A stretch of DNA of 64,000 bases, from the NCBI RefSeq assembly GCF_030814135.1, contig NZ_JAUSUQ010000009.1, positions 124,001-188,000 on the forward strand, written 5' to 3'. Position 1 is the first letter of the stretch. Each line of letters starts with the position of its first letter. Both the position numbers and the translations under genes were made by a program. The notes beneath the pieces were generated by a model. It searched no databases and was not told where the DNA came from. It was given only the letters and a program-made list of their open reading frames with translations. The DNA comes from Caldalkalibacillus uzonensis (GTDB lineage: Bacteria; Bacillota; Bacilli; Caldalkalibacillales; Caldalkalibacillaceae). Shown piece by piece: positions 1 through 64,000 of this stretch.

Positions 1-30
1 GTTATATTCAGCAATACTGTTATATTCAGC
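1..30. repeat. 12-bp direct repeat at window edge
   Basis: GTTATATTCAGC occurs at 1-12 and again at 19-30. The rest of 31-166 holds no convincing gene, promoter or terminator. The repeat may belong to a structure cut by the window edge. Confidence 0.5.
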
Positions 31-166
31 GACATAGCAGGATCTCCACCTTCAATCAACGCTTGTTGTTGTACTGTTTGCAATGAAGTGCATGTTTTTG
101 TTGTAAACCTTTGTCCGATCCCGGATGATATGTACTCTATTTCGCTATTTTTATACAAAATCCCTG

Positions 167-799
167 CTATCGACAACGATTTTCTACAGAAAAATTTAGT
201 TGTTCCAAATAGCGCTGCTTAAACTCATGGGAATGGGGTTCAATATAATAGACCTCGCGGATGACTTGGGGCTGTAAGAATGGCATATACAATGTATTGA
301 GCAGCTGCAAGGTCATCATCTCAATATCACCGCTCCTCAAATCCCCAGCTTCTTTTAACTCTTCAAGCAAGGTCATGTAATAATATTTCTCTCTGCTTAG
401 GTAAACCGTCATAATTTCTCTAATCAATGTGGAGTCGATCGTTAACTCCCGGTAAATAAACCGGGTCATGTGATAATGTTCAAACAGGTAGTCAAAGCTG
501 GCTGTGAGGGTGGTGATCAAGCGCTGATAGGCAGACAATTGTACCAGGCTGGATTTTTCCCCAGTATCCCCCGCCTGATGTTGTTCAATCACATTAAAAT
601 AACCCTCATAAAATTGGACCATCAACTGTTCGAGCAGCCCTTTCTTCCCCTTGAAATAATATGAAATCATCGCCGGGTTGACGTCAGCCCGCCGGGCAAT
701 TTGGCGTACTGTGGTTGAGTGGAATCCCTGGTAGTAAAAGAGTTCCAGTGCCGCTTCCTTAATCCGTTCTTTCGCCTTTTTCTGTTCCCGGCTGCCCAC
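167..799 (-). CDS. refZ: TetR-family regulator RefZ
   Basis: TetR-type DNA-binding protein of about 210 aa. The N-terminal helix-turn-helix spans about residues 29-49 (TTVRQIARRADVNPAMISYY). It is followed by the YYFKGKKGLLE and FYEGY segments and later RFIYRELTID and REIMTVYL, which I recognise from B. subtilis RefZ (YttP). RefZ acts at sporulation, binding sites around the origin to help position the septum and capture the forespore chromosome. The start chosen is GTG at 799, with GGGGGG about 8 bases upstream; a GTG at 829 would add 10 residues but has no better ribosome site. Proximity to rpsD and tyrS matches the Bacillus neighbourhood. It is the last gene of the minus-strand group, separated from the AtuA operon by a terminator, so it needs its own promoter. 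Confidence 0.78.
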   Translation of the reverse strand: MGSREQKKAKERIKEAALELFYYQGFHSTTVRQIARRADVNPAMISYYFKGKKGLLEQLMVQFYEGYFNVIEQHQAGDTGEKSSLVQLSAYQRLITTLTASFDYLFEHYHMTRFIYRELTIDSTLIREIMTVYLSREKYYYMTLLEELKEAGDLRSGDIEMMTLQLLNTLYMPFLQPQVIREVYYIEPHSHEFKQRYLEQLNFSVENRCR

Positions 800-905
800 T
801 ATGGAATCCCCCCTTGTAAGCTCATCCACCCTTTAATCATAGCATAAGATCAGGCCCCACCGCAGCTCATTCCAATAGGGGATGCTAAAAAACACGTATT
901 TTTAT

Positions 906-938
906 CGGTAAAAAAGCAGGCTTCCAATTAGCCTGCTT
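906..938 (-). terminator. Rho-independent terminator of the AtuA operon
   Basis: Perfect 8-bp stem AAGCAGGC (914-921) / GCCTGCTT (931-938) with a 9-base loop. On the minus strand it is followed by a run of T (complement of 911-915). It lies 33 bp beyond the stop of the AtuA C-terminal gene. Confidence 0.85.
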
Positions 939-970
939 GGTGTGCATGTGATGCTGGGAGTGCTTAGCAA

Positions 971-1339
971 CTACGTTTTACCAGGAGGCACTTTTATGCA
1001 ATGTTCCCCGGTTAACAGTTCATCGGGTACTTCAATCTCCAGACGGAGCAAATTGGAGCCGAATGATTTGCCAAGATTATCTGTCCGTAAAGATGACGGA
1101 GCCCCTCCACCCAGGGCATCTTCAAGGACAAATTTGAGAGCATACACATTGTCCACCTCATAGCGGCTGACCTCCCCCTCCACCAGAGGCTCAAAATGGG
1201 CTTTAACCTTTTCTGCCGTTACTTCCCGTTTAAACACCTCATACATCTCTTTTGTTTTGGCAAACAAGCCCAAGTCACAGGTGTTGCCCTTATCCCCGGA
1301 ACGGGCTTGAGCTACATAACGCAATTGCACTTTGGCCAC
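971..1339 (-). CDS. AtuA C-terminal-domain protein
   Basis: Small protein of 122 aa matching the C-terminal domain of acyclic terpene utilisation protein AtuA. The N-terminal part (VQLRYVAQARSGDKGNTCDLGL) is typical of that domain; its biochemical role is not established. The start is GTG at 1339, with GGAGG inside the end of the upstream gene and only 3 bp between the two genes, so the pair is translationally coupled. In Pseudomonas AtuA the two parts form one polypeptide; here they are separate genes. The neighbours do not include the geranyl-CoA carboxylase genes of the classical Atu pathway, so the substrate is unknown. Confidence 0.8.
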   Translation of the reverse strand: MAKVQLRYVAQARSGDKGNTCDLGLFAKTKEMYEVFKREVTAEKVKAHFEPLVEGEVSRYEVDNVYALKFVLEDALGGGAPSSLRTDNLGKSFGSNLLRLEIEVPDELLTGEHCIKVPPGKT

Positions 1340-1342
1340 AGC

Positions 1343-2710
1343 TCAGACCTCCTCCACGTTAATCTTCACGCGTGACTCGATTTCATCCCTTGGGATCAAA
1401 ACAGACCATAAACCTAGCAATTGGCGCACGGAGTACAGATTGGCCAAACCGCCAACAAACGGTGGTCCGTTTAGGGCAAGCGGCGGGAAGAGCCGGCCGA
1501 ATTGTACCGCTTCCTCTTTGGTATTGGTGTGCACGGCAATACGCACATACACCTCATTCAACTTATCTTCATCCACAGGATGAGCGAGCGGACCGTGAAT
1601 AGAATTGTAGCCAATATATTCGGTGTGAATATCATTCACTTGCAGTTCATACAGCTCAATCTGCTTGCGGATGATTTCATCCACTTTCTGCGCTTTCTTT
1701 AAGGCATCAGGCCAGGAGTAACCGATCATACCCGCCCCCATGTAACCATTGGGATAGCCCATGATCGCCTTTAAGGTCGGTGGCTTGGGTTTTCCTTTCA
1801 CACCAGAGATTTGCACCCGGTTCTTTCCTATCTCTTCAAACCGGGCAGCGGAAAAATCGGCGATTACATCAGGTGTGACATAATGGGAAGGATTATGAAT
1901 TTCATACAAGAACTGCTCTTTCAAGGTGTCAATGGAGACTCTGCCCCCTGTGTTATCCGGCTTGGTGATCACAGCTCTCCCGTCTTCATACACTTCGGCA
2001 ATGGGATAGCCGATGTTCTCCATGTCGGGAATGTTCCACCAATCCCCGCTGAAGTTCCCTCCTGTAGCCTGGCCGGAGCACTCCATCAAGTGGCCCAGCA
2101 GCACACCCAGGGCCAATTTGTCCCAGTCATCTTCGGCCCAGTCCAGCTCATAGATCATGGGGGCCAAAAACTGGGCAGTGTCTGTCGTCCGGCCAGTAAT
2201 GACAATGTCAGCACCCTGCTTCAAACATTCTACAATGGGCCAGGCTCCCAGATAGGCACTGGCAAACAAAATGTCTGCTTTTGATTTGGTGAACAGTTCC
2301 CCTGTTTCATAATCAGCAAAGGAGATCCCTTTGGCCTGTAGTTCATCGAGAATGGGGTAAATATTGTCTCCTGTGGCAATACCTACCTTAATCCCTTCGA
2401 TGCCTAACTCCTTGGCAATACGCACCACTTCGTCCCTGGCACCCTCGGGATTAATGCCACCTGCATTGGTAATCAATTTGATACCTTTCTCTTTTACAAA
2501 TGGCAGCAGCTGTTTGGCTGTCACAGTGATGTCTTTGGTGTAACCTTTGCTCGGATCTTTTTGACGGTCTTTCTGCAAGATAGCCATCGTTAGTTCTGCC
2601 AGGCAGTCAAAGCAAATATACTGGACATTGCCAAATTTGGCCATGTTCAGGGCACCGTAGATGGTATCGCCATAAAATCCCTGTCCGGCTCCCACTCTGA
2701 CCTTTTTCAA
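1343..2710 (-). CDS. AtuA N-terminal family protein (DUF1446)
   Basis: 455-aa protein of the AtuA/DUF1446 family, found with acyl-CoA and terpenoid degradation genes; the reaction is not known. Recognisable parts are GAGQGFYGDT at the N-terminus, ITNAGGINPEG near residue 80, VITGRTTDTAQFLAPMIYEL near 170 and SGQATGGNFSGDWW near 212. Translation should start at TTG 2710, preceded by GGAGGGG at about 7 bases. It is the first gene of a two-gene operon with the AtuA C-terminal protein. A sigma-A promoter, an operator-like palindrome and a cre box precede it, so the operon is probably repressed by CcpA during growth on good carbon sources and by a second regulator. Catabolic role inferred from this. 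Confidence 0.8.
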   Translation of the reverse strand: MKKVRVGAGQGFYGDTIYGALNMAKFGNVQYICFDCLAELTMAILQKDRQKDPSKGYTKDITVTAKQLLPFVKEKGIKLITNAGGINPEGARDEVVRIAKELGIEGIKVGIATGDNIYPILDELQAKGISFADYETGELFTKSKADILFASAYLGAWPIVECLKQGADIVITGRTTDTAQFLAPMIYELDWAEDDWDKLALGVLLGHLMECSGQATGGNFSGDWWNIPDMENIGYPIAEVYEDGRAVITKPDNTGGRVSIDTLKEQFLYEIHNPSHYVTPDVIADFSAARFEEIGKNRVQISGVKGKPKPPTLKAIMGYPNGYMGAGMIGYSWPDALKKAQKVDEIIRKQIELYELQVNDIHTEYIGYNSIHGPLAHPVDEDKLNEVYVRIAVHTNTKEEAVQFGRLFPPLALNGPPFVGGLANLYSVRQLLGLWSVLIPRDEIESRVKINVEEV

Positions 2711-2729
2711 ACTTAACCCCTCCTCACTT

Positions 2730-2743
2730 TGTAAACGCTTACT
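2730..2743. promoter_or_regulatory. cre box (CcpA site)
   Basis: TGTAAACGCTTACT matches the catabolite-responsive element consensus TGWAANCGNTNWCA at 13 of 14 positions. It lies in the 5' untranslated region of the AtuA operon, just upstream of the ribosome site and about 75 bp downstream of the predicted start of transcription, a position suited to a roadblock. ccpA is encoded in this window at 9330-10352. Confidence 0.72.
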
Positions 2744-2793
2744 TTTTATGAAAAACCCTCATATCCACGTATATGTGCAGCATTCTTCATTGA

Positions 2794-2814
2794 TGACTGA
2801 ACGCTCGTTCGTCA
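2794..2814. promoter_or_regulatory. Operator-like palindrome in AtuA promoter
   Basis: The core GAACGCTCGTTC (2799-2810) is a 12-bp palindrome apart from its two central bases. It sits from about +4 to +24 of the predicted AtuA transcript. Its size and AACG..CGTT core resemble operators of TetR-family regulators. Which protein binds it is not known; RefZ, encoded nearby, is one candidate. Confidence 0.5.
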
Positions 2815-2825
2815 CAACCACTCAT

Positions 2826-2854
2826 ATTATAACAAATTTTCAGAACATAGTCTA
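2826..2854 (-). promoter_or_regulatory. Sigma-A promoter of AtuA operon
   Basis: Minus-strand -35 TAGACT (2849-2854), 17-bp spacer and perfect -10 TATAAT (2826-2831). Transcription would start near 2818, immediately before the palindrome at 2794-2814. Confidence 0.7.
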
Positions 2855-2934
2855 TTTTAATTCTACCGTAAAGTCCACCATTCGGCCCGGTTGACAGGGC
2901 ACAACAAAAATAATGATCTGTTGTTTAATTAGCC

Positions 2935-2964
2935 TTGACTTTAACGGTCTCTTAAAGCTACAAT
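2935..2964 (+). promoter_or_regulatory. Sigma-A promoter of rpsD
   Basis: -35 TTGACT (2935-2940), 18-bp spacer and -10 TACAAT (2959-2964). It gives a transcript beginning near 2971 with a leader of about 225 bases before rpsD. Confidence 0.72.
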
Positions 2965-3002
2965 AAAAGTTGTGTAAAAATAACCAACACAATCTATTGC
3001 AA

Positions 3003-3140
3003 GATAGCCAGGGTGAACAGCCTATAGAACACCCTCTCCATTTTGCTCCTTTTGAACCGCGGCTGAGATTTGTTCAAAAGGTGCACCGTGTAACCCTTAG
3101 CTATCGGGGCGAAGGTGTGTGAAAGCAAAATGGCTATAGG
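3003..3140 (+). ncRNA. rpsD leader (S4 autoregulatory RNA), predicted pseudoknot
   Basis: The leader contains nested helices: 3021-3027 with 3134-3140 (CCTATAG/CTATAGG), 3038-3047 with 3124-3133 (10 bp) and 3048-3057 with 3072-3081 (10 bp). GATAGC (3003-3008) plus GGGT (3011-3014) pair with ACCC (3093-3096) and GCTATC (3100-3105), crossing the outer helix to make a pseudoknot. In Bacillus, S4 represses its own monocistronic gene through such a leader; this assignment follows from position and fold. The helices are seen directly; binding by S4 is inferred. Confidence 0.75.
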
Positions 3141-3197
3141 ACTGAGATCACCGCTTGCTCAAGCTTAAACTATGATGTGGAAGGAGCGTTTTAACGT

Positions 3198-3800
3198 ATG
3201 TCTCGTTATACAGGTCCAACTTGGAAAATCAGCCGCCGTCTGGGAATCTCCCTGACTGGCACAGGCAAAGAGTTACAAAAGCGTCCTTATCCTCCGGGAC
3301 AACATGGTCCTACTCAGCGCAAAAAATTAAGTGAGTATGGCATTCAGCTGCAAGAAAAGCAAAAATTGCGCCATATGTACGGATTAAATGAACGTCAATT
3401 CCGTAACTTATTTGACAAAGCAAGCAGAATGTCCGGTATCGTGGGTGAAAACTTCTTGATCTTGCTTGAATCCCGCTTGGACAACCTTGTTTACCGTCTG
3501 GGCTTTGCCCGCACCCGCCGTGCGGCCCGCCAGCTTGTTAACCATGGCCACATCACGGTGAATGGCCAGAAAGTGGACATCCCCTCCTATCAATGCAAAC
3601 CGGGTGATGTCATCGGCCTGCGTGAAAAAAGCAAAGACCTTGCGGTAGTTAAAGAGGCTCTGGAAGAGCGTGACTATCTGCCAGATTATCTTGCTTTTGA
3701 TGAAAACAACATGGAAGGTACTTACATTCGTCTGCCAGAGCGCAGCGAATTACCTTCCGAAATTCAAGAATCACTTATTGTTGAGTTCTACTCCCGTTAA
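3198..3800 (+). CDS. rpsD: 30S ribosomal protein S4
   Basis: Primary 16S rRNA-binding protein of the small subunit, 200 aa, the usual length for Bacillus S4. It opens with [18 protein letters not shown], contains [10 protein letters not shown] and the S4 RNA-binding domain ([32 protein letters not shown], about residues 90-123), and ends in the conserved [14 protein letters not shown]. The ATG at 3198 follows GGAGCG. It is a lone gene with its own promoter, structured leader and terminator, as expected for S4 repressing its own synthesis. The four-cysteine zinc motif of some S4 proteins is absent. Confidence 0.97.
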
Positions 3801-3814
3801 GTTGATCTACACAT

Positions 3815-3853
3815 CAGCCCCCGGCATCCCATGTGGATATCGGGGGCTGTTTT
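3815..3853 (+). terminator. Rho-independent terminator of rpsD
   Basis: CAGCCCCCG (3815-3823) pairs with CGGGGGCTG (3841-3849), followed by TTTT. The opposite strand has no T run, so it serves rpsD rather than tyrS. Confidence 0.85.
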
Positions 3854-3871
3854 CATTCATGATCACGTATG

Positions 3872-5110
3872 CTATTTGATCCGCACAAACTTACGCTTGC
3901 CCACCTGGATAATCATCTCTGCCCGCACATGGACTTCTGCCTGGATATCAGCCACTCTCTCTCCATCAATCCGCACGGCGCCCTGCTGTACCATCCGTCT
4001 GCCCTCTCCTTTGGAAGGCACCATGTTTAAGGCGTGCAATAAATCTACGATGTTAACCGCTGCATCTCCTGTCCAGTTTTTTTCCGGCATATCCTCAGGC
4101 AAGTCCCGCTTTTGAAATACCGTTTTGAAGTGGGCTTCCGCCTGCTCTGCCGCTGTTTCTCCGTGATACATGGTGACCAGTGTTTTGGCCAGGTTCATTT
4201 TGGCGTCGCGGGGATGAATGGACCCGTCCTCTAAACCGGCCTCTATCCGCTTCACTTCCTCTAATGGTATATCAGTGACCAGCTCATAGTACTTAACCAT
4301 CAACTCATCAGGGATGGACATGGTTTTACCAAAAATCTCATTAGGCTCTTCATCAATGCCGATATAGTTGCCCAGGCTTTTGCTCATCTTTTGTACCCCA
4401 TCCAGTCCTTCCAAGAGCGGGGTCATGATGGCTACTTGCTGTTCTTTGCCGTATTCTTTTTGCAGGTGACGGCCCATGAGCAGGTTAAATTTCTGATCTG
4501 TGCCTCCCAATTCAACGTCACATTCCAGAGCGACTGAATCATACCCCTGCATCAGCGGGTAGAAAAATTCATGCAAACTAATGGCTTGGTTGGCCTTGTA
4601 ACGTTTCTCAAAATCATCCCGTTCCAGCATGCGAGCCACCGTTGTTTTGGCGGCCAGTTCAAGTACATCGGCAAAGTTGAGGGCAGAGAGCCATTTGCTG
4701 TTATAATGTAACTCTGTCTTGGACATATCCAAAATCTTAGCGTATTGCTTGACATAGGTCTGGGCGTTTTGTTTTACTTGTTCCTCGGTCAGGGGCTTGC
4801 GGGTTTCTGACCTGCCTGTGGGGTCCCCAATACGCCCAGTAAAATCCCCGATCAAAAACTGAACGGTATGACCCAGTTCCTGAAACTGGCGCAATTTTTG
4901 GATGACAACCGTATGACCCAGATGGATATCCGGGGCTGTCGGGTCGACACCAAGCTTCACTTTGAGAGGTGTGTCAGTGGCAATGGAACGGGCTAGTTTT
5001 TGTTTTAGCCCCTCCTCCGGAACGATCTCAACCACGCCCCGTTTTAAAATCTCATACTGTCTATCTACCTCTTTTTGCTGTGCTGGCGTTAAGCTGATTT
5101 CTGCGGACAT
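3872..5110 (-). CDS. tyrS: Tyrosyl-tRNA synthetase
   Basis: Class I aminoacyl-tRNA synthetase charging tRNA-Tyr, 412 aa from the chosen start. The class I signatures are [11 protein letters not shown] (HIGH-type) near residue 50 and KMSKS near 240 ([12 protein letters not shown]); a C-terminal S4-type RNA-binding domain ([17 protein letters not shown]) follows near 355. ATG 5110 gives the normal N-terminus ([20 protein letters not shown]); the frame continues 28 codons upstream but covers the promoter. The 5' untranslated region is only about 50 bases, too short for the T-box leader that controls B. subtilis tyrS. Divergent from the PBP gene. Confidence 0.95.
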
Positions 5111-5165
5111 CTGTCTTCCATACCCCTTTCTCCTGCTTTTCGCTGAACACCATTCATAATTCCCA

Positions 5166-5194
5166 AACATAGCATTTCCCTTGCCAAAAGTCAA
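5166..5194 (-). promoter_or_regulatory. Sigma-A promoter of tyrS
   Basis: Minus-strand -35 TTGACT (5189-5194), 17-bp spacer, -10 TATGTT (5166-5171). Transcription would start near 5159, about 50 bases before the tyrS ATG. Confidence 0.65.
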
Positions 5195-5219
5195 TCATTA
5201 GCCCAATCAAAAGGGATTG

Positions 5220-5228
5220 TGATATAAT
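5220..5228 (+). promoter_or_regulatory. Extended -10 promoter of the PBP gene
   Basis: TGATATAAT is an extended -10 element (TGnTATAAT) 30 bp before the ATG of the PBP gene. No good -35 is visible. The AGGGAGGAG at 5242-5250 is the ribosome site. Confidence 0.6.
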
Positions 5229-5257
5229 AGCGGTGACGTTTAGGGAGGAGTCGGAGC

Positions 5258-8200
5258 ATGTCTAATGATCAAAAGCAAAATAAGGGCAAAGGTCAGTTGG
5301 TCAAACAAAAGAGATGGGTCTATCTCTTGAAGGTGACTTGGCTTGTCACTCAAGTGCTGTTTGTCTTGCTGATCATGGGGCTTCTGTTTGCCGGAGGTGT
5401 GGCCGCCGGCTATTTTGCCTCTTTTGTCCATGATGAACCCATCCGCAGTTATGAGGAAATCAAATCGGACATTTATAATATCCATCAGACTGGGGAAGCG
5501 TATTTTCGGGATAATGAGTTTATTGGCTACTTACGCACAGATACTCACCGCCAGCCGGTTAACTTGGAAGAAGTGTCTCCCCATTTAATTGACGCTATAC
5601 TAGCCACGGAAGACAATGAATTTTTTGAACATCCAGGTATCAATGTACGTGGCTTGGGCCGGGCTGTGATGGAAGAGCTAACCTCCCCCGGCCAGGGCAC
5701 CGGAGGCAGTACGGTGACACAACAGCTGGTCAAAAACCAATTACTAACAGCTGAACGTACCTTTGACCGCAAGTTTAATGAGTTGCTGTTGGCCATGCGT
5801 GTAGAAAGAATGTTTTCCAAAGAGGATATCTTAGAAGCGTATATGAATGTGGTTTACCTGGGTTATAACGCCAACGGCACCAACATAGAGGGTGTCGGCG
5901 CCGCAGCAGAAGGGATTTTCGGTGTGGATGCGGGTGATCTTTCAATTGCCCAGTCTGCCTATATCGCCGGCATGATTCAAGCCCCGGGGCGGTATACACC
6001 CTTCAATCGCAATGGCAGTAAGAACGAGGACAACTTGGAGCGCGGTTTGACACGCATGAATTATGTCCTGCAGCGCATGTTGGAGACAGGCCGTATTACG
6101 CAGGAGGAATATGAACAAGCACTGGCCTTTGATATCGAGGCCAGCTTGGCTAAGCCGCAAAGCACCATGGTGGAAAATTACCCCTATTTAACATTTGCCA
6201 TCGAGGAGGCGGCTATTGAAATTCTGCTCGATTTACGGTTAGAACAAGAAGGGTTGGAGCGGAGCGAGGTCGACAATTTGGAGCAGTACCGGGAGCAGGC
6301 TCGGCAAGATCTGTTCCGGGGTGGATATAAAATTTACACGACGATTGACAAAGAGCTGTATGAAGCGTTTAAGGATGTGGTGGCTGAGGCCCAATTTGGC
6401 CCGCGCAGCAGTAACGAAACTAAACTAGTGAAGGATCCGGAAACGGGTGAAGAAAAAGAATTGGGTCTCTTAGAACAAGTGGGGGGCACCCTCATTGACA
6501 ACGAAACCGGGGCCATTTTAGCCATGATTGAAGGGCGTGACTATCATGAATCACAGGTGAATTTCAGCCGCGCCGGACGGCAGCCCGGGTCATCCATTAA
6601 ACCTATCTTGGATTATGCCCCCGCCTTTGAGCTGGGTGTCCTCCAACCCGCTTCAGTCATTGACGATGTGCCCATGTTTGCTCGCGACGGCAGCCGGGGC
6701 TTGCATCTGTTCCAAAACTTTAACCGCCGTTTTCATGGACTGGTAACGGTCCGAAAAGCCCTGGAGCAATCCTATAACATTCCGGCCATCAAAGCGATGG
6801 AAATGGCCCGTAACCACAATAGCGAGGCAGTACTGGACTATTTGCACAAAATGAATTTGACCATGTTTGAAGAGCAAGATTTGCATGTTTTACCTAGTGC
6901 TATCGGAGGGGGGGGCTGGACCGTCAGCGTTGAAGCGCTGACCGCGGCTTTTGCCACCTTCGCCAATGAAGGAAAATACCTCCAACCTTACTTAATTGAA
7001 CGTATTGAGACAATAGACGGAGAGACGGTCTATGACCATCAGCCAGAACCTGTTGAGGTCTTTTCTCCTCAGACCGCCTTTTTGATGAATGATATGCTGC
7101 GTGATGTTGTCCGTTCCGGGACAGCCAGTCGCATTGGACGCCGTTTGGGCTCTCTGGATGTGGCGGGCAAAACGGGGACAACCAGCGACACCTATGACTA
7201 TTGGTTTGTGGGGTATACCCCGCAAATTTCTCTAGGGTTATGGCGGGGCTACGAGCGAAATGTGACGCTGGCTAACAAGTATAGTGAACGTCACCAGGAT
7301 TTGTGGGCCCAGCTGATGCAAACGGTGAGAGACATCCGTCCTGAATTGGTGGATGCCCAAGCCCGCTTCCGCCAGCCGGAAGGGATTGTGCGGCGGACTG
7401 TGTGTTCCAAATCTGGGTTGTTACCCTCCACTTTGTGCCAGAAACAAGGGTGGCTGGTGACAGACTATTTTAATGCAAAATTCGTGCCAACCAAAACTGA
7501 TGACCGGGTAGTGGAAGCACGGATCATCACCGTCAATGATAAACGCTACCTGGCCAAAGAGAGCACCCCTGATGACCTGGTGGAAAAAGGTATTTATGTC
7601 TTAACTGAAGAGATTCAGTATCCATCCGGTTGGACTCGAAGATATCCTATAGCTGATGAAGAGATACGGGCTCCAGCAGAAGAAGATCCCCGCCAGGAAA
7701 ATGGCAAAGTACCCGCAGCGCCTGCCAATGTCCAGGCTAAGCGGAGCGAAGGGAGAATCACTGTTTCCTGGAGTACAGTAAATGAATCCGACTTGGCTGG
7801 CTACCGTGTGTATCGCGCCGGAGATGATGGTGAATTTAAACATATTGGCAGCGTCCTTTTACATGAGGAACCACAATATCATGACAGTGCCGGTGCAAGA
7901 CGGGATTATGCCTATTATGTCACCGCTGTGGACATCGCCGGTCAGGAGTCAGAGCCTTCAGCCATCGCTGTAAGCAATGCCCAAGATCCCGATCAGTTCT
8001 TCCTGCCGGATGCCCCATCTCAACCGACTGGTCTCACAGGCCAAGGTGGGGAACTGTCTGTACAGCTTAGCTGGCGAGCTAATCCCGAGGATGAACAGGT
8101 AGAATATTACCAGGTGTACTATGCAACCAGTGCCCAAGGTTCGTTTAAACCTCTGGGCAGAACCGGCGATACTAACTATGCCCATACCTCATTGGGAGGG

Positions 8201-8512
8201 GCAGGTGACTACTGGTTCCAAGTCACTGCTGTGAACCGGGCAGGTGAATCACCGCCTTCTGAGGCCATCCGTGTCAAAGTAACCGGGCCGCCACAGGCAG
8301 AGCCTGAGCCTCCTACAGAACCTGAACCACCCGGAGATGAGCCCCCAGGAAATGGCGGCGGAGGGAACAAGCCTCCTGAAAAACCTGATCCTCCGGAAAA
8401 ACCAGACCCTCCAAAAGAACCGGATAATAACGGAGATGACAACGGTGATCAAGACAATGAAGCCAGCAGACAAAGTGTATTCGGCTTCTTAAGCAGCCTT
8501 TTTGTCCACTAG
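5258..8512 (+). CDS. Class A penicillin-binding protein with two fibronectin III domains
   Basis: Bifunctional peptidoglycan synthase of 1084 aa. A short basic cytoplasmic tail is followed by a membrane segment at about 21-54. The glycosyltransferase domain (GT51) shows EDNEFFEHPG (118-127) with the catalytic Glu and GGSTVTQQLVKN (149-160). The transpeptidase domain has the active-site SSIK (about 445-448), SYN (505-507) and KTGT (638-641). Two fibronectin type III domains follow (about 820-905 and 918-1005), then a Pro/Glu/Gly-rich tail ending in a short hydrophobic patch. It polymerises and cross-links lipid II outside the membrane. Class A PBPs of Bacillus PBP1 type share this plan. It is monocistronic between divergent tyrS and convergent mtnN. 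Confidence 0.95.
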   Translation: MSNDQKQNKGKGQLVKQKRWVYLLKVTWLVTQVLFVLLIMGLLFAGGVAAGYFASFVHDEPIRSYEEIKSDIYNIHQTGEAYFRDNEFIGYLRTDTHRQPVNLEEVSPHLIDAILATEDNEFFEHPGINVRGLGRAVMEELTSPGQGTGGSTVTQQLVKNQLLTAERTFDRKFNELLLAMRVERMFSKEDILEAYMNVVYLGYNANGTNIEGVGAAAEGIFGVDAGDLSIAQSAYIAGMIQAPGRYTPFNRNGSKNEDNLERGLTRMNYVLQRMLETGRITQEEYEQALAFDIEASLAKPQSTMVENYPYLTFAIEEAAIEILLDLRLEQEGLERSEVDNLEQYREQARQDLFRGGYKIYTTIDKELYEAFKDVVAEAQFGPRSSNETKLVKDPETGEEKELGLLEQVGGTLIDNETGAILAMIEGRDYHESQVNFSRAGRQPGSSIKPILDYAPAFELGVLQPASVIDDVPMFARDGSRGLHLFQNFNRRFHGLVTVRKALEQSYNIPAIKAMEMARNHNSEAVLDYLHKMNLTMFEEQDLHVLPSAIGGGGWTVSVEALTAAFATFANEGKYLQPYLIERIETIDGETVYDHQPEPVEVFSPQTAFLMNDMLRDVVRSGTASRIGRRLGSLDVAGKTGTTSDTYDYWFVGYTPQISLGLWRGYERNVTLANKYSERHQDLWAQLMQTVRDIRPELVDAQARFRQPEGIVRRTVCSKSGLLPSTLCQKQGWLVTDYFNAKFVPTKTDDRVVEARIITVNDKRYLAKESTPDDLVEKGIYVLTEEIQYPSGWTRRYPIADEEIRAPAEEDPRQENGKVPAAPANVQAKRSEGRITVSWSTVNESDLAGYRVYRAGDDGEFKHIGSVLLHEEPQYHDSAGARRDYAYYVTAVDIAGQESEPSAIAVSNAQDPDQFFLPDAPSQPTGLTGQGGELSVQLSWRANPEDEQVEYYQVYYATSAQGSFKPLGRTGDTNYAHTSLGGAGDYWFQVTAVNRAGESPPSEAIRVKVTGPPQAEPEPPTEPEPPGDEPPGNGGGGNKPPEKPDPPEKPDPPKEPDNNGDDNGDQDNEASRQSVFGFLSSLFVH

Positions 8513-8517
8513 CTAAA

Positions 8518-8548
8518 AAAAGGGATGGCTCAAAATAGCCATCCCTTT
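8518..8548. terminator. Bidirectional terminator between PBP gene and mtnN
   Basis: A 12-bp stem AAAGGGATGGCT (8519-8530) / AGCCATCCCTTT (8537-8548) with a 6-base loop. On the minus strand it ends in seven T residues, so it is strong for mtnN; on the plus strand it follows the PBP stop at once. Confidence 0.88.
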
Positions 8549-8587
8549 AACAATACGAGTTTTTGATCCGCTTATCCATATTAACAG

Positions 8588-9307
8588 TTATGCTTTGGAT
8601 ACGGCAGCCTGCCATTGTTTAAGCATATGGTTGACCAGTTCATAGGAGCGTTTGGCTGCCACCTTTGTAAACTCAGTAAAATTGACCTTCGCTTCCCGGT
8701 CGGCTTTATCTGACAACGAGCGGATAATAACAAACGGAATCTGGTTAAGGTGACACACTTGAGCGACAGCTGCCCCTTCCATTTCTACACAACTGCCGTT
8801 AAAAGTCTTGTACAACTCAGCCACCTGTTCGGGATCAGCAATAAACTGATCACCTGACAATACTTTACCTTTCACAACTTGAATAGTCTCATCTTCTGGA
8901 CGGTAACTTTCGGCCAGTTTAATCAAATAAGGATCCGCTGCAAAAACAGATGTTTCGGCGAAGGGAATCTCACCCTTCTTAAACCCGACGGGAGAAGCAT
9001 CAATATCATGCTGCTGGCATTCCGTTGAAATGACAATATCTCCAATGTTTAGCTCCGGGGCAACCCCGCCAGCCACACCGGTGAAGATAATGTACTTGAC
9101 CTGATAATCATCAATCAAGATTTGGGTGCAGACACTGGCATTAACTTTTCCCACTCCGGATTGGCATAGCACAACGTCACTGCCGTACAATCTTCCCTGG
9201 TAAAAGGTGATCCCTGCCCGTACGTTTTTCTTCACATCAGTCATGGCCTCTAAAAAAAGTTCAATCTCTTCCGTCATGGCTCCCATTATGCCTATCAGTT
9301 TGCTCAT
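8588..9307 (-). CDS. mtnN: 5'-methylthioadenosine/S-adenosylhomocysteine nucleosidase
   Basis: Hydrolyses the N-glycosidic bond of methylthioadenosine and S-adenosylhomocysteine, feeding methionine salvage and clearing SAM by-products. The protein of 239 aa starts at ATG 9307 (MSKLIGIMGAMTEEIELF), with GGAGGAAAGG just upstream; a reading frame extending to 9409 overlaps ccpA and is not credible. Family features visible are GIMGAM at the start, the purine-site region FTGVAGGV, the catalytic segment VEMEGAAVAQVC and RSLSDKAD near the C-terminus, carrying the catalytic Asp. It begins 22 bp after ccpA, so it is probably cotranscribed with it, and ends at a strong terminator. Confidence 0.95.
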   Translation of the reverse strand: MSKLIGIMGAMTEEIELFLEAMTDVKKNVRAGITFYQGRLYGSDVVLCQSGVGKVNASVCTQILIDDYQVKYIIFTGVAGGVAPELNIGDIVISTECQQHDIDASPVGFKKGEIPFAETSVFAADPYLIKLAESYRPEDETIQVVKGKVLSGDQFIADPEQVAELYKTFNGSCVEMEGAAVAQVCHLNQIPFVIIRSLSDKADREAKVNFTEFTKVAAKRSYELVNHMLKQWQAAVSKA

Positions 9308-9329
9308 GGCCTTTCCTCCAGCTCTCTCT

Positions 9330-10352
9330 TCACTTATTTTCTGTCCTATTTTTTTTGGTTGACTCTCTTTCCTCAATGCGATGAGGTAAGACAACCAGAT
9401 GATGATCAATGTGCTCTTTATTCATATACTTCGTCAGAAGGCGCATGGCCACCGCTCCGATATCATACATGGGCTGAACCACACTGGTCAGACGGGGACG
9501 CACCATGGAAGTTAAGCGGGTGTTATCAAAACCGATGACTTCTACATCACCTGGAATTTTCAGGCCGTGGTCCTGGCAGGCATGAATGGCACCTATGGCC
9601 ATTTCATCACTCATGGCGACAATCGCTGTTGCCGGCTCAGCCAGGCCGATCAACTCTTCAGCTGCCTTCAACCCGGAGTCATAACGATAATCACCGTAGC
9701 GGATCAAAGTCTCATCGACTGGCAGTCCTGCTTCTTCCAAGGCCTTACGGTAACCGGTCAGTCGTTCTTGTCCACTAAATTTATCTTCAACAGGACCGGA
9801 GATGAAACCGATACGCGTATGACCTTTGTCAAGCAAAAGCTTGACCGCATCGTAGGCAGCTTGTTCATAATCGATCACCACAGAGGGCATCTCTTCTTTT
9901 TCGTCTTTAGTAGAAGCCAACACAATAGGCACCGTAGAAGTGGTAAACAATTCAATATGCTCTTCGGTTATCTGATTGCCCATAAATAACAGGCCGTCAA
10001 CCTGTTTCTCAAGCAGGGTGTTAATGAGATGAATTTCTTTCTGTGGACGCTGATCCGAATTGCACAAGATGATATTGTAATTATACATAGTGGCAATATC
10101 TTCGATCCCCCGGGCCAACTCAGCATAAAACAGGCTGGAAATATCGGGGATGATCACCCCAACCGTAGTGGTCCGTTTGCTGGCCAGCCCCCTGGCCACT
10201 GCATTGGGACGGTAACCCAAACGTTTTATGGTTTCCAATACTTTCTTGCGTGTGACTGGTTTGACGTTCGGGTTGCCGTTAACGACACGGGAAACAGTAG
10301 CCATGGATACCCCTGCTTCTCGGGCTACATCATAAATGGTTACGTTTTTCAC
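9330..10352 (-). CDS. ccpA: Catabolite control protein A
   Basis: LacI/GalR-family regulator of 340 aa that, with phosphorylated HPr or Crh, binds cre sites and controls carbon catabolite repression. The HTH and hinge ([20 protein letters not shown], about residues 4-23, then [12 protein letters not shown]) and the body ([52 protein letters not shown]) match B. subtilis CcpA closely. GTG 10352 follows GGAGGG at 7 bases. The location downstream of aroA is the Bacillus arrangement, although a small membrane gene and a terminator now separate them. A cre box in front of the AtuA operon is one likely local target. Confidence 0.93.
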
Positions 10353-10485
10353 CTATATTCCCTCCTTCAATGACCATGTTTATCACATCCATATCTATGT
10401 GTGGCCGGTTAGTCTGGAAGCAAAATAACAATATTTACCTTAAAACCTTTTAATGGTTTTCATATATTTTCAAAAGTATAATGTT

Positions 10486-10514
10486 ATCATACGACAATTT
10501 ATAACGTGATGCAA
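10486..10514 (-). promoter_or_regulatory. Sigma-A promoter of ccpA-mtnN
   Basis: Minus-strand -35 TTGCAT (10509-10514), 17-bp spacer and -10 TATGAT (10486-10491), about 130 bp before the ccpA start. The leader holds no recognised riboswitch. Confidence 0.6.
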
Positions 10515-10583
10515 TTGCCAGTGATCATTTGTCACTGAATCTCAAATAAGACGAATACCGGCACCTCCTTTAATCCCAAACAC

Positions 10584-10618
10584 AAAAAGTTGGCGAATTA
10601 CTCCTCGCCAACTTTTTT
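10584..10618. terminator. Terminator overlapping stop of small membrane gene
   Basis: AAAAAGTTGGCGA (10584-10596) pairs with TCGCCAACTTTTTT (10605-10618). T runs lie at both ends, so it can work in both directions. The stop codon of the gene ending at 10598 lies inside the hairpin. Confidence 0.8.
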
Positions 10619-10879
10619 CACCTGGTTAATAGCATATTTTTGTTGATAAAGCTTAGAACCGACCCATTGAGCCAACACAGCAACGGCAATAAGCAAGGGA
10701 ATCAACCAATTGGAAACCCCTAACCAGAGGCGTAAAGCAATGATGATGGGGACCGAGGCATGAACAGCCACCATCCAAGTCAGCGAAAACTTACGGACTG
10801 AAGCACGCCACACGCCAAGGGGGATGTTGATGAGAAAGGTAAAAGCAGTCAGTGCAAATGCGATTAAAATGTCATCCAT
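10598..10879 (-). CDS. Small three-helix membrane protein of unknown function
   Basis: 93-aa protein with three hydrophobic segments at about residues 5-24, 34-53 and 56-75 and a basic, charged C-terminus (KYAINQVKKVGEE). I do not recognise the family. A ribosome site (AAGGTGAG) lies before ATG 10879. It sits between aroA (ends 10949) and ccpA, and its stop codon is inside a terminator, so it is either the last gene of the aroA transcript or independent. No function is proposed. Confidence 0.7.
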   Translation of the reverse strand: MDDILIAFALTAFTFLINIPLGVWRASVRKFSLTWMVAVHASVPIIIALRLWLGVSNWLIPLLIAVAVLAQWVGSKLYQQKYAINQVKKVGEE

Positions 10880-10948
10880 GTTCTCACCTTAGTTACAGAA
10901 GTTTTTATGCTTTTACCTTACTCTTTTTTGGATGTAAAGTCAAATCTG

Positions 10949-12046
10949 TCAGACCCTCGCTTTAGCCTTCAACAAGCCGGAGGCTTGCAGTTCAGATAAA
11001 AAGTCATTAAATTGTCCCAAATCCATTTGCTGGTTCGCATCAGACAGAGCCACCGCAGGGTCGGGATGCACCTCTACCATGACCCCATCAGCACCAGCGG
11101 CTAAAGCCGCTTTTGCCGTAGGCAGCAACAAATCCAGACGGCCAGTAGCATGAGTGACATCGGCCAGAACCGGCAAATGTGTTTCCTGTTTTAAAATGGG
11201 AATGGCCGAGATATCCAGGGTGTTGCGTGTGGCCTTTTCATAGGTACGGATGCCCCGCTCACACAACATAACCTGCTTATTCCCCTTGGAAACAATGTAT
11301 TCCGCAGCAAACATAAATTCCTGGATCGTGGCCGACATTCCCCTTTTTAGTAGTACTGGATGATTGACCGAACCAGCCGCTTTCAACAGCTCAAAGTTTT
11401 GCATGTTACGGGCCCCGATTTGAATTACGTCAATGTATTCTATGGCCAGTTCGATATCATGAGGAGACACAATTTCACTGATAACCGCCAAGTCAAATTC
11501 ATCAGCGATTTGTCTCAAAATTTTCAAACCTTCAATCCCCAAGCCCTGGAAGTCATAGGGAGACGTTCTGGGTTTAAATGCCCCGCCTCTTAACAGTTTC
11601 AGTCCTTGACGTTTATGGTTAAGGGCAACCGCTTTAACCTGCTCATAACTTTCAACTGAACACGGACCGGCAATAAGAACAGGTTCACTGCCCCCAATTT
11701 TTACCCCCTTGATATCCACGACTGTATCTTCTTTTTGCTTTTTACGGCTGACCAAGAGTGCCTTGCGGTTGTCATCTTCCTGCAACTCCAAGGACGCTTT
11801 GAAAATCTCTTTAAAAATATGCTGTATCGTGGAGGTCTCAAACGGTCCCTGGTTCTTCTCAGCCAAGATGTCCAACATTTTTCGTTCACGCACCGGGTCA
11901 AAACGGTTAATGCCTGACTTCAGCTTAACCTTACCGATTTCCTGGGCAATACGCCCCCGTTCGCTTAAGAGCTCCAAGATTTGCAAGTTGATCTCGTCTA
12001 AGCGTTTTCTTAACTGTTCTAACTGATCTAGGCCTTTCTCACTCAT
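10949..12046 (-). CDS. aroA: Bifunctional chorismate mutase / DAHP synthase
   Basis: First enzyme of the shikimate pathway, condensing phosphoenolpyruvate and erythrose 4-phosphate, fused to an N-terminal chorismate mutase that also acts as a feedback sensor. Residues about 1-90 form the mutase ([26 protein letters not shown]); the DAHP synthase barrel follows with [29 protein letters not shown] and [12 protein letters not shown]. The 365-aa protein starts at ATG 12046 after GGGGTGGAGAAAGC. The symbol follows B. subtilis use; in E. coli aroA means a different enzyme. Same direction and neighbourhood as ytxGH and ccpA, as in B. subtilis. Confidence 0.94.
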
Positions 12047-12080
12047 GCTTTCTCCACCCCTATACAAATATTTAATGGTT

Positions 12081-12109
12081 AATTTAACACGATTGTCTGC
12101 AAATTGCAA
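12081..12109 (-). promoter_or_regulatory. Sigma-A promoter of aroA
   Basis: Minus-strand -35 TTGCAA (12104-12109), 17-bp spacer, -10 TAAATT (12081-12086). It gives a leader of about 27-30 bases before the aroA ATG. Confidence 0.55.
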
Positions 12110-12170
12110 TAGGATTTTTTAATAATTTAACGCATAAAATTGTAAAAGTAGATTAATAGATTATTAAATG

Positions 12171-12224
12171 AAAAACCGATGCTTAAGTTGTCTCATTAGA
12201 GACCAGAGCTCAAGGCACCGGTTT
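12171..12224 (-). terminator. Terminator of ytxGH
   Basis: Long hairpin with outer arms AAACCGATGC (near 12173-12182) and GCACCGGTTT (12215-12224) and an inner GTCTC/GAGAC stem. On the minus strand it ends in a T run. It separates ytxH from aroA. Confidence 0.7.
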
Positions 12225-12279
12225 CAACAGTATTGGACTAGTTTTTCTTTTTCAAGGAAAGGGAAGTCAAAAACAATCA

Positions 12280-12753
12280 TTACTTATCCGTTTCTCTTTC
12301 CACGCGTTGCTCTACATTCTTTTTCACTTCTTCTACTTCCTTCCTCACTTCATCCACTTTGGCATTAACCTGCTCCAAGATTTGATTGGCCTGTTCCTTG
12401 GCTTTGTCCGTTGCAGCTGCTGCCTCATCCTTAACGTAATCAACCACTTGGTGAACGTTCTGTGCACGGTCGGCTGCAGCCTGCTGGGCTTGCTCTTTGA
12501 ACGTTTGTATCTCATGCTTCATTTGGCTGGCTACATCTTTCATTTTTTCAGCAAACGTTTCAGCATAGTCACTCACTTGCCGGGCCAACTCCAGTGTTTT
12601 CTTGGATGCTGTTTGATAGCCGTCCGATAAGTCCTCCCTTAATTCACGGCCAGATTTAGGCGCCAGGAGCAAAGCTACGGAGGCACCTATAATCCCTCCA
12701 ACGATAGCCCCAATGACAAAATCTTTGCCATTCATATTATTTTGATCTGCCAT
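12280..12753 (-). CDS. ytxH: YtxH-family general stress protein
   Basis: 157-aa protein with one N-terminal membrane segment (FVIGAIVGGIIGASVALLLA, about residues 12-31), a PKSGRELRE motif just after it, and a long charged helical tail rich in Ala, Lys, Glu and Gln likely to form a coiled coil. This is the YtxH family layout. In B. subtilis the ytxGHJ (csb40) operon is induced by general stress; the molecular role is unknown. Its start overlaps the end of ytxG by 17 bp, so the two are cotranscribed. No ytxJ follows; the next features are a terminator and aroA. Confidence 0.88.
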   Translation of the reverse strand: MADQNNMNGKDFVIGAIVGGIIGASVALLLAPKSGRELREDLSDGYQTASKKTLELARQVSDYAETFAEKMKDVASQMKHEIQTFKEQAQQAAADRAQNVHQVVDYVKDEAAAATDKAKEQANQILEQVNAKVDEVRKEVEEVKKNVEQRVERETDK

Positions 12754-13225
12754 ACTTTATTCCTCCTTCTGAATTGTGATCATGTTCTTTTTGAGTGCGG
12801 TAAGCTTGCCATTTATGCCAAAGCTCCATGGATAAGCTGACAACCTTCATAATCTCATCCAATTTGCTTTGGTTCTTCACAGTAGTGTGCTGGACACTGC
12901 GGGTAACACTGTCCATAATGGTGGCCGAGATTTGTCTTAAGGAACTGGTTACCTGCCTGGTGGCTTGGCCAATCTCTTCCGCTGACTTAAACAGCTGATC
13001 CAGTGATTGTGATTTGTTGTAAATATCTTCTGTCAGCCGGTTAGTCTGGCGGATTAAATCAGTCGTTTCCCTGCTCAGTTCATCCACACGGCTTTGCATA
13101 CTGGTCATATTGTCATTTAATTGTTGAAGTGACCGCTGAACGGTAACCAAGGTTTTGACAAAATAAATCACTAAGACAACAAAAGCAACAGAGATGAGTG
13201 CCACGCTAATTTCAATGATGCCCAT
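12737..13225 (-). CDS. ytxG: DUF948-family protein YtxG
   Basis: 162-aa protein with one N-terminal membrane helix (about residues 7-27) and a long heptad-like helix through residues 30-110 (QQLNDNMTSMQSRVDELSRE), then a His- and basic-rich tail. This is the DUF948 pattern, which resembles chemoreceptor signalling helices but has no enzymatic motif. It is first of the ytxGH pair. A sigma-B-like promoter lies 33-57 bp upstream, matching the stress control known for B. subtilis ytxG. Confidence 0.87.
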   Translation of the reverse strand: MGIIEISVALISVAFVVLVIYFVKTLVTVQRSLQQLNDNMTSMQSRVDELSRETTDLIRQTNRLTEDIYNKSQSLDQLFKSAEEIGQATRQVTSSLRQISATIMDSVTRSVQHTTVKNQSKLDEIMKVVSLSMELWHKWQAYRTQKEHDHNSEGGIKYGRSK

Positions 13226-13257
13226 TGTTTTTCTCCCTCCTCAAACTCCTGTCTACA

Positions 13258-13282
13258 AATCCCACACAATCTTAGTTTTAAC
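13258..13282 (-). promoter_or_regulatory. Sigma-B-like promoter of ytxGH
   Basis: Minus-strand GTTAAA (13277-13282), 13-bp spacer and GGGATT (13258-13263). Each half differs at one position from the sigma-B consensus GTTTAA-N13-15-GGGWAW. The position is right for ytxG, and the homologous B. subtilis operon is sigma-B dependent. Confidence 0.55.
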
Positions 13283-13336
13283 ACTAGGACAAGCGGTACT
13301 GCTTATGTATTCGCCGTTGTAAGTGGAATACCCTGT

Positions 13337-13738
13337 TCACAAAAACATAAACTTATTTTTTCTCCATTTTCGCCACCCATAAACCATGAGCATGGCCAAA
13401 GTGGCGCCTAGCACATCGTTGACAACATCAAGCGGATCGGGATGCCTACCAGGAACAAATGCTTGATGGATTTCATCACTGACTCCATAGCAAAACGAGA
13501 GCAGTACCGCCCAGCCTTTTCGTTTCCATTCGTTCAAGGCATAGCCTTGTAAAGCAAACCAATAGGCCAAGCCTAAAATGAAATAGGCCACAAAATGTCC
13601 CCAATCCAGACGGTCAAACATGGGGAACATAGATTGAATTTCCTCCCCTGTACGGGAAGATAAATAGAAAATAAGGCCCATCCAGGCTATCGCTGGAATC
13701 CAGCGCCAATGCTTGACGATCTGCCAGCTGTTCACCAA
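13337..13738 (-). CDS. VanZ-family membrane protein
   Basis: 133-aa integral membrane protein with about four hydrophobic segments. The VanZ-family signature is clear: SDEIHQAFVPGRHPDPLDVV near residues 89-108, preceded by FYLSSRTGEE and HFVAYFILG. VanZ proteins give low-level teicoplanin resistance in some species, but most genomic copies have no known role. It is a single gene between ytxG and the divergent M29 aminopeptidase. No resistance genes are adjacent, so no resistance function is proposed. Confidence 0.85.
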   Translation of the reverse strand: MVNSWQIVKHWRWIPAIAWMGLIFYLSSRTGEEIQSMFPMFDRLDWGHFVAYFILGLAYWFALQGYALNEWKRKGWAVLLSFCYGVSDEIHQAFVPGRHPDPLDVVNDVLGATLAMLMVYGWRKWRKNKFMFL

Positions 13739-13814
13739 CTCTCCCTCCCTTTTTTCCTGCCGGTTGACCTAGCGGCTGTTCACTTACTCATCCATTTGCT
13801 AAACTAGTAATTAA

Positions 13815-13854
13815 ACAGACACTCTTTAATTTACACAGACACTCTTTAATTTAC
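13815..13854. repeat. Tandem 20-bp duplication
   Basis: ACAGACACTCTTTAATTTAC is present twice head to tail (13815-13834 and 13835-13854), ending 16 bp before the aminopeptidase ATG and just before its ribosome site. No inverted repeat lies inside the unit. Confidence 0.9.
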
Positions 13855-13870
13855 AAAATGAGGTGAGGAA

Positions 13871-14986
13871 ATGAAAGACCCACGCATCGAAACTCTGGCC
13901 AAAAATCTGATTCATTACTCAGTCCGCCTGCAAAAGGGAGAAAAAATCCTGATTGAAAACATCGGAGTGGAGCCATATTTGCTACACGCCCTGATTAAAG
14001 AGGTTTATACCGTAGGAGGCTATCCCTTTGTCACGCTCAAGGAACCCAGTGTAAACCGGGCCCTTCTCATGGGTGCAGAGCCGGAACAACTGGATTTGAT
14101 GGCCAAATGGGAAGCGGATCGCATGAGAGAGATGGATGCTTACATTGGGATCCGTTCCGGTGATAATATTAGTGAACTGGCCGATGTACCTGCTGAAAAA
14201 ATGCAAGCCTATGCCAAACATGTAGCCCATCCTGTACATAGCAAGATTCGGGTGCCGCACACCAAATGGGTGATTTTGCGCTGGCCCCGCCCCGCCATGG
14301 CGCAATTGGCCAACATGAGCACTGAGGCGTTCGAAGACTTTTATTTCCAAGTATGCAACCTGGATTATGCCAAAATGTCCAAAGCGATGGATGCCCTGGT
14401 GGAGCTGATGAACCGCACAGACCAGGTGCGCATCACAGGCCCCGGTACAGATTTAACCTTCTCCATCAAGGATATCCCGGCCATTAAATGCGCCGGGGAG
14501 TTTAATATTCCTGACGGGGAGGTGTTTACCGCTCCCGTTCGTGACTCTGTGAACGGTACGCTGCGCTTTAACACCCCTTCTCCTTATCAAGGCTTTGTGT
14601 TTGAAAATGTGGAGTTGGAATTTAAAGACGGCAAAATTATTAAAGCCACTGCTAACGATACCGACAGGCTGAACCAAATTTTAGATACGGATGAAGGAGC
14701 CCGCTATATCGGCGAGTTTGCCATCGGCGTCAACCCGTATATTCTGCATCCTATGAAAGATATTTTATTTGATGAAAAAATTTGCGGCAGCTTCCATTTT
14801 ACTCCCGGTCAATGCTACAATGAAGCTTCTAATGGCAACCACTCTTCCGTGCACTGGGACATGGTGTGTATCCAGCGGGAAGATTACGGCGGCGGAGAAA
14901 TGTATTTTGACGGGGTGCTGGTCCGCAAAGACGGACGGTTTGTACTTGACGAACTGCAGGACCTTAATCCGGAAGCGCTGAAATAA
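13871..14986 (+). CDS. M29-family aminopeptidase
   Basis: 371-aa cytoplasmic metallo-aminopeptidase of the M29 (AmpS/PepS/aminopeptidase T) family, releasing N-terminal residues from peptides with two metal ions. Family hallmarks are TGPGTDLTFSIK near residue 195, GEFNIPDGEVFTAPV near 217 with the metal-binding Glu, and the C-terminal GNHSSVHWDMVCI near 320 with His and Asp ligands. It is somewhat shorter than B. subtilis AmpS (about 410 aa). GAGGTGAGG precedes ATG 13871. It is followed by a hairpin and then the MBL gene. Confidence 0.9.
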   Translation: MKDPRIETLAKNLIHYSVRLQKGEKILIENIGVEPYLLHALIKEVYTVGGYPFVTLKEPSVNRALLMGAEPEQLDLMAKWEADRMREMDAYIGIRSGDNISELADVPAEKMQAYAKHVAHPVHSKIRVPHTKWVILRWPRPAMAQLANMSTEAFEDFYFQVCNLDYAKMSKAMDALVELMNRTDQVRITGPGTDLTFSIKDIPAIKCAGEFNIPDGEVFTAPVRDSVNGTLRFNTPSPYQGFVFENVELEFKDGKIIKATANDTDRLNQILDTDEGARYIGEFAIGVNPYILHPMKDILFDEKICGSFHFTPGQCYNEASNGNHSSVHWDMVCIQREDYGGGEMYFDGVLVRKDGRFVLDELQDLNPEALK

Positions 14987-14995
14987 CGGCAATGA

Positions 14996-15035
14996 GGCTC
15001 CTGTTTGTGTTAGGGTGACCTTCACGACAGGAGCC
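14996..15035 (+). other. Intergenic hairpin without T run
   Basis: GGCTCCTGT (14996-15004) pairs perfectly with ACAGGAGCC (15027-15035). No T run follows on either strand, so it may stabilise or process the mRNA between the aminopeptidase and MBL genes rather than terminate it. Confidence 0.5.
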
Positions 15036-15086
15036 GTCCACCATCCATTGTTATAAAATTTTTAATATAAAAAGGAGTTGTTGAAT

Positions 15087-16037
15087 ATGACAGCGAAACG
15101 ACCCGTTGGCTTGGGACACGGTATATATTTGATTGACGGCTATGACCTGGGTTTTTCCGGCCGCACTGGCACATATGTGTTCGCTGAGGAAGCGTTAACC
15201 ATCATTGAAACAGGCCCGAGCCCATCCGTTCAGCATATTTTAGAGGGGCTGAATGCCCTTGGACTGGATCCGGCGAACATTAAATTTATCATTGTCACCC
15301 ACATTCACCTGGATCATGCAGGGGGCGCCGGTCTGTTGCTGGAAAAGTGCCCCCACGCGCAAGTGGTGGTTCACCCGCGGGGCGCCCGCCATCTCGTTGA
15401 TCCATCCCGGTTGATTGCCGGGGCAAAGGCGATTTATCAAGATCAGTTTGACCGTCTGTTTGACCCTATTGTCCCCGTACCGGAAGACCGCCTGCTTGTC
15501 AAAAATGACGGTGATACACTTGTAATCGGCTCCAAGCGGACACTACAGTTCCTGGATACTCCAGGCCATGCCAGACATCATTTTAGTATTTACGATCCTG
15601 TCAGCAACGGCATCTTTTCCGGAGACACGTTTGGCATCCGCTATCCTCAAATGGAGGAAGCCGGGGGACAGTTGTACTTGCCTTCCACCTCTCCCAATCA
15701 TTTTGATCCGGCGGCCATGCGCCACTCTATTGAACGCATGTGCAGCTTAGGCATTGAACGGATTTATTTTGGCCATTTTGGCATGACCACCGCTGTCGAT
15801 GAAGCCCGCCAGCAAGTCTTGCATTGGCTGGATGTATTCGTGGAGGAAGGAAAAAAGGCCTATACCAATGGACAGGAACCCCAGGCCCTGGCGCAAATTT
15901 TGCTTGAACAGCTCCTCGACCATTATAAAACGATTGACATTCGCCAGCACACCGAGCTGTATGAAATTTTAAAACTGGATATGATGGTCTGTTCCCTGGG
16001 AATTTTTGATTATCTGTCCAAGCAGCATCAGGATTAG
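15087..16037 (+). CDS. Metallo-beta-lactamase-fold hydrolase
   Basis: 316-aa member of the MBL-fold superfamily with the zinc-binding motif THIHLDHAGG (HxHxDH) near residue 70, a further ligand in TPGHARHHFS near 157, and a GDTFGIR segment near 178. Many such proteins are glyoxalase-II-like or ribonuclease-like hydrolases; the substrate cannot be told here. ATG 15087 has AAAGGAG nine bases upstream; a TTG at 15078 lies too close to that site. Downstream is a bidirectional terminator. Confidence 0.87.
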   Translation: MTAKRPVGLGHGIYLIDGYDLGFSGRTGTYVFAEEALTIIETGPSPSVQHILEGLNALGLDPANIKFIIVTHIHLDHAGGAGLLLEKCPHAQVVVHPRGARHLVDPSRLIAGAKAIYQDQFDRLFDPIVPVPEDRLLVKNDGDTLVIGSKRTLQFLDTPGHARHHFSIYDPVSNGIFSGDTFGIRYPQMEEAGGQLYLPSTSPNHFDPAAMRHSIERMCSLGIERIYFGHFGMTTAVDEARQQVLHWLDVFVEEGKKAYTNGQEPQALAQILLEQLLDHYKTIDIRQHTELYEILKLDMMVCSLGIFDYLSKQHQD

Positions 16038-16092
16038 AGATGTATGGGGACTCAAGTTCAGGTGAAACCAACCTTGTTAAAGTGCAGTAAAA

Positions 16093-16124
16093 CTCCCATG
16101 ATTAATACTAATCATGGGAGATTA
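16093..16124. terminator. Bidirectional terminator between MBL and DUF421 genes
   Basis: A 12-bp perfect stem CTCCCATGATTA (16093-16104) / TAATCATGGGAG (16109-16120) with a 4-base loop. The stop codon of the minus-strand DUF421 gene lies inside it. T-rich sequence follows on both strands. Confidence 0.82.
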
Positions 16125-16806
16125 TTTTGGGGCTGATATGAATGCCTTCCCCGTCCCGCCATTCAGCATAAAATACCCCTTTTTCATCATCAAAGCCATG
16201 GGTGCGGAGCTGATTTTTCAACCATAGTTGATCAAATCCTCGCTGCTGTAAGTTATCCCATAATACTTCTCCATCAATAATCAGGGTGATCGGGAGATTT
16301 ACCGGGCTTTGGGGAAGATTAAGATCTAATTTATTCGGTTTTTGATACATGGACTTTCGCAAGACACTAATGGTGCCATTGGGTTCAAGTATTCCGTATT
16401 TAACCTCACGTACCGAAAAAACATCGCTTTGCCGTAACAGGCTTAACAATTGATTCACATCCAATTTATTCTTTAGTAACACGTTTCGGTCAATAATTCC
16501 GTCCCGAATCACAATGTCGGGGTTACCGATCCAAAAGGCACGCGTTGATTTCTTTCTTTGAGTTAAACGTTCTACCCCCCACAAACAAGACGTCCACAGG
16601 CCAGCAGCAAACAAAAAATGCACCAGCTTGATTTTGTCTTCATAAATTGAATTTCCTAACAACTCCCCAAGCACTAACGCAAAAATAAAATGAAATGGAG
16701 TTAATTGATTTATCGATGTTTTTCCCAATAACTTAGTCATCAAAAACAAGGTAAAAAAGCCAACGAGAATTTTTACCGCCATTAAACTCATATCTATCTC
16801 TTCCAA
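16108..16806 (-). CDS. DUF421 (YetF-type) membrane protein
   Basis: About 232 aa with three N-terminal membrane helices followed by a cytoplasmic alpha/beta domain, the plan of the DUF421/YetF family (B. subtilis YdfR, YdfS, YetF). The membrane part contains LGKTSINQLTPFHFIFALVLGE; the soluble part includes LRQSDVFSVREVKYGILEPNG. TTG 16806 has GGAGG nine bases upstream; the alternative ATG at 16791 has a weaker site. Members affect spore germination or stress in some bacilli, but function is unsettled. Confidence 0.85.
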   Translation of the reverse strand: MEEIDMSLMAVKILVGFFTLFLMTKLLGKTSINQLTPFHFIFALVLGELLGNSIYEDKIKLVHFLFAAGLWTSCLWGVERLTQRKKSTRAFWIGNPDIVIRDGIIDRNVLLKNKLDVNQLLSLLRQSDVFSVREVKYGILEPNGTISVLRKSMYQKPNKLDLNLPQSPVNLPITLIIDGEVLWDNLQQRGFDQLWLKNQLRTHGFDDEKGVFYAEWRDGEGIHISPKIISHD

Positions 16807-16952
16807 CGTATACTTCCTCCAAGCTAAAATTCTAATAATAAGTATGGGCAAACGCCTATATCGGTATACGAAACTTTAAAAATAAGCAACTAAAAACCCT
16901 GTACACCCAAGTGGACGCACAGAGCTCTACTTTGCCGCGGATCTATTCCTTT

Positions 16953-17729
16953 TTAAACAGAGTTAGTGTGATCGTTGTTTTCCTGGCCGGTGATGACGGT
17001 GTGGCCATGGCCATTAGTTTGGCTATCAACTCTCTTCTCCTGTCCTTCCCCCTGTTTCTTGATCTTGTCAGTAAAAATCCCCAACGCACCGGCCAGTTTT
17101 TTACGAAAGACCAAGGGGATGACAATCAAGACTCCGAAGAGCAGCACCAGCTTAATCAATTGCCAGGGATCCCGTTCTACAAGGATATGGCCAACAAATG
17201 TATAACCGTAAGTGCCCGGGATGACACCGATCAACGTGGCATAGAAAAATGAGCGGAAATGCACTTTGGAGATGCCAGCCAAGTAACTGATCAGATCAAA
17301 ATTAATAAACGGTATGAGGCGCAGCACCAATACATAAACAAACCCCTTTTGTTCAAGCTGGGACTGCAGCTTGCCAAACTTGCCTGTCCAATCTTTTTGG
17401 ACAATTTCTTTCCCTAATTTCCTGGCTACTCCAAAAGCAACCACGGCACTGATCATTAAACCTGTCAGAGAATACAAGGTGCCTAATACGGGGCCAAACG
17501 CCAGTCCTGCCGTAATAGTCAAGATAGATGAAGGGAACAACAGCAAGGGGCGGACGGTAAAGAGCAGGATAAATACGACAGGAGCAAACCAACCAAAAGA
17601 GATAATCCATTCTCGGATCGAGAGAGGTGTCCAATTTAAATAACGATGGTTAATCCATATCAAAAATAAAATTAAGATAAGCATGAAGGCCGCTTTCAGC
17701 ACACTTTTCTTGATAACAATGGACCACAT
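16953..17729 (-). CDS. TVP38/TMEM64 (DedA-like) membrane protein
   Basis: 258-aa integral membrane protein of the TVP38/TMEM64 family, with an N-terminal helix (about 12-27) and further hydrophobic segments. The family core is visible as FPSSILTITAGLAFGPVLG near 66-84 and LRLIPFINFDLISYLAGIS near 136-154. Related DedA and VTT-domain proteins move phospholipids between leaflets; that is not shown for this member. The C-terminus is charged and hydrophilic (QGEGQEKRVDSQTNGHGH). Single gene. Confidence 0.87.
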   Translation of the reverse strand: MWSIVIKKSVLKAAFMLILILFLIWINHRYLNWTPLSIREWIISFGWFAPVVFILLFTVRPLLLFPSSILTITAGLAFGPVLGTLYSLTGLMISAVVAFGVARKLGKEIVQKDWTGKFGKLQSQLEQKGFVYVLVLRLIPFINFDLISYLAGISKVHFRSFFYATLIGVIPGTYGYTFVGHILVERDPWQLIKLVLLFGVLIVIPLVFRKKLAGALGIFTDKIKKQGEGQEKRVDSQTNGHGHTVITGQENNDHTNSV

Positions 17730-17810
17730 GGACAGACTCCTTCGCCTACATTACCTACCACTGTCATTATATCTTTTACTGGCCAGGGAGGAAAGACTTT
17801 AGCACATGTT

Positions 17811-17840
17811 TAAAGCCACTGACCGTGATGGCCAGTGGCT
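17811..17840 (-). terminator. Probable terminator of the YjcZ-type gene
   Basis: AGCCACTG (17814-17821) pairs with CAGTGGCT (17833-17840). On the minus strand it is followed by TTTAAA, a weak T run, 35 bp after the stop of the small gene. Confidence 0.5.
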
Positions 17841-17874
17841 CCTGTATCCTTTGCCTTTCAGTGTTAAGCCTGAC

Positions 17875-17982
17875 CTACCAATACCCCCAGCAGCTGCAGC
17901 CAACAATAACCAGCAAGATAAACAACACGACAATTAAAGTGAATCCTCCATGGAAAGGATAAGCTGCTGCTTTACCGCTCAT
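17875..17982 (-). CDS. YjcZ-family sporulation peptide
   Basis: 35-aa peptide too small for ordinary gene finding. It starts with a short polar segment (MSGKAAAYPFHGGF), has one membrane helix (TLIVVLFILLVIVG) and ends CSCWGYW. This matches the YjcZ family of small sporulation proteins that often end in CSCW or similar. ATG 17982 has AGGAGG 11 bases upstream. The family is expressed during sporulation in B. subtilis; its role is unknown. Confidence 0.82.
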   Translation of the reverse strand: MSGKAAAYPFHGGFTLIVVLFILLVIVGCSCWGYW

Positions 17983-18024
17983 GATCTCATGTCCCTCCTT
18001 TTAGCTATCACCCTTTATGGGTGG

Positions 18025-18092
18025 TGGTCACTACTACAATATGCAGGTTGGTCACCCTAGGTAAGAGGGACAAAAGTGGAGTTTTTGGTCAC
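18025..18092. repeat. Three TGGTCAC repeats
   Basis: TGGTCAC occurs at 18025-18031, 18049-18055 and 18086-18092, in the spacer between the murC stop and the YjcZ-type gene, with unequal spacing (24 and 37 bp). This could be a binding-site array or chance. Confidence 0.35.
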
Positions 18093-18096
18093 CAGG

Positions 18097-19398
18097 CTAA
18101 GATAGGCTCCTCTCTAAGGCATGCTGCACTTTTTGAATGTCGCCGGCGCCCATAAACAGCAATACCGCATTGGAGTAACGATGGAGCTGGTCCACTGTCT
18201 CCTCACTGATTAAGCGTGAAGCAGGCAGTTTCCGCATTAAATCTTCAATGGTCAGGTTGCCTTGCTTCTCTCGGGCTGAAGCAAAAATATCACACAAATA
18301 GACCTCGTCCGCTGCCGACAGCGCCTGAGCAAACTCATTCAAGAACGTTTCCGTACGAGTAAACGTGTGAGGTTGAAAAATCGAGACCAGCTTACGGTCG
18401 GGATACTTGGTGCGGGCCGCTTCAATTGTGGCCTTGATCTCGGCTGGATGGTGAGCGTAGTCGTCGATCAAAATGTTGCCCTTTTTCCACACTTTCTCTG
18501 AAAAGCGGCGCTTCACTCCGCCAAAGGTGGTGAGATGGTGCTTCACTTCGGACATGGGCAACTCTTCAACCAAACAAACGCCAATCACAGCCAACGCATT
18601 AAGCACATTGTGGCGGCCGTACAGAGGGATATGAAACTCCCCTAACCTTTTCCCCTGATACGTTGCTGAAAAGGTCATGCCCTGTTCATTGGCACTTAAA
18701 ATTTCACCCTGCAATTCGTTGTGCTGTTCCAGACCGTAGGTCAACTTATGTACACGAGGTTTGAGACGCTGTACATTGGGATCATCTCCGCAGGCGACGA
18801 TCATTTTTTTGGTCTGGTTGGCCAAACTTTGAAAGGCATCGACAACATCATCCACATGGCGGAAATAGTCAGGGTGGTCAAAGTCAATATTGGTCACAAT
18901 CTGATAATCCGGTTGGTAAGCCAGAAAATGGCGGCGATATTCACAAGCCTCATAAACAAAATATTGGCTGTTTTTTTCTCCCTTACCCGTTCCGTCTCCA
19001 ATCAAAAAAGAGGTGGGGCAGATGGCGCTCAGCACATGGGCCAGCAAGCCGGTTGTGGACGTTTTGCCGTGGGAACCGGTCACAGCCACATTGGTGTAAT
19101 GCTGAGCCAGCTTGCCCAAATAATGATGATAACGGTAAACAGGAATCCCCATCTCATGGGCTTGTTTAATTTCTTCATGTTCCTCTTTAAAAGCGTTCCC
19201 CGCAATCACCGTCATGCCTGCCTGGATATTGTCCTTAGAAAAGGGATAAATGGGAATCCCTTTTTCTTCAAGGGGTTGTTGGGTGAAGTAAAAGGTGGCT
19301 ACATCCGAGCCTTGAACCTGATGACCCAAGTCATGCAAAATTTGTGCCAGTGCACTCATCCCCGATCCTTTGATGCCAATAAAATGATATGTTGTCAT
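18097..19398 (-). CDS. murC: UDP-N-acetylmuramate--L-alanine ligase
   Basis: Adds L-Ala to UDP-MurNAc, the first peptide step of peptidoglycan synthesis, in the cytoplasm with ATP. The 433-aa length is normal. The Rossmann N-domain has [11 protein letters not shown] (8-18); the ATP site is GSHGKTSTT near residue 109; [10 protein letters not shown] near 308 and FQPHTFTRT near 335 are C-domain signatures. Its position near ytxGH agrees with B. subtilis. It is preceded closely by the TPR gene (ends 19427). No strong terminator follows. Confidence 0.96.
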
Positions 19399-19426
19399 TA
19401 TTGCCTACCTCCATCCCCAATTACGC

Positions 19427-20197
19427 CTATCCAATGGTTTGCAGCAGTTTTTCTGCCTGTTTACGGTCGACCCTCAAAAATTCCCATTTGTTTTGTGGGT
19501 CCAACAATCTCTTAAGCACCCGTTTAGCCTGCGCTTCTTTTCCCAGTTCAACTAACAATTTTGCATAGTAATACGCTTCCTCGCCAATCAGGTCGGCATC
19601 GTGTGCATGGGCCAGCTCAAACGCCTTTTCTGACTCCCCTTGCTGCCCCTGATGATACAGCCATTCTCCTTTAAGCGTGTAAAACAGGGCTAAAAGTTTA
19701 GAGGACAAGTGATTTCCCGTGTTCATCTGTTCTTCTATCTCATTCATCCACTGCATTGCTTCCCGCTTCTTACCCAGTTGCATATTGACAGCCATCAGAG
19801 CCATCCGGGTTAAAGGCTCCATTGTTTTTTTCTGCGTTTTAATTCCCCGCTCCAAAGCTCTTTCGAAGGCTGCCTTCGCTTTATGCCAGTCCCGTTGATA
19901 GTAATAGGCCAAGCCTTGGGCATAATCCCCGTATCCTTCATTCCGTTTTAAACGGGCAATATGTTGGTAACTTAGGCTGACGCCCTCAAGATCTCCCTGT
20001 TTTAACATATGCCCAGCCCGGAAAGAATGATAAAAAACAAGCACTGGCTTATACCACAAAAAAATAAGGACAAAATAAATAATGGCATACAACCACAGCG
20101 AGGCCCCTGAAAACAGGGTAAAAAGGACGACAGCTACAAACAGTGCTATTAGGCTGAGGGCCAAAATAAAGAGCACAGTCCCTTTCAATCTCAACAC
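19427..20197 (-). CDS. Membrane-anchored TPR protein
   Basis: 256-aa protein with two N-terminal membrane helices (about 7-29 and 33-52) and a cytoplasmic helical region with tetratricopeptide-like repeats: DYAQGLAYYYQRDWHKAKAAFERALERG near 90-118, then KLLALFYTLKGEWLYHQGQQGESEKAFELA and EEAYYYAKLLVELGKEAQAKRVLKRLL. TPRs mediate protein contacts; the partner is unknown. It lies 28 bp upstream of murC in the same direction, so a link to cell-wall synthesis is possible but unproven. Confidence 0.8.
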   Translation of the reverse strand: MLRLKGTVLFILALSLIALFVAVVLFTLFSGASLWLYAIIYFVLIFLWYKPVLVFYHSFRAGHMLKQGDLEGVSLSYQHIARLKRNEGYGDYAQGLAYYYQRDWHKAKAAFERALERGIKTQKKTMEPLTRMALMAVNMQLGKKREAMQWMNEIEEQMNTGNHLSSKLLALFYTLKGEWLYHQGQQGESEKAFELAHAHDADLIGEEAYYYAKLLVELGKEAQAKRVLKRLLDPQNKWEFLRVDRKQAEKLLQTIG

Positions 20198-20266
20198 CCT
20201 ATCTCATTCATCGTCAAAAAGATATTATACCACAACCCTTAATCATGGGGAACATGCAATCTTGAC

Positions 20267-20294
20267 TTGCGTTTTTATAAAATTATGGTATAAT
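20267..20294 (+). promoter_or_regulatory. Promoter of the cold-shock gene
   Basis: Extended -10 TGGTATAAT (20286-20294) with -35 TTGCGT (20267-20272) at 16 bp. A TTGACT at 20262 is 21 bp away and less likely to be used. Transcription would start near 20301, right before the first leader helix. Confidence 0.65.
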
Positions 20295-20300
20295 GAAGAA

Positions 20301-20417
20301 AGTTTGATTAAAAGTTGAATGACTGCAACCTGTTCGGCCTCTTAGTAAGTCGAAGCAAGTGAAAGTATTCAGTTTTTAATCAACACATCAACAAAATTTT
20401 AGTAAGGAGGCCGAAAC
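20301..20417 (+). promoter_or_regulatory. Cold-shock leader with two mutually exclusive helices
   Basis: Long untranslated leader of about 117 bases. Helix A pairs TTGATTAAAA (20304-20313) with TTTTAATCAA (20374-20383), 10 bp. Helix B pairs TTCGGCCTC (20333-20341) with GAGGCCGAA (20407-20415), 9 bp, and covers most of the AAGGAGG ribosome site. The two helices cross, so they either form a pseudoknot or exclude each other. Helix A is A/T-rich and helix B G/C-rich, a layout suited to a temperature-sensitive switch. The pairing is seen; the regulatory role is inferred. Confidence 0.6.
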
Positions 20418-20615
20418 ATGGTCGGTAAAGTAAAATGGTTCAACGCTGAAAAAGGTTTTGGATTTATCGAGAGACCCGATGGGGACGATGTATTTGTACA
20501 CTACACAGCCATTCAGAGTGAAGGTTACAAAACCCTTGAGGAAGGCGAAAGCGTACAATTCGATATTGTGGAAGGCAATCGCGGACCTCAAGCTGCCAAT
20601 GTCGTTCGCTTATAA
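20418..20615 (+). CDS. Cold-shock protein (CspB/CspD type)
   Basis: 65-aa single-domain RNA chaperone that binds single-stranded RNA and melts secondary structure, mainly at low temperature. It opens [17 protein letters not shown] with RNP1 (KGFGFI) and has RNP2 (VFVHY) near residues 25-29. The C-terminus [12 protein letters not shown] resembles B. subtilis CspD, but Csp paralogues cannot be told apart safely. The gene has a structured leader, its own promoter and its own terminator, and lies next to the cold-linked helicase gene cshA. Confidence 0.96.
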
Positions 20616-20635
20616 TCAGCAAATATGACGTTGAT

Positions 20636-20674
20636 AAGAGCATTGTTCCGTTATGACGGATCATGCTCTTTTTT
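20636..20674 (+). terminator. Terminator of the cold-shock gene
   Basis: AAGAGCAT (20636-20643) pairs with ATGCTCTT (20663-20670), with an inner TCCGT/ACGGA stem, followed by a T run to 20674. Confidence 0.9.
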
Positions 20675-20730
20675 AATGAACATGATAATATCAAAGAAAA
20701 AAGAAACGGATATAAGGAGTTTGAACAAGT

Positions 20731-22146
20731 ATGGTACATTTTCAAGACTTGAATATTTCAGAACCCGTTAAACAAGCCTTAGCGAAAATGGGGTTCGAAG
20801 AAGCGACACCCATCCAGGCCGAGGCGATCCCCCTGGCTTTAGAAGGACAAGATCTGATTGGCCAGGCCCAGACAGGTACGGGGAAAACGGCGGCTTTTGG
20901 CATCCCCATGATTGAAAGTATACAGGTGCACGCCAACCACACACAAGGGCTGGTCGTAACACCCACGCGAGAACTCGCTATTCAAGTGGCCGAGGAACTG
21001 AACCGGATTGGTGAGTTTAAAAAAGTGAGGGCACTCCCTGTCTATGGCGGGCAAGACATCAATCGCCAAATCAAAGCCTTAAAACAATTCCCTCATATTA
21101 TTGTCGGAACACCTGGGCGCCTGCTGGACCACTTGCGACGCAAAACCTTGCGCCTGAACCATATTGCCCACGTGATCTTGGATGAAGCAGACGAGATGCT
21201 GAATATGGGCTTTATTGATGACATCACCGCCATTTTGGAGCAATGCCCCCAGGAAAAACAAACACTGCTGTTCTCAGCCACCATGCCAGAGCCCATTAAA
21301 ACGTTGGCCCTCCGTTTTATGCGCCAGCCTGCAGAAGTAAAAATAAGGGCCAAGGAAGTCACTGTGCCTTTAATTGATCAATATTATCTTGAGGTGCAGG
21401 AAAAACAAAAATTTGACGTGCTCTGCCGCCTCCTTGACCTGGAGTCCCCTGAACTGGCCATTGTATTCGGCCGTACGAAACGGCGGGTGGATGAACTGTC
21501 TGAGGCACTCAAACGACGGGGTTATCTGGCCGAGGGCATACACGGAGATCTAAGCCAAAACAGACGGGATCAGGTGATTAACCAATTCCGTTCCGGGACC
21601 ATCGACATTTTGGTGGCTACTGATGTAGCTGCCCGCGGTCTGGACATACAAGGTGTCACTCATGTCTATAACTTTGATATTCCACAGGATCCCGAGAACT
21701 ACGTACACCGGATTGGCCGCACTGGACGGGCCGGACAAGCCGGACAAGCGGTCACCTTTGTGGTCCCCCGGGAAATAGACCATCTAAAAACCATCGAGCG
21801 GCTGACGAAGCGCAAACTGGAGAAACGACGGATTCCCACGATCAATGAGGTATTAAAAGGGCGGCAGCAAACCGCCATGGAGACGCTGTTAAGAGTAGCA
21901 GAGGAAGGGGACATTCAAGCTTTCCAACGTATGGCCCAAGAGTTGCTTGAGGAACAAGACTCCGTCACATTGGTGGCTGCTGCCTTGAAATTGTTAACCA
22001 AGGAACCGGATCAAACCCCAGTCCGGCTCACAGCAGAGGAGCCCCTGCAAGTAAAGAAAAAGAAGCAGGTACATGGAAGAAAAAAACGCCCGAACCGGCC
22101 AAGATATCCAAAAACGGACAAAATGAGACATAAACACCGCCCCTAA
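20731..22146 (+). CDS. cshA: DEAD-box RNA helicase CshA
   Basis: ATP-dependent RNA helicase, 471 aa. Q motif near residues 5-30, Walker A AQTGTGKT (46-53), PTRELA near 75, GG and TPGR near 105-130, DEAD (151-154), SAT (183-185), ARGLDIQG and HRIGRTGR near 327. Much of the sequence, including the C-terminal [12 protein letters not shown], matches B. subtilis CshA, which acts with the RNA degradosome, ribosome biogenesis and cold adaptation. The C-terminus is Lys/Arg-rich for RNA contact, shorter than in B. subtilis. ATG 20731 follows AAGGAG. No terminator was seen before the convergent gene at 22167. Confidence 0.94.
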
Positions 22147-22166
22147 TCATACAAGAACCAATGTGT

Positions 22167-23261
22167 TTAAAGTGTGACTTGACTTTTCCCCTGCTTTCCG
22201 GAATGGCGACCGAACCGTGGAATCCACCATTTTAACAGAGGGGCCAACACCAGCAGAATAAAAAAGACACGAAACAAATGATAGCCGGTTACCAGTGTCA
22301 GGTCAGCGCCAACCTCTTTGGCGGTAATTCCCATCTCCGCAATACCGCCCGGGGCCATACTTAAATAGGCAGAAAGAATAGAGACGTCATACACCTGGCT
22401 CATCACGAAGGCCATGAGCAAGGTAAAAACAAGTAACAACAAGCTGGATAATAACGTATATAACCCTAGCTTTCGGCGCTCCAATATTTTTCCTGGTTGA
22501 ATCTGCAAGCCCAAATGGGTACCAATAAATAATTGAGAGAGAATAAAGATAGGGGCAGGCAGCTCGGGCGCAGGTACACCCAGTAGGATGACAATGATTG
22601 TGGCTATACTGGGGCCAATGAGATACGCAGTGGGCAGACTCAATTTCACAGCAGCAGCTACCCCTGCTATAACGGCCAACAGAAAGAGCAGATAATGAAA
22701 GACAGGGGCAGCCTGTGCCCGCTGTTCTCCAAAACGGAAATCCGAAGTGCTTAAGAGCACTTCGCCCCCATACTGGGACCACACCCAGATTATGCCCGGA
22801 ACAAGAAAAATCACGACCAATATACGTATCATTTGCATCATGGTCACCACAATGGGGTTAATCTGCTCCAGCTCCTCTCCCAAGACCACCATTTGGGCCA
22901 AACCTCCGGGGATGCTGCCAATGAGCAAGCTGGGCCAATCCTCACCCGTTAGACGGAACAATCCCAAAGAAAGAAGCACACTGAACAAAATGAGCAACAC
23001 AGTACTTATAAACATGGCCGGCAGATGGACAAGCAATTGACGAACCATATCCAGCGTAAAATAAGAGCCGAGAGCATAACCCAGTATGACCAGTCCTGTT
23101 TGGCGCAGTCCACTGGGCCAATACAATGGGGAGAAAACAAAAAAACGATATATAATTATCACTGTCAGCGGTCCCAGCAACCAGGGCAAGGGAAAGCCGA
23201 CCAAGTAAAAAAGAAAAGCCCCTCCTAGGGATAGCACCAGAGTTTTGATAAAAGGGAACAT
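22167..23261 (-). CDS. AbrB-family membrane protein (PF05145 type)
   Basis: Highly hydrophobic protein of about 364 aa with around ten membrane segments and two related halves, the plan of the membrane AbrB/ammonia monooxygenase-like family. Each half carries a GGLAQM or GGIAEMGITAKEVGAD type motif (near residues 130 and 300). The function is unknown, and it is unrelated to the DNA-binding AbrB. ATG 23261 follows GAAGG; ATG 23282 lacks a ribosome site. It lies downstream of the methyltransferase gene with an 81-bp gap. Confidence 0.8.
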   Translation of the reverse strand: MFPFIKTLVLSLGGAFLFYLVGFPLPWLLGPLTVIIIYRFFVFSPLYWPSGLRQTGLVILGYALGSYFTLDMVRQLLVHLPAMFISTVLLILFSVLLSLGLFRLTGEDWPSLLIGSIPGGLAQMVVLGEELEQINPIVVTMMQMIRILVVIFLVPGIIWVWSQYGGEVLLSTSDFRFGEQRAQAAPVFHYLLFLLAVIAGVAAAVKLSLPTAYLIGPSIATIIVILLGVPAPELPAPIFILSQLFIGTHLGLQIQPGKILERRKLGLYTLLSSLLLLVFTLLMAFVMSQVYDVSILSAYLSMAPGGIAEMGITAKEVGADLTLVTGYHLFRVFFILLVLAPLLKWWIPRFGRHSGKQGKSQVTL

Positions 23262-23342
23262 CTGCCTGCAACCTTCTTTCATTACGAACCTGTGTAAATA
23301 CTATACTTGCAGTGTGTATGTCTTTTTCTATTCTGGAACGGA

Positions 23343-25469
23343 TTAGTCCAGATACTCGAGCTTAGACACTGTCTGTTCAATATGCCTTTGTTGACTCCTG
23401 TTTAAATCAAACAAGTCCATGATTTCCTTTTCAATCTCCTCATACCATTCTTTTCTTTGCCGTGGCTCATCTGCAGCCATTAACTGGTTTACCAGCTCCA
23501 CGATCCTTCCCTGCCGAGCCCAAGATACCTGAGGAATGGGGATTGCCTCCAAATAATGGCGCAACACTTTAACCGAACTAAAGCTTAATTGATAAAAAAA
23601 CTGGATGGTTTTAGAATTAAGCACAGCCAGTAGATATTTAATGTCAACTTCTTGTGTCTCTGGGACAAGGATATTGGCACTGTTCAGCGTCAGTCGCTGC
23701 CGGTTGTCATAAGCAAAGACAAGTGTCCGATTGATAAAACGATAAATTAATTTTTCCGGGGCCCGATAGTAGTGGAGCGGTGCCACTTGCTGAAATCGTT
23801 CCGGTTGGAAGCGAATGTAGGCACTGATCCGCTCAACCCGGTACTTAAAGATATCACTTCCTTTGACAATCGGCTCCGTTTCCGCTTCCTGATCAGCCAC
23901 AAGAAATTTTTTATTGTTCCCCGTGACAATACCCAAGGCAAAGGCCGCTTTTCCCTTTAAAGGGGAGACTGCGGGATGCGTACGGAGATGGTGAAGCAAG
24001 CGGTGATCTTCCTCTGTACTGCAAACATTGAAGACGTAGTCCAGATTGTCCTTAAAGCGTTGTTGAGGGATATGGTGCATCTTTCCCTGACGCCTGACAG
24101 AGAGACAATGCCCTGCCTCTTCAGAGGCTTTCCGCTGAGCCTTAAGGGTGATCACTGGGCTGTACACCCGGGAAAAGGCGTTCCCCAAAAGCTGGATGTC
24201 AATCAGGTGAGTGTGGTCCAATACATACTCCCTGATGGAACGATGGCCGCTTACATACAACATCGCTTCCGGCAACACAAAGTTTAAAATCCCACCTGGC
24301 TGTAACCGAGACACCGCCCGCTCAACAAATAAACTGAATGAATCCACCAAAAAGCGTGCCGACACAAACCGGGCTTTAAGCTCCTTCTTTTCTATGCTGT
24401 CAAAAGTGGAGCCCCAAGGCGGGTTGCCCACTATGAGATGAAAAAGGTCGGGGCGGTTCCTGTACAAGCCATACTCATCCCTCAAAAAGTTACCAACTCT
24501 AATCTCGAGGGATGGCTCTTCGTCCGGTAAGCTATCAGCAGTCAAGGCTAAATTAATTTTAGCCAACTGAACAGCCACAGGATCAATGTCCATGCCAAAC
24601 AAACAAGCCTGTAACAGATGCTTTTCTGCATTCGCAGGAGAGAACCCTAATGAACACAAGCGAGGTTTTAAGTGCTGAAACAGCTTTAACAAAAAATTCC
24701 CCGACCCACAGCAAGGGTCCATGATTTTTAGATGCTCTGTGATGTTCAGCTGCTCCAAACTATTTTCGACCATCTCCTCGACTAACGATGAAGGGGTATA
24801 GTATTGTCCATAGTGTTTGCGTTGCCCCAAATGACTCAAGGACAGATAGACCAGGCCCAGGAAATCTTCCCCTTCTACATAGGGGATAGCCAAGTGTTGC
24901 AGACGATGCAAGAGATCTTTTTCATCGCTAGACAAATCATCCTTATCCCTGTGGATCAGACCGGCCAATAGCTTTGTCAACCGGCCAGGCTGAATCAGCC
25001 CGTCCAACCATGCTTGTGACAATGAAGCTCCTGTCTCTGTAGGAATCATCTCCAGTTCTTTTTCATGCCAACCACATGATATATGCTTGTTCCTCCATAA
25101 TTGCAGGGCACATTCACATAAAATCAAGCGGATGTACCTGTTGGCTTGTTGAGGGGTTGCTGTTCTCAAAAAAGGGCCTGCCACATGCAAAATGTCTTCT
25201 GTAAGCTGTACATAAGGCTTAAAGCTGACATATTCTACCGGGATAAACCTTCCCTGCACCCCCCTCTTGTTTCGTCTCTTCTGCAAGCGATCCAGTTCTC
25301 CACGTTGAATCAACCTGGCGATGCGACCTATCTCATCCTTATCCACCATGTGCTGTCCATTTTGTGATACCACATTCCGGATCAAGCCTGCTTTAAACCA
25401 GTTTTTGACTGTTGCAGAGGAGACAGCTAACTGATCGGCCGCCTGTTGAAGTGTGAGATACTTATCCAT
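23343..25469 (-). CDS. N6-adenine DNA methyltransferase with N-terminal HTH (Eco57I/TaqI-like)
   Basis: 708-aa protein. Residues about 1-55 form a MerR/excisionase-type HTH (LTLQQAADQLAVSSATVKNW). The gamma-class methyltransferase core has YYTPSSLVEEMVE, motif I DPCCGSGNFLLKLF near 247 and the catalytic NPPWG near 347. A TaqI-like C-terminal recognition region includes FQPERFQQVAPLHYYRAPEKL and LNSANILVP. It should methylate adenine N6 with SAM. No PD-(D/E)XK or other nuclease motif is evident and no restriction gene is adjacent. It is last of a tight operon with patatin, VWA and MoxR genes (13-bp gap to the patatin gene), suggesting a defence or DNA-modification role. Confidence 0.85.
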   Translation of the reverse strand: MDKYLTLQQAADQLAVSSATVKNWFKAGLIRNVVSQNGQHMVDKDEIGRIARLIQRGELDRLQKRRNKRGVQGRFIPVEYVSFKPYVQLTEDILHVAGPFLRTATPQQANRYIRLILCECALQLWRNKHISCGWHEKELEMIPTETGASLSQAWLDGLIQPGRLTKLLAGLIHRDKDDLSSDEKDLLHRLQHLAIPYVEGEDFLGLVYLSLSHLGQRKHYGQYYTPSSLVEEMVENSLEQLNITEHLKIMDPCCGSGNFLLKLFQHLKPRLCSLGFSPANAEKHLLQACLFGMDIDPVAVQLAKINLALTADSLPDEEPSLEIRVGNFLRDEYGLYRNRPDLFHLIVGNPPWGSTFDSIEKKELKARFVSARFLVDSFSLFVERAVSRLQPGGILNFVLPEAMLYVSGHRSIREYVLDHTHLIDIQLLGNAFSRVYSPVITLKAQRKASEEAGHCLSVRRQGKMHHIPQQRFKDNLDYVFNVCSTEEDHRLLHHLRTHPAVSPLKGKAAFALGIVTGNNKKFLVADQEAETEPIVKGSDIFKYRVERISAYIRFQPERFQQVAPLHYYRAPEKLIYRFINRTLVFAYDNRQRLTLNSANILVPETQEVDIKYLLAVLNSKTIQFFYQLSFSSVKVLRHYLEAIPIPQVSWARQGRIVELVNQLMAADEPRQRKEWYEEIEKEIMDLFDLNRSQQRHIEQTVSKLEYLD

Positions 25470-25482
25470 TGCCTAACCTCTC

Positions 25483-26385
25483 CTAGTGAACCAAAAACGC
25501 ATTGATCGCCGCTTGTTTCTCCTGATACACTTGGTCAGCCAACTGGATCAAGTCATCGATCTTGCCGACGTCATCAATGGGCATTTCTTTCCCTAATTCC
25601 CGGTTCAGGCGTAACATACGCTTGCCTAACAGCATTTGACATTGATAGGTAATCGACTCTGACGTGACATGCAAGGCCAGGTCAATCAACTTGGGGGTGA
25701 TGATAAATGGCCTCCACTTAAGCTGGATCCATTGGCTTAGGCCCCAGCCAGGTTCTCCGCCAGGGTCAAACGTAATCTTCTGCTTTCCAGTACCCAGGGA
25801 TAGAATCTTCACTTCTTCTATTTTTTTGCCAAAACCGTTCATTGCTTCAGTCAAGGCGACAAAGGAAGGATTGTTGGCCCACAATCCCCCGTCCGCCATG
25901 AGCAGATCATGATTTACTTTATAGGGCGGAAAATAAAATGGAGCGGCACAGGAGGATAAAACCGCTTCCCACAGTTTAATTTTACCACTTTCACAGGGAT
26001 TGGTGTGGGATTTAAACAGATGCACATCTCCCACCCGCAGATTGACGGAGGGAATGACCAGCGACGTGGAAACCTCAGCCAGTTGTCTTTGGCCAAACAC
26101 TTCCTGCAGCACCTTTTTCAGCATGTGATGGTCATAAAAACTTTTCAATATGCCCAGCGAGCGCTGCTTAAACACTTTCGGTCCCCAAGAGCGGTACAAA
26201 TCTAAAATAGTATCCATCTTTTGCTCGGCCGCCACTGCTGCGGCTATAATCGCCCCGGTACTGGTCCCGACAATCAAGTCAAAATACTGGTAAATTGCCC
26301 GCCCGTATTCCTCTTCCAAACGACTGAGAATCTGGGCCGGGAAAATCCCGCGAATGCCGCCGCCGTCGATGCATAATATGTTCAT
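25483..26385 (-). CDS. Patatin-like phospholipase
   Basis: 300-aa patatin-fold lipid acyl hydrolase. The oxyanion motif DGGGIRG (7-13), the nucleophile GTSTG with Ser42 and the catalytic DGG with Asp165 are all present, so the enzyme should be active. Similar enzymes (CapV type) act as membrane-degrading effectors in CBASS anti-phage systems. No cyclic-nucleotide synthase is nearby. ATG 26385 has GGGAGG upstream, 13 bp after the VWA stop; a TTG at 26406 overlaps that stop and has no site. It sits third in the MoxR-VWA-patatin-methyltransferase run. Confidence 0.9.
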   Translation of the reverse strand: MNILCIDGGGIRGIFPAQILSRLEEEYGRAIYQYFDLIVGTSTGAIIAAAVAAEQKMDTILDLYRSWGPKVFKQRSLGILKSFYDHHMLKKVLQEVFGQRQLAEVSTSLVIPSVNLRVGDVHLFKSHTNPCESGKIKLWEAVLSSCAAPFYFPPYKVNHDLLMADGGLWANNPSFVALTEAMNGFGKKIEEVKILSLGTGKQKITFDPGGEPGWGLSQWIQLKWRPFIITPKLIDLALHVTSESITYQCQMLLGKRMLRLNRELGKEMPIDDVGKIDDLIQLADQVYQEKQAAINAFLVH

Positions 26386-26398
26386 GGTCAGCCTCCCG

Positions 26399-28315
26399 TT
26401 AGACAATCGCTTTTAACAAGAGTTTGCGTAGTATGGGCAGCAAATGATCATTTAATTCACTGACATGGGGAACGACGATGCTGTGACGTCCATAAATGTT
26501 GTGAAAAGTTTGCCGGGCTTTCTCGGGGACCTGTTCACCCGCCAAAAAGATACCGATCACTTCAATCCCTTTTCTCCTCGCTTCCAAAACCGCCTGATAG
26601 GTATCAACAATACCCTCTGTCTCATAATGTTTGGCCGCCGGCTCCCCATCGCTAAACACAAGCAAAAAACGCTGGGCTTCGGTCCGCTCTAGCAGATAGG
26701 CCGACATCAGGCGGATGGCGTAACCGTCCCGGTTGTCCTGCTCAGGCTCCAGATGCATGATGGCAGGACCACTGGCCGGAGATAAAGAACGGGAGTAATC
26801 AATCACAGGCCGAAAGTAATTGGGGTAAGCCCCATTGTCCCGCTCACTGGCCTCTTCCCAAAAACCGGTGACCATATGGGGAATGGAAAGGCCGCGCAAA
26901 CTTTCATGGAACAACGTAATGCCCCGCTTCGTTTCAGACATTTTGTCGTACATGGAAGCTGAACAATCAACGAGCAGCATAAAAGCAGCATCAATCTGCG
27001 GAGACGGATTTTTTTGCTTATAAAACAGGCGGGGAGAATCTTCTGTCAACAGCCGGGTCAGCTTCCTTGTCAGACGGCCAAAAGGCAAGAACTCTCTGGC
27101 AGCGGTTTGCTTGTGCTCCAGTGTGAGTTGAATCGTTCTCATCAACTTGCGCTTAAAGGGACTGATGTGGCGGACCAGCTCCTGATAAGCGGTCCTTTCC
27201 TGTTCTCCAACTGGTTTCGGGGATAAAAAAACTGGTTTGACATTGCGATTAATTTTCCCGACATGCTCCCTCTGTTCCCAAGCCAAGGCCTCCAACCGTC
27301 TGGTCACAGCTTGGGGATCGTCGTAATCATCACGGCTGGAGCGCTGGGCCGGTCCTTGCACCATGCCCACAGCCTGGTCCCCGCTATCGGACTGGCGCAA
27401 AACCCCGCCCAACGCAGTGGAACGGGCGCCTTCCTCCAGCTCAAACCGCAAGAAATGATCGGTTTGATCGGCCGTATCCTGATGCCACATGGGCATCTTT
27501 TCGTCCTTACGTTCTTCCTCTTCCACTTCCAGCTCCCTCTCTTGGTCATACGCATTCAGGAGAGAGGCCCGGCTTAGGGAATCGATGGCCAACTCCGGCT
27601 CCGGACCCGGGTCACTGCCTTTGGGCCAAGCCCAATACGTGGCCTGCATGTCCTGCTCCAAGTGAATGCTAAGAGATTCCAAAATATCCCGGCAGCGCTT
27701 GGCTACATCAGCAGTTGAACGGGCATCTGCCAGCCACTCCAACAGGGGCTGCAATTGTTTCAGCAGCTGATCCAGCTCAGTACTGATACCAGGAATACGG
27801 GGATCCACTTCATTGGACGAAAGCCATAAATACAAAGCGGTGAAAAAGGCATCACTCCGCTCTCCCCGGCGCAGGTGGCCTGGCAACCGGCTGGCAAAAT
27901 AGCGGGTATATACTTGGCGGCGGACATCAAACACACGCTGTGCGCCAGGACGCTCCTTGATCATCTCCAGTGACAGACGCAATTCTTCTGCCAGAATAAA
28001 CAGCTGGGAAGCCAGTTTGGGCTGTGCTGATGCTGCTGCACGAGACATATAGCGGGCGATCCATGAACGGTCTGACCCATTGATCTCCATGCTACGGATA
28101 TACACATCGCTTTTCATGCCCTGCATCTGGTCATCCTTATCCTGCCATTCTTCCCAAAACTGGCTGATGTAAATAGTTTGGCTTCCAGGATCAAAATAGG
28201 AGGTCATGTCAAAATCGATACGCAACTGAGGACGGCGGGCCAAGGTGCGGGCCAAGTCCAAAAGCTGCATATGCATAAAGGAATCCACTTCCTGTTCCAC
28301 AAAGCGAAACACCAT
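26399..28315 (-). CDS. VWA-domain protein (YojO/NorD-like)
   Basis: 638-aa protein with a C-terminal von Willebrand A domain whose MIDAS motif is complete (LLVDCSASMYDKM near residue 452, then a Thr and Asp segment FSDGEPAAKHYE). The long N-terminal region is helical and charged, including an acidic stretch (ELEVEEEERKDEK near 260). The arrangement with a MoxR ATPase immediately upstream matches NorD/NorQ and B. subtilis YojO/YojN, which act as chaperone-like pairs that remodel partner proteins. No nitric oxide reductase lies nearby. It starts 11 bp after the MoxR stop. Confidence 0.85.
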   Translation of the reverse strand: MVFRFVEQEVDSFMHMQLLDLARTLARRPQLRIDFDMTSYFDPGSQTIYISQFWEEWQDKDDQMQGMKSDVYIRSMEINGSDRSWIARYMSRAAASAQPKLASQLFILAEELRLSLEMIKERPGAQRVFDVRRQVYTRYFASRLPGHLRRGERSDAFFTALYLWLSSNEVDPRIPGISTELDQLLKQLQPLLEWLADARSTADVAKRCRDILESLSIHLEQDMQATYWAWPKGSDPGPEPELAIDSLSRASLLNAYDQERELEVEEEERKDEKMPMWHQDTADQTDHFLRFELEEGARSTALGGVLRQSDSGDQAVGMVQGPAQRSSRDDYDDPQAVTRRLEALAWEQREHVGKINRNVKPVFLSPKPVGEQERTAYQELVRHISPFKRKLMRTIQLTLEHKQTAAREFLPFGRLTRKLTRLLTEDSPRLFYKQKNPSPQIDAAFMLLVDCSASMYDKMSETKRGITLFHESLRGLSIPHMVTGFWEEASERDNGAYPNYFRPVIDYSRSLSPASGPAIMHLEPEQDNRDGYAIRLMSAYLLERTEAQRFLLVFSDGEPAAKHYETEGIVDTYQAVLEARRKGIEVIGIFLAGEQVPEKARQTFHNIYGRHSIVVPHVSELNDHLLPILRKLLLKAIV

Positions 28316-28326
28316 GGCCGTTCCCC

Positions 28327-29238
28327 CTAAAATAGCGTTTCAGCCATATTTATAACCGCTGCCCGTTCCCGCTCATCTTCCAGTTTATCGACAATGGCCC
28401 GTTGAATGGCCCGTAATGGTGGCATATGGGCAGCCAAATCGCAGGCATCAAGCAAGGCGCGGATAGAGGCAGCCTCCTCAGACAACTGTCCCATTTTGGT
28501 CTGGGCCAAAAGGTCAGCCGATAAGCGGACAAAGCGGTCTAACAGCGAAGGATCACTCAGGGCCGTCTGTTCTTGCAACAAGTTCCTCAGCTGTTCCCCT
28601 TGCAGATAGGGAACGTCAATAACCACAAAACGGTTTTTCAACGCTTCATTCAGTGGCACCGTGCCCACATAACCGATATTGATGGCAGCAATGACCCCAA
28701 ATCCGTCTTTGGCCTTGATCACTTCACCTGTAAAAGGATTAGTCAGCATCTTCCGGTAGTCCAGCACACTGTTGATAATCGGCAAGGTCTCCGGTTTGGC
28801 CATATTGATCTCGTCAATGTATAGAAAGTGGCCTTTTGTCATCGCTTTGACCACCGGACCGGGAACGAATTCGATGGCGGTGTGATTCTCCTTTTGCACA
28901 ATGGTTTTAAAGCCCAGCAAGGCTTCCGCATCCAGGTCAACCGAGCAGTTGACGGCATGCAGGGGCTGATGAAACAGATAGGACAAATATTCAGCCAGCT
29001 TCGTTTTACCCGCTCCAGTGGGACCTTGTAGCAGCACATTCTTGCCCATGCTGAGGGCGACGACGGCATCATAAAGAAGAGCAGGATCTGGAGAAGTGTA
29101 TCCGGGCTGGCCCACCAGCCATCTTTCTTCATCTGTCAGGGTGTGCTGCCGTTCGATACGGATGCGCTCAATGGCTTCCACCATACGGGGCGGTAAATGT
29201 AATTGTTCGATTTCCTTGCGTATATCGTTCTGAATCAT
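28327..29238 (-). CDS. MoxR-family AAA+ ATPase (YojN/NorQ-like)
   Basis: 303-aa AAA+ ATPase with Walker A GPTGAGKT (72-79), Walker [13 protein letters not shown] near 135 and sensor/arginine regions further on ([20 protein letters not shown]). MoxR ATPases pair with VWA proteins to remodel target proteins, and that partner is the next gene. In some bacteria MoxR-VWA pairs are cores of conflict systems with extra effector genes. The 40-bp gap to the aminotransferase gene allows cotranscription from further upstream. ATG 29238 follows GAAAGG. Confidence 0.88.
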
Positions 29239-29278
29239 TTGGAGACGTTTCCTTTCTAGGTATCCGGTTTTATCCCGC

Positions 29279-30475
29279 TTAATATGCTTGCTCTGTCTTT
29301 ATTTTACCATATGTGCGCAGGAAATCGCCGATCCGCCGGGCCGCTTCCTGCAGCCGGGATTCTGACTGGACCAGGGCGATGCGTACAAATCCTTCTCCGT
29401 GTTGGCCAAAGGCATCTCCTGGTGTCACCACGACAGCTGCATGTTCCAGTAAACCATAGGCGAACTCCTTGGACGTCCAGCCCTCCGGAAGTTGAGCCCA
29501 GGCAAACATGGTGGCCTGAGGTGGATCAATGGGCCAACCGCCCTGAGCTAATCCCTTGACCAGCACATTCCGGCGGGCTTCATACGCTTTGACGTTATCA
29601 GCAAGCAGCTCCCTTCCTTCGCGCAAGGCCATGGCCGCTGCTTTTTGAATGGGTAAAAAGACCCCGTAATCCAAATTGGATTTCAAGCGGTTAAACGCAG
29701 CGAGCACTTCGGCATTGCCCACCAGATAACCAATGCGGCAGCCAGCCATATTAAAGCTTTTGGACAGTGAATTAAACTCCACACCGATGTCTTTGGCGCC
29801 CTCCACTTCTAAAAAGCTGGTCGCTTTTTGACCGTCAAACACAAGCTCAGAATAGGCAAAATCGTGGACAACCAAAATGTTGTACCGCTTGGCAAACTGA
29901 ACCACCTGTTCAAAAAAAGCGCGGCTGGCCAACGCCGGTACCGGATTACCTGGAAAGTTAAGAATCATCATTTTGGCTCTGTGGGCCACATCTTCCGGGA
30001 TGGCCTCCAGATCAGGCAAAAACTTGTTCTCTTTCTTCAGCGGCATGGGATACAACTCTGCCTCAGCCGTAAGCACCCCTGTTTCATAGGCTGTATAGCC
30101 GGGATCCGGTACGAGAATCACATCCCCCGGGTTAGCAAACACCATGGGCAGATGGACCAGACCATCCTGGGACCCCATGGTCATCATCACTTCTTGCTGT
30201 GGATCAAGGGCAACGCCAAACCGCTCCCTGTAATAAACAGTCACCGCTTCCAAAAACTCATCCGTTCCGGTCAGAGTGTAGCCGTACTGGGCCGGATCCT
30301 GAATATTGCGGGTTAAGCATTCCATAACCTCGCGAGCGGGCGGCAAATCGGGGCTGCCAATACTTAAGTCAATCACATCTTCGCCACGGGCCATTTTGGC
30401 TTTTTTTCGCTTAGCAAGTTCACTAAACACCAATGTTTCAAACGCTTGCATGCGCTGGGCTGTTTCAAAGTTCAT
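29279..30475 (-). CDS. Class I/II PLP aminotransferase (LL-DAP aminotransferase-like)
   Basis: 398-aa fold-type I aminotransferase. Seen are [13 protein letters not shown] near 38, the nucleotide-like [19 protein letters not shown] near 100, [10 protein letters not shown] near 124, NFPGNPVPA near 172 and the PLP lysine in [15 protein letters not shown] near 237. It resembles the LL-diaminopimelate aminotransferase/PatA group, but the natural amino donor cannot be told. It is first in line before the MoxR gene, 40 bp away, so it may share a promoter with the MoxR-VWA-patatin-methyltransferase genes without being part of that function. ATG 30475 follows GGAGGAAGATC. Confidence 0.88.
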
Positions 30476-30572
30476 GATCTTCCTCCACTCTTGTTAGTCA
30501 CATAAGGGCATTTTTTGTCTATTCTAGCACATCGGTTTACGGTGTGGGGAATAAAAAGGAGCATGAAGGGAC

Positions 30573-30605
30573 AAAAAAAGATCCTTACACGGCGTAAGGA
30601 TCTTT
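30573..30605 (-). terminator. Terminator of the alanine symporter gene
   Basis: AAAGATCCTTAC (30577-30588) pairs with GTAAGGATCTTT (30594-30605); the minus strand continues into seven T residues. Confidence 0.9.
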
Positions 30606-30640
30606 AAACCACAGACTAAGTTTTTACCTGTATTCCATTT

Positions 30641-32152
30641 TTAGGAATCTAGGGTTTTCCCTTGGGTTGGAGCAGAAAATTCTTCATGCTTATATTCTTT
30701 CTCCCAGAAGTCCGCATCATTGATTCCCACTTTTGCAGGGTCGAAGACAGGATCTTTCCCTTCTCTTTTCTGTTTTTCGTAATCCTTCAACACTTTTAGC
30801 GCAGGCTTAGTCAGGAGCAGAATGGCAATGATGTTCAGCCAGGCCATGCTTCCGACTCCGATATCCCCAAGGTCCCAAGCCAGTGTGGCCGTTCTAACGC
30901 TGCCGTAGAAAACAACAGCCAAGAGTGCAATTTTCAAAGCATATTCTGACCAGACACGCTTTACTTTCCGGTTAATATATGCCAGGTTTGTTTCCGCCAT
31001 ATAATAGTAAGCCATAATCGTAGTAAAGGCGAAGAACAGCAGGGCGATGGCAACAAAAGGCGCCCCGAAGCCTGGCAACACTGATTCTACAGCCATTTGT
31101 GTAAAGACTGGCCCTGGTTCAACATCACCGATATTATTGACAATAGCGGGTTGTCCCTCAGGGGTTACATTATACATTCCTGTAATAAGAATCATAAATG
31201 CAGTCGCAGAGCAGACGAACCAGGTGTCGATATAGACAGAGAAGGCCTGAACCAAACCTTGTTTGGCAGGATGGGACACTTCCGCAGCCGCAGCAGCATG
31301 TGGAGCCGTGCCCTGACCCGCTTCATTGGAGTAAATCCCCCGCTTAACTCCCCAGGAAATCGCCGCACCGAGAATTCCCCCGAAGGCGGCCTCTGCACCG
31401 AAGGCACTCTTAAAGATAAGCGCCAATACGTCTGGCAGTTGAGAAATGTTGGCAAACACAACAATCAACGCAACCAGAATATAGCCAAGTGCCATAAAAG
31501 GCACCACGACTTGGGCCACACGTGCGATCCGCTTGACCCCTCCGAAAATGATGATGGCAAGAACAGCCACTAAAACTAATCCTGTTATGGTAGTGCTAAT
31601 CCCAAAAGCATTCTTCATGCTGGAAGCGATGCTGTTGGCCTGAACGCCCGGCAACAGAATACCTGTTGCAATAACGGTCACAATCGCGAACAGGATAGCA
31701 TACCATTTTAATTTTAATCCTTTTTCGATGTAGTAAGCTGGACCTCCGCGGAACTGCCCATCTTGTTTGGTTTTGTACACTTGACCGAGCGTCGCTTCCA
31801 CAAACGCAGAACCAGCTCCGAGGAAAGCAATAAGCCACATCCAAAAGACAGCGCCCGGTCCTCCAAATGCTATTGCGGTAGCCACTCCCGCAATATTACC
31901 TGTCCCGACCCTTCCGGATAATGCAATGGATAAGGCCTGGAATGAGGATACCCCGGCATCGGAACTCTTGCCCTGGAACATTAACTTGACCATATCTTTG
32001 AAATGTCTGATCTGGAGGAAACGAGTGGCAATCGAGTAGAACAATCCTGCTCCTAGGCAAAGGGCAATCAACGCTGGACTCCAAATAATATTATTCAGCC
32101 AATTGACAAAAGTTTCCACAAACTCATTGAACCTATTAATAAAAGTTTCCAT
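30641..32152 (-). CDS. Alanine/glycine:sodium symporter (AGCS family)
   Basis: 503-aa secondary transporter with about ten to eleven membrane helices. AGCS family segments are plain: SGRVGTGNIAGVATAIAFGG near residue 70, GPGAVFWMWLIAFLGAGSAFVE, FRGGPAYYIEKGLK, GRGIYSNEAGQGTAP-like region (KRGIYSNEAGQGTAPHAAAA) and an FAFTTIMAYYYMAETN segment. It imports alanine or glycine with sodium (or protons), which fits a sodium-dependent alkaliphile. ATG 32152 has AAGGGGG upstream; a frame reaching 32218 lacks a site. Monocistronic with a clear terminator. Confidence 0.93.
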   Translation of the reverse strand: METFINRFNEFVETFVNWLNNIIWSPALIALCLGAGLFYSIATRFLQIRHFKDMVKLMFQGKSSDAGVSSFQALSIALSGRVGTGNIAGVATAIAFGGPGAVFWMWLIAFLGAGSAFVEATLGQVYKTKQDGQFRGGPAYYIEKGLKLKWYAILFAIVTVIATGILLPGVQANSIASSMKNAFGISTTITGLVLVAVLAIIIFGGVKRIARVAQVVVPFMALGYILVALIVVFANISQLPDVLALIFKSAFGAEAAFGGILGAAISWGVKRGIYSNEAGQGTAPHAAAAAEVSHPAKQGLVQAFSVYIDTWFVCSATAFMILITGMYNVTPEGQPAIVNNIGDVEPGPVFTQMAVESVLPGFGAPFVAIALLFFAFTTIMAYYYMAETNLAYINRKVKRVWSEYALKIALLAVVFYGSVRTATLAWDLGDIGVGSMAWLNIIAILLLTKPALKVLKDYEKQKREGKDPVFDPAKVGINDADFWEKEYKHEEFSAPTQGKTLDS

Positions 32153-32284
32153 AAATGGCCCCCTTTTTTTGTATACAGTAAGATTATAAAACACATTTAA
32201 TGTTCTGTGAATATGCAATTTTCTTTCTCATAAACCATTTTTTTCCGTAAGCAAACTAAAACTTTTTCAAACTCTTCTTCGTGT

Positions 32285-32307
32285 TATAAATAGAACTTGC
32301 CGGCAAG
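32285..32307 (+). promoter_or_regulatory. Possible promoter and palindromic operator of the ABC operon
   Basis: TATAAA (32285-32290) may be a -10 without a clear -35. It is followed by the perfect 12-bp palindrome CTTGCCGGCAAG (32296-32307), placed where a repressor could act, 28 bp before the first gene. Confidence 0.4.
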
Positions 32308-32334
32308 GAATCCAGAACAAAGGAGAAACATGAC

Positions 32335-33203
32335 ATGATTAAGATTGAGAGTCTGCATAAAACATACAAAAAGCATGTCGCTCTGCAAGAGATTAACCTT
32401 CGCATTGACAAAGGGATTTTCGGCTTGCTAGGTCCCAATGGGGCCGGAAAAACAACGCTGATGCGCATTTTGGCCACGCTGCTCAAACCGACAAAAGGTG
32501 AGGTCAGCGTACACGGTATATCCTTAACTAAACAACCGGATGAGATCCGCAAAATGATCGGTTATCTTCCCCAGCATTTTCAAATCTACCCTCAATTAAC
32601 AGCGTATGACTTTCTTGATTATGTGGGGGTGATGAAAGGGATTAAGGATCAAAGGGAACGGGAGACCCGTATCAAACATCTTCTGGCTGAGGTGAATTTG
32701 CAAGATATGGCCCATCAAAAAATCAAAACATTTTCCGGAGGCATGAAGCAAAGGCTGGGCATTGTCCAAGCCCTGTTAGGAGAACCTGCTGTGGTCATTG
32801 TGGATGAGCCCACCGCTGGATTAGATCCGGAAGAGCGGGTCCGCTTCCCAATTTGATTTCCCGGCTGGGTATGGAGCGTATTGTGATTTTATCAACACAC
32901 ATCGTGGCTGACATTGAAAGCAGTTGCCAGTCCGTGGCCGTTCTCTCCCAGGGACGTGTGGCCCTCACAGGCACCCTGGAAGATCTTCGCCAACAGGCAG
33001 CGCATAAGGTGTGGGAACTTGAAGTGGAAGAAAGAGAGCTGGAACGTTATCAGCCCCACCAGATTATCTTAACCCAACGGACAGAGTATGGCTTGCGTGT
33101 CAAGGTCATCGCCAACGAAAAACCTGCTCCAGGGGCCATTGCGGTTCCTCCGTCACTGGAAGAGGGCTATATGGCCTTGATTGGAGGGAAAGCAGATGAG
33201 TAA
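32335..33203 (+). pseudogene. ABC transporter ATP-binding protein, frameshifted
   Basis: ATPase of the ABC-2 type split by one frameshift. The first frame (32335-32856) carries Walker A GPNGAGKTT, the signature SGGMKQR and Walker B VVIVDEPTAGLDPEE, then stops at TGA. The second frame continues as LISRLGMERIVILSTHIVAD with the switch His and ends at 33203. A single missing base near 32848 (CGCTTCCCAATTTG) explains it; restoring one base rejoins the protein at about 289 aa. It is not in a homopolymer, so true inactivation and a sequencing error are both possible. The stop overlaps the next ATG (ATGAGTAA). Confidence 0.85.
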
Positions 33204-35177
33204 ATGGTGGCGTCAGCTCCGATTAGAGCTGAAATTGATCTTCAGTAACAGATTCTTCCTTGTGTTGCCGGTTTTATTCGGTGCTTGGATGCTGTACTCA
33301 CTCATGAATGTCCCAGACTACAAACCTTACAATCTGATGATCAATATCTACGATTTTCATAAATTGGGACACACCATGTCCCTGGGGGCAGCCATGTTAC
33401 TGGGGATTTTGTTGGTGCGCAGGGACAGCAACCCAACTACCTATGACTGGCTCGGTTCCTGGCCTGTCCCTCCCTTTATCTTGGTGTCAGCCAAGTTTGT
33501 GGCTGGATTTCTGTATTTATCCACCTTTACGCTGGTCATGGCCGCCGTCTTCATTGGAGTGGGATATTACAGGGGTCTGACATGGTCCCACATGGCAGGC
33601 GCATTGGCTCAATATATGTTGCAATATGAATGGGCTTATGCCGTCACATTGGCTTTAGCCATGTTTTTGGCTGCGGCCATAAGACTGCGGATCGTTTATT
33701 TAATCGGTTTTTGTGCCTGGATGTTTGGCACATACTTTATGGATATTTTTTTTTGATGTCCCGCTCCCAGCTTTATTTTCTGAAAACCTTCCATCTCAAT
33801 CAGTTTACAGTGGACTCTCTGCTCAGCAATGATGTGTGGGGCTGGCAGTTGCTTAGTGCAGAGATTTGGCTGTCCCGTTTGTTTGTGGCTGCATTTACCG
33901 TGATGCTGATCATGTGGATCACTGCCATCGACGTTAACAGAAGGCCGGCTGAGAGGGGAAGAATCTGGATCTATGCTGGCTTGGGTGCTGTCTTGCTGAG
34001 TGTGATCGTCTTTCTGCCCTATGCCAAGTTGTGGGAGGAACGGTATGCCCTGCACAATACTTTCGTTCAGGAAAGTTCCATTCCCATTGACCGTGAGGAG
34101 GGAACACACTTTCAACCCGGTTTTGCCGTCCAATCTTACGACATTCAACTGGAACAACACCATCAAAACGAATTGAAAGGAACAGCCACGCTCACATTTT
34201 TAACGGCTGATGTGGCTGAACAACAATCCCTCTATTTCACTTTAAACCGTCTGTTTAACGTCACAAAGATTGAGCTGAATGGTAAGGAAGTTGACTTTGA
34301 GCGTGAAGGTGACACGCTGCTGATTCGGCCTGAAATCCTGGATCAACAACTTGAACAGCAGGTGATGAACATTGAATACGCAGGAAGATTATTCTTGTGG
34401 GGATTTAATCACTACCACGAAACCTTGCACGGCTTTGTCCAAGGGAAGCATGTCTTTCTGCCTGCCCACCTGGCCTGGTACCCTTTACCTGGGAAACGGC
34501 CCCTTTTTGACCTGGGTTACTTTACAAAGAATGACAAACCAACTTATTATCTCCGGGCTCCTGAACCGCTTCAACGGAACTTTCTTGGGCTAAACCCTGT
34601 GCCGTCAGAATATACCATTACGTTAAGTCAGTTTGAGGGGGATGTGTTTACCACAGCCGATCACAAGGTGAGCCGCGACCCACAGCATCATGTCCAGCAA
34701 TTTTATATCGCTGAAGCGGAAGGCGTCACATTATTAGGGGGAAACATGACCGAGAACCCCGCTGGGCAGGCCTACAGCGTTGTATCCTCTCCGGTGTATG
34801 AGGGAGAAATCAATCTGTTTTTGGAAGATATGGAACGTATGGAGGAATATTTCAGCCAGTGGCTGGAAGAACTGCCACCATTCTCCCGCTCCGTTTTCTA
34901 TCTTCCTATTGGCAGTTTAGGTATGGAAAGATATTACTCCCTTAACGTTCATGTGTTGGATGATTCTTTTGTCTTCTTTGAAGACAGGGTACCCGGCTTC
35001 ATTGATGACCGGCGGTATCAGCTTGAACGGGAAAGTCTCCTCCAATACCTTATTTATTTGCGGCTGTTTAAGGATTATGATTTCCGGGGCTATATACATG
35101 AAGGTACTACCATTGCTCAGGCTGTATTCGACTCCATTTATTATCTGTATTTAAAAGATGGACCTTCAGATGAGTAA
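33196..35177 (+). pseudogene. ABC-2 permease with large extracytoplasmic domain, frameshifted at T9
   Basis: About 660 aa if joined. The first frame (33196-33756) encodes a permease N-half with several membrane helices. It stops in a run of nine T residues (33746-33754), after which the other frame continues (LMSRSQLYFLKTFHLNQ) through more membrane helices, then a long beta-rich domain (about 33.9-35.1 kb) resembling the N-terminal part of M1-peptidase-like domains in ABC permeases, without an HExxH motif. Ten T residues would restore the frame, so polymerase slippage or an assembly error at the run could give a full protein. It overlaps the genes on both sides by ATGAGTAA. Confidence 0.8.
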
Positions 35178-35424
35178 CGACGAAATAATGGAACGGGTGA
35201 CGTATCCGCTTGAGGAACCATCAGACACGGAGACTGACCAAGCCCCTGATACAGTTGTGATTAAAATGGTCCTAGAGGCTTTACAACAGGACAAAACCGC
35301 AGAACTGAAAAAAATCTTAAAGCATTTTTACAAGCGTATCTTGGCAGATGAGCGGGACCTCCGCTACCCGGTGATTACATTGGAAGAATGGCAGGAACAA
35401 TGGAAGCAGGTGATGGGCGAGTGA
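35170..35424 (+). CDS. Small acidic protein of the ABC/ECF operon
   Basis: 84-aa soluble, acidic protein with no membrane segment and no family I recognise. It begins MSNDEIMERVTYPLEEPSD and has a helical middle (VLEALQQDKTAELKKILKHF). ATG 35170 overlaps the previous stop (ATGAGTAA) and its own stop overlaps the next GTG (GTGA), so it is translated as part of the operon and likely assists the transporter. Confidence 0.65.
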   Translation: MSNDEIMERVTYPLEEPSDTETDQAPDTVVIKMVLEALQQDKTAELKKILKHFYKRILADERDLRYPVITLEEWQEQWKQVMGE

Positions 35425-36125
35425 GTGATGTTGTTCAGGACTTAAAAGGGTTGAAAGGCCCCTTTCTCCTGGCCATAGTTGGCTGTTACTTGGGTTATGT
35501 GACCCTGATTGCCACTTCCCGTTATCCGCGGGACCTGTTTTTCTTAAATGAAATGTTTATGCTGCCTGTGGTCAGCATGGCCACGGTCATGTTTTACCAG
35601 CGGGAGCTGGGCGGTTACTTTTCAGAGATTTACGCCACATTCCCCGTTTCCATGACAGGGATGATTTTGCGCAAGCTGGGGCAGTTGCTGGTGTTTATAA
35701 CCGTATTTCACCTGGCCTGGACCTGGGTTTACCTCAGCTCGTTTGGTAAAATGGAAACACTGGTCTATTCCTATCATAATCAGCCGCCTTATTGGGGAGA
35801 AATCTCCTGGCTGCAATTATTCAGCCAAAGTGTTCCGACTTATCTCTTGCTGGCCGTGCTCACCTTATTGGGCATGGTGCTCACCAAAAAAATCTACGGG
35901 GGACTGGGCGCCGGATTTTCCCTGTGGATACTGGAGGGGCTGTCCAGGGGAGAGATGTTACAAGACTTAACGCTGTATACCGTCTATCTTCCCGAATCCC
36001 CCGATAACACGGCCTTTGTTGTTAACCGGATGTTGCTCATAACGATCAGTCTGGCGCTCTTGACATTGTCCATTTATTGGGCCAACCAACGGCACAAATG
36101 GATCATCACAGATGAACCCAATTAG
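35421..36125 (+). CDS. ABC-2 type membrane protein
   Basis: About 234 aa with six predicted membrane helices, resembling small permease subunits of ABC-2 transporters; no binding or catalytic motif is seen. It starts at GTG 35421, overlapping the previous stop; an ATG 33 bases upstream lies inside the preceding gene. It ends 14 bp before the sigma factor gene. It probably works with the ATPases at 32335 or 37537. Confidence 0.7.
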   Translation: MSDVVQDLKGLKGPFLLAIVGCYLGYVTLIATSRYPRDLFFLNEMFMLPVVSMATVMFYQRELGGYFSEIYATFPVSMTGMILRKLGQLLVFITVFHLAWTWVYLSSFGKMETLVYSYHNQPPYWGEISWLQLFSQSVPTYLLLAVLTLLGMVLTKKIYGGLGAGFSLWILEGLSRGEMLQDLTLYTVYLPESPDNTAFVVNRMLLITISLALLTLSIYWANQRHKWIITDEPN

Positions 36126-36139
36126 GGAGGGGCTAACAC

Positions 36140-36712
36140 ATGGTGTCAGATGAAGAATTAATCCGCGCCTTTAAACATGGAGATAAAGCGGCATTTGAGG
36201 CCTTTGTTCACCGTTATCACAGTCCCCTGCTAGGCTTTTTGCAACGCATGCTGCATGATACGGAAAAAGCGGAAGATTTGGTACAAGAGACATTTATCCG
36301 GGTGATGCGCTATGTCCACAAGGAGCAGCCACCGGCCAAAATCAAGCCTTGGGTCTACCAGGTGGCCCTTAACTTGTGCCGGGATTACTGGAAGAGCGCA
36401 GGGTACCGCTCGGAAAGAAGGGGGTTGGAGCAGATTCCTGAACAAAAAGATCCCCGCCCTTCCGTGATCGAAATCTATGAACGCCAAGAAGAACGGCAGG
36501 CCATCATCCGGGCACTGGATCTGTTGCCTGACATCCAAAAACAGATAGTCATCTTAAGGTTTTATCAAGAGCTGAAATTACAAGAGATCAGCGACACACT
36601 CAAGCTTCCCTTAGGTACGGTTAAAACTTATTTGTATCGAGCCTTAAAAACCCTGAAGTCCACTTTAAACGAGGGAAAGGAGGAAACCCAGCGTGAACAA
36701 AGAATGTCTTGA
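36140..36712 (+). CDS. ECF-type RNA polymerase sigma factor
   Basis: 190-aa extracytoplasmic-function sigma factor. Region 2 is clear (HRYHSPLLGFLQRMLHDTEKAEDLVQETFIRVM, about 27-59), as is the region 4 HTH (LQEISDTLKLPLGTVKTYLYRALKTL, about 150-175). The ribosome site GGGAGGGG precedes ATG 36140. It overlaps the downstream membrane gene by about 20 bp. The operon of a sigma factor with ABC ATPase and permease genes recalls B. subtilis sigY-yxl, where the sigma factor is held by membrane anti-sigma proteins. The target promoters are unknown. Confidence 0.9.
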   Translation: MVSDEELIRAFKHGDKAAFEAFVHRYHSPLLGFLQRMLHDTEKAEDLVQETFIRVMRYVHKEQPPAKIKPWVYQVALNLCRDYWKSAGYRSERRGLEQIPEQKDPRPSVIEIYERQEERQAIIRALDLLPDIQKQIVILRFYQELKLQEISDTLKLPLGTVKTYLYRALKTLKSTLNEGKEETQREQRMS

Positions 36713-37514
36713 CCAGGAACTGGAACAACTGGAACAGGAATTATCAGAACCTTTGTCAAGATATCAAGTGAAACCGGCCTCGGCAGAGGATACACAACGT
36801 CTGTTAACCCAGTTGGAAAATGAGTTGGACACCTATCCCTCTCCATTTTACATGTCTCACAAAGCAAACCCCTTGATTCAAAATCGGCCTTCCCTGTGGC
36901 GCTTTTGCCGGAGCCAGTTGCATACCTATCAATGGCCTTTATGGCTGGCCAGCATAGCTGTCTTTGTCATGCTGACGTTAATATCTGATCCGTCCCGCTC
37001 AACCATGATGTATATTGACCTGCCTTTTGCTCATTTTATCCCGCTGTTTATTTTGATCGGCACGCTATATCATTATCAGACCTGGAATAAAGAAATGCGC
37101 CTGGTTGAAATGATCACCCCTTATCCTCCGGCATTATTGCTGTACAGCCGTTTGTTAATGGTGCTGGTGATCAATTTAGGATTGGGGTTGATCAGTTCTC
37201 TGTTCCTGGTTTTCAAGTCTGAAGGCTTTGCCCTGCACATCTTTCTAATAAGCTGGGTTGCCCCGGCCTTCTTCTTGCTCGGCAGCTTGGCATACGTCAT
37301 GTTTTGGAGAGGGATCAAGACCGGATTTGTGGTGGCTTTCATGTTGTGGGCCGCTTTGGCCTGCCAACCTTACCTGACCTTTGATCCTGCCCAGTGGAAA
37401 ACACTGTTGTTCACAGGACATATCTGCTTACTGATCGCCGGCACCGGATTGCTGTGGCTGGCATATAAACAGGTGTTGAACCAGTACAAAGTGACCCATC
37501 TATTACTGAAATAA
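36693..37514 (+). CDS. Membrane protein, possible anti-sigma factor / permease
   Basis: 273-aa protein with a charged N-terminal cytoplasmic domain (about 1-75; LDQELEQLEQELSEPLSRYQ) followed by six membrane helices. Overlap with the sigma gene (GTG 36693 with GGAAAGGAGG inside the sigma gene) indicates coupled synthesis, the usual arrangement for anti-sigma factors. The N-terminal domain lacks a zinc HxxxCxxC motif, so it is not a ZAS-type anti-sigma. It may instead be the permease for the ATPase that follows; both roles are inferred. Confidence 0.6.
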   Translation: MNKECLDQELEQLEQELSEPLSRYQVKPASAEDTQRLLTQLENELDTYPSPFYMSHKANPLIQNRPSLWRFCRSQLHTYQWPLWLASIAVFVMLTLISDPSRSTMMYIDLPFAHFIPLFILIGTLYHYQTWNKEMRLVEMITPYPPALLLYSRLLMVLVINLGLGLISSLFLVFKSEGFALHIFLISWVAPAFFLLGSLAYVMFWRGIKTGFVVAFMLWAALACQPYLTFDPAQWKTLLFTGHICLLIAGTGLLWLAYKQVLNQYKVTHLLLK

Positions 37515-37536
37515 CCAAATGTGAGGAGCACCGGAC

Positions 37537-38418
37537 ATGATTGAAATCCGAGCTTTAAACAAAGCATTCAGCCATTTTCAATTGTCCATAGACCACTTAA
37601 CTCTTCATCCAGGGATCACCCTCGTCGCAGGAAAAAATGGAGCAGGAAAGTCAACCCTGCTCCATATACTGGCCACTGTTCTGGAACCAGACCGGGGACA
37701 TGTTGTTTATGCCAATGATCCTGACTGCCCCTTGCCGCTGATCCGTTCCGAGATTGGATTTTTGCCAACAGGTATTGAGCTGTACCAGAACATGACAGTG
37801 TCAAGATTATTGACCTATTTGGCTGAGTTAAAAGGAAAAGGCTTGGATCAAGCCAGCCGGCACTCATATACAAAAGAATTGCTCCAGCTGTTTTCTCTGG
37901 AATCTGTGCAAGATCACAAGCTTAAGTACTTATCCCAGGGTTATCAACAGCGGGTGGCGATTGCCCAGTCCTTGATCGGCTGGCCCCATTTTTTGTTCCT
38001 GGATGAGCCTTTAACGTTTCTGGACAGTATAGAAAAAAGACGCGTCATCTCGGTTTTAAGGCGACACTATCACCGGAGGAGAATGGCGGTTGTGGTCACC
38101 CATGACCTTGACGAATGGGAAGGATGCTGCGACTATGTGCTGTGGATAGACGAGGGGCGCGTGAGGTTTTATGGTACTTCTGAACAATGGAAATTCTCCT
38201 CCTCACTCTATGCTTGGGAGGGCAAGATTAAAGCAGATGATCTGAAACGCCTTCCTCACACACACATCATTCGCTCTAAACCTTCAGAGAACGGGCTCTT
38301 CATTAGAGTCATCGCTTCCCGGAATCCCTTTCCCTCCTTTCAACCTGTCAAGCCAACCCTGGAAGATGCCTATTTTCTTCGTAAGTTGAACCTACAACAG
38401 GAGAGACATTCACCCTGA
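37537..38418 (+). CDS. ABC transporter ATP-binding protein
   Basis: 293-aa ABC ATPase, intact. Walker A AGKNGAGKST near residue 32, signature-like LSQGYQQRVAIAQSL near 128, Walker B FLFLDEPLTFLD near 150 and switch His in VVVTHDLDEWEG near 185. A C-terminal extension of about 70 residues follows. It likely energises the membrane protein encoded just upstream. It is the last gene of the operon that starts at 32335 and is followed by a hairpin. Confidence 0.9.
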   Translation: MIEIRALNKAFSHFQLSIDHLTLHPGITLVAGKNGAGKSTLLHILATVLEPDRGHVVYANDPDCPLPLIRSEIGFLPTGIELYQNMTVSRLLTYLAELKGKGLDQASRHSYTKELLQLFSLESVQDHKLKYLSQGYQQRVAIAQSLIGWPHFLFLDEPLTFLDSIEKRRVISVLRRHYHRRRMAVVVTHDLDEWEGCCDYVLWIDEGRVRFYGTSEQWKFSSSLYAWEGKIKADDLKRLPHTHIIRSKPSENGLFIRVIASRNPFPSFQPVKPTLEDAYFLRKLNLQQERHSP

Positions 38419-38427
38419 CAAACGACG

Positions 38428-38452
38428 GAGGCGGCCCAGAAATGGCCGCCTC
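38428..38452 (+). terminator. Probable terminator of the ABC/ECF operon
   Basis: GAGGCGGCC (38428-38436) pairs with GGCCGCCTC (38444-38452). The following TTGCCTT is a weak T run. Confidence 0.6.
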
Positions 38453-38488
38453 TTGCCTTGCTATCTGTGTTCTTAAATGATATTGAGG

Positions 38489-39850
38489 TTAAAAAATGAA
38501 ATGGGCCATCAGCACAATGACAGGCAGGGTGATCAACGTCCGCTGCAGGAAGATAATCATCAGATCCAGTAAATTTAAACCCAGCTTGGACCGGAGCAAG
38601 ATAACACCCACTTCAGACATATAGATGAGCTGGGTGACTGACACACAAGCAATGATAAACCGGGTCATGGGATCCTCAATTCCCGTGCCAATGACAGCTG
38701 GCAGAAACATATCGGCAAACCCGACCACCATGGCTTGGGCCGCTTCTGCTGCAGCCGGTACCTGCAGCACGCTTAAAATAGTCACAAACGGATAACCCAG
38801 GTAGACAAACAGCGGGGTGAATTCAGCAATGATCAAGGCCAGTGTACCCAAAGCCATGACGAGGGGCACAACACCGATCCACATTTCTAAAATATTTTGG
38901 ACGCCCCGCTTAAGCACGGCGCCTATACTTTTCACTTCAGCCGCTTTAGCCGTGGCCTGCAAAAGCCCGTATCTCAAGGCTGAAATTTCTTCGGGAATGG
39001 TTTCATTAATTTGCTTGCCCACTGGCTCATAATAGGTATCCTCTTTGCGGGATAAGGGCGGAGTACGGGGCATAACAATAGCTGCCACAATGCCGGCCAA
39101 AGTCACGGTAAGATAAAAGGGAACAAAGAGATGACCGAGGTCAAGGAAACTGATTACAACCAAACTGAAGGTGATGGAGACCACTGAAAAATTGGTGGCA
39201 ATGACAGCTGCTTCCCGCTTCGTGTAATAACCTTCCTCATATTGTCTGCTGGTTAATAGCACCCCAATGGTGCCGTCTCCCATCCACGAGGTCAGGCAGT
39301 CAATAGAGGAGCGGCCCGGTAAGGTAAACACCGGACGCATAATTTTGGTCATTAACGCGCCAACTAGCTCCAGCAAGCCAAATCCCAAAAGCAGGGGCAA
39401 AAACAGCCCGGCAAAGACAAAAATCGCAGCCAGCACCGGTACCAGGTCAGACAGAACAAGTCCCCCTGTATCTTCCGACCAGATAAAAGCTGGACCAATT
39501 TCATACAGAGTCAGCACCGCAAAAACGGCACCCAGGATGCGCATGATAAACCAGAAATAACTGACATCAAACAATCCTTTTAAAAACGGCCGGTTTAAAA
39601 TGGCTTCCGGTTTGAGCCATTTGGTAATTGCTGTAACAATGACAGTTGCAATAAACACGAGGGTCATGAAAGGAGGCAGAATGGCATGAAATTGCCCTTC
39701 TGCCCATTTGGCCAGCCAAGCCACTAAGATGGTCACTTCACCTTCATAGCGAAACGGTACCATAAACAACACAATACCCATCAAAGAAGGAATAGCAAAT
39801 TTTAAATAGTCTGCCCTGGTGGGTGAAAAGTCTAGTCTGTTCAGTTTCAT
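38489..39850 (-). CDS. YjiH-family transporter (Gate domain)
   Basis: 453-aa membrane protein with about eleven helices, matching the YjiH group of nucleoside-recognition (Gate) domain proteins. Typical segments are PSLMGIVLFMVPFRYEGE near the N-terminus, LPGRSSIDCLTSWMGDGTIGVLLTSRQYEEGYYTKREA near 180-215 and GIEDPMTRFIIACVSVTQLIYMSEVG near 395. Some relatives export or import amino acids or nucleosides; the substrate here is unknown. ATG 39850 follows GGAGG. Single gene. The spacer 39851-40024 contains an imperfect TACAA/TTGTA inverted repeat but no clear promoter. Confidence 0.87.
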   Translation of the reverse strand: MKLNRLDFSPTRADYLKFAIPSLMGIVLFMVPFRYEGEVTILVAWLAKWAEGQFHAILPPFMTLVFIATVIVTAITKWLKPEAILNRPFLKGLFDVSYFWFIMRILGAVFAVLTLYEIGPAFIWSEDTGGLVLSDLVPVLAAIFVFAGLFLPLLLGFGLLELVGALMTKIMRPVFTLPGRSSIDCLTSWMGDGTIGVLLTSRQYEEGYYTKREAAVIATNFSVVSITFSLVVISFLDLGHLFVPFYLTVTLAGIVAAIVMPRTPPLSRKEDTYYEPVGKQINETIPEEISALRYGLLQATAKAAEVKSIGAVLKRGVQNILEMWIGVVPLVMALGTLALIIAEFTPLFVYLGYPFVTILSVLQVPAAAEAAQAMVVGFADMFLPAVIGTGIEDPMTRFIIACVSVTQLIYMSEVGVILLRSKLGLNLLDLMIIFLQRTLITLPVIVLMAHFIF

Positions 39851-40024
39851 GACGTCAATGCCTCCGTCTAGTTGATATATACCATGGTGATTTTATCTCT
39901 ACAAATAATTGTTGTAAATAGTATTCGATCAATTGATTAATATTAGACCTGTTATCATGTCCACAAGACGGCGGCTGGATATGTTCTGTTTCACGTTATG
40001 ACACTCACCTTAATCATCCTTACA

Positions 40025-41185
40025 TCAGGTCTCTCTCAACTGCCGGGCGGCTTCCACCATCATCTGTAACTTTGCAAAGGCCCGCTCCGGTGTATTCATC
40101 GGCCTCTGGGCAAACGTGCCAAAGCCGCAATCCGGATTGAGGAAAACAGTCATATCAGGCCGCAGACGGTTCAGCTGTCTGACCTTGGCCACAATCTCAT
40201 CCGGATGTTCTATCCGATCCGTGCGGGGATTTACCACCCCCAGTCCAATTTCCTTTTCTCCTACTTCTCGAAGGGCTTCAAGCTCTCCCGCTCTGGGCGT
40301 AGCATATTCCAGAATCAATTGATCGACATGCATTTCAGCTAAATAAGGAATCAGCGGGAAGTAGGGCCCTTTCAAGAGGACGGATTCATTGGTGCTCCAA
40401 TTGCCCCGGCAGATATGGACCCCAATGCGGGTTCCCCGTCCTCTGAAGCCACTGGTCACCTGATTGATTAAATCGGTGGCGAAACGCAGCTCTTCCTGTG
40501 CATCTTTTTTGGCTGTCAACGCCCCGCACATGAAGGTGCGGTTTGCATTTTTCTGGGTAAAAACCAATTCGGTCAAGACCGGCTCATCCAGTTGGACAAA
40601 GGCGACACCAGCCTCAATTAAGTCGTTTAACTCTTCCCGTAACACACGAACCACATCAGTTGCCAGATCTTCCTTGGTTGGATAGGTACTCTTGGACAAT
40701 CCTTCCACCCACATGGAACGTGTCAGCAGGTAAGGGCCAGGCAAGGCCACCTTGACCGGACGGTCAGTATGCTGTTTGACAAACAAATATTCATCCAGGG
40801 CTAGCGGTTTCTTTCGTCTGATGGGGCCCACAGCTGCCGGATTAGTTAAAGAATAGGCCGGCACGTCAAGTGTTCCCAGGATTTCTTCAAAACTGGCCTT
40901 GTCTTCGATATAGTCCAGCAACTCAGACACTCTTAACATGTTCACGTTTTCCAGCTTTTCAGCCACAAAGGAGACGAAATTGTCCCGTCGCTGCTCACCG
41001 TCTGAGACGATATCCACACCGGCGTCATGCTGGTAGCGCAAACAGGCCAAAACAGCTTCATCAGCCACCTGTTGAAATCTCTCGTCTGTCAGGCGGCCTG
41101 CCCGTTTATCACGCAATGCCTTCAACAATGTTTTGGAGCGGGGCCAGCTGCCAACCACCGTTGTGGGATAGTCAGGCAAGCTCAT
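40025..41185 (-). CDS. Methionine synthase II-like protein (MetE C-terminal family)
   Basis: 386-aa protein of the cobalamin-independent methionine synthase C-terminal barrel family, lacking the N-terminal MetE domain. Zinc ligands expected for thiol activation are visible: VHICRGN near 258 with His and Cys, and the C-terminal Cys in NPDCGFGTFA near 350. It begins TTVVGSWPRSKTL, a family hallmark. Such core proteins use methyl donors other than methyltetrahydrofolate or act on other thiols. It is last in a four-gene operon with TusA, DsrE and TusA-OsmC proteins, 26 bp after the OsmC stop, which suggests a thiol substrate delivered by sulfur relay. ATG 41185 follows GGAGGGAGATGA. Confidence 0.85.
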   Translation of the reverse strand: MSLPDYPTTVVGSWPRSKTLLKALRDKRAGRLTDERFQQVADEAVLACLRYQHDAGVDIVSDGEQRRDNFVSFVAEKLENVNMLRVSELLDYIEDKASFEEILGTLDVPAYSLTNPAAVGPIRRKKPLALDEYLFVKQHTDRPVKVALPGPYLLTRSMWVEGLSKSTYPTKEDLATDVVRVLREELNDLIEAGVAFVQLDEPVLTELVFTQKNANRTFMCGALTAKKDAQEELRFATDLINQVTSGFRGRGTRIGVHICRGNWSTNESVLLKGPYFPLIPYLAEMHVDQLILEYATPRAGELEALREVGEKEIGLGVVNPRTDRIEHPDEIVAKVRQLNRLRPDMTVFLNPDCGFGTFAQRPMNTPERAFAKLQMMVEAARQLRET

Positions 41186-41210
41186 TCATCTCCCTCCTTT
41201 CTCCGTCTGG

Positions 41211-41927
41211 CTAGTAAACGATTTTCAACTCCACATCAAGGTTCACCGCTTCTTTTAACGTTTGATATACAGGAGAGCGCTGGAGGGTGGTCTCCCAAAT
41301 AACCTGCAGTTCCTCTTCCTCGGCGGGTGAAGAGACATACATGGTTCCGCTCACAGCTTTCAGGCGAGGTGTACCTTCATCCTCCAGTTGCAAATGATAA
41401 AGCACATTGTCCAATCCGCCTTTTAAGGTCAACTCCAGCTCATCGATCTCTATATGCTGCCTGGAGGCGATCGCTTTAAAGCCGACAGCAAGATCAGAGC
41501 CTAAAGCAGCCAAGAGATAATCAATGGCACTGGGGGCATCCACCTTGGAACCGAAGTCGGCCGGCTGACCGGCATAGAAGGTGTGATTCCGGGCATGAAC
41601 CTTCGCCGTGAGGCCTTCTTCTCCCTGGATCCGCACAGACCATTGATAACCCCGGGCAGCCTCCAAATCCTGCTCTAACTGGTCATCCTGACCGCCTTTT
41701 TTAATGAAGTAACTGGTCCAGTTCACACCCGGTTCTGCTCCCAAATATTCATGCTCAACCATACGGCACCAGGCCGGCAGATCCTCAGCCACGCTCCGTT
41801 CACGGCTGCGCACCTCCAGCACCTGCCCTGGTGCCAAAGGGTCCATGTTCTTTTTGATGATTAACAAGAGGCCCGAACCGCAGTCCAAATCTCCTCCATC
41901 ACACATGGCGTCTGCTTTCATAATCAT
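41211..41927 (-). CDS. TusA-like / OsmC-like fusion protein
   Basis: 238-aa two-domain protein. Residues about 1-78 are a TusA-like domain with DCGSGLLL in place of the usual CPxP and a second cysteine in DLPAWCR; it is paralogous to the separate TusA gene two places upstream. Residues about 90-238 are an OsmC-type domain (SAIDYLLAALGSDLAVGFKAIASRQHIEI), a fold that reduces peroxides or carries thiols. The usual OsmC first Cys is not obvious: the NPEELL-like segment reads APSAIDYLL. Start ATG 41927 has GGAGGGG upstream. Probably a sulfur-carrier partner of the DsrE protein and the MetE-like enzyme. Confidence 0.78.
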   Translation of the reverse strand: MIMKADAMCDGGDLDCGSGLLLIIKKNMDPLAPGQVLEVRSRERSVAEDLPAWCRMVEHEYLGAEPGVNWTSYFIKKGGQDDQLEQDLEAARGYQWSVRIQGEEGLTAKVHARNHTFYAGQPADFGSKVDAPSAIDYLLAALGSDLAVGFKAIASRQHIEIDELELTLKGGLDNVLYHLQLEDEGTPRLKAVSGTMYVSSPAEEEELQVIWETTLQRSPVYQTLKEAVNLDVELKIVY

Positions 41928-41938
41928 AGCTGCCCCTC

Positions 41939-42301
41939 CTAATATGTGATGCAAGCGGCTCCCTGGGATAAGAATTCAACCAATTTGGCTCCCCCGACGA
42001 TTGTCGCTCCTTCGACCAACTTGTCTTCATCGAGATGACGCTTCTTAAAACAAGGACTGCACACCCAAATCTTTCCTCCTGCTTCAATAAACTGATCCAT
42101 CAGCTCTTTGAGCGGTGCAAAACCTTCTTCGTGAATATCTTCAGCCCGGCCTTGTTCAGCCAAGTAAGCACCTTCCACATTGAGAAAGACAACCGTTTCC
42201 TGTCCGGACGCAACCGAAGCATTGGCCACCACAAAAGCAACGGTCGCTTTGTCGGGGTCGTTGTGGGCATGTGTCACACTGACAACTAATTTTTTGGACA
42301 T
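41939..42301 (-). CDS. DsrE-family sulfur relay protein
   Basis: 120-aa protein with a DsrE/DsrF-like fold (KLVVSVTHAHNDPDKATVAF at the start) and a CxxC pair in WVCSPCFKKR near residues 78-86, suitable for carrying persulfide. ATG 42301 follows GGAGG; the frame runs 63 bases further up without a better site. It is second in the operon TusA-DsrE-TusA/OsmC-MetE-like, 13 bp after TusA. In sulfur-oxidising bacteria DsrE2 and TusA pass sulfur between each other; a similar handover is inferred here. Confidence 0.83.
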   Translation of the reverse strand: MSKKLVVSVTHAHNDPDKATVAFVVANASVASGQETVVFLNVEGAYLAEQGRAEDIHEEGFAPLKELMDQFIEAGGKIWVCSPCFKKRHLDEDKLVEGATIVGGAKLVEFLSQGAACITY

Positions 42302-42314
42302 ATTGATTTCCTCC

Positions 42315-42557
42315 CTATTTTCCCTTTTTGATCCAGTAATGCCGACCGACACCACTGTCCTCAATCTTCAACAATTGATGTCCCTGCAGGCGGCACCAGG
42401 CCGGCAAATCTTCCTTTGCACCACTGTCATAAGAGACCACCTTGATGATTTGCCCCGTATCCAGCGTCTTCATTTTACGAAACACATTCATAATCAACTC
42501 TCCGCATCCTGTCGGTCCTGCATCATAAACCAGATCCGTTTTAATCTCCTCTGTCAT
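42315..42557 (-). CDS. TusA-family sulfurtransferase, variant motif
   Basis: 80-aa TusA-fold protein. The active Cys is in GPTGCGELIM, so the family CPxP motif is CGEL, with a second conserved Cys in DLPAWCRLQGH near residue 55. Both features are shared with the N-terminal domain of the TusA-OsmC fusion gene, so the pair arose by duplication. It is the first gene of the sulfur-relay operon. ATG 42557 follows GGAGGTGGTGAG. A weak promoter (TTGCAT, 18 bp, TAAACT on the minus strand) lies just after the ytpB terminator. Confidence 0.8.
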   Translation of the reverse strand: MTEEIKTDLVYDAGPTGCGELIMNVFRKMKTLDTGQIIKVVSYDSGAKEDLPAWCRLQGHQLLKIEDSGVGRHYWIKKGK

Positions 42558-42625
42558 CTCACCACCTCCACTTTTTCACTTTTAAGTTTATTTTGTTTGT
42601 TCAATTTAATGCAAAAATAATGCTT

Positions 42626-42674
42626 AAAAAAAAGGCTGCACCTAAAAGAAGTCAATACCCCCTTTAGGACAGCC
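42626..42674 (-). terminator. Terminator of ytpB
   Basis: Arms GGCTG (42634-42638) / CAGCC (42670-42674) and CCTAAA (42641-42646) / TTTAGG (42663-42668); the minus strand continues into eight T residues. It separates ytpB from the sulfur-relay operon. Confidence 0.85.
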
Positions 42675-42704
42675 CCGCAAAAAACTCTCCTGTTTGACCA
42701 ACTC

Positions 42705-43790
42705 CTATATTTTGCGCCCTTTGCGATGGATATACCAGGCATTCAAAAAGAAAAACCAAGTGGACAGCTTCCGCCTCTTTAATAGTCGTCTGGAAATCTG
42801 AAGGACATCCTCCTGTTCCTTCACTTTGGGACTGGACAAGTACATGCCCAACAAACCTTCCACCATCATAAGATGAAAGGGGGCATTAGGCAGCTGGCTG
42901 GCTCTGTTTCGTGCTTCTCGAGAAATCCACTCAATCCGCTGAAGTTTCTCTTCCTCAGAAGGATAATAAAAGCAGAAATTAAGATCTCCTTCTTCCCTGT
43001 CTTCCTTTTGGTCGATCAGATAATCGAGTAAAATGTGCAGCCCCTGGATATAAGGAAAATAAGCCTCAAAAACGGTGTCATTCAATTCCCTGGTCCCTTC
43101 GTCATAACTGGCCAGAGCAACATAGTAAAAGATGCCCAATGTGGAGCCGGTAGCCGCTGCAAACTCATACCACTCCAGTTCAGGATAACGGTCCCGGTGC
43201 TTGTTCCACCAGGTATGTAAAGCTTGCTCACGTTTATCCAAGGCAATGTGCTTGTACACTTGCAAATCACAATACAGTTCACACAGAATGCGTACATTCT
43301 CTTTGTACAAATCGTAATTCGGCAGATTCTGCAGCGCTTCATGACAGGTTTGGACTAAAGCCCGCAAGTAGCCGCCATCCTCCTGATTGTCCTGCAGCTG
43401 GTAATAGTTATCAGCCGTGAAGGTGCCTGTGACGGCGTCGATCATAGACTGGTGTAAATGTCTGAAGTTGGCTTCGTCCATGGACACGCTCCGGTCACAC
43501 AAGTTGTCTAAATAATCGCTGATCGTTTGATAAGCAACAATAAACCTTAACACACTGTGCAGGCGGTCCGGTCTGGCTATCAAGCCATAGATACCTCCAC
43601 CTTCGCAATGAAACTGCTTGGTTGTCATGCTAGCCAGTGCCTGCTGTCTCAATTCAGCATCTGGCATACGCCCCGCTTTTCGTTTCCAAATATCCAGCTG
43701 CAGATGAACCTCAGGTAATATTTTTTTATAGATATCCCGCATGAGTGGAATGGGACGTTCGGGAACATGGGGTGCTGCGATGTTAGGCAT
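42705..43790 (-). CDS. ytpB: Tetraprenyl-beta-curcumene synthase (YtpB)
   Basis: 361-aa helical protein of the DUF2600/YtpB family, a terpene cyclase without the classical DDxxD set that converts tetraprenyl diphosphate to tetraprenyl-beta-curcumene, precursor of C35 sesquarterpenes in Bacillus membranes and spores. Recognisable are QFHCEGGGIYGLI near residue 60, FIVAYQTISDYLDNLCDRS near 85-103 with Asp residues likely to bind magnesium, and HILLDYLIDQKEDREEGDLNF near 250. ATG 43790 follows AAAGGAAG; an upstream ATG-like start at 43817 is less likely. It diverges from ytoA, as in the B. subtilis ytp-yto region. Confidence 0.87.
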   Translation of the reverse strand: MPNIAAPHVPERPIPLMRDIYKKILPEVHLQLDIWKRKAGRMPDAELRQQALASMTTKQFHCEGGGIYGLIARPDRLHSVLRFIVAYQTISDYLDNLCDRSVSMDEANFRHLHQSMIDAVTGTFTADNYYQLQDNQEDGGYLRALVQTCHEALQNLPNYDLYKENVRILCELYCDLQVYKHIALDKREQALHTWWNKHRDRYPELEWYEFAAATGSTLGIFYYVALASYDEGTRELNDTVFEAYFPYIQGLHILLDYLIDQKEDREEGDLNFCFYYPSEEEKLQRIEWISREARNRASQLPNAPFHLMMVEGLLGMYLSSPKVKEQEDVLQISRRLLKRRKLSTWFFFLNAWYIHRKGRKI

Positions 43791-43898
43791 GATAATCTTC
43801 CTTTGCTTTTTTCTCATACCTTTTATGATAGCCTATCTTCATCTTTGAGCAAAGTGTTAAAATGGAACTAAAAATAAAAGGATGGAGGTTAGCGTCTC

Positions 43899-44435
43899 AT
43901 GATATTACCTTATAAAGGAAAAACACCCCAAATTGCATCATCCGCTTTTATTGCCCAAGGGGTGGTCATTACCGGAGACGTCAAGATTGGGGAGGAGACA
44001 AGCATCTGGTATAATACAGTGCTGCGCGGCGATGTCGCTCCCACTATCATTGGCAACCGAGTGAACATTCAGGACAATTGCACCCTGCATCAGAGTCCTG
44101 ACCGTCCACTTATCATTGAGGATGAAGTAACGGTCGGTCATAACGTCATTTTACATGCTTGTCATATCAAACAGGGCACACTCATTGGCATGGGCGCCAT
44201 TGTGCTTGACGGTGCAGAAATTGGCGAGGAAGCAATGGTGGCCGCTGGTGCCCTGGTTCCCCCGGGTAAGAAAGTACCGCCACGCACACTGGTGATCGGA
44301 TCACCGGCCAAAGTGGCCCGGGAGTTAAACGAAGCTGATTACGCCGAGCTCGCGCGTATCCGTCAGTCTTATGTGGAAAAAGGAGAGTACTATAAACAGC
44401 TGGAACAGCAATGGAGAAACAAACAACAAACGTGA
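43899..44435 (+). CDS. ytoA: Gamma-carbonic-anhydrase-like hexapeptide protein YtoA
   Basis: 178-aa left-handed beta-helix protein of the gamma carbonic anhydrase family. Hexapeptide repeats and the zinc ligands are seen in NRVNIQDNCTLHQS (His) and VTVGHNVILHAC (two His) near residues 60-90. The N-terminus ILPYKGKTPQIASSAFIA is close to B. subtilis YtoA. Whether it hydrates CO2 or is a related acyltransferase is not settled. ATG 43899 follows GGAGGTTAGCG. It is monocistronic and ends before a hairpin shared with the convergent dehydrogenase gene. Confidence 0.88.
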   Translation: MILPYKGKTPQIASSAFIAQGVVITGDVKIGEETSIWYNTVLRGDVAPTIIGNRVNIQDNCTLHQSPDRPLIIEDEVTVGHNVILHACHIKQGTLIGMGAIVLDGAEIGEEAMVAAGALVPPGKKVPPRTLVIGSPAKVARELNEADYAELARIRQSYVEKGEYYKQLEQQWRNKQQT

Positions 44436-44476
44436 TCATAGTAACATCAGCATTCAATTAAAAGACAAACAAATGA

Positions 44477-44500
44477 GGGGTTGTTTAGTGGGACAACCCC
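44477..44500. terminator. Hairpin between ytoA and the dehydrogenase gene
   Basis: GGGGTTGT (44477-44484) pairs with ACAACCCC (44493-44500). T runs are poor on both strands, so its strength as a terminator is doubtful. Confidence 0.5.
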
Positions 44501-44509
44501 AGATCAGTG

Positions 44510-45919
44510 TTAATACAACTTACCATGACGGTACAGCAGGGTGACCAGCCGCTTGACGGCCTGCAGATAACAGGTTTGGCGAATCGACTTCAATCCCTTC
44601 CTGACATAAGCCTCAAATACCTGCTGGAACGTGTGGGCCATATGCTCATACATCTCTTCAAAAACTTCCTGTTCCGTATACAGCTGGGTGACCCGGTCCT
44701 GTTTCCATTCCAGATAAGAGACAATCACCCCGCCGGCGTTAGCCAGAATATCCGGGATGACCACACATCCTTGCTGATGCAGAAAGGAGTCGGCAACCTG
44801 AGTGATAGGGGCATTGGCTCCTTCCACAAGTACTTTCGCCTTCACCTGATCCATATTGTCAGTGGTGATCTGGTTTTCAATCGCAGCCAGAACCAGGACA
44901 TCCACATCCAGGGTTAAGACCGCTTCACGGGGCAAAAGAGTGGCCTTTATCCCTGCCATTTTTAACTCCTCTTCTGAACTAGGCAACGTACCTTTTCCCC
45001 CGGTAAACTGGGCGAGCCGCTTAAGATCCAGCCCCTGTTCATGATACAAAGTGACATATTGGTCACTGACGGCCACCACTTGATTGTTCAATCTGGTGCA
45101 CTGGGCGGCTTCCAGTGCGGCTACGCTGCCCACGTTGCCAAACCCTTGAACGGCAACACGGATGGCATTTCCTTCCTTACTACGATCATGCAAGGTTTTC
45201 AATACCTCAAACTGTTGGCGATGAATAGATGATGGCCAGTTCTGTTCAACAGCCTCCCAATGCTTTAACCAATGGTGTACCAGCCAGCAATAGCTGAAAT
45301 AGGTGCCTTTTCCTGTTGCTTCACGCCTTCCTTTGGCTCCCCCGTTCTCAATGCTTTTGCCGGTAAAAGAACCTAAATAGTTTTGTCCAGGATGGATCGT
45401 TTTATATTCCCCCACCATCCAGTCCATTATTTTTTCATTTGTTCCTACATCTGGTGCAGGAATATCCTGTTCAGGGCCAATGTCCCGGGCAAACCGCTGC
45501 ACATACTTTTTGGAAACTTCATACAGTTCCCTGTCACTATACTGCTTGGGATTGATGACCACACCCCCTTTGGCTCCCCCAAAAGGGAGGCGGTGCAGCG
45601 CATTTTTCAAAGTCATCAGAATGGCCAGGTTTTCCACTTCTTCCTCATTGACCGTTTCGCTGAACCGGATTCCTCCCTTGTAAAATCCGGCGATATTGTT
45701 ATGCTGGATGCGGTAGGCGGGAATGCGCACCACCCTGCCATTATCCCGTGACACACGCAGATAGCTTTTAATAATTTTATCGGTAGTGGTTAAGATTTCT
45801 TTGGCTGACTCAAACTTTTGTTTGCGGCTGCCTCCTTTCAGTTCCGGAAGAAACCTTTCATCTCCTGCCAAGGTGTCGATCGCTTCTTCTATCGTGCGCT
45901 GAGTTTCTAGAGTGCTCAT
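44510..45919 (-). CDS. Glutamate dehydrogenase (Glu/Leu/Phe/Val family)
   Basis: 469-aa dehydrogenase interconverting glutamate and 2-oxoglutarate. The catalytic region includes GGIRFSETVNEEEVENLA, LPFGGAKGGV with the active Lys near residue 117, IPAPDVGTNEKIMDWM near 152 and the nucleotide site AVQGFGNVGSVAA near 256. It is about 40 residues longer than B. subtilis RocG/GudB, mainly through an insertion around 205-250 between the catalytic and NAD domains. It is likely catabolic. ATG 45919 follows GGAGGAAC. Divergent from pckA, linking amino acid catabolism to gluconeogenesis. Confidence 0.88.
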   Translation of the reverse strand: MSTLETQRTIEEAIDTLAGDERFLPELKGGSRKQKFESAKEILTTTDKIIKSYLRVSRDNGRVVRIPAYRIQHNNIAGFYKGGIRFSETVNEEEVENLAILMTLKNALHRLPFGGAKGGVVINPKQYSDRELYEVSKKYVQRFARDIGPEQDIPAPDVGTNEKIMDWMVGEYKTIHPGQNYLGSFTGKSIENGGAKGRREATGKGTYFSYCWLVHHWLKHWEAVEQNWPSSIHRQQFEVLKTLHDRSKEGNAIRVAVQGFGNVGSVAALEAAQCTRLNNQVVAVSDQYVTLYHEQGLDLKRLAQFTGGKGTLPSSEEELKMAGIKATLLPREAVLTLDVDVLVLAAIENQITTDNMDQVKAKVLVEGANAPITQVADSFLHQQGCVVIPDILANAGGVIVSYLEWKQDRVTQLYTEQEVFEEMYEHMAHTFQQVFEAYVRKGLKSIRQTCYLQAVKRLVTLLYRHGKLY

Positions 45920-46076
45920 TCCCTGTTCCTCCTATTGTACTTGTTGATTACTTTTATTTATATCCGTTAAATCACTTTCTATTGCCAACGATTTTTTCAG
46001 CTTTTTTTGGTCAACCATAATTAAGAGTCACTTTTTATAAGCAACCATATAAAATGAGGTAAAAAACCAAAAATAG

Positions 46077-46106
46077 TATACAACATTTAGTTTAATATGT
46101 TATACT
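46077..46106 (+). promoter_or_regulatory. pckA promoter with CcpN-like box
   Basis: -10 TATACT (46101-46106) with -35 TATACA (46077-46082) at 18 bp. TATGTTATACT (46096-46106) fits the CcpN consensus TRTGHYATAYW and overlaps the -10. A partial inverted copy (AGTATACAACAT) lies at 46075-46086. In B. subtilis CcpN represses pckA and gapB under glycolytic conditions. The ccpN gene is not in this window. Confidence 0.6.
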
Positions 46107-46193
46107 TTTTACGAAACAAAAAAATTAGAATAGCATATACATGGTTTATAACGTGAACACAATACGCGAGTACGAAAGAAAGGGATGTTGTCT

Positions 46194-47774
46194 GTGAGTA
46201 TTGTCAGTTATCCGCAAGCCTTGGTTGAATTGCTTCAAGGGGACGCCCATCGCAATCTGCCGTCCGCCCGGTTAATTGAACACAGTTTGCGGCGCAATGA
46301 GGGATACTTAACCTCCAACGGAGCCTTAAGTACGTATACCGGCAAATATACCGGACGTTCCCCCAAGGATAAATTTATTGTTGATGAACCCTCTGTCCGG
46401 GATCATATCCATTGGGGCCCCGTCAACCAACCCATTGCTGAAGATGTGTTTGAACGCTTGTATTTCAAAGTGGTCAACTACTTGAAAGATAAAGAACGTT
46501 TTGTGTTTGACGGCTTTGCCGGCTGTGATGACCGCTATCAACTGCCGATCCGGGTCATTAACGAGTATGCCTGGCATAACTTATTTGCCCGTCAGCTGTT
46601 TGTGCGGCCAAGAGCTGATCAGTTAAACCATCATGAACCTCAATTTACCATTGTGTCTGCCCCCGGTTTTAAAGCCGATCCGGCGGTCGACGACACCAAC
46701 TCGGAAGTGTTTGTCATCATCAGTTTTGAAAAACGGATCATTTTAATCGGTGGCACCGAGTATGCCGGAGAAATGAAAAAATCCATTTTCAGCGTGATGA
46801 ACTACCTGCTCCCGCAGCAAGGCGTGCTATCCATGCATTGCTCCGCCAACGTGGGCGTCAAGGGGGATGTGGCTCTGTTTTTCGGGCTGTCCGGCACAGG
46901 TAAAACCACCTTGTCCGCTGATCCCGACCGTCAGTTGATCGGTGATGACGAACATGGCTGGAGCGAGGACGGCGTTTTCAATATTGAAGGGGGCTGCTAT
47001 GCCAAGTGCATTAATCTTTCGGCCGAGAAAGAACCCCAGATCTGGAACGCCATCCGCTTCGGCACGGTGTTGGAAAATGTGGAAGTGGATCGAAAGACAC
47101 GCATCGCCGATTACGACAGCAACCGCTACACGGAAAACACGCGGGCTGCGTATCCCATTGAGTATATTCCCAATGCCCGCATCCCCAGTGTAGCCGGTCA
47201 TCCCAAAACCATCATTTTCCTGACAGCCGATGCCTTTGGGGTGCTGCCTCCCATTGCCAAGCTGAGCAAAGAGCAGGCCATGTATCACTTCTTGTCCGGT
47301 TATACCAGCAAGCTGGCCGGAACCGAACGGGGAGTGACGGAACCGGAGGCCACTTTCTCCACCTGTTTCGGAGCCCCCTTCCTGCCGCTGCCTCCGCACG
47401 TTTATGCGGAAATGCTTGGGGAGAAGATGGAAAAGCATGACACTGATGTTTACCTTGTCAATACCGGCTGGACAGGCGGCCCCTATGGCGTCGGCCAACG
47501 GATGCACTTGCCCTATACCCGGGCAATGGTCACCGCCGCTTTAAACGGAGAACTGAAAGAAACAGAATACGTTCAAGATCCTGTTTTCGGATTGTTTATT
47601 CCTAAAACATGCCCCAATGTGCCGGAAAAGGTCCTCTTCCCCCGCAACACATGGGCTGATCCTGAGGCTTACGATGAAAGTGCCCGTCAATTGGCAGACC
47701 GATTCATCGCCAACTTTGAGAAATTTGCCGATGTTTCACAGGCCATCAAACAAGCCGGGCCCCGGCTCACTTGA
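46194..47774 (+). CDS. pckA: Phosphoenolpyruvate carboxykinase (ATP)
   Basis: Converts oxaloacetate and ATP to phosphoenolpyruvate, CO2 and ADP, the entry to gluconeogenesis. The 526-aa enzyme has [12 protein letters not shown] near the N-terminus, the kinase-1a P-loop [11 protein letters not shown] near 231-241, the metal site segment [21 protein letters not shown] near 250 and an adenine-binding [13 protein letters not shown] near 420. GTG 46194 has AAAGGG nine bases upstream and gives [17 protein letters not shown] 46185 would sit against the ribosome site. Ends at a strong terminator. Confidence 0.95.
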
Positions 47775-47795
47775 TCGATCACATGACACCTGGCC

Positions 47796-47834
47796 AAACC
47801 TCTCAACCTTATGGGTTGGGAGGTTTTTATTTTA
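47796..47834 (+). terminator. Terminator of pckA
   Basis: AAACCTCTCAACC (47796-47808) pairs with GGGTTGGGAGGTTT (47813-47826) with one mismatch, followed by a T-rich tract. Confidence 0.9.
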
Positions 47835-47961
47835 GGGGTCTCTTACTTAATCTGCACCCGCTGTCTTCTAAAAACATTGATCTGGGCTAACACACATTTT
47901 TATGTTTTTGAATAAAATACATCACCCCCAAAATGATCTTAGGCTAAGGAGTGTGTCCGCT

Positions 47962-48957
47962 ATGAAGAAGCTTTCCATAACCATGATTTTGTTTATCAGT
48001 TTGTCCGTGATCTTGAGCGGATGTTTCGCAGCACAGGAAGACATAAAAACGGTCCGTGTGGCAGAAGTGACCCGTTCGATCTTTTATGCTCCGCAATACG
48101 TTGCTCTGACCCAAGGTTTTTTTGAAGAAGAAGGACTCAAGGTGGAGCTTACCACCACCTGGGGCGGGGACAAAACGATGACCACGCTTTTGTCTGACGG
48201 GGCAGACATTGCCCTGGTCGGCAGTGAAACCAGCATCTACGTTTACCAGCAAGGCAGTGAAGACCCGGTGATTAACTTTGCCCAGCTCACCCAAACGGAT
48301 GGCACGTTCCTGGTCTCTAGAGAAAAAATAGAGGATTTCTCCTGGGATGACCTGAAAGGAAGCGTCTTTCTCGGGCAACGCAAAGGGGGCATGCCCCAGA
48401 TGGTGGGTGAGTATGTGTTGAAAAAGCATGGCATTGATCCCCAGCGTGATTTGGAGTTGATTCAAAATGTCGATTTTGGCAATATCCCAAATGCCTTTGC
48501 CTCTGGAACAGGAGAATTCGTCCAGTTGTTTGAGCCCCAGGCCACCATTTTTGAAATGGAAGGGATAGGCCATGTGGTGGCCTCCTTTGGAGTAGAAAGC
48601 GGCCATGTTCCCTACACATCTTACATGGCCAAACAAAGCTACATCACCAAAAATGAAGAGGTGATCCAACGCTTTACCAATGCCTTGTACAGGGCGCAAC
48701 AATGGGTTTATGAACAGCCCAGTGAGGAAGTGGCCAAAGTCATCGCCCCGTTTTTTGAAGATACAGATCACGACGTTCTGGTGCAAGTAATCGACCGTTA
48801 CAAGGAACAAAAGTCGTTTAAACCGGATCCACTGCTGGAGAAGTCCCACTGGGAACTGTTGCAAGATATTATCGAGGAAGCCGGGGAACTGAAGGAACGC
48901 GTGGACTACGAGGTGCTGGTCAACAGCACATTTGCCGAACGGGCGAAGGGTCAATAA
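47962..48957 (+). CDS. ABC transporter substrate-binding lipoprotein (NMT1/SsuA-like)
   Basis: 331-aa periplasmic-type binding lipoprotein. A signal peptide with lipobox LSGC places the modified Cys at about residue 21. The mature part follows the NMT1/SsuA/ThiY layout (SIFYAPQYVALTQGFFEEEGL, TTWGGDKTMTTLLSDGADIALVG). The location after pckA and the next two genes match B. subtilis YtlA-YtlC-YtlD, a transporter whose substrate is unclear. No TPP or SAM riboswitch was found upstream. ATG 47962 follows TAAGGAG, 12 bases away. It should deliver an aromatic, sulfonate or pyrimidine-like ligand, but which is open. Confidence 0.88.
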   Translation: MKKLSITMILFISLSVILSGCFAAQEDIKTVRVAEVTRSIFYAPQYVALTQGFFEEEGLKVELTTTWGGDKTMTTLLSDGADIALVGSETSIYVYQQGSEDPVINFAQLTQTDGTFLVSREKIEDFSWDDLKGSVFLGQRKGGMPQMVGEYVLKKHGIDPQRDLELIQNVDFGNIPNAFASGTGEFVQLFEPQATIFEMEGIGHVVASFGVESGHVPYTSYMAKQSYITKNEEVIQRFTNALYRAQQWVYEQPSEEVAKVIAPFFEDTDHDVLVQVIDRYKEQKSFKPDPLLEKSHWELLQDIIEEAGELKERVDYEVLVNSTFAERAKGQ

Positions 48958-49022
48958 AGGTAGATGAAGGCCTTCATCCGCCTCTTTTCTTCATCCGTTT
49001 TTGTTCAAGGGAGGGGAGTTCT

Positions 49023-49796
49023 ATGTCAGACCCTTTACTTAAAATGCAAAATGTAACCCATGTCTATGTCACTGTATCCGAAGCTAAAACAGCGATTGAG
49101 AATATCAGCCTCTCCATCGCAGCCGGAGAATTTGTCTCCCTGGTTGGTCCCAGCGGTTGTGGCAAAACCACTGTCTTGTCCTGTTTAGCTGGGATTTTGC
49201 AACCCACAGCAGGCCATGTCCTGCTGGGTGGCAAGCCAATTAAAGGCCCTTCCCGCCAGGTTGGTTATATGTTGCAAGCCGACTATTTGTTTTCCTGGCG
49301 CACCATCCTGGATAATGTCCTGATTGGTCTGGAAGTGATGGGCCAGCTGGGCAATGAAACAAAAAAACACGCCCAGTTTCTGCTCAATGAACTGGGTCTG
49401 GGGGACTATAAGCACGCTTACCCGTCCCAGCTCTCAGGAGGCATGAGGCAACGGGCGGCCTTGGTGCGTACCCTGGTCACCAATCCGGATATTTTGCTCC
49501 TGGATGAGCCGTTTTCCGCCTTGGATTATCAAACCAAGCTGAAGCTGGAGGATTTGGTTTTTGAGACCTTAAAGAAGCACGGCAAGTCAGCCGTACTTGT
49601 AACCCATGATATTGGGGAGGCCATCGCCATGAGCGACCGTATTATTGTCATGGATAAGAATCCGGGGCGGATCAAAAGGGAGATCATCATTCCTGACCAC
49701 ATACGCCAGGTCCTTCCCTTCGACGCCAGGGAAGCAGAGGGCTTTTATGATTTGTTCCGCATGATCTGGAAGGAGCTGGATGAAGATGAAGGTTGA
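49023..49796 (+). CDS. ABC transporter ATPase (SsuB/TauB-like, YtlC-type)
   Basis: 257-aa ATPase with Walker [13 protein letters not shown] near 40, Q-loop [17 protein letters not shown] near 82-98, signature [15 protein letters not shown] near 137-151, Walker [12 protein letters not shown] near 160 and switch His VTHDIGEA near 191. It energises the importer formed with the lipoprotein and the permease. GGGAGGGGAG precedes ATG 49023. Its end overlaps the permease start by about 17 bp. Confidence 0.93.
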
Positions 49797-50592
49797 TCCC
49801 AGACAGATTCACCACCGCTATCTCACAGCCAAATGGCAGGAACGGCTGAAGGTGACCATGGTGCAGGTGGCACTGTTAATTGGCTTTCTGGTTTTGTGGG
49901 AGCTGGCCTCCGTACAAAAATGGATCAATCCGCTGATTTTCAGCCAGCCGTCACGTATCTGGAGTCTGTTGTTAGAAAAAATGGCAGACGGCACATTGTG
50001 GCCCCACGTTTCCGTCACCTTTCTGGAAACATTGGCGGGATTCTTGCTTGGCACGATTTGCGGGACCATCTTGGCCACCATGATCTGGTGGTCTCCCTTT
50101 CTGGATAAGGTGCTGGAACCCTATCTGGTCGTCTTGAACAGCATGCCCAAGGTGGCTTTGGGACCTTTGCTCATCGTAGGCCTGGGACCCGGCTTCTTGT
50201 CTATTATGGCGATGGCACTGGCCATCACCGTGATTATTACCACGATTGTGGTGTACACCAGTTTCAAAGAAGTGGATCCCAACTATATCAAGGTGATCAA
50301 AACATTTGGCGGAAACAAGCGGCAAGTGTATCAAAAAGTCATTTTTCCTGCTTCTTTCCCCACGATTATATCCACCTTGAAAGTAAATGTGGGGCTGGCT
50401 TGGGTCGGTGTGATTGTGGGTGAATTCTTGGTGGCCAAACAAGGGTTAGGCTATCTGATCATTTACGGCTTTCAAGTGTTCAATTTTACATTGGTACTGA
50501 TGAGCTTACTGATGATCGCCTGTCTGGCCACCGTGATGTATCAGGGGGTTTATTATCTGGAAAAACGGCTGTTGGGCAATAGAGTAAGCTGA
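49780..50592 (+). CDS. ABC transporter permease (SsuC/TauC-like, YtlD-type)
   Basis: 270-aa inner-membrane permease with about six helices and the EAA loop ([33 protein letters not shown], about 166-198) that contacts the ATPase. It follows the binding protein and ATPase to complete an importer of the nitrate/sulfonate/taurine group. The ATG at 49780 lies inside the ATPase gene, 17 bases before its end, so translation is coupled. Confidence 0.93.
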
Positions 50593-50735
50593 CAGATCTG
50601 TGAGGCAAACCCTCCGTTTATGTCACTGCTGTTGAAGACCATGTGACCATGCATAAGGAAGACCCATTATTGGCACGTTAATATTTAGGCAAGCAGGCAT
50701 AGGAAGAGTCTGGCCAATGAAACTGGACTAAGGGA

Positions 50736-52465
50736 ATGTGGCTCATGTTCAATGTTATTCGCAAAATCGCAAACAAGAGAAAACAAAGCAGGCTCAATAC
50801 TTCCCACATCAGGCCAGATGAGCCAGGACATCATGCATCCCAAGCTCCGCTCGCTATTTCTACTGATCTCAGCAAGAATAAACATCACATTCAAAATATA
50901 TTAGGTTTCAGTCCCGACATATCTTACCGATTCTTTAACATTAATTTACCCAAGGGAAGAAAGTGTAAGGCCCTGATCGTGGCTGTTAACGGTTTAATCG
51001 ATGAGGATGCCATCCGGGACAGTGTCTTGACAGCGCTCCAAGGAGAGGCCAAGGAGAGCTCGGAAGATCTTTTCTCCCACATCAAGAACAGGATCTCTCT
51101 GAGACAAATTGAAGAAACAACTAATTTGAGAGAAGGAATTCACCAACTCTTAACGGGGCCGCCTTGCTCCTGATTGAAGGGTTGCGCACCGGTTTCCTCC
51201 TTTATGTCGATGATTTTGAGACCCGTAACATTGACGAACCAGACACAGAGACTGTTGTCAGAGGATCACGGGAAGGATTTGTAGAGTCAGTGGTGATCAA
51301 TATGACCCTGTTGCGCCGGAGAATCCGCCATCCGTCACTCCGTTTCGAACTGTTTACTCTCGGCACCATCAGCCAAACCCCGGTTGCTCTTGCTTATATT
51401 CAGGGACTGACTGATCCGATAATCGTTTCTCTGCTGCGCAAGCGGCTCAATCAGATAAAAGTAGACAGTGTGGAAAGTTCAGGAGAAGTAGAACAATATG
51501 TTGAAGACAATCCGTATACCATATTTCCTCGATAGGTAACACTGAAAAGCCGGATAAGGCAGCCGCCCATTTGATGGAAGGCCGGGTGATCATCATCGTA
51601 GACGGTGATCCGATGGTATTGGCCGCCCCCTACTTGTTCCTGCAGTCATTTCAAAGTCCGGAAGATTACAGTTCACGCCCCTATTATTCATCCTTTATCC
51701 GCTTATTACGAATGATCGCTTTTTTTGTAAGTGTCATCTTGCCATCTGTCTATGTCTCAGCTCTGAATTTCCACAGGGAAATGATTCCGTCAGAGTTGAT
51801 CGTCAATATGGCTGAAGCAAGGGAAGTGGTTCCGTTCAATGCTATTTCAGGAAGAGTCAAGACAGCCTATATCCCCATTATCAAGAAGACATCGTCCGGA
51901 GGAGAGCAGATTACGGAAATCAGCGGATCAGCGGTCATTAAAGGGACACGTATGGTAGGCAAGCTGAATCCTGCCGAAACAAAAGGCCTCCTGTTGATAC
52001 GTAATGAAGTGAAGGGAGGACAGATTACTGCCACAGTAATCCCTAGAGCTCAAAGATACGTCGTCTACGTTACAACCCAACTTAGAAATGGACCGGATTT
52101 CTGCCAGGGTGGAAGTCAAAATAGAAGGAACCTTGGCTGAGGTACCCAAGGATGTGGAAATAACTGAAGAATGGATACGGCTAGCAGAAGACGAGATCAG
52201 TCATTCCGTTCAACAACTGCTCGAAAACACACTAGCCAAGTTGCAAAAAGAATTAAAGACTGATCTCATTCGTTTAGGAGAGTATATTTACCGCCGACAT
52301 CCCCATGAGTGGCACCGCATGGAGGAGAGGTGGGATGAGCTTTTTGCCCAGGCACAGGTGGACATCACAGTGCAGACCGACATCACCCATAAGGGAATGA
52401 TAAATCAAAGCCGAGGAAGTATTTTTAAAAAACCCCAGTATAACCCCTATCGCTTAAATAAGTAG
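50736..52465 (+). pseudogene. Decayed gerA-gerC germinant receptor fusion
   Basis: Four reading-frame pieces in three shifts. 50736-51173 and 51164-51535 encode the N-terminal and central GerA region (ETVVRGSREGFVESVVINMTLLRRRI). 51571-52140 continues it (MEGRVIIIVDGDPMVLAAPYLF, REVVPFNA) and then abruptly becomes GerC sequence (ISGSAVIKGTRMVGKLNPAETKG). 52088-52465 is the GerC C-terminus. The GerA C-terminal half, a whole gerB and the GerC N-terminus, including its lipobox, are missing. The joint is near 51846. Such a protein cannot make a receptor. Compare the intact operon at 53719-57850. Confidence 0.88.
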
Positions 52466-52522
52466 AAAGCGGTTCTTGACTAGCAGCGTTCATGTATTGA
52501 TAAACAGAAAAGGAGATTTGTC

Positions 52523-53615
52523 ATGCTAACTAAATGGGAAACTTTATTTCTGTTGTTTATGACCCTGGCTATCATGGGTCACGTGGTCATATTGCCACCC
52601 CTGTATGATGTGGCCGGCAGAGATGCCTGGATTTCTGCCCTGTTCTCCTTTCCTGTAGGTGTTTTGTTTGTCTGGGCCATCTACCGCTTGCGGCTCTTGT
52701 TTTCAGGGTATGATTTCCCCACCATTTCCTCTACCCTGTTGAGCAAACCGGTTGGGACAGGGCTGATCTTTGTCCTGGATGCCTACTATTTATTTTTAAG
52801 CGGTTATTCTGCTGCGGCTCTCGCCGAAATGATCAACATCGGTTTTTTACCGGAGACCCCTGTCTCGGCTTTGGTGTTGTGGCTGATGCTGTTTTGTCTT
52901 TATGCAGCAAACAAAAGGGGTTAAGATGATTGCCCAAACAGCAGGCATCTTGGCGTTTACCGCCATGGTTACCGGCCACTCCATTACCTTAATGAATATG
53001 CACGAAAAGGAGTTTGGATCTATCTTGCCTGTCTTTGAATTTGGCTTCTTACCTTCTCTGCTGGGAGCGGCCATGTTGTGCAGTATCTGGGTGGAGGCCT
53101 TATTCCTGCTGCTTGTACCGCTAAAAGATCCTGGTGAAAGAGGGCTCCTAGGGTTCTGGATTACCGGGATATCCTTAAACGTCTTAATGATGCTTTCCAC
53201 TACGACAGGTACGATCATGATTTTCGGCATGGGACAAGCCGATAACTTTACCCACCCTGCGCTGGAAACGTTACGGATTTTGACACTGGGCTTTATTGAC
53301 CGGTTTGATGTGTACGGCTTATTTTTGATGAGTTTTGGCTGTTTTATCCGTACATCCTTTTATTTAAGACTCAGTTACGACCTGATTGCCCCCCGTTTTT
53401 TAAAAGGAAAGCAGCTTGAACGGGGCGCTTTGTGGACATGTGGTCTGGCAGCAGGTTTATTGGGTTGGTATATTGCCAGGGACCGGTCATTGTTTGAACA
53501 TTATACACTCTATTACACGTATTTCATCTTCTTGTTTCCATTACCTTTCTTGCTTATGTTAATGTCCTGGATCAGAACAACCGGCAGAAATATCCAAAGG
53601 GGCAACTTTAATTAA
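52523..53615 (+). pseudogene. GerB-type germinant receptor subunit, frameshifted
   Basis: GerAB/ProY-type transporter-like subunit with ten predicted membrane segments if joined, about 363 aa, the normal GerB size. Frame one (52523-52924) ends LYAANKRG; frame two (52902-53615) resumes GVKMIAQTAGILAF. One extra base in the run AAAAGGGG (about 52913-52920) explains the shift. A good ribosome site (AAAAGGAG) and start are kept, so the break is recent or could be a sequencing error. It follows the decayed gerA-gerC fusion in the same direction. Confidence 0.85.
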
Positions 53616-53718
53616 GGGCAACCCCGGTTGAAAATCAGCTTTTTTGTGCTTGCTGGGCACACGAAGAAAGTAGCCCCATGCATAAACACCGCAATGTAAG
53701 CTAACAGATCTTTGAGGC

Positions 53719-53943
53719 TTACTCCACAAATTTTTTCAACGGGCCAAAGATCTTCCCCACCCACTCATTTGGACCCGGCAGGTCAGGAAAGTAGAGGAGC
53801 AAGACAGCAAGGCCCCAGCCCATAACGGTGAGCACAATAAATGCCCTTTTCTCTTTGATTTCATGTCGATTAATTTTAGGCCACTCATACAGAGCGATGA
53901 GCATGACGATCACTGTAACTAAAATGATCGTTCCCACCCTCAT
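53719..53943 (-). CDS. Small two-helix Ger D-subunit-like protein
   Basis: 74-aa protein with two membrane helices (about 5-18 and 34-51), ending in GPNEWVGKIFGPLKKFVE. Small two-helix proteins encoded with ger operons (D subunits) modulate germinant receptor activity in Bacillus species. Here it overlaps the gerC stop by ATGA, so it is the fourth gene of the intact receptor operon. The name GerD must not be confused with the unrelated lipoprotein GerD. Confidence 0.75.
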   Translation of the reverse strand: MRVGTIILVTVIVMLIALYEWPKINRHEIKEKRAFIVLTVMGWGLAVLLLYFPDLPGPNEWVGKIFGPLKKFVE

Positions 53944-55142
53944 TCTTCCTTCACCCCTTTATCTGGCAACCCTTGTGGCGGGGCAGACAAGCCGGGTCTG
54001 GCAACCGTTGCTTTCGCTTCAATATACACTTTTACCTCGGGGAACATTTCGTCCCAACGCTCCTTGGCTTCCTGCCATTGTTTGGGATACTTATGGTGAA
54101 AAGCGGTGCCAAAACCAAAAACATCCACTTTAAGTCCCTTCTGAACTACATCAAGGGCTAGTGCCACCCGGTCTTTAATATCCTTTTCCAATTGTCGTTC
54201 TAAATTCCGGACAAATTCAGGGTTCCGTAAGTCGAGGTTACTGGCATTCTGGATCACATCATCTTCTGTTTCAATTTTGACGGTGATGATCCATTGGCCA
54301 TGCTCAATTTTGGGCCTGAGCTCTGTCGATGATTCAAGCAACTCCGCGGTAATATACCCTGTGCCCTTTTCCGGTGCAACGGTAATGGTAGCCATATTGA
54401 TCTCATCTCTCAGCCATAATAGTCCTCTTGTCACCTTCTCATCAATTCGGCCAACCATCCGATCATCTCTAAAAACGGCCGAACCCTCGAGTGACAAAGT
54501 TTGCATCTCACCTTTTCCTTCTTGAGACGGAACTGTTTTGACCATCGGTAATGCCAGATGAATTGAGTCGCTTTCCAACATGTCTAATGCCTCCAGCAAG
54601 GTCACATTCAACCCCACTTCCATTTTGGCCAGTTCCTTGAGGGCTTCTGTTGAAGTGTCCCCCAGATGCGGCAAGGCTCCCAAAATCTTTTTTGGGTCTT
54701 CTTCTGTGACAAAAACCTTAATCCGAAAGCGGCTATCAGGATAACGCCCAAAAAAGTCCAGGCTCCCCTGAATCCCGTCTTCAGCCAATGATTGACCGAT
54801 GACAATCAAACCGGTCTGTCCCCAGAACAGCTGCCGGGGGACTTTCATTTGCAGCTTGGATAGGGCATCAGCCACGGTTTTCCCTGTCGCTGCTTCCACA
54901 TAAAAGGGGGGAGCACCGCCTCCCCCCCCATCTTGTCCTGCGCCCTGAGCCGCTCCTTCAGGAATGCTGAGCTCCACTGCCAGCTCTATTTGATCATCTT
55001 TCTTATCAATCCCCACTCCCTGTATAATGGCAAGATCATCAACTTCAATCCGGTCCCAGCATCCGGCCAGCAAGAAAACCTGGCTAAAGATCAACACTGT
55101 TAAGCCAAGACCAATCATGTTCCGTCTAACAACGGGGTTCAT
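53940..55142 (-). CDS. Germinant receptor C subunit (GerAC family lipoprotein)
   Basis: 400-aa spore inner-membrane lipoprotein. The signal peptide ends in the lipobox LLAGC near residue 28, followed by WDRIEVDDLAIIQGVGIDKK, a GerC hallmark. The C-terminal domain has LKVDVFGFGTAFHHKYPKQW. A Gly-rich loop (GAGQDGGGGGAPP, near 65) interrupts the N-terminal domain. It forms the receptor with the A and B subunits. It overlaps gerB by 4 bases and the D-like gene by 4 bases. Confidence 0.92.
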   Translation of the reverse strand: MNPVVRRNMIGLGLTVLIFSQVFLLAGCWDRIEVDDLAIIQGVGIDKKDDQIELAVELSIPEGAAQGAGQDGGGGGAPPFYVEAATGKTVADALSKLQMKVPRQLFWGQTGLIVIGQSLAEDGIQGSLDFFGRYPDSRFRIKVFVTEEDPKKILGALPHLGDTSTEALKELAKMEVGLNVTLLEALDMLESDSIHLALPMVKTVPSQEGKGEMQTLSLEGSAVFRDDRMVGRIDEKVTRGLLWLRDEINMATITVAPEKGTGYITAELLESSTELRPKIEHGQWIITVKIETEDDVIQNASNLDLRNPEFVRNLERQLEKDIKDRVALALDVVQKGLKVDVFGFGTAFHHKYPKQWQEAKERWDEMFPEVKVYIEAKATVARPGLSAPPQGLPDKGVKEE

Positions 55143-56248
55143 CTCTGCCAGCCCCCTTGTGTTTGGTTTCGTTTAAAGGTCACCACAAGCAGCAATATAA
55201 TGAGGGGAAGCAGTGTCTGCACCGAAGTGTTATAGAATGGATAAATGGTGGCCAAGAAATCCTTCAACTCCGTCAGATTATGATCCGACCAGAGGGCAAA
55301 CACAACCATAAGCAAACCCAAAGGGAAAACCGTCGGCTTATAATTGGATAAATTAAGCCACTGGGCTGTTCCCAGAGCTAAAGCATAATAAAAGACAGTA
55401 ATTTTCACATACAAACCAGCAATCCAAATGGCCATGACGACGGATTGCAGATTTTCAAAAAAATCGGCAATGCTGATATAGCGGGCTGCATCCACCACCG
55501 GATAAATGAGGTTTTCTGTGATCTCGCCAAATACCATTAAAATGAACATATTGGTCAGCACCAGGGTCAACATGACGGCCAATACGGTGAACATCCCCCA
55601 TTTCAAACCGTTTTCACGGTCGGTCACAAAGGGAAGCATAAATGTGACCAGCAGAAACTCACTGAACCAAGCCTGAGGGGCCTTGGCTCCAAATATTGTC
55701 GGCCCAATGCCGTTTTCCAAAACCGGCAATAGCCTGCTTGGATCCATATCACCAATAAGTAAAATAATGAGAAGAATAAGCAAGAAGATGACAATAGGTA
55801 CAAAAACTAACGCTGTTCTGGCCATGACTTCAAGCCCCCCTCGCACCGCAAGGGCACAAACAAGAACCATACTTCCCAAAACAACCGTTAAGGGTGTTCG
55901 CGGCAAAAAGACCCCATCGACAAATTCAGCATATTCTCTTAAGATGATGCCGTTGGAATGCAAGTAGAAAAGGAGATAGATCAAGCCCACAACCTTCCCT
56001 GGAAGCAGGCCCAAAATGGAAACACTATATTGAATAATGGTCTCCTGCGGATAATATTGGTTTAACTTGTAAGCAATATACACGGTTAAAAAGCCGACCA
56101 GCGACCCCCACACGGGGGAGAGCCACCCATCACGGCCAGCATCAGCTGCTGTAATAGCTGGCACTAACAGGATCGCCGTGGCTGTAATGGCGGGATACAT
56201 CATGACCGCCATTTCATACGCCGAAATGCGCCCTTTTTCAATCATCAC
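55139..56248 (-). CDS. Germinant receptor B subunit (GerAB family)
   Basis: 369-aa membrane protein with about ten helices of the GerAB/amino-acid-permease-like family (GRISAYEMAVMMYPAITATAIL, PAITAADAGRDGWLSPVWGS at the start). It likely holds the germinant-binding site. It follows gerA directly (gerA stop at 56249) and overlaps gerC, so the operon is tightly coupled. The germinant is not predictable. Confidence 0.92.
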   Translation of the reverse strand: MMIEKGRISAYEMAVMMYPAITATAILLVPAITAADAGRDGWLSPVWGSLVGFLTVYIAYKLNQYYPQETIIQYSVSILGLLPGKVVGLIYLLFYLHSNGIILREYAEFVDGVFLPRTPLTVVLGSMVLVCALAVRGGLEVMARTALVFVPIVIFLLILLIILLIGDMDPSRLLPVLENGIGPTIFGAKAPQAWFSEFLLVTFMLPFVTDRENGLKWGMFTVLAVMLTLVLTNMFILMVFGEITENLIYPVVDAARYISIADFFENLQSVVMAIWIAGLYVKITVFYYALALGTAQWLNLSNYKPTVFPLGLLMVVFALWSDHNLTELKDFLATIYPFYNTSVQTLLPLIILLLVVTFKRNQTQGGWQR

Positions 56249-57850
56249 TTACTCCCCTCCTCGGGATGGACCCGGTTTTTGATCATGAGCCTGCCGCTTT
56301 CTATTAGCCTGACCAGTCAGGCGGGGACGGGTATCTGAAGCCCATGCCGGGGCGCGCATCAACACATCTTTTATACTGCGCAAATCAACGGGAGCCATGG
56401 GTGACAGATAAGGAACGCCAAACGAACGCAAGGTACACAGGTGAATCACAAATGTAATTACTCCTAACACGATGCCTAGGAGCCCCAGTGTTCCGGCTAA
56501 TAACAGCAGGGGAAAGCGGAGCAAACGAATAGCAAAGGCCGCATTAAATCTGGGGAAGGCAAAATTGGCGATTCCAGTCAGTGCCACCACGATCACCATT
56601 GGAGGGGAGACAATCCCCGCCCGCACCGCTGCCTCACCAATAATCAAACCGCCAACAATGCTGACAGCGGCGCCGATTTGCAAGGGCAGTCTGATTCCTG
56701 CCTCGCGCAACACTTCAAAGATAACTTCCATGATAAACGCTTCAACCAGCGCTGGAAACGGAACCACTTCCCGGGAGGCAGCCATGGACAACAGCAAGGT
56801 TTCCGGCACCATCTCCTGATGAAAAGTTAAAACCGCCACATACATGGAAGGAAGCACCAGAGCAAGAACCACAAAGCCATAGCGCAACCAGCGAATAGCT
56901 GTACCAATCATAAAGCGCTCGTAGTAATCCTCGGCTGCCTGCATGAGCATATAGAACGTGGTGGGAGCGACCAGCGCAAAAGGGGAGCCATCCACCAGCA
57001 CAATCACATGTCCCTCCAATAAATAAGCACAGGCCACATCAACCCGCTCTGTATTTAACAATTGGGGAAAAGGGGAATAGGGGTTATCTTCAATGAATTC
57101 CTCAATATTATGGCTGTCTAGGATGGCATCAACCTTGATCCGTTTGAGCCGGTTGGTCACTTCTTGGACAAGGGTAGGATCCACAATGCCCTCTATATAG
57201 GCAACCACAACATCCGTTTGCGAATATCTGCCCACTTTCATTAATTCCGTTTTTAATTGAGGGCTTTTGATTCTGCGCCGTAACAAGGAAATATTAACCT
57301 GTATGGTTTCGATAAACCCATAACGGGGGCCTCGGACCACTCTCTCAGCAGGAGGCTCTTCCAGAGAACGTTGCTCATATCTTTCTATACCGACAGATAA
57401 ACCTGACTTGTGCTGATCAATCAAAATGACAGGGTGACCCACCGAGACTTTATCAACCACATCGGCAAAGGTTTGAACCTCACTCACAGTAGAAATGTTG
57501 ATCCTCTTTTCGAGCAGCTCTTGTATGCAGTGCTTAGGATGAGTCTGGCCGGCCTCCTCTTTCATCAACGGGGCGAGGAGATTATCATTTAATTCTTCAA
57601 CATTGGACATGCCTTCTATGTAGATCAACAGGGCTTTCGTTTTTCCACTAATAAAAAAGGAACGAAAGACAACATCATAGCAATTCTTGTAAAGTGAACG
57701 AAGCACTTGTTCGTTCTCTGTCAAGGAGCCTGATAAAGGTGTTTGCAGTTCTTGCAGATTTAAATGGGGATTGCGTTTGATTTTCTCTTCCAGAGCTTTT
57801 GTTTTACGCTCATCAGCTTTGCTCAACCATTTTCTCCATCTGCGCACCAC
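56249..57850 (-). CDS. Germinant receptor A subunit (GerAA family)
   Basis: 533-aa protein of the GerA/SpoVAF family: a cytoplasmic N-terminal domain (about 1-270), then several membrane helices. Conserved parts are VVRGPRYGFIETIQVNISLLRRRI, NPYSPFPQLLNTERVD and SREVVPFPALVEAFIMEVIFEVLREAGIRLP. GTG 57850 has GGGAGG eight bases upstream; a frame reaching 57931 overlaps the selD terminator and promoter. Oligomers of GerA subunits form the ion channel of the receptor in the spore membrane. Preceded by a sigma-G-like promoter, as expected for forespore expression. Confidence 0.93.
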   Translation of the reverse strand: MVRRWRKWLSKADERKTKALEEKIKRNPHLNLQELQTPLSGSLTENEQVLRSLYKNCYDVVFRSFFISGKTKALLIYIEGMSNVEELNDNLLAPLMKEEAGQTHPKHCIQELLEKRINISTVSEVQTFADVVDKVSVGHPVILIDQHKSGLSVGIERYEQRSLEEPPAERVVRGPRYGFIETIQVNISLLRRRIKSPQLKTELMKVGRYSQTDVVVAYIEGIVDPTLVQEVTNRLKRIKVDAILDSHNIEEFIEDNPYSPFPQLLNTERVDVACAYLLEGHVIVLVDGSPFALVAPTTFYMLMQAAEDYYERFMIGTAIRWLRYGFVVLALVLPSMYVAVLTFHQEMVPETLLLSMAASREVVPFPALVEAFIMEVIFEVLREAGIRLPLQIGAAVSIVGGLIIGEAAVRAGIVSPPMVIVVALTGIANFAFPRFNAAFAIRLLRFPLLLLAGTLGLLGIVLGVITFVIHLCTLRSFGVPYLSPMAPVDLRSIKDVLMRAPAWASDTRPRLTGQANRKRQAHDQKPGPSRGGE

Positions 57851-57879
57851 CTCAGACACCTCCCTTCTGCCCTTTTCTC

Positions 57880-57909
57880 TAGGTTGTGAAGGTGTGTAGC
57901 GAATTATGC
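57880..57909 (-). promoter_or_regulatory. Sigma-G-like promoter of the ger operon
   Basis: Minus-strand GCATA (57905-57909), 18-bp spacer and CAACCTA (57880-57886). The -35 matches GHATR and the -10 agrees with CATWHTA at 5 of 7 positions. Transcription would begin near 57873, 23 bp before the GTG. Confidence 0.5.
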
Positions 57910-57911
57910 AC

Positions 57912-57950
57912 AAAAAAAGACTGCTTCCCAAATGTATAGGAAACAGTCTT
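57912..57950 (-). terminator. Terminator of selD
   Basis: AAGACTGCTTCC (57917-57928) pairs with GGAAACAGTCTT (57939-57950) with one mismatch. The minus strand continues into seven T residues. It isolates the ger operon from selD. Confidence 0.88.
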
Positions 57951-57994
57951 AAGCGAGCTTTAAAGAGAGTATTCTGTTATAAACCATGATTCTA

Positions 57995-59044
57995 TCAGTC
58001 TGTGACCTTGATGCAGCCAGGGTGATCACTGGTCACATAACCGATCTCAGCTGCATCCACACCTTGCTGATGCAACGCTGCCAGAAGCCCTGCTGCGTCC
58101 TGTTCATCTGCCGCCATGAGCAAGCCCCCTGAGGTGACGGCATCACACAGGATCCATTGTTCAATCTCATCAATGCCTTCTGCGTAGCTGACACAGTCAC
58201 TTAACCAGCGGTGATTCGCTTTAGTTCCTCCAGGGACAATACCCTTTTCCGCTAACCTGCGGGTGCCGGGCAAAACCGGAACCTTCGAGTGTTGAATCAC
58301 CAGGCCAAGCTGACTGCCCTTCGCCATTTCCGCGGCATGCCCCAGCAAGCCGAACCCGGTTACATCGGTGCAGGCATGAACCTTAAAGCCAGCCATCACT
58401 TCTGCCGCTGTTTTATTTAAAGCGGCCATCACCTGCATCACCTGTTGTAACTCTTCTTCACTCAGCAAATCCCGTTTGATGGCCGTGGTTTGGATGCCGA
58501 CACCGATGGGTTTGGTCAACAGGAGACGGTCTCCCGGTTTGGCCCCAGCATTTTTGAGCACCTTTTCGGGATGGACGACACCTGTACAAGCCAGGCCAAA
58601 TTTGGGCTCTGCATCATCGATGGAGTGCCCCCCTACCAGGGTGGCCCCTGCCTCGGCGACTTTATCCGCCGCCCCGCGCAGGATGTCAGCCAGGATCGAC
58701 TTGTCCAGCTTCTTGACCGGGAAGCCGACAATGTTCAGCACAGCCAGCGGCTTGGCGCCCATGGCGTAAATATCACTCAGTGAGTTGGCCGCAGCAATCT
58801 GCCCGAACATATAGGGATCATCAACAATAGGGGTGAAAAAGTCGACGGTCTGAACCAAGGCCAACTCGTCTGTCAGCCGGTAAACGCCGGCATCATCAGA
58901 GGTATCCAGACCCACAAGCAGATTGGGATCAGGAATCGTTGCTGGCAGATGACGCAACACGTGCGCCAGGTCCTCAGGACCAATTTTGCACCCTCATCCA
59001 CCCTTGGAGGAAAGGGCGGTTAATTTCACTTTTCCATCCGCCAC
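57995..59044 (-). CDS. selD: Selenide, water dikinase SelD, a UGA-encoded selenoprotein
   Basis: Makes selenophosphate from selenide and ATP for selenocysteine (and 2-selenouridine) synthesis. The 349-aa protein reads MADGKVKLTALSSKGG, then UGA (58994-58996), then GCKIGPEDL. The UGA is codon 17 and Lys is codon 20, matching E. coli Cys17 and Lys20, so UGA is selenocysteine. Without this, the gene seems to start at an internal GTG (58960). GTG 59044 has AAAGGAG eight bases upstream. Further motifs are DTSDDAGVY, VDFFTPIVDDPY with metal-binding Asp and LVGGHSIDD. Its start lies 135 bp after the cvpA stop. Other sel genes are not in this window. Confidence 0.93.
58961..58991 (-). promoter_or_regulatory. 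Candidate bacterial SECIS hairpin in selD
   Basis: Directly after the UGA, GGTCC (58977-58981) and GGACC (58969-58973) form a 5-bp stem around a TGA loop, supported by outer GTGC (58988-58991) / GCAC (58961-58964). The loop lies about 17 bases after UGA and holds a G, as needed for SelB recognition. The fold was drawn by eye. Confidence 0.6.
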
Positions 59045-59179
59045 ACCGCTCACTCCTTTCACGCTTAGATTTACACACCCTGGTTGGGCAGCAGCCATCC
59101 ATAAGATCAGGCTGACCTCCACCTTCTCCCTCTGCCGTCACCCCCTTGCAACCTCTGCTGGCCGGACAAAGTGGCTTCT

Positions 59180-59692
59180 TTACACCAGGGAGAAGAGCGG
59201 GCTTTTCTTCATCAGCCACGAAGCCAGTTCAGAATTTAACAGCAGAGTCTGGCCCGTTTCCCAAGGCAGAAAGAAGAGGACGTGAACCATGAGAAAGACC
59301 ACAATGGCCATTTGTAAAGCGCCGACCAAAAGTCCCAGACTCCGGTTCGCCAAATTGAGGCCAGGCAAGCGGCTGATGCCATCTAAGATGCGAAAAATCA
59401 CATGTAAAACAAGTTTGGTGGTGAAAAACAAGAGGATAAAGGCTAAGGCCCCGTAGAAAATACCCTCTGCATTTAGCACAGCCAGCCAGATCCATTCTCC
59501 CTCCAGCTGACTGAGTGGATAGGGGATCCACTCTTTCAGGAGAGGTTCCAGTTGTCCCTTGTAGCGGAAAGCCACAATAACAGCGACAATAAAACTGACC
59601 AGCCTGGCTGTGTGCATAATAAATCCTCGCCGGTACCCTATCACCATGCCGATGAACAACAGACCGACAATGATGAAATCCAGTATGTTCAT
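59180..59692 (-). CDS. cvpA: CvpA-family membrane protein
   Basis: 170-aa protein with about four membrane helices (MNILDFIIVGLLFIGMVIGYRRGF at the start, a CvpA signature). In B. subtilis the homologue YshB lies beside zapA. CvpA is linked to colicin V export in E. coli and to envelope functions elsewhere, with no firm biochemical role. It overlaps the zapA stop by ATGA and so is cotranscribed with it. selD follows 135 bp later. Confidence 0.87.
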   Translation of the reverse strand: MNILDFIIVGLLFIGMVIGYRRGFIMHTARLVSFIVAVIVAFRYKGQLEPLLKEWIPYPLSQLEGEWIWLAVLNAEGIFYGALAFILLFFTTKLVLHVIFRILDGISRLPGLNLANRSLGLLVGALQMAIVVFLMVHVLFFLPWETGQTLLLNSELASWLMKKSPLFSLV

Positions 59693-59961
59693 GTCTGCTT
59701 ACCCCTTGTTTCAGCCTCAATCAATTTGATCAGATCTTCATACTCCTGCTGCAGTTTAAAATATTCATCCGCCAGGTTAACAGCGGTTAAAACCGCCGTT
59801 TTAGTTGTATCTAATGAGGGATTTTTAGCGGACAGCTCTCTCATCTTTTCATCAACATAGTGAGCAACCTCCTTCATATACGCCTCGGAGGCTTCTCCTT
59901 TTAACGTATATTTTTGGCCGAAAATCTCCACGGTTACTTTCCTCACCGGATCTTTTCGCAC
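59689..59961 (-). CDS. zapA: Cell division protein ZapA
   Basis: 90-aa FtsZ-ring stabiliser. It has the ZapA core (KVTVEIFGQKYTLKGEASEAYMKEVAHYVDEKM) and a C-terminal coiled coil (VLTAVNLADEYFKLQQEYEDL). It promotes FtsZ bundling at midcell. The start is GTG 59961, with GGGAGGG eight bases before it. It lies 28 bp after pheT, so pheST-zapA-cvpA may share a transcript. Confidence 0.92.
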   Translation of the reverse strand: MRKDPVRKVTVEIFGQKYTLKGEASEAYMKEVAHYVDEKMRELSAKNPSLDTTKTAVLTAVNLADEYFKLQQEYEDLIKLIEAETRGKQT

Positions 59962-59989
59962 TAAAAATCCCTCCCAACCTCTGCTTTTT

Positions 59990-62410
59990 CTATCTTAACA
60001 TGGCGCCCCATTCTTCGGCCAGTCTCTCAACAATGCGTTGATGAACCTCTTGCACCTCTTCATCCGTCAAAGTGCGTTCGGGATCAAGATAAGTGAGGGA
60101 GAAAGCGATGCTCTGCTTGCCTGCCTCAATCCCTTCTCCTGTATACACATCAAAGACATGGACATGTTTCAGGAGCGGAGCCCCTGCGTCCTTGATTGTG
60201 CTCAACAGGTCACCAGCAATCACCTCTTGGGCAACCACCACCGCCAAATCCCGCTGAATGCTGGGGAATTTGGGCAAGGGATCGAAAGTGACCTGACCGG
60301 GCAGGTGCTTGAACAACCGCTCGATATCCAGTTCAAAGGCGTACACCTCATTTAATTCCAATTGCCGTTCCACATGAGGGTGGATTTGGCCCACAAAGCC
60401 GATGCGCTCCCCACCAATCACCATTTCCGCTGTCCGTCCAGGATGATAGTGTTCCCGCTCCACTGCTTTAAACTGAACACCCTGGATGCCTAACTTATGC
60501 AGCAATCCTTCCACTACGCCTTTAGCCACGTAGAAATCAACAGGCACCTTCACATGTTGCCAAGGATGGGATTGCCACAAACCGGTCAGCACACCAGCCA
60601 CCACTTCCTTCTCCCGGGGCAATTCACGCAAATGTGTCTCTTTTGTTAAAAACGTATGGCCTATTTCAAACAGAAATATATCTGTTTGCTTGCGGTTCTT
60701 ATTATATTGTACCACTTCCAACAGACACGGGATCAATGTGGTCCGCAAATGACTGCGCTCCTCACTCATGGGCATGGCCAGCTTAATCGGTTGTACCTCT
60801 TCTGAAAACCAGCTTCCCCAAGAGGCAGAGTACTCATTGGTCAGCGAGTAAGTGACCACTTGGTTTAATCCGGCTGCTTGTAAAAAACGCTTAATCTGCT
60901 GCCGCAAACGCTGCAAAGGTGTGCGTGAACCGGGAGTTGTCCGGCCGGCCGGCAAGGTGGTTGGGATCTGATCGTAACCATACAGACGGGCAATTTCTTC
61001 TATTAAATCCTCTTCGATGCTAATATCGGACCTGCGGGTAGGGATTTCCACGTTTATTTCGTGACCTAGATTGTCATAATCAAAGTTCAGGCGGTCGAGA
61101 ATGGCCGTCACCTGTCCCGTGGAAAGCTCCGTCCCCAGCACGTTGTTCAATTTGACCAGATGCAGGGAGACGCGCTGGCGCTGAAAATCTTTAACTTTTT
61201 GCTGGGCAGTGCCGGAGAACACCGTGCCGCCAGCTAACTCTGCCAAAAGAGCAGCCGCCCGGTCACACGCCTCCCTCACCCTCTCGGGATCAACACCTTT
61301 TTCAAAACGGGTACTGGCTTCAGAACGTAAGCCTAACGTTTTAGACGTGGTGCGAATGGAGAGGCCGTCAAAATACGCCGATTCCAGAATCACATCAGTC
61401 GTTTCTTCCGTCACTTCTGAATTGGCCGCCCCCATCACACCAGCGACAGCAATTACTTTTTCGGGATCGGTGATCAACAGCATCCCTTCTTCGAGGGCCC
61501 GTTCCTGATCATCCAGGGTGACAACCATTTCCCCTTGCCGGGCTTGGCGGACAATAATCTGGCCGTCTTTGACGCGGCTCGCATCAAAGGCATGCAAAGG
61601 CTGTCCATATTCAAGCATGACATAGTTGGTCACATCCACCACATTGTTAATGGGACGGACACCGGCAGCAATCAGGTAATTTTGCAGCCAGATAGGTGAA
61701 GGGCCGATTTTCACCCCGGTTACTTTACGGGCCACATAATAGGGACACAGCTCCGGTGCGTCAAGCTGGACCGTTACTTCTGAATCGGTTCTCGTCCCGC
61801 TCTCGGTCAGCTTGATCTCTGGCAACCTCACTTCCCGGTCCAAAATTGCGGCCACCTCATACGCAACTCCTAACATACTTAAACAGTCAGAACGGTTAGG
61901 AGTCAGTCCCAGTTCCAGCACGGCATCATCCAAGCCCAGGTAGCTCAAGGCGTCTTCCCCCACTTGGGCATCTTCGGGCAAGACCATGATCCCTTGCTTA
62001 TGTTCATCCGCAATAAAACGTTCATCAATACCCAGCTCCTGAGCGGAACAAATCATTCCCTCTGAGACTTCACCACGTAATTTGGCTTTTTTAATCTTAA
62101 AGTTGCCGGGCAAAACAGCCCCTACCTTGGCTACAGGCACTTTTTGACCCTGGGCTACGTTTTTGGCTCCGCACACAATCTGTACAGGTTCCCCTTCTCC
62201 CAAATCAACCCGGCACACGCTTAACTTGTCCGCATTGGGATGCTGCATCCGCTCTTGGACATAACCGATCACAACCTCTTTTATTTCCTCGCCGCGTTTG
62301 ATCACCTGCTCCACTTCAATACCGGACCGGGTTAATTTTTCAGCCAGTTCCTCAGGTGAGATATCACTCAAGTCCACATATTGGCTTAACCAGTTATAGG
62401 ATACCAGCAT
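59990..62410 (-). CDS. pheT: Phenylalanyl-tRNA synthetase beta subunit
   Basis: 806-aa beta chain of the alpha2-beta2 enzyme that charges tRNA-Phe. Domains in order: EMAP-II-like tRNA-binding domain (about 40-155), B3/4 editing region (about 210-385, with GLRSEASTRFEKGVDPE), B5 (about 405-480), a catalytic-like core, and the ferredoxin-fold anticodon-binding domain at about 715-806 (FPSIQRDLAVVVAQEV to the end). ATG 62410 follows GGGAGGAAG. It starts 25 bp after the pheS stop. Confidence 0.96.
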   Translation of the reverse strand: MLVSYNWLSQYVDLSDISPEELAEKLTRSGIEVEQVIKRGEEIKEVVIGYVQERMQHPNADKLSVCRVDLGEGEPVQIVCGAKNVAQGQKVPVAKVGAVLPGNFKIKKAKLRGEVSEGMICSAQELGIDERFIADEHKQGIMVLPEDAQVGEDALSYLGLDDAVLELGLTPNRSDCLSMLGVAYEVAAILDREVRLPEIKLTESGTRTDSEVTVQLDAPELCPYYVARKVTGVKIGPSPIWLQNYLIAAGVRPINNVVDVTNYVMLEYGQPLHAFDASRVKDGQIIVRQARQGEMVVTLDDQERALEEGMLLITDPEKVIAVAGVMGAANSEVTEETTDVILESAYFDGLSIRTTSKTLGLRSEASTRFEKGVDPERVREACDRAAALLAELAGGTVFSGTAQQKVKDFQRQRVSLHLVKLNNVLGTELSTGQVTAILDRLNFDYDNLGHEINVEIPTRRSDISIEEDLIEEIARLYGYDQIPTTLPAGRTTPGSRTPLQRLRQQIKRFLQAAGLNQVVTYSLTNEYSASWGSWFSEEVQPIKLAMPMSEERSHLRTTLIPCLLEVVQYNKNRKQTDIFLFEIGHTFLTKETHLRELPREKEVVAGVLTGLWQSHPWQHVKVPVDFYVAKGVVEGLLHKLGIQGVQFKAVEREHYHPGRTAEMVIGGERIGFVGQIHPHVERQLELNEVYAFELDIERLFKHLPGQVTFDPLPKFPSIQRDLAVVVAQEVIAGDLLSTIKDAGAPLLKHVHVFDVYTGEGIEAGKQSIAFSLTYLDPERTLTDEEVQEVHQRIVERLAEEWGAMLR

Positions 62411-62435
62411 GCTACTTCCTCCCTCTCTTCATTCA

Positions 62436-63470
62436 CTATATTCGCCCGAATTGGCTTAAGAAACGTCCATCATTGGTGTAAAAGTGACGGATGTCATCAA
62501 TCCCGTACTTCAACATGGCAATGCGCTCCACACCCATGCCAAACGCAAAACCGGTATACTTATTGGGGTCATAACCTGCCCGTTCCAGTACCCAGGGATG
62601 AACCATACCCGAACCCAGGATCTCAATCCAGCCGCTGTGCTTGCAGACCCGGCACCCTGTTCCGCCGCACAAGATACATGAAATATCTACTTCCGCACTG
62701 GGCTCAGTAAAGGGGAAAAAGCTTGGGCGTAGGCGGATCTGCTGGTTTTGCCCGAACATTTCCCGGGCAAACTGTAACAAGATTCCCTTTAAGTCACTCA
62801 TGCTTACGCCTTCATCCACATATAAACCCTCAATTTGCATAAATTGATGGGAATGAGTGGCATCATCTGTATCACGGCGGAACACTTTGCCCGGACAGAT
62901 GATTTTAACGGGCACTTGCCCTTTCATTGCCTCCATGGTACGCACCTGCACAGGGGATGTATGGGTTCGTAGCAGAATCTCTTCAGTAATATAAAAAGAG
63001 TCCTGCATGTCCCGGGCGGGATGGTTTTTGGGCAAGTTTAACGCTTCGAAGTTGTAGTAATCAGACTCCACCTCTGGGCCTTCGGCAATTTTAAAGCCCA
63101 TGCCCAAAAATATGTCCTCGATTTGTTCAATCACACCGTTTAACGGATGGGTTGTGCCTTCCCGGACCGGACGTCCCGGCAGGGTCACATCCACTTTTTC
63201 CTGCTGCAATTTTTCTTCCAGTTGCTTTTGTTCCAACTCACGGATACGCGCTTCCAACTCTTCTTCAATTTGGCGGCGAATTTCATTCGCCAGCTGACCC
63301 ACTTTGGGGCGCTCTTCTGCCGGGAGGGCCCCCATACCCCGCAGCACTTCGGTAATCGGGCCTTTTTTGCCCAAGTACTTCACTTTGACCTCCTGTAATT
63401 GCCTTACTTCTTGTGCAGCACCGATTTGAGCCAATGCCTCATCTTTTAAGGCAAGCAGTTTATCTTGCAT
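62436..63470 (-). CDS. pheS: Phenylalanyl-tRNA synthetase alpha subunit
   Basis: 344-aa catalytic class II subunit. Motif regions are visible as [41 protein letters not shown] near 205-223, [18 protein letters not shown], a CxxC pair ([12 protein letters not shown]) near 270-281 as in B. subtilis PheS, and [10 protein letters not shown] near 317. ATG 63470 gives the length of B. subtilis PheS; a GTG at 63479 sits too close to the ribosome site. Controlled by an upstream T-box leader. Confidence 0.96.
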
Positions 63471-63545
63471 CTTGTCCACCCTTTCTTAAGTGATTGTGTT
63501 TTTGATCAACAGACTCATTCCAACTCAACTTTTTCCCTAAAACAG

Positions 63546-63868
63546 AAAAAAGTCTCTCCCTTTTAAGGGACGAGACTTCGCGGTACCACCCTTGTTAGCC
63601 AAACATTAAATCGGTTTTGGCATGTCTTGCTGCCACAAAACTTCTGGCTCACTTCATTGGCATAACGGAATTGACCCGGTCACTGCTACCCCGTTTCCTT
63701 AAGCGGAAAGGCTCACAGGACAGCTCCGGAGGGAATTCAACAGCTTCCACCTTAGAGATGCTTCCAGCCCAAGGCATCTCCTCTCTTGAAGGGGAGAGGA
63801 CTGTCTACTCTTCTCCTTCACAGCTGATCACCATATGTTGTTGTAATAGGCACATATACTCATATTCA
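63546..63868 (-). ncRNA. T-box leader of pheST
   Basis: tRNA-Phe-sensing leader. The conserved T-box GGGTGGTACCGCG lies at 63580-63592, followed by a terminator (63546-63578; AAGTCTC...GAGACTT, then six T). Upstream is a long Stem I region. A Phe codon TTC at 63733-63735 (minus strand, in GAATTCCC) is the likely specifier. Uncharged tRNA-Phe would bind the leader and favour antitermination. Confidence 0.93.
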
Positions 63869-63875
63869 GAGATTT

Positions 63876-63904
63876 ATTATAAGCAAAAAATACAACTTTG
63901 GCAA
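63876..63904 (-). promoter_or_regulatory. Sigma-A promoter of pheST
   Basis: Minus-strand -35 TTGCCA (63899-63904), 17-bp spacer, perfect -10 TATAAT (63876-63881). Start of transcription near 63869. Confidence 0.78.
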
Positions 63905-63939
63905 ATCTAACCGGCTTCTTCTTTAACAAGGAAGGTCAT

Positions 63940-64000
63940 TCATGCGTAAATCCGCTCCAACACCCGATCAGTCACCTGCTCCGGAGAACCGTCATATACT
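63940..64000 (-). CDS. Partial gene, C-terminal end
   Basis: An open minus-strand frame enters from the window edge, ends YDGSPEQVTDRVLERIYA and stops at TGA (63940-63942). It is upstream of the pheST promoter. Too little is present to identify it. Confidence 0.4.
   Translation of the reverse strand, partial: VYDGSPEQVTDRVLERIYA

Follow-up and report, generated by a model that had tools for sequence, protein, structure and literature searches.

Four adjacent genes of Caldalkalibacillus uzonensis, encoding a TusA-like protein, a DsrE-like protein, a TusA-OsmC fusion, and a core MetE-like zinc enzyme, make up a conserved cassette that is linked to selenium as such, a conclusion held with high confidence. 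A selenium-handling system is, on balance, the best explanation for the cassette as a whole, which probably helps cells to handle selenium by a route absent from the literature searched. Three observations favor selenium over sulfur: the cassette tracks SelB and SelD; it adjoins sel and yedE/yedF genes in relatives; and residue Cys220 of the MetE-like protein is replaced, in some relatives, by an in-frame TGA. All coordinates given here (Table 1) refer to the window, the stretch of 64,000 nucleotides that was analyzed (contig NZ_JAUSUQ010000009.1, positions 124,001 to 188,000).

The four genes run head to tail on the minus strand as one tight operon, with intergenic gaps (from TusA to the MetE-like gene) of 13, 11, and 25 bp. 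A sequence-only reading of this DNA had described four such genes in order, at most 26 bp apart, and Pfam matches confirm the domains. The variant motifs it reported also are real: CG(E/S) in place of CPxP; DLPAWCR, common to the TusA-like protein and the TusA domain of the fusion (where DCGSG replaces CPxP); and the DsrE CxxC motif, which reads CSPC. Residues C18 and C55 of the TusA-like protein are conserved in relatives (61 sequences), and DsrE residues C81 and C84 are at least 97% conserved (64 sequences). In the OsmC domain of the fusion, alignments place Asp and Ser at both peroxidase-cysteine positions, which we take to be those of the catalytic cysteines in the Ohr/OsmC family. The fusion shares its OsmC domain with the Ohr/OsmC peroxidases but has lost both catalytic cysteines, and assignment as an Ohr peroxidase was rejected for that reason.

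A promoter scan gives no obvious promoter for the operon (8 candidates versus 4.5 in shuffled sequences, a modest excess), and a terminator scan likewise gives a modest excess only (9 versus 4.6). An Rfam search of the window finds no riboswitch near the operon; the sole match is a T-box leader (RF00230, 108 bits; 63563-63830, minus strand) immediately upstream of a pheS-like open reading frame. Directly upstream of the cassette lies a gene for a DUF2600 protein (42705-43817, minus strand), which is absent beside the cassette in the relatives examined.

Table 1. Cassette genes, key MetE-like residues, and selD in the window
Feature	Position	Strand	Basis and remarks
TusA-like protein, 80 aa	42315..42557	-	PF01206, 1.3e-12; CGEL replaces CPxP
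DsrE-like protein, 120 aa	41939..42301	-	PF02635, 1.1e-17; CSPC motif
TusA-OsmC fusion, 238 aa	41211..41927	-	PF01206, 6.6e-08; PF02566, 6.1e-13
Core MetE-like zinc enzyme, 386 aa	40025..41185	-	PF01717, 5.3e-39; without N-terminal folate domain
Cys220 codon	40526..40528	-	Invariant in family; TGA at same place in three relatives
Zinc ligands His257 and Cys259 (HICR)	40409..40417	-	Alignment with MetE
Zinc ligand Glu293	40307..40309	-	Alignment with MetE
Zinc ligand Cys353	40127..40129	-	Alignment with MetE
selD, selenide water dikinase	~57995..59029 (start approximate)	-	TIGR00476, 4.9e-126; one in-frame TGA

The cassette is inherited as a block. In 398 Bacilli genomes, searched separately for each protein, orthologues of the MetE-like protein (identity at least 67%) and of the TusA-OsmC fusion (at least 55%) occur in the identical 10 genomes, from four families, and their genes are adjacent in every one. 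An alignment-based search of GTDB contigs returned 80 named loci (a single-sequence search of the contigs returned nothing). The DsrE, TusA-OsmC, and MetE-like genes stand together in 60 of the 60 Bacilli/Sulfobacillus loci examined, with the small TusA gene in front in nearly all. The same four-gene order is found again in Gallionella and Nitrospinales MAGs, and loci from Thermoflexales, Chthonomonadales, and Poribacteria carry the same genes, some with extra genes inserted. This supports the view that the four genes are one functional unit rather than an accidental grouping, as the sequence-only reading had claimed; independence of the genes in most relatives, the outcome it had named as contrary to its claim, is not what the Bacilli display.

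Variations around this core include a CcdA-like membrane protein or rhodanese gene adjoining the cassette in several loci, and a stand-alone second OsmC-like gene (~150 aa) just 3' of the MetE-like gene in many Neobacillus and related loci (loci with an extra OsmC-like gene after the cassette include L080, L084, L087, and L120). In one locus (L075, 8540-9720, genome G169) the MetE-like gene is broken into three frames, with an in-frame TAA, but its three upstream neighbors in the cassette are uninterrupted. A second arrangement, found in Chloroflexota, Acidobacteriota, and others, comprises genes for OsmC, an acyl-CoA-dehydrogenase-like protein (ACAD), a solute-binding-like protein (SBP), and the MetE-like protein (loci L076, L130, L131, L133, L137, L144, L154, L156, L157, and L184). 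Its ACAD and solute-binding-like proteins resemble M. tuberculosis Rv1679 and Rv1680, and in L184 it sits within a selA/selB/selD run.

The MetE-like protein can be assigned to the catalytic domain of the MetE superfamily on its zinc and homocysteine residues, all of which are kept. In MetE, the zinc ligands are H641, C643, E665, and C726, and the homocysteine residues are S433, E484, and D599 (PMC7857596); the MetE-like residues H257, C259, E293, C353, S13, E64, and D200 are invariant (87 sequences). The predicted fold is that of MetE, with Z ~36 and rmsd of 2.4-2.5 Å over ~330 residues against MetE structures. Assignment as a folate-dependent MetE was rejected because the N-terminal folate-binding domain is missing: PF08267 reaches 23.9 bits (cut-off 27) and spans 49 residues only, and TIGR01371 reaches 119 of the 930 bits required. 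This leaves PF01717 alone over its cut-off, in line with the earlier description of a core enzyme that lacks the folate domain. In a tree, the MetE-like family is split from YxjG-type proteins (100/100); the single MetE row in the same tree has a very long branch and an unsure placement.

Might this protein simply be an ordinary Mes-type core methionine synthase, sharing an operon with sulfur carriers by chance? Its MetE fold, along with conservation of every MetE zinc and homocysteine-binding residue, is what such an enzyme would have, and both MesA-D (Price et al. 2021, PMC7857596) and core-MetE (PMC7005905) likewise consist of the catalytic barrel with these residues and no folate domain. 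However, the MetE-like protein differs from them in its Cys/Sec220 insertion, in its fixed TusA/DsrE/OsmC partners in Bacilli, in its selenium-gene context, and in coexisting, in this genome, with a MetH-type protein (1164-aa frame). Given the MetH-type protein, methionine synthesis need not depend on the MetE-like protein, the only PF01717 protein in the genome. The MetH-type protein, the fixed partners, and the Cys/Sec220 insertion make a chance-placed methionine synthase very unlikely.

Every one of the 86 family members has Cys220. This residue sits in a family-specific insertion that the YxjG-type proteins and MetE used for comparison do not have, and its loop is modelled at pLDDT below 50. 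In three relatives (G008, G485, and G525) the residue-220 codon is TGA, and the reading frame continues beyond it. An in-frame TGA at the codon of an invariant cysteine implies selenocysteine at residue 220, and hence that the MetE-like proteins of these genomes are probably selenoproteins, as judged from the reading frames. The three form one clade (100/100), the G485 and G525 proteins being 53-57% identical to that of G008; G008, the one genome of the three examined for both SelB and SelD, has both. In the alignment, a hairpin (GUCA-AGUU/AGGU-UGAC) follows ~20 nt 3' of the TGA; folded by itself, the G485 sequence adopts another structure. Shuffling shows no significance for this SECIS-like hairpin, and no Rfam family matched it. 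A 2026 review of prokaryotic selenoproteins yielded no selenoprotein of the MetE type: the terms PF01717, MetE, and homocysteine are absent from its main text.

Co-occurrence also points to selenium. Each of the 10 genomes with the cassette has SelB, compared with 84 of the 398 Bacilli genomes in the sample as a whole (hypergeometric probability 1e-7, kinship uncorrected). Of 29 sampled bacterial genomes that have a MetE-like locus, 26 also encode SelD, which contains an in-frame TGA of its own; among controls the figure is 2 of 14. This co-occurrence covers Chloroflexota, Acidobacteriota, Poribacteria, Armatimonadota, and others. Selenium is used by about one third of bacteria (PMC9312934); with the background of 0.34 from that source, the 26 of 29 corresponds to a binomial probability of 7e-10 before kinship correction. 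In the window itself, a Sec-type selD lies ~15 kb from the cassette, outside the operon, and its TGA lies where Sec is usually found (the list of open reading frames begins selD downstream of this codon). SelB and tRNA-Sec of this genome are on another contig.

The main counter-evidence to the selenium reading is a set of carriers in which SelD was not detected: two Gram-negative MAGs, from Gallionella and Nitrospinales, have full cassettes but neither SelB nor SelD was found in them, and three archaea have MetE-like/OsmC genes but no detected SelD. Gaps in the MAGs may explain only some of these cases.

Selenium genes also are physical neighbors of the cassette. The order in Siminovitchia fortis is cassette-selD-selA-tRNA-Sec-selB-yedE-LysR; in Paenibacillus thalictri, yedF-yedE-LysR-cassette-LysR-selB-selA-tRNA-Sec; and in genome G547, on one strand, YedF-like/ACAD/SBP/MetE-like/OsmC/ACAD/ACAD/SelD/SelB/SelA. 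In the Chloroflexota locus L133, selD is immediately upstream, and in G525, YedF immediately precedes the MetE-like gene that bears the TGA. Such direct adjoining of sel genes is found in a minority of loci only. A divergent LysR gene of the selenium-associated type adjoins the cassette in ~20 Bacilli loci. Its standing as a strong selenium marker was downgraded, because among the 398 Bacilli the NCBIfam model NF040786 also exceeds its cut-off in SelB-negative genomes, many in family f5; the marker therefore is not specific, and the selenium-associated name of the model may be too broad. With the exceptions noted, co-occurrence with SelD/SelB and co-localization with sel genes place the MetE-like gene and the cassette among the accessory genes of selenium utilization.

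These results bear directly on the sequence-only reading, which took the element to be sulfur. In a sulfur relay proper, TusA and DsrE would pass persulfide sulfur to an acceptor that the MetE-like protein alkylates, or a methyl group would come from a sulfur compound, selenium being a lifestyle covariate. The domain content indeed is of the sulfur type, rhodanese adjoins some loci, and the cassette persists in the Gallionella and Nitrospinales MAGs, where SelD and SelB were not found. Sulfur alone is unlikely, however: it leaves aside the sel genes that are direct neighbors in four lineages, the invariant family-specific cysteine that becomes TGA, and the co-occurrence with SelD across many phyla. 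What survives of that reading is the single unit, the persulfide-type relay, and the folate-free MetE-like protein; what does not is sulfur as the element, since the cassette tracks SelB/SelD and adjoins selA/selB/selD, yedE/yedF, and the selenium-associated LysR gene in relatives.

How might a selenium-handling system work? We infer carrier roles, substrate, and direction as follows. TusA and DsrE would pass on the chalcogen (selenium, possibly sulfur too), which their conserved cysteines would carry as a persulfide or perselenide, and the TusA-OsmC fusion, its peroxidase cysteine pair lost, would act as a docking carrier instead of a peroxidase. The conserved TusA and DsrE cysteines and an OsmC domain without the peroxidase pair fit such a carrier chain. 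The MetE-like protein, as a zinc thiol enzyme, would bind homocysteine or a closely related compound, and its substrate would be a selenium or sulfur adduct on Cys220, a residue replaced by selenocysteine in one lineage. A MetE barrel with a homocysteine site and Cys/Sec220 suggests zinc thiolate-chalcogen adduct chemistry at residue 220, and methyl transfer between the chalcogen adduct and a thiol is possible. The likeliest course would be that a methyl or alkyl group is taken from a methylated selenium species and given to the zinc-bound thiol, and that the freed selenium is handed via the relay to SelD. This course is favored because it uses every part; demethylation of methylated selenium species in particular is a tentative assignment. 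Its most specific form, a cobalamin-free demethylase, is doubtful: methylselenium bound to Cys/Sec220 would give its methyl group to zinc-bound homocysteine, forming methionine, and perselenide would pass through TusA/DsrE to SelD.

Precedents for methyl-selenium use come from methyltransferases of the UroD superfamily, namely Sdm in Methanococcus (PMC11097638) and those of the mlp clusters (PMC10418091), in which methyl transfer is corrinoid-dependent (PMC11097638; PMC10418091). They share with the MetE-like protein a barrel superfamily and a link to selenium use. However, they work with corrinoid proteins, whereas the cassette has a thiol relay.

The chemistry also could run in reverse, with the MetE-like protein adding methyl groups to surplus selenide, or to a selenol bound to protein, so that the selenium can be exported or volatilized. 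Such detoxification shares the same selenium linkage, suits the SelD-lacking carriers better than selenium supply does, and could be read into the CcdA-like membrane protein that adjoins several loci. Yet the MetE-like protein has no methyl-donor domain, and in none of the loci was a corrinoid partner noticed; the operons that include selA/selB/selD suggest supply; and the protein retains its residues for the amino and carboxyl groups of homocysteine. Detoxification is thus quite improbable.

Among systems already associated with selenium, the cassette also invites comparison with YedF (TIGR03527), which has the same TusA and DsrE domain pair, fused, and a selenium-gene context. In the cassette, however, TusA and DsrE are separate genes, with CG(E/S) for CPxP and CSPC in DsrE. 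TusA scores 22.7 bits to the YedF model PRK11018 (cut-off 79), and DsrE has no YedF match.

No description of the gene set was found in the literature searched, most subscription journals being outside its reach. The cassette bears on two questions: how bacteria tell selenium from sulfur, and which form of selenium reaches SelD. It offers a conserved and testable four-gene entry point to both, linked to SelD in several phyla and containing an enzyme that swaps Cys for Sec. The cobalamin-free demethylase, if true, would define a new family of selenoproteins and also provide a new way of supplying selenium for selenocysteine synthesis.
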